Assembly (NCBI GenBank): GCA_027858815.1
Contig: JAQIBZ010000266.1
Location: 1 to 34,876 of the forward strand
Source of the DNA: Desulfobacteraceae bacterium
GTDB lineage: Bacteria > Desulfobacterota > Desulfobacteria > Desulfobacterales > Desulfosalsimonadaceae
Length of the DNA stretch: 34,876 nt
Direction of reading: 5' to 3'
Below the pieces are notes generated by a model. That model was not told where the DNA came from. It saw only the letters and a program-made list of their open reading frames with translations, and searched no databases. Shown here in pieces: positions 1 to 34,876 of this stretch (the stretch's first letter is position 1; each line of letters begins with the position of its first letter). Position numbers and translations under genes: made by a program.

Positions 1-231
1 GTTATGTGCTATTCCGAACATAGATTCCGGCTAAGCTTGTCCTCGAATGTTTCTATCGGGGAAGCATGCCGGAATGACATTGTACTGGCCGAAACGATGA
101 TCAAGGCCCGATTTTTTGATGAAATTGACAAAATCCCTATCGATGTCCCTAATTATCAATTAATATGGCTTCTGAAAGAAATTTTTGTTAAACCTGAACG
201 TATTAAAAAGGAGGATGATATTGAACAATAA
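1..231 (+). CDS. C-terminal part of an unidentified protein, probably truncated by the window start
   Basis: Frame is open from position 1 to a stop at 229-231; no recognisable domain. Confidence 0.5.
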   Translation, partial: VMCYSEHRFRLSLSSNVSIGEACRNDIVLAETMIKARFFDEIDKIPIDVPNYQLIWLLKEIFVKPERIKKEDDIEQ

Positions 232-267
232 TTTTCCCAATCGGGTGAATCGTTTAATAATAAACAT

Positions 268-3200
268 ATGACTATGCGCAAAAAAATTATCCTGTGGGGA
301 CTCGGTTCATTCTTAATGGTACTTCTGGCGTTTGTATTGATTGCACCGACGTTGATCGATTCAATGTCCCTGAAAGAAAAAATTCAGACAGCAGCCGCCC
401 AAAAAAAAATTGGTAAAATTGATTATCATAAAGCCTACCTGTCAGTTTTGCCATTACCGCACCTGACCATTGAGAAAATGAGTTTTTCCTCTCCCCAAGG
501 GATAGTGGCCAGCGTCGACAACTTAGAGATCTACCCTGAACTGCTTCCACTATTTCGTGGACAATTGCGGCTTTTCGAGGTTGTTATGGGTTCGCCTGAG
601 TTCAAGGTTGTCCTATCTGACGAACATGCAAAAAAAGGAGTTTCCGGAAAAGATTCTTCGTCGTTTGATTTATCTGACAACCTGGTGAATGCGATTTTTC
701 CTCTGAGAGATTATACATCCGGCCTGACGGTTTCTATTGATCAGGGACGGTTTGAACTGAAAGAAGAAGGACAGCAAAAACTCGAAATCAGGGATTTTGA
801 CCTGGATGCTGATCTGGATTTCACTGGCATCAGTGGTTTCGATGTTGAAGTCAATATTGTTGACCCTTTCCTGACAATAAATCGCTCAGGGGAAATGTTG
901 GAAATCGACGGTGACCGGTTAAAAGCAGAACTCAGTGTCAACAAAGAAGAAGTGGTCTTTTCTTTGACAGATTTGAGGCTGGCGCAGCCGGCTTTAAAAT
1001 TGTCCGGCCGGTTCATCGCATCGCCGAAGACCACCGGGTTCAGTCTCGATCTGAACGGAAAAGATCTGGATGTTAAAGCAATCAGAGTCGCAACCCTTGG
1101 TTTGGGGGGTGATAATGAGACGGTCAATGATATTTTTTCTTATTTAAAGAGCGGACGCATTCCTGCCATCCATGTTCAATCCAAAAGCAAAAGTTTATCT
1201 GCGCTTGGGGATCTTGATAATATGATTATCCAGGGCCGATTACTGAATGCTGATATATCAATCGATGATATTGGAATGCAGCTTGTTGAAGTGGAAGGAG
1301 ACGCATTCATTTCTAATGGGCTTCTTGAAGCTTCCGGGGCGAGCGCACGGTTGGGAGAAACAACCGGGCATGATGGGTCTCTAAAAATCGGTTTGGCAAC
1401 TGGCAATGATACGTTTCATCTTGACATCATGCTTAACGCTCAGTTGGCTCAGGTCCCGCCTGTTTTAAAAAAAATAATTGATGATGAGACCATACTTCAT
1501 GAATTGTCCCTTTTTGCAAATATAGAAGGAGTGTCAAAGGGCAGGCTGATTCTGGGTGAAAGTATAGACGAGATCAATACAAAAATTGAAATTTCTGAGA
1601 TGAATTTTTCGGCAGACTATCAGCGGGTTCCTTTTCCAATTGAAATCAGCCGGGGCAAGCTGATTTATAAAGAAAATATGGTTGATCTCGAGGATCTTGA
1701 CGCCAGGATCGGCAATTCCACGTTTTCTGAAACTTCTTGTAACGTCCAATGGGAAAATGGCCTTGATATTGATATCCCCAATGGCCGCCTGAGACTGGAT
1801 TTAGTTGAGTTCTATCCGTGGGTTTCATCCTTTGAGGTCCTGCAGGAAAGTCTGGCTGATGTCAAAGAAGTGAAAGGCGATCTGGAATTATCGACTTTTA
1901 AACTCTCAAAGCACCATGATATCAATGGTATAAAAGATATCAATGATATCAATGATCAATGGCAGTTGTCAGCCACTGGAGAGGTGAAAGCGGTAAGCAT
2001 CAATACAACACAGCTTCCTGAAATGCTTCATCTGTCTTCCGGTAAATTCCAGGTGTCGCCGAATCAGTTGTTGTGTAAGAATCTAAACGCACAACTGATG
2101 GATGCAGAATTTGATCTGACGGGAACGCTTCTGGGTGATATCAGGCAACCTGAAAGTTTGAACGTTTCTCTTAACGGTGATGTGGGAGAAAAGTTCATAT
2201 ATTTTCTAAATCAATCCGGCCATTTGCCAACAGCCTATGTGGTTCATGCGCCTGTAAAATTGGCCAATACAAATTTTATATGGCAATCATCAGATGATTT
2301 CTCATTTACTGGCAATATATTTTTTCCAAAAGGCTTGCAGCTTTTTTCTGATTTTCAATACCAGACAGGTGGATTAAAGATCAATCGGTTAGATATTCAG
2401 GATCAGGAATCAAAGGCCACGCTTGCTTTTGAGATGCAAAAGAACATGATCAGCATAGGATTTAACGGCTATCTGCATAACAAAACGTTGGATCGGATAT
2501 TCGTTGTTGAAAAAGTTTCTGACGGCTGGTTGAAAGGAAATTTACAGGCTGCTTTTGTCAAGGACAACCTGTCTGAGTCAACCCTGAAAGGACAGCTTGA
2601 AGGGGGCAACATCATAATACCTCTCGCAGAAAGTGCGCCTTTGATCATTGATAAACTTTTGTTTGTCGATAAGAATAACAAGATAGATGTGAAGCAGCTG
2701 TCACTGTCACATGGGGAAAATCATGTGGATTTAAAAGGCCAGGTGGATATGACTTCAGATATGTTCATGCTCAATCTGGATGCATCGGTCGGAGATTTCA
2801 AATGGGATGCTTTTGAAAAAGCTGCAAAGGAACCCACCCAAGGATCAAGCGACAAACCAGGAATTGATTTCTGGATGTATCCGGTATCCGGCGTCATAAA
2901 TCTTGCGGTAAAATCGTTTTCATTGGGGGAATATACATGGAAACCGGTTTATGCGCAAATTTGCAGGGATCATGCCCGGATCAAAATTGATGTTACTGAA
3001 GCGAATCTATACGGAATAGATACATTGGGGACGTTTATAGTCGACGAAAATATCCTGGATCTGGATTTTAAATGCACTGCCAAAGACCGTGATATTGCCT
3101 CGACGCTCGGGGGGCTGAACAAAAAACAAATTGAGATGACCGGATTATATGAATTTAACGGTCAGGTCAAAGCCCGTGGTCAGGCAGATCAATTATTTCA

Positions 3201-3726
3201 TACCGCACAGGGACAATTTAACTTTAAAGCAAGCAATGGAATAATTACTAAGGATAAGAAATTGTCCAGGATTCTGGAAGTGATCAACTTCACAGAGATT
3301 GTCAAAGGCAGGATTCCTGATTTGAAAACTGAGGGGTTTAGCTATGAAACGATTACCGTCCAGGGAGAATTGACAGACAATATGATCGATTTTACGAAAC
3401 TCTATATGGACGGCAATACACTGGATCTTCATGGAAAAGGAACGCTTGATCTTGAGCAGCAAGTCATTGATATAAAACTTCTGGCAGCACCATTTAAAAC
3501 CGTCGACTCAGCCATTAAGTCTATCCCGGGTGTGAATTATCTGATGGCCGGCAACCTGGTATCTATTCCAGTCAGTGTCAAGGGCTCTGTTACTGATCCT
3601 AAAGTCAGTATTATGTACGCTTCAGAAATCAGTTCAGGCTTTCTTGATTTTGCTGAAAGAGCCATCAAATCGCCGATTAAGCTTATTAAATCGATGAATT
3701 TTTACAAAAAACCGAAGCCGGAGTGA
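268..3726 (+). CDS. Large AsmA-like protein (N-terminal TM anchor, AsmA-like C-terminal region)
   Basis: 1152 aa ORF; N-terminal hydrophobic helix (IILWGLGSFLMVLLAFVLIAP), then repetitive beta-rich sequence and a C-terminal 'G.i..G...l.f..G.l.l.dn.i.....y.dg..l.l.G.GtlDl...' AsmA-type pattern. Confidence 0.8.
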   Translation: MTMRKKIILWGLGSFLMVLLAFVLIAPTLIDSMSLKEKIQTAAAQKKIGKIDYHKAYLSVLPLPHLTIEKMSFSSPQGIVASVDNLEIYPELLPLFRGQLRLFEVVMGSPEFKVVLSDEHAKKGVSGKDSSSFDLSDNLVNAIFPLRDYTSGLTVSIDQGRFELKEEGQQKLEIRDFDLDADLDFTGISGFDVEVNIVDPFLTINRSGEMLEIDGDRLKAELSVNKEEVVFSLTDLRLAQPALKLSGRFIASPKTTGFSLDLNGKDLDVKAIRVATLGLGGDNETVNDIFSYLKSGRIPAIHVQSKSKSLSALGDLDNMIIQGRLLNADISIDDIGMQLVEVEGDAFISNGLLEASGASARLGETTGHDGSLKIGLATGNDTFHLDIMLNAQLAQVPPVLKKIIDDETILHELSLFANIEGVSKGRLILGESIDEINTKIEISEMNFSADYQRVPFPIEISRGKLIYKENMVDLEDLDARIGNSTFSETSCNVQWENGLDIDIPNGRLRLDLVEFYPWVSSFEVLQESLADVKEVKGDLELSTFKLSKHHDINGIKDINDINDQWQLSATGEVKAVSINTTQLPEMLHLSSGKFQVSPNQLLCKNLNAQLMDAEFDLTGTLLGDIRQPESLNVSLNGDVGEKFIYFLNQSGHLPTAYVVHAPVKLANTNFIWQSSDDFSFTGNIFFPKGLQLFSDFQYQTGGLKINRLDIQDQESKATLAFEMQKNMISIGFNGYLHNKTLDRIFVVEKVSDGWLKGNLQAAFVKDNLSESTLKGQLEGGNIIIPLAESAPLIIDKLLFVDKNNKIDVKQLSLSHGENHVDLKGQVDMTSDMFMLNLDASVGDFKWDAFEKAAKEPTQGSSDKPGIDFWMYPVSGVINLAVKSFSLGEYTWKPVYAQICRDHARIKIDVTEANLYGIDTLGTFIVDENILDLDFKCTAKDRDIASTLGGLNKKQIEMTGLYEFNGQVKARGQADQLFHTAQGQFNFKASNGIITKDKKLSRILEVINFTEIVKGRIPDLKTEGFSYETITVQGELTDNMIDFTKLYMDGNTLDLHGKGTLDLEQQVIDIKLLAAPFKTVDSAIKSIPGVNYLMAGNLVSIPVSVKGSVTDPKVSIMYASEISSGFLDFAERAIKSPIKLIKSMNFYKKPKPE

Positions 3727-3746
3727 CAAGAGGGTTCATCAGTGAT

Positions 3747-5039
3747 TTATCTGGGATTCATCAGTGATTCAATCTCATCGGCTTCATTGGGAATGTCTTT
3801 AGTGAGATCAACCGGACCGTCTTTTGTGATCAGGATATCATTCTCAATTCGGATACCGATTTCCTCATCTCTGACATAAATTCCCGGCTCACAGGTAAAA
3901 ACCATTCCTGCTTCAAACGCAAGATGTCGGCTTCCAACATCATGAACATCAAGGCCTAAATGGTGTGATGTGCCGTGCATGAAATACTTGCGATATAACG
4001 GGGTTTCCCTGTCCTGGTTTTTAACTTCATTTGCATCCAGAAGATTAAGCGCAATGAGCTCCGCTTCCATTATTCTTCCGACTTCTTTATTGTAAGTTTC
4101 TATGGTATTCCCGGGTCTTAGCAGATCAATGGCCGCTTTCTGGACTCTGAGAACCGCATTGTAGACATCTTTCTGGCGTTCTGAGAAACGTCCGTTTATC
4201 GGGACCGTTCGGGTCACATCTGCTGCGTAATTGGCATATTCAGCCCCAAAATCCATCAGCAGGAGATCCCCGTCTGCGCACTGACGGTCGTTTGCCGTAT
4301 AATGAAGCACGCAGGAGCCGGCACCGGATGCAATGATCGGTTCATATGCTGAACCCCGTGAACGGTTTTTCAAAAATTCGTAAACAATTTCCGCCTCAAT
4401 TTCAAATTCCCAGATTCCCGGCCGGATTATGCCAAGAATCCTGCGAAAGGCCTTATTCGTGATATCGCATGCATGACGGATCTGCTGAATTTCTTCAGCG
4501 GATTTTACCGTTCTTAAACGGCACATGATCGGGGCTATTCGTTCGTACTGATGGAGCGGGAATGCATTTTTGCACCATTTTAAAAAACGGGCATCACGGG
4601 TCTCAACTGTTGTATCCGCTCGAAGGTGCTCATTGGAATTTAAATAGATATTGCGGTTTTCGCTGACTAATTCTTTGAAAATTCTTTCAAACTCCGTTGT
4701 CCAGAATACGGTTCGAATGCCGGAAACTTCTGTTGCATTTTCCTTTGAGAGCTGCTGACCTTCCCAAATGGCGATTTCTTCGTTGGTGTAGCGGATGAAT
4801 AAAATTTCCCGGTGTTTTTCCAGAACAGCATCCGGGCAGATGAGGAGAATTGTTTCCTGCTGATCGATGCCGGTCAGATAAAACAGGTCCGGATTCTGTT
4901 TAAACGGATGAATGCCGTCTGCGCTGGTTGGTAAGACATCGTTTGAATTGAACACCGCAACGGAGTTCGGATTTAAATATTTTTTCAACCGGTCCCGGTT
5001 ATCAATAAACAACTGGCTGTTAACGGGGAAATATCGCAT
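3747..5039 (-). CDS. pepP: Xaa-Pro aminopeptidase (aminopeptidase P, M24 family)
   Basis: N-terminal AMP_N-like region (NSNDVLPTSADGIHPFKQNPDLFYLTGI) and M24 metal ligands in LLMDFGAEYANYAADVTRTVPING, HGTSHHLGLDVHD, GMVFTCEPGIY, IRIENDILIT. Confidence 0.9.
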   Translation of the reverse strand: MRYFPVNSQLFIDNRDRLKKYLNPNSVAVFNSNDVLPTSADGIHPFKQNPDLFYLTGIDQQETILLICPDAVLEKHREILFIRYTNEEIAIWEGQQLSKENATEVSGIRTVFWTTEFERIFKELVSENRNIYLNSNEHLRADTTVETRDARFLKWCKNAFPLHQYERIAPIMCRLRTVKSAEEIQQIRHACDITNKAFRRILGIIRPGIWEFEIEAEIVYEFLKNRSRGSAYEPIIASGAGSCVLHYTANDRQCADGDLLLMDFGAEYANYAADVTRTVPINGRFSERQKDVYNAVLRVQKAAIDLLRPGNTIETYNKEVGRIMEAELIALNLLDANEVKNQDRETPLYRKYFMHGTSHHLGLDVHDVGSRHLAFEAGMVFTCEPGIYVRDEEIGIRIENDILITKDGPVDLTKDIPNEADEIESLMNPR

Positions 5040-5167
5040 AATTTTTTTACCTGATGATTATTTTAATTTTTTCTGTCCATAATGGTCTTAAAACAATAAA
5101 ACTTCAAGCTTTTATCTCATCGAGTGGCATAGAAAAAACGTGAGCAGGAGATTCTTCCTGAATTGTA

Positions 5168-5197
5168 TTGACAATTACCGGCGATTGCTATTTTCTA
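5168..5197 (+). promoter_or_regulatory. Possible sigma70-type promoter for the riboswitch transcript
   Basis: Exact TTGACA at 5168-5173, AT-rich weak -10 (TTTTCTAA region) about 17-19 nt downstream, 20-50 nt before the riboswitch P1. Confidence 0.35.
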
Positions 5198-5220
5198 AAA
5201 AAGATTTAATAATATACAGA

Positions 5221-5383
5221 CTGATCAGGTGTAGTAGCACTATCTAACAGGGAATCCTGTGAAATTCAGGAACGGACCCCCCGCTGTAATCGGAGACGAA
5301 CGCCGCAAACTATGCCACTGTTTTTATAACGGGAAGGCGCGGTTAATAGGGTGAACCGAAAGTCAGAAGACCTGCCTGATCAG
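5221..5383 (+). promoter_or_regulatory. Cobalamin (B12) riboswitch
   Basis: Conserved cobalamin element blocks: AACAGGGAATCCTGTGAAATTCAGGAACGGACCCCCCGCTGTAATCGG, GCCACTG...GGGAAGGC, and the B12 box AGTCAGAAGACCTGCCTGATCAG; P1 is a perfect 9-bp CTGATCAGG/CCTGATCAG closure. Confidence 0.95.
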
Positions 5384-5444
5384 TAGATTCGCAGCTATGG
5401 GAATAGCTGGTTTCTTCAACGTCCAGGTGATAGAAAAGGGATAG

Positions 5445-5474
5445 CCCGGGTCGATTTTTCGATTCGGGTTTTTT
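5445..5474 (+). terminator. Intrinsic terminator in the riboswitch leader (expression platform)
   Basis: CCCGGGTCGA-TTTT-TCGATTCGGG stem (10 bp, two G-U) followed by TTTTTT, between the riboswitch and the start codon at 5497. Confidence 0.85.
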
Positions 5475-5496
5475 GTTTTAAATTAAAGGAGAAGCT

Positions 5497-5841
5497 ATGC
5501 CGTATTTTAAAATTGAAACTAACCAGAAATTAGATGAAGCTGGTACTGAAAAGCTTTCAAAAGACATGTCCTCTTTTCTATCCGGCCTGCTGGGAAAGCC
5601 GGAACGGGTAATTATGGTATCTGTTTATCACAGCGTAACAATGACGTTTAATGAAAACACATTGCCGGCGGCATATATAGAAATGAAAAGTATCGGTCTG
5701 ACAGAGGATCAATGCCCGGAATATGCCATGTCGATTTGTGAATTTTTCGAGACAACTCTCGCTATTCCTTCGGATCGAATCTACATTGATTTTGCAGCGA
5801 TTGATGGGAGCATGTTTGGGTGGAATAAGCAGACATTTTGA
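5497..5841 (+). CDS. MIF / tautomerase superfamily protein
   Basis: 114 aa starting MP (Pro1 as in tautomerases), MIF-like pattern ending 'iPsDRIYIDFaaidgSMFGWNKQTF'; AAGGAG RBS upstream. Confidence 0.85.
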   Translation: MPYFKIETNQKLDEAGTEKLSKDMSSFLSGLLGKPERVIMVSVYHSVTMTFNENTLPAAYIEMKSIGLTEDQCPEYAMSICEFFETTLAIPSDRIYIDFAAIDGSMFGWNKQTF

Positions 5842-5871
5842 TAAAATATTGTATTGTTGGGGAGTGCTTTT

Positions 5872-6453
5872 GTGAAAATCGAATTTGTTAAGAAAATTAC
5901 TGATTATCTTCATCTGAATATGTTTGAAATAACCTATTCAGACACCAATGGGCGTGAAAAGATCTGGAGTTTTGCATCCCGCAATGATCCGCCCAAATGT
6001 GTTTCCGGACACTTTGAAACACCGGATGCCGTTGTTATTGTTCCGTATCATACAGATAAAAAACAACTGGTGATCATTAAAGAGTTTCGGGTTCCGCTGG
6101 GTGATTATCAGTATGGATTCCCTGCAGGTCTGGTAGATGCCGGTGAAACTATTGAGACATCGGTTATAAGAGAGCTTAAAGAAGAAACCGGCTTGGTAAT
6201 GACGCAAATAAACCGGTTGAGTCCGCCGATTTATTCATCATCCGGCATGACGGATGAGTCCATCGTCATGGCGTATGTGGATTGTTCCGGGGAAGTTTCA
6301 AATGAGGGAAATACCAGCTCAGAAGACATTGAAACCATTTTTGTATCCCCTGATGAAGCAAGGGAATTGTGCTGCAACAGTCAAATAAAATGTGACGTTA
6401 AAACATGGCTGGTGCTTTCAGTATATGGAGAAACCGGCCGGGTAAACTGGTAG
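5872..6453 (+). CDS. NUDIX hydrolase (ADP-ribose pyrophosphatase-like)
   Basis: Perfect NUDIX box GLVDAGETIETSVIRELKEETGL (Gx5Ex7REUxEExGU). ORF track starts at TTG 5854; GTG at 5872 with GGGGAG upstream is the more likely start. Confidence 0.9.
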   Translation: MKIEFVKKITDYLHLNMFEITYSDTNGREKIWSFASRNDPPKCVSGHFETPDAVVIVPYHTDKKQLVIIKEFRVPLGDYQYGFPAGLVDAGETIETSVIRELKEETGLVMTQINRLSPPIYSSSGMTDESIVMAYVDCSGEVSNEGNTSSEDIETIFVSPDEARELCCNSQIKCDVKTWLVLSVYGETGRVNW

Positions 6454-6471
6454 ATATATAGAAGTTCCCTC

Positions 6472-7566
6472 TCATGCGACCGGCAGAATCAGGCTGAAAG
6501 TAGAACCCATGCCTTCCTGGGTTTCAAACTCGATCATGCCATTGTGGGCTTCAATAATTTTTTTTGCAATAGCCAGCCCAAGTCCGGTGCTGGTTTCACC
6601 TGCGGTCGGGCGGATGCTCAGACGGTGGAATTCGCTGAACAGCAGATGTTGTTCTTCTCTGGGAATTCCCGGGCCCTCATCGGTAACACTAAAATCTATA
6701 AGCTCCCCATTCTGCTTCAGGCTTAAATATACGTTTGATCCAATGGGCGCAAATTTTATGGCATTGGTAATAAGGTTGTCAATTGCCTGTCCGAGACGGT
6801 GCGCGTCAAAGATAACTTCCGGAATTAGGGGCAGGTCCCTATGGATAGTGATATGTTTTTTGTCAGCCTGTAGCTGAATCAGCTGAATTCTCTCCTGTAT
6901 TAATTTATTCAATGAGCCGTTTTTCTGTGTAAGCTGCATGTTGCCGCTTTCAATTCGGGAAATATCTAAAAGATCATTGATCATTGCCAGCATATTTTGG
7001 CTGGTGGAATGGATAATGTCTAAAAATTCATTTTGTTCCTCAGTGAAGTTATTCCCATCTTTAATAAGCAGTTCGCTGAATCCTCTGACGGAAATGACCG
7101 GGTTTCTGAGATCATGTGCAACAATACCGATAAACTTGTTTTTCAACTCATTGTTACCGGTAAGTTCTCTTTGTTTCTCGATCAGCTTTCTTTCCAGACA
7201 AACGATTCGTGTTCCTACCTTGATTCGAGCGATTAGTTCCTGAAGGTTCACGGGTTTCATGATGTATTCATCAACACCTGCATCAAAGCCTTTGATTAAA
7301 TCCTGTTTTTCATCTTTGGCTGTCAGCATGATGATAAACACATAACTGCCTTTTTGTTTTCCCCGGATTTTCCGACAGACATCAATGCCGTCCATTCCAG
7401 GCAGAATCCAGTCAATGATGGCAATGTTGATGGGATGGTCAAGAATTGACGTAAAGGTTTCAATACCGTTGGAAGCTTCAAATACATTGTAGCCTTTTTT
7501 TTTCAGGTATTGGGATACCATTTTTCGGGCAGCTGCATCATCATCTGCTATCAGTATGTTCATCAT
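6472..7566 (-). CDS. Response regulator-histidine kinase hybrid (REC-HisKA-HATPase)
   Basis: REC domain (ILIADDDAAARKMV, AIIDWILPGMDG, MLTAKDEKQD, DEYIMKP), HisKA (IVAHDLRNPVISVRGFSELL), HATPase (DNLITNAIKFAP, VTDEGPGIP, TGLGLAIAKKIIEAHNG). Confidence 0.95.
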   Translation of the reverse strand: MMNILIADDDAAARKMVSQYLKKKGYNVFEASNGIETFTSILDHPINIAIIDWILPGMDGIDVCRKIRGKQKGSYVFIIMLTAKDEKQDLIKGFDAGVDEYIMKPVNLQELIARIKVGTRIVCLERKLIEKQRELTGNNELKNKFIGIVAHDLRNPVISVRGFSELLIKDGNNFTEEQNEFLDIIHSTSQNMLAMINDLLDISRIESGNMQLTQKNGSLNKLIQERIQLIQLQADKKHITIHRDLPLIPEVIFDAHRLGQAIDNLITNAIKFAPIGSNVYLSLKQNGELIDFSVTDEGPGIPREEQHLLFSEFHRLSIRPTAGETSTGLGLAIAKKIIEAHNGMIEFETQEGMGSTFSLILPVA

Positions 7567-7657
7567 TTTTTTAACGTCGCAAAATAGGGTTAATATAACA
7601 TAATAATTAATTTTATATGGTTATTATCGTGCAATAAGTGATGCCCGATGGGTGCGT

Positions 7658-9346
7658 TCAGCTTGAGTAAACTGATTCAATTTCTTCAAAAGAGGTCAGG
7701 CCCTGGAGTACTTTTTTAATTCCGTCATATTTTTTGCTCTGGAATCCAAGCTTTTTGCTATGAATTTTAATTTCATCAGGGGTTGCATTACCGCAGATCA
7801 TTTTTCTGATGTCATCATTGATGACCAATAAACCTATGATACCAATATGCCCGAGATATCCTGTATTGCGGCAATACGGGCAGCCAACAGCGCGCCAGGC
7901 AAATACTTTCGGGGCACCGTCGAAAATAAAAAGATCATGTATTTGCTGAAAAGACAGCTGATATTTTTCTTTGCAATGATCACACAGTCTTCGGACATTC
8001 TGGTGATTGATGATGGATGTGATCTCAGAACCGATTCTCAGTCTGGTGAGGTATATGGCTTCAAATACATCGGGAGCACTAATCCCGGCAATAACAAACT
8101 GTCCGTTTTCAGCTGTCTTTTTAATATCATCGATAATATCCGGGTCTTTAATGTTCTGAACATAGATGACATCCGGATGGAGATTCAGGCAGGATGTGAG
8201 TACTTCTGAACGGGTGAAATTCGCTTTTGGATTGATCTGGTACTGGTCTATTTCATTTAGCAGCCAAGTGGGTGAATCTTCTACTGTCATTATTTTTTTT
8301 GTATGTGTGGAACGAATTTTATTAATGATAGAATATGCAAGGCTGCTGTAGTCCGTTTGAGATGGACCGGAGATAAGCATGATGCCTTTTAAGGTATTTA
8401 TCTGATGTTCAAGCTGCTGCATTTGCTTAGCAGGGATAAATTGTTCAGAAATTTCTGGTATTTTTTGTAATGCCTGCCGATCCATTAGTTTTAGAAAAAT
8501 TTTTTCTCCGAATTCCGTGTGCAGCATTAAAAACTGGATATCAAATTTTTTCCCCGGTGTCGGGAAGATAATCCGGCTGTATTGTGCATCCTTATCATTG
8601 CTGTCTGTAATCTTTGCCAGGGCTTTTAGATTTTTTAACAGTTGATGATATACGTTTTTTTCAATCTGTAATCTTTCATAAAATTTACCGTTTATGATAA
8701 AACAGATTCTGGCAATGTGTTCTTCCGGGTCAATCTGGATTTCGCTGGAGTATTCTGTAATTCCCAAAAGAATCAGGCAAACGTGGAGCTGGTTGATGGA
8801 TTCTTTGCCTGCGATTTCTTCAAATGTTTTTTCACTGATGGGGTTGTCGGCATCAAAAACCTTGCTGGTGGTTATTTTCGTGAAAAATTCATATAATGTA
8901 GTATTGGTCTGGTATTCGTTTTCTATTGCCCATTCAATATCCTGGGGTAATGCAAACACAAGGTTTACCGGTCCCTTGAGGATGCTTTCGATTTGTTTTT
9001 TTAAGGCAATATTATCCGGGATCGGGGTTGCAACAGTAACCGTATCGCCCATTTGATAAATGGGTATCGCATAATTCTGCCTGGCAAATCGTTCCGGCAT
9101 TTTACGAATGATGTTTGATTGAAACAGGGATTTTTCTAGATCAACATGAGCAATACTAATGGAGTCACACCAGAGCTGGCATAGCTGCCTTTTGGTGCCG
9201 ATACCGCTCTGGATCAGTGTTGCTAAAACATCTAAGGCATTGCCGTCCAGTTCATAGAGCAGATCCGAAACAAAGCCGTCAGGAATGATCTGTTTTTCTT
9301 TTAAGATCTTAAAGAAAAGAGGATTTTCAATTTTTGGCGCTTTCAT
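7658..9346 (-). CDS. GspE/PilB-family (type II secretion / type IV pilus) ATPase-like protein with degenerate nucleotide-binding motifs
   Basis: GspE_N-like N-terminal half and C-terminal GspE core (GIMLISGPSQTDYSSLAYSI ... KIMTVED ... QYQINPKANFTRSEVLTSCLNLHPDVIYVQNIKDPD ... RRLCDHCKEKY ... VGCPYCRNTGYLGHIGIIGLL). Walker A/B residues substituted. Confidence 0.85.
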   Translation of the reverse strand: MKAPKIENPLFFKILKEKQIIPDGFVSDLLYELDGNALDVLATLIQSGIGTKRQLCQLWCDSISIAHVDLEKSLFQSNIIRKMPERFARQNYAIPIYQMGDTVTVATPIPDNIALKKQIESILKGPVNLVFALPQDIEWAIENEYQTNTTLYEFFTKITTSKVFDADNPISEKTFEEIAGKESINQLHVCLILLGITEYSSEIQIDPEEHIARICFIINGKFYERLQIEKNVYHQLLKNLKALAKITDSNDKDAQYSRIIFPTPGKKFDIQFLMLHTEFGEKIFLKLMDRQALQKIPEISEQFIPAKQMQQLEHQINTLKGIMLISGPSQTDYSSLAYSIINKIRSTHTKKIMTVEDSPTWLLNEIDQYQINPKANFTRSEVLTSCLNLHPDVIYVQNIKDPDIIDDIKKTAENGQFVIAGISAPDVFEAIYLTRLRIGSEITSIINHQNVRRLCDHCKEKYQLSFQQIHDLFIFDGAPKVFAWRAVGCPYCRNTGYLGHIGIIGLLVINDDIRKMICGNATPDEIKIHSKKLGFQSKKYDGIKKVLQGLTSFEEIESVYSS

Positions 9347-9368
9347 CGTCCTAATGTTAAATCCTGTG

Positions 9369-9533
9369 TCAGTTATTCTTTTTTTTCTTTGCCTTCAGAT
9401 TTGACAGCATCATTTCAGTGATGATTTCCTGAGGAATATTTTTTTCCTGGCTTACATCCTTTTTTTGTTCGAGTAGATCATCCTCAATTTCATTGAGCAT
9501 ATCAGACAAATTATATTTTTCTTTGAGCTGCAT
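9369..9533 (-). CDS. Small 54-aa Lys/Glu-rich protein, unknown function
   Basis: In-frame ATG at 9533 lies 2 nt after the stop of the upstream regulator gene (MQLKEKYNLSDMLNEIEDDLLEQKKDVSQEKNIPQEIITEMMLSNLKAKKKKNN); preferred over the ORF-track start at 9572, which overlaps that gene. Confidence 0.55.
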   Translation of the reverse strand: MQLKEKYNLSDMLNEIEDDLLEQKKDVSQEKNIPQEIITEMMLSNLKAKKKKNN

Positions 9534-9535
9534 TG

Positions 9536-9937
9536 TCAGTTCGCCTTGAGAGATTCCCGGTAAGCTCGCCACGTTTTTTTGATGACATCACACATCTCGT
9601 CTAACGGCAGATCTTTCCGAATAAAACCCGAAGCCCCGAGTTCCATGCAGTCTTCCACCGTCTCTTTGTCGGTAAGAGATGTCAGCATGAGGATGCAAGC
9701 ATTCGGAAATCTTTTTTTAATCTCAGCCAGCGCCTCTTTCCCTGATTTTAACGGCATATTGATGTCCAGAAGCAGCATGTGGGGTTTTAATGTGCAGAAT
9801 AAAGAAACCGCTTCTTTGCCGTTGCCGGCTTCGCCAACAATTTCGCAATTCATTGTTTTTATAACGGTTGTGATGAGTCGTCGGACATGGTCTTCATCAT
9901 CAACGACCATGACCCGCATTTTTTTTTTCGGTTTCAT
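9536..9937 (-). CDS. CheY-like single-domain response regulator
   Basis: REC motifs VMVVDDEDHVRR, HMLLLDINMPLKSG, ILMLTSLTD, GASGFIRKDL. Confidence 0.93.
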   Translation of the reverse strand: MKPKKKMRVMVVDDEDHVRRLITTVIKTMNCEIVGEAGNGKEAVSLFCTLKPHMLLLDINMPLKSGKEALAEIKKRFPNACILMLTSLTDKETVEDCMELGASGFIRKDLPLDEMCDVIKKTWRAYRESLKAN

Positions 9938-10120
9938 TTGAATTGGCTTTTATAGATATCTGATGAAATTTTTATCACCGGTAATATTGTATTATACTAT
10001 ATGTTCTTATCCAAGGAATTTATTTAATATAACTTAACCAGCCAATCATTGCAACTGATTATCTCCGCCTCAGATAATAATATATGCTTAAATAGTCTCT
10101 CGAAAACCCTGAATCCAGGC

Positions 10121-10207
10121 TGTCATTACGAGAAGTGAGGAACGAACGACGAAGTAATCCCCAGGCATTTATGGGATTGTTTTGGTCGTGCCTCCCGCGC
10201 AATGACA
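10121..10207. repeat. Imperfect inverted-repeat (MITE/REP-like) element
   Basis: TGTCATTACGAGAAGTGAGG...AATCCCC...GGGATTGTTTTGGTCGTGCCTCCCGCGCAATGACA; resembles the widespread GTCATTGCGAGGAGCGAAGCGACGAAGCAATCCC type palindromes. Confidence 0.75.
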
Positions 10208-10300
10208 GAAAAATTGTCGTTGCGCGGGCTTTCCGTTCAACGACTAAATAGAATAATTAATTATCGTTAATTTGTAAAATAATTAGATTGGATTAATCGA

Positions 10301-10340
10301 AAAAAATGCCCGGAAGGCTTATCGTAAAACCGTCCGGGCA
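10301..10340 (-). terminator. Intrinsic terminator of htpG
   Basis: TGCCCGGA (10307-10314) / TCCGGGCA (10333-10340); on the - strand followed by TTTTTT (A-tract 10301-10306). Confidence 0.8.
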
Positions 10341-10362
10341 AGTAATCATCTGAAAAATATTT

Positions 10363-12288
10363 TTATAATGCTTTGGCCATCACTTCGCCAATAAGTTTGC
10401 TGAACCGGGCCGGGTTTTCAATTTTCCCGCCTTCTCCGACAATTGCCAGATCATACAACAAGTTGCTGTAGTCTTTTAATGAAGCATCATCATTGTTTTT
10501 TTCATAAATCGACTGAATTTTTCCCATTACCGGATGGCTGATATTCAGTTCAAGAATTCGTTTTGAATCCGGCATGGACTGCCCGGACGCTTTAAGCAGT
10601 TTTTCCATGTAGGAACTCATATCATAAGCATCTCCGGAAAGGCAGGAGACAGAATCCTTTAAATGAGACGAAGGTTTGACTTCTTTGATTTTATCGTCAA
10701 GTTCGGATTTGATTTTTTCAAACAAAGAGGAAAATGTCTCTTTTTTCTCATCATCTACTTTATCAAGACCCAGGTCGCCTTTTTCCGCACTTTTGAATTT
10801 CTTTTTTTCAAATTCAGGCAATGACTGAATAACAAACTCATCCACCGGATCGGTCATCAGAAGCACTTCAATATCTTTATCCTTGAGGGTTTCTAAGTGC
10901 GGGCTATTGAGAATGGCGGCAAGGTTGTCCCCGGTTAAGTAATAGATGTCTTCCTGATCCGGTTTCATATTGTTAACATAGTCCTGTAGAGAAACCCATT
11001 TACCGTCTGATTTTGTTGTTTTGTAACGGGCAAGCTTTGCAATTTTGTCACGGTTGCCCCAGTCAGAGTGGATACCTTCTTTGATGACGGCACCTAATTC
11101 AGTATAGAATTTGTCATATTCCTCGGTATCCATTTGATCCAGAGCATCAAGAATCTTTTTGACCAGATTTTTGTGAATATTTCGAACCAGCGCATCTTGC
11201 TGAAGAATTTCACGGCTGATATTGAGGTTTAAATCCGGAGCATCGACAACGCCTTTGATAAATCGCAGATATTCAGGAATCAGTTCCTTGCAGTCATCCA
11301 TGATAAAAACACGTCTGCAGTAAAGTTGAACCCCGTGTTTTCTTTCCGGCGTGAACAGATCCATGGGAGCCTGAGAAGGAATGTATATTAACGCGCTGTA
11401 CTCAGTCAGGCCTTCGAGTTTTAAATGGAGCTGGGTCAGCGGGGGATTCCAGTCATGGCTGATGTGCGTGTAAAAATCTTTGTATTCTTCTTCCGTCACA
11501 TCTTTTTTATCTCTGCTCCAGATGGCCTTCATCGAATTTAAGGTCTCTTCTTTAACAACCGTTCCCGTTTTAATGGGTTTGCTGTCTTTATCCAGAACCT
11601 GTTTGCCTTCAGCATCGGTTTCAAACTCGTCATGTTCCACATCCATGACAATGGCGTAGCTGACAAAATCTGAATGTTTTTTTACAATGCTGCGAATGGT
11701 CCAGTTCTCTGTAAAGTCCTGTTCATCTTTTTCCACCGGTTTTAACGATAATATGATATCTGTTCCTCGCCCGTCTTTGGTAACCGGTTCAATGGTATAT
11801 GATCCGTCTCCGGTTGATTCCCATTGTGTCGCGGTCTCTTCCCCGGCAGCCCGTGTGATGATGCTGATCTTATCCGCAACAATAAATGCGCTGTAAAACC
11901 CGACACCAAACTGGCCGATGAGTTCAGGCGTTAACGTGTTCTTATCGTTGGACTTTTCTATTGCCTTCATAAATTCGGCAGTGCCGCTTCGGGCAATAGT
12001 GCCGATATTATCAACCACTTCATCATAGGTCATACCCATACCGTTATCGGATATGGTCAGGGTTTTATTTTCCTTATCCGGTGTGATTTTTATTTTAAAA
12101 TCCGTATCGTTTCTCAGGATTTTGCTGTCGGTCTGGGCCTGAAAGCTGAGTCGGTCAATGGCGTCCGAGGCATTTGAAATTAATTCTCTTAAGAAAATTT
12201 CCTTGTTTGAATACAAGGAATTAATAATCAAATGCATGAACTGCTTTACTTCGGTTTTAAATTCATGGGTTTGTTTTGTACGTTCCAT
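10363..12288 (-). CDS. htpG: Molecular chaperone HtpG (Hsp90)
   Basis: Hsp90 motifs FKTEVKQFMHLIINSLYSNKEIFLRELISNASDAIDRL, GIGxF-type 'LIGQFGVGFYSAFIVADKI', 'FTPERKHGVQLYCRRVFIMDDCKELIPEYLRFIKGVVD'. ATG at 12288 has GAAGGAG upstream; ORF track extends to 12315. Confidence 0.97.
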   Translation of the reverse strand: MERTKQTHEFKTEVKQFMHLIINSLYSNKEIFLRELISNASDAIDRLSFQAQTDSKILRNDTDFKIKITPDKENKTLTISDNGMGMTYDEVVDNIGTIARSGTAEFMKAIEKSNDKNTLTPELIGQFGVGFYSAFIVADKISIITRAAGEETATQWESTGDGSYTIEPVTKDGRGTDIILSLKPVEKDEQDFTENWTIRSIVKKHSDFVSYAIVMDVEHDEFETDAEGKQVLDKDSKPIKTGTVVKEETLNSMKAIWSRDKKDVTEEEYKDFYTHISHDWNPPLTQLHLKLEGLTEYSALIYIPSQAPMDLFTPERKHGVQLYCRRVFIMDDCKELIPEYLRFIKGVVDAPDLNLNISREILQQDALVRNIHKNLVKKILDALDQMDTEEYDKFYTELGAVIKEGIHSDWGNRDKIAKLARYKTTKSDGKWVSLQDYVNNMKPDQEDIYYLTGDNLAAILNSPHLETLKDKDIEVLLMTDPVDEFVIQSLPEFEKKKFKSAEKGDLGLDKVDDEKKETFSSLFEKIKSELDDKIKEVKPSSHLKDSVSCLSGDAYDMSSYMEKLLKASGQSMPDSKRILELNISHPVMGKIQSIYEKNNDDASLKDYSNLLYDLAIVGEGGKIENPARFSKLIGEVMAKAL

Positions 12289-12590
12289 TTCGACTCCTTC
12301 AATGTCTATGTTCAAAATTGTGTAAATTATGACAGATTGGTGATTGATTTTTTATAAAATGGGTGCGATTTTTTATTTGTCAAGCCCCTCTGCTGATTCT
12401 GTGCGGGTAAATAGCTTGTTAAAAGCCTGGTATGGTTTGAAAATAATTTTGAATTGTCTTTTTTAAAAGGCTGCCAGGTGCTAAGATTTATGCCTGAACT
12501 TTGCAAGATTCAGGTATAATGTTTTTTTTCAGGTTCTGTGAATCTGATTTTTTATAGGGTTTTCATTGGGGCAAACAATGGTCTTCATTC

Positions 12591-13460
12591 ATGTATATTC
12601 TTTTTGAAAATTTAACACAAAAACAGACAAACATATGTGTTTTGGTTCTTACCTCATCCGGCGTGCTTCACCGGATCACTAAAAATAAAAAGAGTTGGGA
12701 TGTCTGGGTGGATGAATCCCATTATGATCGGGCGCTTGTGTCGATGGAACTTTATTTTAAAGAGAACAGGACGGTTCGCCTGGATTTTGATGAAGACAAT
12801 GTTGAGCTCACAAGGGATATGGTGATTTCAGGGTTTATCATATCCATTATGTTATTGTTATGCTATATACTGGTTCAAAATGCCGGTGACACAAAAGAGG
12901 TCGTCAACCGATTCGGTGCTTCGGCAGTCAAGATCCTTGACGGAGAGTATTACCGATCGGTAACAGCGTTAATGCTTCACAAAGATGAAGTTCATCTTGC
13001 CGGAAATATGACCGGCCTTTTTATTTTCGGAACCGCTTTATGCTCGGTAACCGGCTGGGGGGTTGGATGGTTGATGATCCTTTTTAGCGGGATTGCCGGA
13101 AATCTTGTGAATGCATACATGTATGAAAGTGCCCATGTTTCAATCGGCGCGTCTACTGCGGTGTTCGGAGCGATCGGAATATTGGCCGGTTACCAGGGAT
13201 TTAAAAATAAACGAACACCCGGAAAAATGAAAACAGTCTGGGTGCCAATGGCGTGCGGATTAGCGCTTTTGGGACTGCTTGGTTCCGGTGCAGGTGATAT
13301 TAAAGTCGATATCATGGCGCATCTATTCGGTTTTTTTTGCGGGGCTTTGATTGGGGGGATATACGGCCTTTTTATTAAAAATCCATTGGCTAAAATTTTT
13401 CAATGGCTGTCTGTGGCCAGTATGGTGGCGATCGTGTTTTTTTCGTGGTCAGCCGGATAA
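12591..13460 (+). CDS. Rhomboid-family intramembrane serine protease
   Basis: Multi-TM protein with HLAGNMTGLFIFG, SIGASTAVFGAIG (catalytic Ser, GAST variant) and DIMAHLFGFFCG (catalytic His). Confidence 0.88.
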   Translation: MYILFENLTQKQTNICVLVLTSSGVLHRITKNKKSWDVWVDESHYDRALVSMELYFKENRTVRLDFDEDNVELTRDMVISGFIISIMLLLCYILVQNAGDTKEVVNRFGASAVKILDGEYYRSVTALMLHKDEVHLAGNMTGLFIFGTALCSVTGWGVGWLMILFSGIAGNLVNAYMYESAHVSIGASTAVFGAIGILAGYQGFKNKRTPGKMKTVWVPMACGLALLGLLGSGAGDIKVDIMAHLFGFFCGALIGGIYGLFIKNPLAKIFQWLSVASMVAIVFFSWSAG

Positions 13461-13507
13461 TTTTATATCATCAACGTTGAAGGTGTTTTTAAGAGTAAGG
13501 ATTGCGG

Positions 13508-14059
13508 ATGAAAAATATTGCAGCATTGCTGTTTGAGGCAAATATATTAAAAGATATTCCCCGGTCAGGGTATCATTTTTTAGGCGCTGGAAAAGAGTCT
13601 GTGGCGGAACATTCATTCAGTGCCACGTTTATTGCGTATGTGATGTCTATGATGACACCGGAGATCGATTCACTCCGCCTGATATCCATGTGCCTGATTC
13701 ATGATTTACCGGAAGCCAGAATCGGGGATCAGAATTATGTGCAGAAAAAATACGTGACGGTTGATGAGGAAAAAGCAGTTGCAGATGCCACCCGGCACCT
13801 TCCGTTTGGTCAATCCATGGCAGACCTGATAACAGAATTTAATGAACAAAAGACGCATGAATCCAAAATGGCATATGATGCGGATCAACTTTCATTTATT
13901 CTGAATTTAAAATCCATTGCCGACATCGGGCATAAAAGTCCGGATCAATGGCTCCCCGTGGTGCAGCAGCGTCTGAAAACAGATATCGGAAAGCGGCTGG
14001 CAGAAGAAATCATGGCAACAACATGGGATGCGTGGTGGATGGACGGATATACAGAATGA
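13508..14059 (+). CDS. HD-domain phosphohydrolase (YfbR / 5'-deoxynucleotidase-like)
   Basis: ESVAEHSFSATFIAYVMS, CLIHDLPEARIGD HD motif, 'MAYDADQLSFIL'. Start set to ATG 13508 rather than TTG 13502. Confidence 0.88.
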   Translation: MKNIAALLFEANILKDIPRSGYHFLGAGKESVAEHSFSATFIAYVMSMMTPEIDSLRLISMCLIHDLPEARIGDQNYVQKKYVTVDEEKAVADATRHLPFGQSMADLITEFNEQKTHESKMAYDADQLSFILNLKSIADIGHKSPDQWLPVVQQRLKTDIGKRLAEEIMATTWDAWWMDGYTE

Positions 14060-14217
14060 TGGCTTTGTTAAAAGCTTTAAGGAATATCCGGTCCATAAAT
14101 TATATTGATTTTTGGGCAAAATAACTATAAACGACTATCTTTTTTCAGATTTATTCACATCTGAAAATATACTGGGACCATTAACAATCCATAAAAAATA
14201 GTTAGAGTATTTTAATT

Positions 14218-14901
14218 ATGCGACTTGACTTAAAAACGTTTGCAGCAGCTTTAAGCATCACTTCTGACACTGCTGAACGATGGATTCGCCAGGGCAGAAT
14301 TCCGGTTCGTATTAAGGAAAACCAGTGTGTTTTCAGTCTCTCGTCTATACAGAAATGGGCGAATGCCAATAATCTGACATATATCCCGCCGGGTGCTGAG
14401 ATTCAGCCGGCTCTGGAAGGTCAGGTTGATAATTTACGCGTGGCAATGGCGCGTGGCGGGGTTTACTATGATATTAAAGGAGACTCTGCTGTAGAAGTCA
14501 TAAGGGCAGGGGTGAAATGTATCACCTGTTTTGACACGCAAGGGCAGAAAGAAACCTTGCATGAGAGCCTGTTGGCAAGGGAAGAATTGATGTCCACGGG
14601 TATTGGCAAAGGTGTGGCAATCCCCCATCCTCGAACACCTCTGGATTACGGAGAAATCCCGGCTTTTATTACAACCTGTTTTCTTAAAAATCCTGTTGAC
14701 TATAAAGCGGTTGATCATCAGCCGGTCTCTGTTTTATTTCTTCTTATCTGTCCCTCCTCAAAAAGTCATCTCCAGTTGTTGGCAAGGCTTTCTTTTTGTC
14801 TGAGGGATGAAGCATTTATAGAATTTTTAAACCAACCGCCGGATCATACGGTTTTTTTAAAGAAAATCAAAGAACTGGATCATCGGTTTGACGCACCTTA
14901 A
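14218..14901 (+). CDS. N-terminal excisionase/MerR-like helix-turn-helix fused to PTS EIIA type-2 (PtsN/fructose-like) domain
   Basis: HTH-like 'LSITSDTAERWIRQGRIPVRIKENQCVFSLSSIQKWA' and EIIA motif 'LLAREELMSTGIGKGVAIPHPRTPL' with the phosphoacceptor His. Confidence 0.88.
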   Translation: MRLDLKTFAAALSITSDTAERWIRQGRIPVRIKENQCVFSLSSIQKWANANNLTYIPPGAEIQPALEGQVDNLRVAMARGGVYYDIKGDSAVEVIRAGVKCITCFDTQGQKETLHESLLAREELMSTGIGKGVAIPHPRTPLDYGEIPAFITTCFLKNPVDYKAVDHQPVSVLFLLICPSSKSHLQLLARLSFCLRDEAFIEFLNQPPDHTVFLKKIKELDHRFDAP

Positions 14902-14945
14902 AGGATTTAACCGATTCGGATGATGAATCTTTTGAAGTTTATATC

Positions 14946-16679
14946 GTGAAATTTATTAAGAATTTAAATATAAGACGATTTCCATCCCGGTGGATTTTTT
15001 TTCGTTTTGATGATCGGCTGCTGTTGATTAGCCTTGGTGCGCTGGTCGGTTCATGCAGCGGACTTGCTGCACTTGCGCTGAACCGGGGGCTGATTGCCAT
15101 GTTTGAGTTTCTTGGGCATTACCGGTATTTATGGTGGGCGTTTATTATGCCGGGAATCGGTGCGGCTCTGTCTTCCTTGTTTCTTGACAAATTTATGAAA
15201 GAGGGTGCCGGGCACGGCGTGCCGGAAGTGCTATACAGCGTATCCCGCCATGGTGGCCTGATGCGTTTTCGATCCAGCTTTTCCCGATTGATTTCAAGCT
15301 GTTTGACCATCGGCAGTGGCGGATCTGCCGGACCGGAAGCGCCGGTGGTCATGAGTGGCGCTGCCATTGGCTCCAATATCGCCCAGCTTTTTTCATTAAA
15401 TGACCGTCAGCGTGTCGCCTTAGTCGGCTGTGGTACAGCCGGCGCTGTGGCTGCAATTTTTAATGCACCGATTGCCGGACTGGTGTTTACCATTGAGGTG
15501 ATTGTCGGTGAATGGTCTGCGGTGAATATTGTTCCGATTGCCGTTGCTTCCGTATTTGGTGCTCAGGTTTGCCGGCTTTTGCAGGGCAACCAGATTGCGT
15601 TTACACATTTGCAGTTTAATATTGATCCTGCCGATACCGTCGCATGCATCGGTCTTGCGGTTGCAACCGCATTTATTTCCATCTTTCTGACACGGTCATT
15701 AAGATTGTCTCATCGTTTTTCCCTTCATATCCATCTTCCGGCGTGGATGAAAGCAGCCCTTGGCGGATGTGCAGTAGGGATGATTGGTTTTTTCCTCCCG
15801 GATGTGCTTGGAGAAGGGTATCATTCAATTCAGGCGATGGTTGAAGGGACGTTTTCAAATGGCCTGTTGTTTGTTGTATTTCTGGTTTTTGCAAAAATTG
15901 TCGCAACTTCCTTTACCCTCGGCTGGGGTGGCTCCGGTGGTATATTCGCACCCTGTCTGGTAATCGGCAGTTTTACCGGCCTGATGTATCACCGATTTAT
16001 CGAAATGGTATGGCCCGGTATAGAATGGGTCAATGAAGGATGTTTTGCCTTGCTGGGCATGGCCGGCCTGATCAGCGGTATCCTCCAGGCACCGTTGACC
16101 GGTATGTTTTTAATTGTTGAAATTACCGGCGGGTATGAAGTGATTCTGCCGTTGATTTTGGTTTCTGCGATATCAACAACGTTATGCCATTCTTTCGAAC
16201 CGGCATCCTTTTATATGAAGGACCTTGTTGATAAAGGTCATTTTTTGCGTCCCCGGACAGATGCCCGGGTGCTTATGGATTTGAGTGTCAGTGAACTGGT
16301 TGAAAAAGACTGTATTGTCGTTACCAAAGACATGAAGCTGGGTGATTTTGTTAAAATTATGCAAAGATCTCACAGAAATTTTTTTCCTGTTGAAGATGAG
16401 CTCAGCGGAGAATTTCTCGGTTTAATTCACTTGGATGATATCCGTGAATATCTTTTTGACCCGTTATTTTATGAAACTGTTTTTTTAGAACAGATTATGG
16501 ATATTCAGGTACAAACAGTTGGTTTAGATGATGATTTGTCAGATGTTCTGGATCGAATGGATGCCGCCAACCTTTTCAGTATGCCGGTGGTTGCAAATAA
16601 CCAGTTTATCGGTATGATTTCCAAGGCGACATTGCTCGATAAGTATCGTAATGAGCTGATTGTACAGACCAATCAATAA
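14946..16679 (+). CDS. ClC-family chloride channel/transporter with C-terminal CBS domains
   Basis: GAGHGVPEV, TIGSGGSAGPEAPVV, GWGGSGGIFAPCLVIGSFTG, 'GMAGLISGILQAPLTGMFLIVEITGGY', followed by two CBS-like repeats. Confidence 0.95.
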   Translation: MKFIKNLNIRRFPSRWIFFRFDDRLLLISLGALVGSCSGLAALALNRGLIAMFEFLGHYRYLWWAFIMPGIGAALSSLFLDKFMKEGAGHGVPEVLYSVSRHGGLMRFRSSFSRLISSCLTIGSGGSAGPEAPVVMSGAAIGSNIAQLFSLNDRQRVALVGCGTAGAVAAIFNAPIAGLVFTIEVIVGEWSAVNIVPIAVASVFGAQVCRLLQGNQIAFTHLQFNIDPADTVACIGLAVATAFISIFLTRSLRLSHRFSLHIHLPAWMKAALGGCAVGMIGFFLPDVLGEGYHSIQAMVEGTFSNGLLFVVFLVFAKIVATSFTLGWGGSGGIFAPCLVIGSFTGLMYHRFIEMVWPGIEWVNEGCFALLGMAGLISGILQAPLTGMFLIVEITGGYEVILPLILVSAISTTLCHSFEPASFYMKDLVDKGHFLRPRTDARVLMDLSVSELVEKDCIVVTKDMKLGDFVKIMQRSHRNFFPVEDELSGEFLGLIHLDDIREYLFDPLFYETVFLEQIMDIQVQTVGLDDDLSDVLDRMDAANLFSMPVVANNQFIGMISKATLLDKYRNELIVQTNQ

Positions 16680-16696
16680 TTTAAAAGGAAGAGAAA

Positions 16697-17527
16697 ATGG
16701 AAACAAGATTGCTTCATATTTTTAGGAATACCCCCCTGGGGCGGGAGGTCCTGCTTCAATCAACGTATTTTTGTAAAATCATCGGGGTTCAGCCGGAAAT
16801 ATATATTCCGGAATTTATAAAATTTTTAATGTATTTTGAAAATGATGTGGCTCAGATTGATTTAGATGATTCCTATCTGATTGCACCGGAAACAGCACGT
16901 GCTCATGCAGTTGAAATTGTCCGTTCTCAGGGACTGCCGGAACCGGGTTTTATTGATCCGAAAAATTTTACAGCTTCCACTTTGCCGGATATACCGGTTA
17001 ATTTTGATTTTATGTGCTGTCCCCGGACTATCAGTGATTTGTCTTCAAAAATCGGCCTTGGCTACATCGGCCCCCGCGTCCGGCGAATTGTAAAATCCGC
17101 GCGCTTTCCGGTACTTATTGCGGGTGCTGTCTATAAACCCTGGAAATCTGTCTCAGTCATGTTCGGGGGGTCAGCCAATGCCATCAATGCTCTTCGTTTA
17201 GGTATCCGCATCAGCCGTTTATCGGGGTTGCCGATGGATGTTTATACGCAACTGGGAAAACATTCTCTGGATTATTATAAGGACATTATTCAAAAGAGAA
17301 ATCTCGGCAAAGAAATGGATCAATATGTGAGGGACTGGGCGGTTTTTGATTCCGGCGAGTTTACAAATAATCTTTACAATGTGCCGCATGATGCACTCGT
17401 GATTCTGGGTGCTTATGGACACGGTGTTATTAAAGAAATGCTGTTCGGCAGTATCATGGAAAAAGTCCAATCCGTTTTGCCCAACAACCTGCTGATCGTC
17501 GGTCCGAAATATCAGGCGCCGATGTAG
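16697..17527 (+). CDS. UspA-like universal stress protein
   Basis: C-terminal half 'FPVLIAGAVYKPWKSVSVMFGGSANAINALRLGIRISRLSGLPMDVYTQ ... DALVILGAYGHGVIKEMLFGSIMEKVQSVLPNNLLIVGPKY' matches the UspA pattern. Confidence 0.82.
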   Translation: METRLLHIFRNTPLGREVLLQSTYFCKIIGVQPEIYIPEFIKFLMYFENDVAQIDLDDSYLIAPETARAHAVEIVRSQGLPEPGFIDPKNFTASTLPDIPVNFDFMCCPRTISDLSSKIGLGYIGPRVRRIVKSARFPVLIAGAVYKPWKSVSVMFGGSANAINALRLGIRISRLSGLPMDVYTQLGKHSLDYYKDIIQKRNLGKEMDQYVRDWAVFDSGEFTNNLYNVPHDALVILGAYGHGVIKEMLFGSIMEKVQSVLPNNLLIVGPKYQAPM

Positions 17528-17545
17528 CTTTTTTTTTAAAAATGG

Positions 17546-17635
17546 TGGCGGAGAGAGAGAGATTCGAACTCTCGGTACCCTTGCGAGCACACACGCTTTC
17601 CAGGCGTGCACCTTCAGCCACTCGGTCATCTCTCC
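17546..17635 (-). tRNA. tRNA-Ser (anticodon GGA)
   Basis: - strand GGAGAGATGACCGAGTGGCTGAAGGTGCACGCCTGGAAAGCGTG...GTTCGAATCTCTCTCTCTCCGCCA; long variable arm, loop CTGGAAA, encoded CCA. Confidence 0.96.
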
Positions 17636-17698
17636 GTATATTTTATTTGTCTGTATGCTGGCGACTAAGCTGTAACCGTATTTGTAACCTGTTGTCAG

Positions 17699-17788
17699 TG
17701 GCGGAGAGGGTGGGATTTGAACCCACGATCCCGGTCAAGGGATACCGCTTTTCGAGAGCGGCGCCTTCAGCCGCTCGGCCACCTCTCC
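17699..17788 (-). tRNA. tRNA-Ser (anticodon CGA)
   Basis: - strand GGAGAGGTGGCCGAGCGGCTGAAGGCGCCGCTCTCGAAAAGCGG...GGGTTCAAATCCCACCCTCTCCGCCA; loop CTCGAAA, long variable arm, encoded CCA. Confidence 0.96.
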
Positions 17789-17893
17789 AACAGGTACATC
17801 ATTACATGAAATGTTCATGTCGTTGATAGATTCGGCAAAATATCTATTTTAAGCATGTGTGTCAAACAAAAATTCATGAATGACAATGAATTT

Positions 17894-18646
17894 TTATTGC
17901 TGTGTGCTGAAAATACGCTTTGCCATTTCCGTATATGTTCCGTCCGGATTATGGATAATTAATGGTTTAGTGATGACCATTCCCGGTTTGCCGTCTTTAA
18001 TACCCTCTATGATAACCCGTTTGGCCTTTGTTTCTGCTTTAGTATAAAGGATGCATATCTTTTTGGGTTCAATGCCGCATGAGCGCATCCGGTCAGTCAA
18101 ATCCGCCAGTCTTTTTGCCGGGTATATCAAGATTAATCTTCCAAAAGGGGATAGCATTTTTTTTGCTGTTTTGACCACATCGTCCAGTGTCATTTCTATC
18201 TCATGTCTGGAAACAGCCAGCTGTCTGTCAGGGTTAATTCTGCCGCAGGATTTTTCAATGTGCGGCGGATTACATATAACAACATTGACGTTTCCGGATG
18301 TCTGGTCAACAGATAATGATTTTATGTCCTGATGAAAAATGGTGATGCGGTTTTCCAGATGGTTATTCCTGACATTGGCTGCGGCAATATCAGCCTGGCT
18401 TTTTTGGATTTCAACACCGAATACGGTAATTTCCAGATGCAGATACGCCAGGATAAGGGGAATTACGCCGCACCCGGTGCCCAGATCCAGCACGCGGTCG
18501 TTGCTCTGAATGCTTGCTATGTTGGCAATGATAACGGCATCCATGGAGAACCGGTATCCGGAAGGGGATTGCTGGATCTGTAGGCAGCCGTTATGAAGGC
18601 TGTCTATGGTAAGTTCTGGTGTGAGTTCTGGTGTGAGTTCGGTCAT
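17894..18646 (-). CDS. trmN6: tRNA1(Val) A37 N6-methyltransferase-like (TrmN6/YfiC) SAM methyltransferase
   Basis: Motif I VLDLGTGCGVIPLILA, catalytic NPPH (VVICNPPHIEKSCGRINPDRQLAVSRHE). Confidence 0.82.
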   Translation of the reverse strand: MTELTPELTPELTIDSLHNGCLQIQQSPSGYRFSMDAVIIANIASIQSNDRVLDLGTGCGVIPLILAYLHLEITVFGVEIQKSQADIAAANVRNNHLENRITIFHQDIKSLSVDQTSGNVNVVICNPPHIEKSCGRINPDRQLAVSRHEIEMTLDDVVKTAKKMLSPFGRLILIYPAKRLADLTDRMRSCGIEPKKICILYTKAETKAKRVIIEGIKDGKPGMVITKPLIIHNPDGTYTEMAKRIFSTQQ

Positions 18647-18654
18647 TGCATTAA

Positions 18655-18972
18655 TTAGAAGCTTCCTGTTTTAATCTTCAGTTCTGATATCCGGTAATTT
18701 TCAGCCCTGTTGTTAATCACATAAAGGATATCATTGGTTAGATATCGAAGCTGATGCGACAGGGTGGAACTTTTTACGGTGATCAGCAATATTGATCCTT
18801 TTAATGCAGTCGGCTGGGCATGATCAGTGATGATTTTATCCAGTTCTGCATTCCATGTTTTTTTGATTTCTGAAAGCACGGTATTTGATTCTTTCCGGCA
18901 GGTGCGGATTACCGAAGAAAGAACTTCTTTAATATGGATGGATTCAGACTTTCGGGGACGTTTTTTATTCAT
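18655..18972 (-). CDS. DUF721 / DciA-like protein
   Basis: 105 aa; 'L..I...W...L..ii..HaqP..l....L.i.v.ss...hqLryl...il..in' typical of DUF721. Confidence 0.75.
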   Translation of the reverse strand: MNKKRPRKSESIHIKEVLSSVIRTCRKESNTVLSEIKKTWNAELDKIITDHAQPTALKGSILLITVKSSTLSHQLRYLTNDILYVINNRAENYRISELKIKTGSF

Positions 18973-19325
18973 TGTGAAATATGATTGCTTAAAACTGTTT
19001 TGCTTATTTTTAAATTCAAAAATAGTTAAATGATAAATAGCCTTTCATAGAATTTATAATACGATATAGTCCCTAAGTCAGGCAAGAGTCAAGAACAGCT
19101 TCAGGAACAGCTCCCTGGCGATGTCGTTTAGGCCGGATTAGCTGTAGTTTCTGGATTTTACTTGACTTGAACGGGGATGTTGATTAAAAGTTTTATAAAA
19201 CTCCATTCCTTTAGAATCCTGTTTTAACTATTTGCTATAACTCAGCTTGAAAATGAATGCGGTTTTTATATTTTTATCGTTAAAAATTGACAAACTTGTA
19301 AAAAGTCAGATTCCTATGGCAAAGA

Positions 19326-19429
19326 AAAAAGCTCCAAATTCAAGGCGCGCAAATCCTTAGTGATGATTTGTACTTAGTGTACCATGAAGAAACGAAGGAT
19401 GAAGCGCAACACAGAATTTGGAGCTTTTT
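19326..19429. repeat. Intergenic palindromic element A (104 bp, perfect 16-bp arms)
   Basis: AAAAAGCTCCAAATTC (19326-19341) / GAATTTGGAGCTTTTT (19414-19429), inner ATCCTT/AAGGAT; centre GTAC-TTAGT-GTAC (19370-19382). Confidence 0.85.
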
Positions 19430-19488
19430 ACGAAGCCATCAAAATTTGTGAAGGAATGAATCCACACATTAAATGATTGGGAAAAATT

Positions 19489-20538
19489 ATGAATTGGGAC
19501 TGGGAGAAACTGCAGCAGAAACAAAAGGAACGGGGTACCGGGGGCGGTAGTGTTAAGCCGCCGCAGATGGATGACATCGTTAATAAGTTCAAAGACTTCA
19601 AGTTTCAGGCCGGCTGGCTGCTGCTTGTACTTGCAGGTATCGTACTGTTTTTCGGGACTTCGATGGTCTATACCGTAGATGTCAATGAAGTTGGTGTGGT
19701 TCAGCGGTTTGGAAAGTATCTTCGTACGGAACAGCCGGGGCTTAACTTTAAACTTCCCGCAGGAATTGAAAAGGTAACGAAAGTCAAAATCAAGCGGGTA
19801 TATAAGGAAGAGTTCGGATTGGGTTCCGGATCAACCCGGCCGGCACGGTTTACTACCTCAAACACGGAGTCGATTGATGAATCTCTGATGCTGACCGGCG
19901 ACTTGAATGTCGGCGTGGTCCCCTGGATTGTGCAGTACCGGATTAAAGATCCTTATCGGTATTTGTTTAATGTGCGGGATGTCACCCAGTTTTTAAGGGA
20001 TATGTCCGAGGCGTCCATGCGGCTGGTGGTGGGGGATCGGAGTATTAACGAGGTCATCAGCAACCGGGAAGAGATTGCCGATGCGGCCCAGGTCTGGCTG
20101 CAAAAAGAGCTCAATGAAGCAAAGACGGGCATTGATATTGATACGGTTGAACTGGGCAACACCAATGTACCGATACCGGTTCAGGATTCGTTTAATAAGG
20201 TGAACCAGGCGGTTCAGGAAAAGGAAAAGCTGATCTATCAGGCCATGGAAGAATATAACCGGGTGATTCCCCGGGCGCGGGGGGAGGCGGAACAGACCAT
20301 TAAAAGCGCGGAAGGGTATGCCAGTGAACGTGTGAACCAGGCCAAAGGGGATGCGTCCCGGTTTATTGCCCAGTATGAAGAGTATGCCAAGGCCAAGGAC
20401 GTCACCCGCCGTCGGTTGTATCTGGAAATGGTGGAACTGGTGTTCCCGGAACTCGGGGAGCTTTATATCATTGATTCCGATCAGAAAAATGTGCTGCCGC
20501 TGCTCAATCTTGGAGAAAAATGGGGGTTACAAAAATGA
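19489..20538 (+). CDS. hflK: HflK, FtsH protease modulator (SPFH/prohibitin family)
   Basis: Gly-rich N-terminus, TM helix, 'VDVNEVGVVQRFGKYLRTEQPGLNFKLPAGIEKV', downstream hflC. ORF track begins at TTG 19477; ATG 19489 preferred. Confidence 0.95.
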   Translation: MNWDWEKLQQKQKERGTGGGSVKPPQMDDIVNKFKDFKFQAGWLLLVLAGIVLFFGTSMVYTVDVNEVGVVQRFGKYLRTEQPGLNFKLPAGIEKVTKVKIKRVYKEEFGLGSGSTRPARFTTSNTESIDESLMLTGDLNVGVVPWIVQYRIKDPYRYLFNVRDVTQFLRDMSEASMRLVVGDRSINEVISNREEIADAAQVWLQKELNEAKTGIDIDTVELGNTNVPIPVQDSFNKVNQAVQEKEKLIYQAMEEYNRVIPRARGEAEQTIKSAEGYASERVNQAKGDASRFIAQYEEYAKAKDVTRRRLYLEMVELVFPELGELYIIDSDQKNVLPLLNLGEKWGLQK

Positions 20539-21512
20539 AGACACAATTTATCATATTAATCGTTATTGCGGCGTTGGGCTTTATGGGGGTTGTTTCTTCA
20601 GCGTATGTGGTGGATGAAACGGAACAGGTGGTGGTGACCCAGTTTAACAAGGTGGTTGGGGACCCTGTTACAAAGCCGGGACTGAATTTTAGAATACCGT
20701 TTATTCAGCAACCCAACTATTTTTTGAAAAATATTCAGGAGTGGGACGGGCAACCGGGACAAATCCCGACACTTGACAAGACCTATATATGGGTAGATTC
20801 GTTTGCCCGGTGGCGGATTGTGGATCCCATTGCCTTTTTTGAAACCGTGACCGACCGCAATCTCGCACTGAGCCGTTTAGATGATATTCTTAATCCGGCG
20901 ATTCGAAATGCCGTCACATCCAATCATCTGATCGAAACCGTCCGCAACAGCAATCGGGAAATGACCACCCTTGAGGAAGATGTTAACATGGGGGGGGAAA
21001 TGGAGGTCGGGGACGAGATCATGGATCCGTCTGAGTATAAGATTAAAACCGGTCGGGAAAAATTGTCCAGGGAAATATTGAAAGCCGCTCAGCCGAAACT
21101 GGAAAAGTTCGGGATTGAACTCATTGATGTCAAAATCAAGCGGGTCAATTATGTCCAGAAGGTGAGGGATTCAGTATATGGCCGGATGGTTGCCGAACGA
21201 AATCAGGTGGCGGAAAAAATCCGTTCGGAAGGCCGGGGGGAAGCGTTTCGCATCGAAGGTGACAAGGAAAAGGATTTAAAGCTGATCCAGTCGGACGCAT
21301 ACCGGAAGGCCCAGGAAAAAAAAGGAAAGGCGGATGCGGAAGCCACATCAATATATGCCAACGCATTTAATAAGGATCCGGAATATTATTCGTTTACAAA
21401 GGCACTGGACGTTTATCAGACTTCTTTGGATGAAAAAAGTAAGGTGGTGTTGTCGACAAATTCGGAATTTCTCAGATACTTAAAAGATTTTACAAGTCCA
21501 AGTAAAAAATAA
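20535..21512 (+). CDS. hflC: HflC, FtsH protease modulator (SPFH family)
   Basis: ATGA overlap with hflK stop; 'YVVDETEQVVVTQFNKVVGDPVTKPGLNFRIPFIQQPNYF', 'DVKIKRVNYVQKVRDSVYGRMVAERNQVAEKIRSEGRGEA'. Confidence 0.96.
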   Translation: MKTQFIILIVIAALGFMGVVSSAYVVDETEQVVVTQFNKVVGDPVTKPGLNFRIPFIQQPNYFLKNIQEWDGQPGQIPTLDKTYIWVDSFARWRIVDPIAFFETVTDRNLALSRLDDILNPAIRNAVTSNHLIETVRNSNREMTTLEEDVNMGGEMEVGDEIMDPSEYKIKTGREKLSREILKAAQPKLEKFGIELIDVKIKRVNYVQKVRDSVYGRMVAERNQVAEKIRSEGRGEAFRIEGDKEKDLKLIQSDAYRKAQEKKGKADAEATSIYANAFNKDPEYYSFTKALDVYQTSLDEKSKVVLSTNSEFLRYLKDFTSPSKK

Positions 21513-21520
21513 AAATAAAA

Positions 21521-21563
21521 AAACGGGAAAAGTGGTGAATGAAAAATCACACTTTTCCCGTTT
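21521..21563 (+). terminator. Probable terminator hairpin after hflKC
   Basis: AAACGGGAAAAGTG (21521-21534) / CACTTTTCCCGTTT (21550-21563); short U-run only. Confidence 0.7.
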
Positions 21564-21753
21564 AAATATTTAAAAAAGCCTGCCGTACTATCTCGTGCCC
21601 AGTTGAAATCAAGCCTGATTGAAATCCTGAAATTCTATTCAAGTTAAAGGTGTAGATAAAATTTAACCGCAGAAATACATTGCGTATCTTAAGAGGTAAA
21701 ATTTTAAATCCAACGCTATAACTGAAAATAAAGGGATTTCAGTCGGACACTAA

Positions 21754-21849
21754 CTATCTTTTGTTTCTTTGATGTCGCGTTCGGGCCAAAAGCTTTCGGT
21801 GTTTATGTTTGCGCATCTTTTTTCGTCGTTTTTTAATTACACTACCCAA
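21754..21849 (-). CDS. bS22-like / AURKAIP1-COX24 domain ribosomal mini-protein (31 aa, TTG start)
   Basis: - strand GGAGGTGATCAT-TTG then M GSVIKKRRKKMRKHKHRKLLARTRHQRNKR stop. The MGSVIKKRRK(R/K)M...HRKLLxRTR pattern matches the AURKAIP1/COX24 family and actinobacterial bS22 as I remember them. Absent from the supplied ORF track because it is short. Confidence 0.88.
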   Translation of the reverse strand: MGSVIKKRRKKMRKHKHRKLLARTRHQRNKR

Positions 21850-22076
21850 ATGATCACCTCCAAAAAAATGGTTTATATTTAAAATAATAACTTCATTATA
21901 TAACATAGCCTAAAATTAAATGTCCATATTTTTTTATATTTTTTTCTTTAAAAAAAATAATTTTAACTATATTCATAAAACAGGTTCTGAATTATTTTTT
22001 TAGAATCTATGAAAGGCTAATAGTTGTAGATAGTTGTCTGTTTTTTTGAATTCATTGAAACCCCCCATGAGATTTT

Positions 22077-22604
22077 ATGAAAAAATATCAATATTTCAGC
22101 CCGGATGATATCCGTATCGTTAATAATTCGGTGGCCATGGCAGAAGAACTGGTCAGTAATCATTATAAATTGTCTTCAACCCAGTTGCTGCAATTGAATT
22201 ATGATGTAAAAACACTGGCAGATCTTTCTGAAAATGAGATTGTTAAGGATCATTTTGCCCAGATTATTCGATATGCGGAAAAGACAAAAAAAGATTTGTC
22301 GGATGTTCCGGTGAAGGATTTCTATAAAGTATGCATTCAGGACCATTCAATAATCAAAACGATGAAAAAAATGACGGATTTGGATTTGTATGCATTCTCA
22401 GTCTATGTTGTATGTCATGAACTGATTCATATTATCCGTTTCAGAAGGTTCTTGCAGTATTTTGATGTGCCTTCCAATGAAAAAATGAATGAAGAAGTTC
22501 GGGTCCATGTTAAAACCCATGAAATTCTCAGTGGTGTTAATATAAAAACGTTGGGACCGGTGCTGGAATTTTATAAAAACTGGCGACTGGCGTCCGAGGT
22601 CTGA
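22077..22604 (+). CDS. Conserved-looking protein of unknown function with HExxH motif (putative small metalloprotein)
   Basis: 175 aa ORF; VYVVCHELIHIIRFRRFLQYFDVPSNEKMNEEVRVHVKTHEIL, HExxH plus downstream acidic/His residues. Confidence 0.7.
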   Translation: MKKYQYFSPDDIRIVNNSVAMAEELVSNHYKLSSTQLLQLNYDVKTLADLSENEIVKDHFAQIIRYAEKTKKDLSDVPVKDFYKVCIQDHSIIKTMKKMTDLDLYAFSVYVVCHELIHIIRFRRFLQYFDVPSNEKMNEEVRVHVKTHEILSGVNIKTLGPVLEFYKNWRLASEV

Positions 22605-22631
22605 AAAAATAATAAAAATTTTTTCAGACCC

Positions 22632-22659
22632 TTGACAACCTTAAAAAATTCACTATATT
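22632..22659 (+). promoter_or_regulatory. Sigma70-type promoter upstream of the FmdB-family gene
   Basis: TTGACA (22632-22637) - 16 bp - TATATT (22654-22659). Confidence 0.6.
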
Positions 22660-22733
22660 CTTTGTGATTTTAAAACACTGCGAAGATAAGCAGTTGCTTG
22701 AAATTATTTTATAATAACAGGAGATGCAAAAAG

Positions 22734-23015
22734 ATGCCGATTTACGAATATGAATGTGCGAAATGTGGACATATTCATGAAATAATGCAAAAAATGTCGG
22801 ATAAACCACTTTCAAAATGCCCCCAGTGTACCGGGAAGCTTCACAAGATAGTTTCACAAAGTTCATTCCATTTAAAAGGATCGGGCTGGTATGTAACTGA
22901 TTATGCCAATAAGTCGAACAGTTCCACTGCGCCGGCGAAAAATAAAGAACCGATAAAAACCGAAAGTAAAACATCTGAAAAAACAACAACCACTAAAAAA
23001 GAAACTTCGGATTAA
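22734..23015 (+). CDS. FmdB/CxxC-type zinc ribbon regulatory protein
   Basis: MPIYEYECAKCGHIHEIMQKMSDKPLSKCPQCTGKLHKIVSQSSFHLKGSGWYVTDY is the classic FmdB pattern; GGAG RBS; ORF-track start 22698 is an upstream extension. Confidence 0.95.
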   Translation: MPIYEYECAKCGHIHEIMQKMSDKPLSKCPQCTGKLHKIVSQSSFHLKGSGWYVTDYANKSNSSTAPAKNKEPIKTESKTSEKTTTTKKETSD

Positions 23016-23305
23016 TTGTTTTCAGATGATGGTTAAATATATTGCCAGTTAGAGCCGTGAGTATTTTTTTGCACTGATGTTATTTATATATAATAATTTT
23101 TTCAGGCAAAAAAGACACTTTTCGGTATATTTTTTTTAAGAACGTTGATTTCATGGATTGAGTCACTATGTTTTGATTTCTTTAAATCATGGCAAACTGA
23201 TTTATGGTTTAATGTTTGCTATATTTTGGAATGACTTTTTCAAATGATGATTGATTTTACTAATGAATGAGAAAACTCAAAAAAGGAAAAAGGAGAAGAA
23301 GTAAA

Positions 23306-23593
23306 ATGAAAATCAGACCATTGCAAGATCGTATTCTGGTTAAACGGATTGAAGAGGAATCAAAGACCAGAGGCGGAATCATTATTCCTGATAGCGCAAA
23401 AGAAAAACCCGCTGAAGGCGTTGTTGCGGCAGTTGGTAACGGTAAACGGGGTGATGACGGCAAGTTGATTGCGCTTGACGTTAAAACTGGTGACCGTGTT
23501 TTATTTGCCAAATATGCCGGCACAGACGTAAAAATTAATGATGTAGAGCACTTAATCATGCGTGAAGATGATATCTTGGGAATAATTGAATAA
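23306..23593 (+). CDS. groES: Co-chaperonin GroES
   Basis: [46 protein letters not shown]; start at 23306 fits the family better than 23267. Confidence 0.97.
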
Positions 23594-25273
<1,680 letters not shown>

Positions 25274-25307
25274 TCCATACCTGATTCTGTTTTTCATATA
25301 TCATTAT

Positions 25308-25343
25308 AAAATGCCTTCACGCATTGTTGCGTGAAGGCATTTT
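25308..25343 (+). terminator. Terminator downstream of groEL
   Basis: AAAATGCCTTCACGC (25308-25322) / GCGTGAAGGCATTTT (25329-25343), 15-bp perfect stem with A/U flanks (possibly bidirectional). Confidence 0.85.
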
Positions 25344-25347
25344 ATTT

Positions 25348-25458
25348 TGTAAGCGTTCACAGGGCACCGCATCTGCTTTGTTCCCGGGCACTTGGAGTAC
25401 GACGAGTACGTCTTCGTGCCCGGCGCCTCGCATCTGCGGCACCCTATAAACGCTTACA
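25348..25458. repeat. Intergenic palindromic element B (111 bp)
   Basis: TGTAAGCGTT (25348-25357) / AACGCTTACA (25449-25458), inner CCGGGCAC (25384-25391) / GTGCCCGG (25416-25423) around TTGGAGTACGACGAGTACGTCTTC. Confidence 0.85.
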
Positions 25459-25691
25459 GGCCAATGGTTTACGAAAATCTGATAATTTCGAACCCGTGAA
25501 TGGGTACTTTTTTTTAATGTAAAACGCGTAGAACTGCCGAACCATTTGACTTGACACTTGGCGTGTTGTCAGATAGTTTCGTTACTGACTTTTTATGTGC
25601 GGTTGCGTGTAGAAACATAAACGCTGTAAAAAAGTTTGTGGTTTGCAGGTGTGCCGGTCAATTAATTCAAAACAATGGGAGACTCCTTCTT

Positions 25692-26417
25692 ATGGTTTCT
25701 GAAAGGCTTGATGTCATTCATATGATATTAAACGCCGGTTTAATGGTTCAGTTTGTGATGCTGCTGTTGTTTCTGTTTTCGGTTGCTTCCTGGGCGATTA
25801 TCCTGATCAAGTATTTTCAAATCAGAAAAGCGTATAAAGAATCCGCTTTTTTTGTTGAATACTTCTGGAAGTCCAAGGATTTCTCAGATGCTTTTGCCCA
25901 GGCAAAAGGACTGGAGTTCAGTCCTATTGCGCGGGCATTTCGTATCGCATATATGGAAATGAGAAAGATTTATACCGATGGTCTTCCCCGTGAAAATAAA
26001 AATAATGAAAAACGGATTTCCAGGGATGAGAGTGTTAAAGGGTTTGAAAATGTCAAACGGGCTTTGCACCGGTCCGGTAATACGGAAAGTATCCGCCTGA
26101 TCCAGATGGTGCCGTTTCTGGCAACTACCGGAAATACCGCACCGTTTATCGGGTTGTTCGGAACCGTATGGGGAATTATGAATTCCTTTCACAGCATTGC
26201 TTTTCAAAAAGGGTCTGCTACGATTGCAGCCGTTGCTCCCGGCATTTCTGAAGCTCTGGTTGCCACCGCAGCCGGACTTGCCGTGGCAATACCGGCGGTT
26301 ATCGCCTATAATTATTTTACCCAGAAGATTAGAATCATTGAATCCGAGTTGGACAGTTTTTCGGCTGACTTTTTAAATATCATTGAACGAGAGATGATTT
26401 TATCCCAAGAGGTCTAA
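25692..26417 (+). CDS. tolQ: TolQ (MotA/TolQ/ExbB proton channel family)
   Basis: Three TM segments; 'MVPFLATTGNTAPFIGLFGTVWGIMNSFHSIAFQKGSATIAAVAPGISEALVATAAGLAVAIPAVIAYNYF'. Start at ATG 25692 rather than 25551. Confidence 0.96.
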   Translation: MVSERLDVIHMILNAGLMVQFVMLLLFLFSVASWAIILIKYFQIRKAYKESAFFVEYFWKSKDFSDAFAQAKGLEFSPIARAFRIAYMEMRKIYTDGLPRENKNNEKRISRDESVKGFENVKRALHRSGNTESIRLIQMVPFLATTGNTAPFIGLFGTVWGIMNSFHSIAFQKGSATIAAVAPGISEALVATAAGLAVAIPAVIAYNYFTQKIRIIESELDSFSADFLNIIEREMILSQEV

Positions 26418-26418
26418 A

Positions 26419-26847
26419 ATGGCAATTGGACGCAATAACAATGACACATTGATGTCTGAAATAAATGTTACCCCGTTTGTTGATGTTATGCTGGTGTTGC
26501 TGATCATCTTTATGGTCACAACCCCTATGATGGTTCAGGGCGTGAATGTGTCTCTGCCTGAAATTGAACATGGGGACAGCATCGCCACTGAAGAGGATCA
26601 GCTGATCGTATCCATTGATAAGGATAATAAGATTCTGATCAATGATTTTGAAGTGGGGATTGATTTTTTAAAGGAAAAGCTGACAACGATTTTTAAAAAC
26701 CGTACGACAAAAAATGTTTTTTTGAAAGCTGATAAAAATATTTCTTACGGTACTGTCGTCAGGGTTATGTCCGAAATTAAGGGTGCGGGTGTTGAAAAGC
26801 TTGGGATGGTGACCCTGCCATTGGATACAAAAAAATCCAAAATTTAA
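26419..26847 (+). CDS. tolR: TolR (ExbD/TolR family)
   Basis: 'SEINVTPFVDVMLVLLIIFMVTTPMMVQGVNVSLPE' and ExbD-like periplasmic domain; directly after tolQ. Confidence 0.96.
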   Translation: MAIGRNNNDTLMSEINVTPFVDVMLVLLIIFMVTTPMMVQGVNVSLPEIEHGDSIATEEDQLIVSIDKDNKILINDFEVGIDFLKEKLTTIFKNRTTKNVFLKADKNISYGTVVRVMSEIKGAGVEKLGMVTLPLDTKKSKI

Positions 26848-26881
26848 GTCTGATTGATTCAAGAATAAAATCTACCAATTG

Positions 26882-27781
26882 ATGATACAACCTGCTTTAA
26901 TAGTTGACGATATCGACGATCAAATTCGCAGTTTTTTGATTTTTGCGTTGATATCGTTTATGAGTCATTTAATCATTTTTGCTTTGATTGCGTTTGTTCA
27001 TCTCCCCACTTCATTTGAACGGCGGGTTGAACTGCCGCCGACAATTGATGTGGATCTGCTGGCATTTAACCCGGAGACGCCACTGCCGCCTGCAAAAGTT
27101 AAAACGGCTGTTGCCTCTCCACTATCCCCAATAGCTCCGATGGATCAGTTGATTGATAAAATTTCAAAAATGCCTGCTCCCAGTTCGTCGGAGACATTGC
27201 CGGTTAAAAAAGGCTTAAAAAAGAAAAAGAACCCATCCGATTATGTCGTAGCAAAACCTAAAAAAGATAAGAAAACTAAAAAACCGTTGAAAAAAAAGAA
27301 GATTGATACGGAACAAGTCCTTCAAAAAGCCGTAAAAAGAATTGAAAATCAGACAGAAGCGTCGCATCCGAAATCAGTTTCGGATCGCATTGAAAGTTTG
27401 AAGAAAGAGGTGCGGAATCAGTCTGGTAAACCGTCAAAAGCCGCCCCGGCGTCAACATCTGTCAGTTCAGGGAAGTCGTACTCTAAAGATTTTTCTCAAA
27501 TTGAGATTTTTCAGGCGGAAGTGTCTGTTCGTATGAAAAATAACTGGGTGTTTTCCGATAAACTGGCCGGACAAACCAAGGGACTTGAAAGTCGACTGGT
27601 AATAAAAATTTTACCGGGTGGTGAAATTACGGATGTGTGGTTTGAAAAGCGGTCAGGTAATGAATATTTAGATAATTCCGCATACAAAACGGTTATGAAA
27701 TCAAATCCGCTCCCCCCGCTGCCGGCAGGGTTTGCCTATTATCATCTGGTTCTCGGGTTTACACCTTCCGGCTTAAATTAA
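26882..27781 (+). CDS. TolA/TonB-like energy transducer
   Basis: N-terminal TM, Lys/Pro-rich middle, C-terminal TonB-like domain ('LESRLVIKILPGGEITDVWFEKRSGNEYLDNSAYKTVMKSNPLPPLP'), between tolR and tolB. Confidence 0.88.
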   Translation: MIQPALIVDDIDDQIRSFLIFALISFMSHLIIFALIAFVHLPTSFERRVELPPTIDVDLLAFNPETPLPPAKVKTAVASPLSPIAPMDQLIDKISKMPAPSSSETLPVKKGLKKKKNPSDYVVAKPKKDKKTKKPLKKKKIDTEQVLQKAVKRIENQTEASHPKSVSDRIESLKKEVRNQSGKPSKAAPASTSVSSGKSYSKDFSQIEIFQAEVSVRMKNNWVFSDKLAGQTKGLESRLVIKILPGGEITDVWFEKRSGNEYLDNSAYKTVMKSNPLPPLPAGFAYYHLVLGFTPSGLN

Positions 27782-27825
27782 TAAACATTTTTAATTAAAA
27801 CCGTCTTAAGCCAATGCTGCAATGT

Positions 27826-29160
27826 ATGAAAATAAAATTATTGAATATTATTTTTCCGGCGGGTTATGTGCTGCTGATATCCTTATTATTAATGCCGCAA
27901 ATGTGTTTTGCGGACTATGATTATATTAAAATCAGTGATCCGTTTTTAAATAAAATCCCGGTTGCCGTGCCTGTTTTAAAAAGTCTGTCACAAGAGTCTG
28001 CTGCAAAAGAGATTGCACTCAAGGCGTCTGATCTTGTCTATGAAGCGTTATCGTTTACCGGCTATTTTAAAATGATTGATCGGGAGGCATTTTTAGAAGA
28101 TCTTCAGGTACAAGGGATTACCGGTCCGGAAATAAACTTTGACAATTGGACGGATATCGGTGCGGAACTTTTAATTACCGGTGGTGTCACCATTAAAGAC
28201 GAACTCCTTCAGATTGAATTCAGATTGTTTGATACGTTTAAATCTGAACTGATTTTCGGTAAACGCTACAAGGGCCGTCTTGACGACCAGCGGAAAATTG
28301 TTCATCGGTTTTGTAGTGAAATGCTTTATCGGTTAACCGGTAAACGGGGTGTTTTTGAAAGCATGATTGCCTTTGTCTCCACAACGACAGGGAACAAAGA
28401 GATTTTTACCTGTGAATTTGACGGGTATGATGTAAAACAGGTGACAAAGACAAAATCTTTGACATTATTTCCGGCCTGGTCCCCGGATGGTTCATCTATA
28501 GCCTATACGTCGTACCAGAATGACAAACCGGAAATTTTTATCCGGCACTTGCATGATGGGAAAGAAAAAAAGATTTCATTTGACGGGATTAATATTACGC
28601 CAGTATGGATGCCCGGTAAAAATCTAATGGGTGCCACTCTGTCATTTGAAGGAGACGAAGAAATATATCTTTTGACCGAAACAGGAAAAATTGATAAACG
28701 ATTAACTAAAAACTGGGGCATAGATGTTTCGCCGGCATTTTCGCCGGACGGTAAAAAAATGGCATTTGTTTCCAAAAGATTTGGCAGTCCGCAAATTTTT
28801 ATTCAAAACCTGGATACCGGGGCGGTCAGACGACTGACCTATGAAGGTAAGTATAATACACAACCGGACTGGTCGCCGGCAGGAGATCGGATTGTTTATT
28901 CAGGCATGGAAGCTGGTCAGGCCAATATTTTTGTCATTAATGCGGATGGGAAAGACTTTAAACAGTTAACCATTGATGCCGGCAGCAATGAGTCGCCTTC
29001 ATGGTCCCCGGACGGGAGCCTGATTGCATTTAGTTCCACACGGACGGGAAAATCCCGTATTTATGTTATGACTGCATCGGGAACGGATCAGCGGACCTTG
29101 CTGACACTTTTCGGTGAACAGACAGACCCTGCCTGGTCGTCTTCATTTAAAGAGTATTAA
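27826..29160 (+). CDS. tolB: TolB translocation protein (WD40-like beta-propeller)
   Basis: N-terminal signal, repeated 'PAWSPDGSSIAYTS..', 'PAFSPDGKKMAFVSKR.GSPQIFI', 'PSWSPDGSLIAFSSTRTGKSRIYVM' blades. ORF track starts at 27814. Confidence 0.96.
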   Translation: MKIKLLNIIFPAGYVLLISLLLMPQMCFADYDYIKISDPFLNKIPVAVPVLKSLSQESAAKEIALKASDLVYEALSFTGYFKMIDREAFLEDLQVQGITGPEINFDNWTDIGAELLITGGVTIKDELLQIEFRLFDTFKSELIFGKRYKGRLDDQRKIVHRFCSEMLYRLTGKRGVFESMIAFVSTTTGNKEIFTCEFDGYDVKQVTKTKSLTLFPAWSPDGSSIAYTSYQNDKPEIFIRHLHDGKEKKISFDGINITPVWMPGKNLMGATLSFEGDEEIYLLTETGKIDKRLTKNWGIDVSPAFSPDGKKMAFVSKRFGSPQIFIQNLDTGAVRRLTYEGKYNTQPDWSPAGDRIVYSGMEAGQANIFVINADGKDFKQLTIDAGSNESPSWSPDGSLIAFSSTRTGKSRIYVMTASGTDQRTLLTLFGEQTDPAWSSSFKEY

Positions 29161-29227
29161 AATCAGGTCTTAAAATATTCGGTACTGTAAACAAATAATG
29201 AACTTAATATTTATTTAGGAGAGCATC

Positions 29228-29827
29228 ATGAAAAAAGGTAATATTTATGTTAAAATCGGATTGATCATTCTCATGGGTGTTTTTTTAATGACAGTATCGT
29301 CATGCTCCGAGAAAAAGCCCCGTTTGGATCCAATGGAACAATATCCTTCTGAAACAGACGTCTCTACTGAGGCAGCCCAGGGACAGGAAGATGCCAACCC
29401 GTCTTTGTCTGAAGAAGAATTACAAGCTCAAATGGAAGCCCAACAGCTTCAGGAACAGGAAGCGGTTCGGATTAAAGAAGAAGCCCGGATGAAGTTTGTA
29501 AATGAAGATGTTTATTTCAGTTTTGATGATGCTACACTGTCTTCAGATGCCCGGATGACCCTTAAACAGAAAGTTTCATGGCTGAGGGAAAATCCCGGCG
29601 CGTCCATTTTGATTGAAGGCCATTGTGATGAACGCGGGACGTCAGAATATAATATTGCCCTGGGACAAAGGCGTGCCCAGAGTATCAAAACGTTTATGAT
29701 AAATGCCGGTATCAATGCTTCCCGATTAAGCACCGTCAGCTATGGTGAAGAGCGGCCGGTTGATTTTGCCAACAATGAAACCGCCTGGTCTAAAAATCGA
29801 CGGGCTCATTTTAAAATTCAGAATTAA
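29228..29827 (+). CDS. pal: Peptidoglycan-associated lipoprotein Pal (OmpA C-terminal domain)
   Basis: Lipobox-like LMTVSSCSE; OmpA-like 'VYFSFDDATLSSDARMTL...ILIEGHCDERGTSEYNIALGQRRAQSIKTFMINAGINASRLSTVSYGEERP'. Confidence 0.96.
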   Translation: MKKGNIYVKIGLIILMGVFLMTVSSCSEKKPRLDPMEQYPSETDVSTEAAQGQEDANPSLSEEELQAQMEAQQLQEQEAVRIKEEARMKFVNEDVYFSFDDATLSSDARMTLKQKVSWLRENPGASILIEGHCDERGTSEYNIALGQRRAQSIKTFMINAGINASRLSTVSYGEERPVDFANNETAWSKNRRAHFKIQN

Positions 29828-29986
29828 TCTATCTGCCGGTTTTTTCGAAGGCGATTAAGAAATTTTGCAAGGCTGCAGCCATTAACGGCTGTAGCCTTAC
29901 CCTCATTATATTTTACTATCATCATAATTTCGGTATGTTTCCGTTCCCATCAATAGATACCTGTAAATTTGTGAGAGAAGTTATTT

Positions 29987-30823
29987 ATGAAAATTAAATT
30001 TATTTTAATGATATGTATCCTGATGGTTTTTTCCGGATGTGCGACTAATAAAGATGTGAAGCATCTTGAACGACGCATGTCACAGCTTGAAACGGCGAAT
30101 AGATCACTGCAAAATAATATTCAGCAATTAAAAACGGATATTGAAAATCAGATAGCTGTCGAAAATGGTCTAAGGGATCTGTTTGCCGGACAAGGGGCTG
30201 AGTTTGTACAATTTAAAGATGGGATTAGTCGATTAAACGGCCGGTTTGATGAAACAGAATATCGGATTAATCGGGATATGCAATCGCTGAAGAATTCCTT
30301 AAAGATTTTCGGCAATACAATCGATCATTTTTCACAAACCGTTTTGCAAAATCAAAACCGGATTCAGCGTATCGAAAGTTACGTCGGATATGAGCTTGGC
30401 GGAGATGACACTGCAAAGGGTAAGGATGTCCCGCCGTCAAAAGATAAAATGTCTGAAGAAGAACTGTATGAAGTCTCCAAGCAGGCTTATGACCGTGCTG
30501 ACTATGAGACAGCGCGACAGGGATTTGAAAAATTTTTAGAAATTTATCCCAAATCAGATAAGGCGGATAATGCCCGTTTCTGGATCGGTGAAATTTATTT
30601 TACCGAAGAATGGTACCAGAAGGCAATTGTTGAATACCAAAAAGTAATCGAGAATTACCCAACAGGCAATAAAGTTCAGGCTGCCTATTTAAAACAGGGA
30701 ATTGCCTTTGAAAAACTCGGAGAAAGTGCCACTGCTTTGCAGGTTTTCAAAACGCTGATTGAAAAATTCCCGGATGCAAACGAATCCAAGATTGCCAGGC
30801 AGAAGGTTCCTAAAATTGAGTAA
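29987..30823 (+). CDS. cpoB: CpoB/YbgF cell division coordinator (TPR protein)
   Basis: Lipobox VFSGCAT, coiled coil, C-terminal TPRs ('AYDRADYETARQGFEKFLEIYPKSDKADNARFWIGEIYFTEEWYQKAIVEYQKVIENYPTGNK') after pal. Confidence 0.92.
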   Translation: MKIKFILMICILMVFSGCATNKDVKHLERRMSQLETANRSLQNNIQQLKTDIENQIAVENGLRDLFAGQGAEFVQFKDGISRLNGRFDETEYRINRDMQSLKNSLKIFGNTIDHFSQTVLQNQNRIQRIESYVGYELGGDDTAKGKDVPPSKDKMSEEELYEVSKQAYDRADYETARQGFEKFLEIYPKSDKADNARFWIGEIYFTEEWYQKAIVEYQKVIENYPTGNKVQAAYLKQGIAFEKLGESATALQVFKTLIEKFPDANESKIARQKVPKIE

Positions 30824-30852
30824 AAAACCATTGCAACTTTTTTATACAGCGG

Positions 30853-31344
30853 ATGATTAAGGTTGTAGGCATTGATCCCGGTTTAGCCGCTACAGGTGTT
30901 GCGGTTCTGCAAGGGATTGGATTATCCGTAAAACATTTTTCATACGGAACGATAAAGACATCTCCGAAGGATAAACTTTCCGATCGCCTGAACCAGATCT
31001 ACACCAAGCTGTCATCTTTATTAGAAGGTGAATCCCCGGATGTTATGGTGGTTGAAGATGTGTTTTCCGTTGAGAAGTTTCCCCAGTCCGGAATAACATT
31101 AGGCAAAGTCACCGGCGTGATATTGCTTGCCGGGTGCCGGAAAAAAATTCCGGTTATGGAGATTCCTGTTCGTGAGGCAAAGCAGGTTCTGACCGGAAGC
31201 GGCAGCGCGGGTAAAAAACAGCTGGAGGAAAGCGTCAGGCGACGTCTTAACCATAACAAGCAGATCAAGCCCAATCATGCATCGGATGCCATGGCCCTGG
31301 CAATGATCGGACTTTTTCGATGGGATAACCAGAAATCATTATGA
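30853..31344 (+). CDS. ruvC: Holliday junction resolvase RuvC
   Basis: 'VVGIDPGLAATGVAVLQ', 'MVVEDVFSVEKFPQSGITLGKVTGVIL', 'KPNHASDAMALAM'; followed by ruvA, ruvB. Confidence 0.96.
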   Translation: MIKVVGIDPGLAATGVAVLQGIGLSVKHFSYGTIKTSPKDKLSDRLNQIYTKLSSLLEGESPDVMVVEDVFSVEKFPQSGITLGKVTGVILLAGCRKKIPVMEIPVREAKQVLTGSGSAGKKQLEESVRRRLNHNKQIKPNHASDAMALAMIGLFRWDNQKSL

Positions 31345-31961
31345 TCGCATACCTTGAAGGAACCCTGTTAAAAAAAGAAGCCGATCGAATTGTTTTGCTG
31401 GCTAATCAGGTGGGATATGAAGTACTTATTCCGCTGTTTGTAATGGAGGCAGTGGGGGTTAAGTCCGTCGGCGATAAGGTTTCGCTGTTTATTTATTATC
31501 ATCAGACGGAACGGCAGCCCAAACCAGTGTTAATCGGGTTTCTTCTTGAAGCGGAACGTGAGTTTTTCCAAATGTTTATATCTGTTGAGGCCATTGGTCC
31601 GTTAAAAGCGGTCAAGGCGCTGAATTTGTCGATTCGCGATATTGCGCGCGCCATTGAATCCAAAAATATTGAGGCCCTGAAACGCTTAAACGGTATAGGT
31701 GAACGGACAGCCCGAAAAATCATTGCAACCCTTCAGGGTAAAATGGGCAAATTTGCATTGATCCGGGAAGATGAGACAGGCACCCCTGTGCCGGCTGATG
31801 ATTTTGTTGAACAGGTTATTGGCGTTCTGGTGGATCAGCTCGGTCATAAACTGCCTGAGGCAAAGCTGATGGTCATGTCAGCGATGAAACGCAAGCCGCT
31901 AATTGCAAATCCGGAAGATCTTTTTGATGAAGTTTATCGGGGTGAAATGTTAAATGAGTGA
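31341..31961 (+). CDS. ruvA: Holliday junction helicase subunit RuvA
   Basis: '[31 protein letters not shown]', HhH '[23 protein letters not shown]'. Confidence 0.96.
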
Positions 31962-32994
31962 TGATATAATTTCATATTCGTCCGATCAGCAGGGTATCCT
32001 GACCAGCGATGCGCTCCCCATTGATCAGGAACCGGAAATTATATCACTCCGGCCGGAACGGCTGCATGAATACATCGGGCAGGCGGAGGTTTTAGAAACT
32101 CTGGAGATTGCCATTGAAGCAACCAAGCAGCGGGGGGAAGCGCTGGAGCATGTATTGCTTCATGGGCCGCCGGGACTGGGTAAAACAACCCTTGCCCATA
32201 TCATTGCCAATGAGATGAACACACGGCTGGTGGTTACTTCCGGCCCGGCCCTTGAAAAGGGAGGGGATCTGATCGGAATGCTGACTCACCTGGAAACCGG
32301 TGATGTATTGTTCATTGATGAAATCCATCGCACCCCGAAAGCAGTTGAGGAATTACTGTATCCGGCCATGGAGGATTTTTCCATTGATTTTATATTTGAC
32401 AAGGGAATACATGCACGAAGTCATCGGTTTCAATTAAAGCAGTTTACACTGGTGGGGGCAACCACCCGGGTCGGATTGCTGTCAGCGCCGTTAAGGGATC
32501 GGTTTGGTCTTTTTCGGAGTCTTGATTTTTATAATTATGAAGATCTTGAAAGAATTGTCAGACGTTCTGCGGTATTGCTGAATCTGGAAATTGACAAAGA
32601 CGGGGCAGGTTCCCTGGCCCGGCGTTCCCGAGGAACGCCACGAATTATCAATCGATTATTAAAGCGGGCCAGGGATTATTCCCAAGTGCGTTCAGATGGC
32701 AGAATCAATGTCAAGACAATTTCAGAAGCACTCGGGTTAGAAGGTGTTGATGACGTCGGATTGACACCTCTTGACCGCCGATATCTAAGGACGATTATTA
32801 ATTATTATAACGGGGGGCCGGTCGGGATTGAAGCTGTGGCTGCGACGTTGCAGGAGGAGTCGGATACGCTGGTGGATGTTGTGGAGCCGTTTCTGCTTAA
32901 AATCGGATTTGTCATGAGAACTGCGGCTGGCAGACGTGCCTCGGAAGTTGCCTACAAGCACCTTGGTTTAGAGAAAGTGTCAGAAAAAACTTGA
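31954..32994 (+). CDS. ruvB: Holliday junction helicase RuvB
   Basis: '[23 protein letters not shown]', Walker [19 protein letters not shown], Walker B 'VLFIDEIHR', '[19 protein letters not shown]'. Confidence 0.98.
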
Positions 32995-33125
32995 CTTTAG
33001 CTTCTAAAAAAGTAAAATTATATATTTTTCTAAGATCAAATTGTCAAATTGACCAGCTTTAAATCGTACCATCTATAATCAAAAATGAACTTTGTATCAA
33101 TTATGGTGGTCGTGCTGGCAGGGTA

Positions 33126-33261
33126 AATTTGTTCTGACCGCAAAGCCCATTAACCATGGGCCTGTTGACGCATTGACGGTCGGCACGGTGGCCGACCCTA
33201 CGATGCGGGTTGCCGTAGGGCGGGCCACCGTGCCGACCAGTCAAATTGAATAGAACAAATT
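33126..33261. repeat. Nested inverted-repeat element upstream of rplM
   Basis: Outer AATTTGTTCT (33126-33135) / AGAACAAATT (33252-33261); inner GGTCGGCACGGTGGCCGACCCTACG (33178-33202) / CGTAGGGCGGGCCACCGTGCCGACC (33214-33238); small GCCCATTAACCATGGGC palindrome. Confidence 0.85.
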
Positions 33262-33311
33262 CACCGTGTCGTGCCGGTGATAAACTGTCTGAAAATAATT
33301 CAGTTTTTCTC

Positions 33312-33340
33312 TTGACATCCGGATAGATTTTCATTAATTA
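33312..33340 (+). promoter_or_regulatory. Sigma70-type promoter of rplM-rpsI
   Basis: TTGACA (33312-33317) - 17 bp - TAATTA (33335-33340), 35 nt upstream of the rplM start. Confidence 0.65.
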
Positions 33341-33374
33341 TCACAAATTAAATTTTTGACAGGAGTTATATACA

Positions 33375-33821
33375 GTGAAGAAATATACGTACAGTGCCAA
33401 GCGGGGCGATATTCAGGAAAAATGGTGGGTTGTAGATGCAGAAGGAATGGTTCTCGGACGTCTTGCCAGTGTTGTGGCATCAAGATTAAGGGGAAAACAT
33501 AATCCTCTGTTCACGCCTCATGTGGATTGCGGTGATTTTATGGTTGTGGTGAATGCAGATAAAATTGTTTTAACCGGTAGAAAATTAAAACAGAAAATCT
33601 ATTATCGTCACAGTGGATATATCGGTGGTTTAACAGAGATAACCGCTGAAAAGCTTCTTGAAAAAAGACCTGAAGATCTTGTTCGGTTTGCAGTCAAAGG
33701 GATGCTTCCGAAAAATTCACTGGGTCGTTCAATGTTCAGCAAGCTGAAAGTTTATGCTGGCGAAGAACATCCGCACAAGGCGCAACAGCCACAAGTTTTT
33801 GATATTAGGGCAAGTGTTTAA
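33375..33821 (+). CDS. rplM: 50S ribosomal protein L13 (uL13)
   Basis: '[56 protein letters not shown]'. Confidence 0.98.
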
Positions 33822-33862
33822 GAAATATATATTTTAATCATTATATTGGAGCAAAGCGTTTA

Positions 33863-34258
33863 ATGGGACAAGAAAATATTTACTATGCAACCGGACGGCG
33901 TAAAACTGCTGTTGCAAGAACATGGATGACACCCGGAAAAGGCGAAATTATTATCAATAACAAGCCAATGGATGAATATTTCAGAGTGGATTCCGCAAAG
34001 CAGCTTACCGCACAACCCCTTGAATTGACCAATACCGTTGGTGAGTTCGATATCCGTGTTAATGTAAAAGGTGGCGGAACGGTAGGGCAGGCCGGAGCTG
34101 TTCGTCATGGTATTACTCAGGCCCTTTTTCAGGTGAACCCGGATTTCCGAGCGATTCTGAAAAGAGCGGGTTTTGTAAAACGCGATCCACGAAAGAAAGA
34201 GCGAAAGAAATACGGGCAGAAAGGTGCCCGCGCGAGATTTCAGTTTTCAAAACGTTAA
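33863..34258 (+). CDS. rpsI: 30S ribosomal protein S9 (uS9)
   Basis: 'YYATGRRKTAVARTWMTPGKGEIIINNKPMDEYF ... DPRKKERKKYGQKGARARFQFSKR'. Confidence 0.98.
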   Translation: MGQENIYYATGRRKTAVARTWMTPGKGEIIINNKPMDEYFRVDSAKQLTAQPLELTNTVGEFDIRVNVKGGGTVGQAGAVRHGITQALFQVNPDFRAILKRAGFVKRDPRKKERKKYGQKGARARFQFSKR

Positions 34259-34283
34259 AATCTATTTGTTATATAAAATTTTT

Positions 34284-34317
34284 AAGGGGACTCGGTTTAC
34301 CGGTCCCCTTTTTTTGT
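34284..34317 (+). terminator. Intrinsic terminator of rplM-rpsI
   Basis: AAGGGGAC (34284-34291) / GTCCCCTT (34303-34310) followed by a T-run. Confidence 0.9.
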
Positions 34318-34321
34318 TTGC

Positions 34322-34426
34322 CTCATGAGCCGGAGCAACCCGGAAATTGCGTTATTCAGCCATTGAAGTAAAGGACTACGTCTTCAGGCTGAAATGCCTT
34401 ATTTCTGAATTGCTCCAACTCATGAG
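34322..34426. repeat. Intergenic palindromic element C (105 bp)
   Basis: CTCATGAG (34322-34329 and 34419-34426), GGAGCAA (34332-34338) / TTGCTCC (34410-34416), TTCAGCC (34355-34361) / GGCTGAA (34387-34393) around TTGAAGTAAAGGACTACGTCTTC. Confidence 0.85.
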
Positions 34427-34435
34427 AATAGCGTG

Positions 34436-34876
34436 TTAGCTTTCTTCCCGGCATTGACCAATGGCAACCCGGTTTCGCCCTGAATCCTTGGCTTCATAAA
34501 GGGCATCGTCTGCATCTTTTATAAGTGCATCAGGCGTTAGATTCTGTGTAGGGATTATCGAAGATATACCAAGACTTAGCGTGATAAACGGTAATGCGGT
34601 TGATGCCTTATTCGGAATCTGGAGTTCCTCAACGGCTGCTCGTGCCGCTTCAGCCACTTTTTTTGCACCATGCAGGTCTGTGCTCGGCATGATAATGGCA
34701 AATTCTTCTCCTCCGTAGCGTGCAACCACGTCAATAGATCGTTTTACCGTCTCTGAGATTGCATCGGCAATGGCGCGAAGGCATCTGTCACCGTTTTGAT
34801 GGCCATATGTATCATTGTATGATTTAAAGCAATCCACGTCACACATAATCAAAGACATGGGCAGTCCTTCACGTTT
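34436..34876 (-). CDS. GGDEF diguanylate cyclase domain protein, N-terminus beyond the window
   Basis: 'MSLIMCDVDCFKSYNDTYGHQNGDRCLRAIADAI', active-site RYGGEEFAIIMP; frame stays open to the window edge (...KREGLPMSLIM). Confidence 0.95.
   Translation of the reverse strand, partial: KREGLPMSLIMCDVDCFKSYNDTYGHQNGDRCLRAIADAISETVKRSIDVVARYGGEEFAIIMPSTDLHGAKKVAEAARAAVEELQIPNKASTALPFITLSLGISSIIPTQNLTPDALIKDADDALYEAKDSGRNRVAIGQCREES

Follow-up and report, generated by a model that had tools for sequence, protein, structure and literature searches.

A CheY-linked pseudo-ATPase of PilB/GspE fold with a new small partner protein and repeated stepwise loss of catalytic motifs

Introduction

The PilB/GspE ATPases (TIGR02538, TIGR02533, PF00437) are the closest described relatives of the protein reported here, which shares with them the whole fold, an N-terminal MshEN-type domain, and the zinc CxxC pairs. 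It differs from them in that all of its nucleotide motifs are changed, it lies outside any pilus or secretion operon, and it is paired with a CheY-like protein and a 54-aa protein. Signal proteins act on the pilus extension ATPase in several systems, and reviews describe regulation of PilB by PilZ/FimX and CpiA as well as the CheY-like proteins of Pil-Chp (PMC11656802, PMC12632253); the review of PilB regulation covers multiple ATPases, PilZ/FimX, and CpiA (PMC11656802). At the locus described here, in contrast, an ATPase paralog is itself the dedicated linked partner, has lost catalysis, and shares its unit with a new small protein.

Pilus ATPases can also cooperate, and the same review gives PilT-PilU as an example and lists PilB-TfpB hetero-oligomers as an open question (PMC11656802). 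PilT/PilU provides a precedent for a second ATPase-fold partner that works through another motor (PMC11656802), but these proteins belong to another subfamily and include no CheY-linked pseudo-enzyme. The passages of the review on paralogs, CheY, and inactive ATPases describe no pseudo-PilB (PMC11656802). No paper on a PilB/GspE pseudo-enzyme was found in the literature searched, which lies mostly outside the subscription journals, and as far as that literature shows such pseudo-enzymes are undescribed.

The window analyzed is a 34,876-nt stretch of DNA (contig JAQIBZ010000266.1) from a Desulfobacteraceae bacterium placed in the family Desulfosalsimonadaceae, order Desulfobacterales.

Results

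The window contains a four-gene cassette downstream of htpG, and its features are as follows, with motif positions assigned by alignment of the pseudo-ATPase with seven PilB/GspE paralogs of the same genome.

10363..12315, minus strand: htpG (Hsp90), the upstream neighbor, kept where the cassette is missing
9536..9937, minus strand: CheY-like single-domain response regulator, 133 aa (Pfam Response_reg, E=1e-25)
9369..9533, minus strand: 54-aa protein of a new family, a proposed adaptor, located between CheY and the ATPase
7658..9346, minus strand: pseudo-ATPase of GspE/PilB fold, 562 aa (Pfam, structure matches, paralog alignment)
8342..8368, minus strand: Walker A position, GPSQTDYSS in place of canonical GPTGSGKTT, with Tyr for the P-loop Lys
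8264..8284, minus strand: Asp box position, VEDSPTW (canonical VEDPVE)
8144..8170, minus strand: Walker B position, VIYVQNIKD in place of canonical VIMVGEIRD, with Asn for the catalytic Glu
8069..8089, minus strand: His box position, AGISAPD in place of canonical STLHTND, with Ser for the His
7973..7984, minus strand: zinc site, CxxC pair 1 (CDHC), with the two Cys invariant across the family
7871..7882, minus strand: zinc site, CxxC pair 2 (CPYC), with the two Cys invariant across the family
6472..7566, minus strand: 364-aa kinase with REC-HisKA-HATPase_c domains (Pfam), the fourth cassette gene

The neighbors are as the original prediction described them, a CheY-like regulator, a 54-aa protein, and a hybrid kinase on one strand with small gaps: 2 nt between the CheY and 54-aa genes, 22 nt between the 54-aa gene and the pseudo-ATPase, and 91 nt between the pseudo-ATPase and the kinase. 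The kinase is part of the cassette and is left out of the span first proposed (7658-9937); its orthologs in the family are syntenic and have the H-box HDLRNP. The order htpG/CheY-54-aa-pseudo-ATPase-kinase is conserved in every family genome whose contig extends far enough (for G025, the gene of the 54-aa protein falls under the BLAST threshold and was read by eye), and htpG lies outside the module, because it is kept where the cassette is missing. No pilus or secretion genes were recognized adjoining the window cassette, in agreement with the original prediction, and across the order surveyed no lineage has a conserved gene of either kind near the cassette or its homologs. No additional conserved neighborhood gene was found in the outer members of the clade.

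We note two minor features of the noncoding and regulatory landscape. The htpG-CheY intergenic region contains a near-perfect 15-pair GC-rich palindrome (10194-10228; CCCGCGCAATGACAG...TTGTCGTTGCGCGGG) that is terminator-like on the plus strand and was not found in the other loci compared. A sigma-70-like promoter match (11/12; 9510-9539) overlaps the 5' end of the 54-aa gene, and promoter-like matches in the region occur at about the shuffled expectation.

The pseudo-ATPase open reading frame begins with ATG and has zero internal stops. It has the full-length fold of the PilB/GspE superfamily, with a T2SSE match (E=1.4e-48) covering profile positions 19 to 368 of 370 and a MshEN match (E=4e-12) restricted to residues 65 to 147, and the closest PDB structures are those of Geobacter PilB (6olj, 5zfr, and 5tsg). 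Together with the paralog alignment, these matches bear out the predicted GspE/PilB scaffold with its CDHC and CPYC pairs, in which all four cysteines of the PilB/GspE tetracysteine zinc site are invariant in the family. The protein scores below both equivalog cut-offs (214 versus 676 bits for TIGR02538 and 208 versus 630 for TIGR02533), as do intact members of the clade (534 and 555 bits). The N-terminal region also departs from its canonical form: the N2-domain D(F/Y)R motif reads DIQ in alignment with the PDB matches, and the Arg and Gly of the MshEN RLGxxL(V/I)xxG signature are missing, as judged by eye.

The changes reported earlier in Walker A, Walker B, the His box, and the Asp box are found at the exact corresponding positions of the alignment with the seven paralogs. 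At the three residues that characterize a functional ATPase, the Walker A Lys, the Walker B Glu, and the His-box His, the window protein has Tyr, Asn, and Ser, and we conclude from these replacements that it would not hydrolyze ATP. An AlphaFold2 (AF2) model of the protein (mean pLDDT 81; model numbering is full-protein numbering minus one, with the first Met omitted) matches GspE and PilB in Foldseek, with E values down to 5e-36 (GspE). In this model a helix starts 3 residues past the first Walker A Gly, whereas in the intact homolog L058, predicted as a control from the same sequence set, it starts 6 residues past the Gly, at the Lys; the phosphate loop is thus absent from the predicted fold of the window protein. 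The altered P-loop and the model together suggest that ATP binding has probably been lost too in the window's genus.

Another 24 genomes of the family have an ortholog of the pseudo-ATPase in open frame, those that are named being Desulfobacterales-type MAGs, and 23 of these copies are full length, with the one in G006 split across two contig ends. In each of the 23 full-length orthologs, Glu is missing from Walker B and His from the His box, and some family members retain a P-loop-like GPxxSGK(S/T). Within the genus, dN is 0.08 to 0.21 and dS 0.6 to 2.3, giving a dN/dS of about 0.1 to 0.15 (NG86, with dS saturated in part). These values and the 24 open-frame genomes uphold the proposal of an intact gene selected as a noncatalytic protein. 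The replaced motif sites are not free to vary, since the Gln of the changed Walker B is invariant and the Tyr nearly invariant across the family, and the genus mostly retains a D(Y/F) signature where GK is expected.

The module is absent from one genus of the same family (g4), in which htpG, a rhomboid-type gene, and the genes that follow are kept. No ortholog of the pseudo-ATPase or the kinase is present in g4, and CheY and 54-aa orthologs are absent where sought; in this genus the module is cleanly lost or missing.

Relatives of the pseudo-ATPase (matches at E<=1e-60) occur in 22 of 243 genomes sampled across the order, and a CheY gene adjoins nearly all of them, with a kinase also present at several. 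In a tree built without the motif columns, 43 CheY-linked proteins are set apart with 100/100 support from the canonical paralogs sampled, which comprise those of this genome and one Omnitrophota protein only. All motifs are intact in many outer members (G120, G061, G156, G048, G044, G235, G041, G552, G623, and PXBG), and in others degradation is partial or complete (G108, G176, G226, G078, G059, G094, and G641). On the tree, Glu in Walker B and His in the His box were each replaced on no fewer than about four occasions, and the P-loop Lys on two, both of them within the window's family and after the Glu and His were gone. The linkage of CheY, the 54-aa protein, and the ATPase is ancient, and motif loss has been repeated and stepwise, with purifying selection on the changed protein in the window's genus. 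Orthologs with intact motifs, regarded in the original prediction as a sign of decay or error in this strain, are absent from the same family, but intact homologs do occur in other families of the order, and as these have the same CheY and 54-aa partners, catalysis was lost stepwise and was not missing from the start. The module would ancestrally have run an active ATPase and shed catalysis in steps while retaining its partners.

A partly degraded member (G641, L183:9806-11659) from the distant Syntrophobacteraceae-like family described below has GPAGSGKGS at Walker A, VVGNAGD at Walker B, and TLDAGN at the His box, and its motifs were apparently lost independently.

The 54-aa protein is a new conserved family that tracks this ATPase clade, which was overlooked in the original prediction along with its fused form described below. 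Its members have a pair of short conserved stretches, [K]YDLxxMLxEIxxD and (I/L)(S/P)QxxIxx(L/M)M, and a lysine-rich tail. Throughout the clade, the interval between CheY and the ATPase holds a small open reading frame of 44 to 69 aa (81 aa in one case) that follows the pattern KYDLxxMLxEIxxDE...SQxxIxxMM. No Pfam family scores above cut-off; NusA_N and other weak matches of the window copy are below cut-off, are unshared by other members, and were taken as chance. In a profile search the family was recovered from 21 of the 22 ATPase-bearing genomes and from 0 of the 221 others (Fisher p=2e-29, with fewer effective independent cases as the genomes are related). G094 has the ATPase without the 54-aa protein, and in G059 the small protein is located elsewhere.

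In a distant, Syntrophobacteraceae-like family of the phylum, the 54-aa domain forms the N terminus of a MshEN-PilT-like ATPase, and this fusion is the strongest tie of the module to pilus-type motors. The fusion loci are as follows.

L136:6295-12059 (G552): 54-aa/PilT-like fusion
L182:3447-9573 (G623): 54-aa/PilT-like fusion
L058:1640-7716 (Syntrophobacteraceae contig PXBG01000151): 54-aa/PilT-like fusion

The fusion in G552 adjoins an ODP-family beta-lactamase-fold protein, a kinase, a CheY, and an intact PilB-like ATPase. The ODP family is known from oxygen-sensing chemotaxis, and an oxygen-sensing input to pilus motors is possible at this locus. A 538-aa PilT-like protein of the window's genome was considered as a carrier of the 54-aa domain, and the domain is not present in it.

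The N-terminal peptide of FliM (motif LSQxEIDxLL) binds phosphorylated CheY (CheY-P), and the C-terminal segment of the outer 54-aa proteins, (L/M/V)SQ(D/N/E)xIxx(L/M)(L/M), is similar to it (e.g., LSQDEIKKLL). When scored against FliM N termini, all 14 outer members tested fall in the top 1.3% (p<=0.013) relative to 2433 unrelated 50-aa segments; members from the window's family score weakly (p 0.005 to 0.12), with the window copy at p=0.12. In contrast to FliM docking, however, the FliM Asp is missing from the 54-aa proteins and the partner Lys119 is not conserved in the module CheYs, and FliM-like docking of CheY by the 54-aa protein is a lead suggested by sequence resemblance and not a finding.

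The CheY-like proteins themselves have the acidic pair, phospho-Asp, T/S, and Lys of functional receivers: among 38 module homologs D13, D57, and K109 are invariant and position 87 is T or S (E. coli CheY numbering). No FliM was found in any of the ten cassette-bearing family genomes tested, and the cassette CheY therefore does not serve a flagellar motor, ruling out a flagellar role in this family.

The distribution of pili offers little guide to function. PilM- and PilT-type genes are present in all 43 genomes tested, including those of g4, so that pilus presence or absence is uninformative; their persistence in g4 without the cassette also indicates that pili do not need it. The window's genome (663 contigs) has PilT and PilB/GspE homologs elsewhere and only a weak PilM_2 match, and its pilus locus may be incomplete.

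Discussion

The four genes (9937-6472) would form one two-component output module. The kinase, judging from its domains, would set the phosphorylation of CheY, and CheY-P would act on the pseudo-PilB either directly or via the 54-aa protein, which is the likely coupling element. With its PilB scaffold and zinc domain kept, the pseudo-PilB most likely acts at the platform of a type IV pilus or type II secretion system whose genes lie elsewhere. As a scaffold or competitor gated by phosphorylation, it would control access of the real motors to that platform. This path, from kinase through CheY and perhaps the 54-aa protein to the pseudo-PilB and the platform, is the most economical, although we infer the contacts, the direction of phosphate transfer, and the target in a pilus or secretion system, and we believe and doubt it in about equal measure. 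The suggestion in the original prediction of a signaling scaffold or pilus regulator stands insofar as this is a selected, noncatalytic protein in a two-component cluster; regulation of a pilus assembly with genes at another site is plausible. A more specific version, which we offer tentatively and think somewhat improbable, is that CheY-P docks on the FliM-like peptide of a small adaptor and switches a pilus-motor paralog, whose motor function was lost repeatedly to give a phosphorylation-switched scaffold; this would be a new kind of two-component output and an independent analog of the flagellar switch acting on pili.

Retention of the full-length PilB fold and zinc domain would also suit a dead partner subunit that forms mixed rings with an active PilB/GspE paralog and modulates the motor, while CheY-P would control how the two mix. 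Several active-looking paralogs are encoded in the same genome, and cooperation of PilT with PilU, together with the question raised for PilB-TfpB, offers a reviewed precedent (PMC11656802). However, the clade has long diverged from the genome's own paralogs, none of the active ones is colocalized with the cassette, and the inter-subunit site looks partly altered, with DIQ in place of D(F/Y)R in N2, and we consider mixed rings unlikely. We likewise doubt that the protein is a signaling scaffold unrelated to pili and secretion, serving as a phosphorylation-dependent platform for another client. The lack of linked pilus genes in any lineage and the presence of PilM and PilT types in g4 without the module are consistent with such a client, and the repeated loss of catalysis suggests that a motor is unneeded for signaling, but the fusion of the 54-aa domain to a PilT-like ATPase and the many outer members that are intact PilB-like ATPases point to pilus-type machinery, at least ancestrally.

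An unconventional yet active ATPase is a much more remote prospect: nucleotide binding may persist in the family members that keep GPxxSGK(S/T), but the window protein has all of Lys, Glu, and His replaced and its model is missing the P-loop. Motif loss by itself can resemble decay; a decaying pseudogene or a sequencing or assembly error is nevertheless refuted by the orthologs, with open frames in 24 relatives, strong purifying selection, invariant cysteines, and synteny, and we assign it virtually no probability.

The routes by which signals reach pilus motors are an open question. Living intermediates are available, from an intact ATPase through loss of the His box and loss of the Glu with the P-loop kept to complete loss, and across them the CheY partner is the same and the 54-aa partner nearly always present, so that conversion of a motor to a signaling protein is directly testable in this lineage.

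Finally, we note two observations on other ATPase genes. In G010 (L051:9691-11835) a PilT-family gene pair lies about 0.8 kb downstream of the cassette kinase, and tandem PilT pairs of this kind are unlinked to the cassette in many relatives. The window's genome also has two near-identical GspE-type paralogs on separate contigs (L003, G000:C131; L002, G000:C381) with end branches of about 0.05, which possibly reflect a recent duplication or bin contamination (6.2%).
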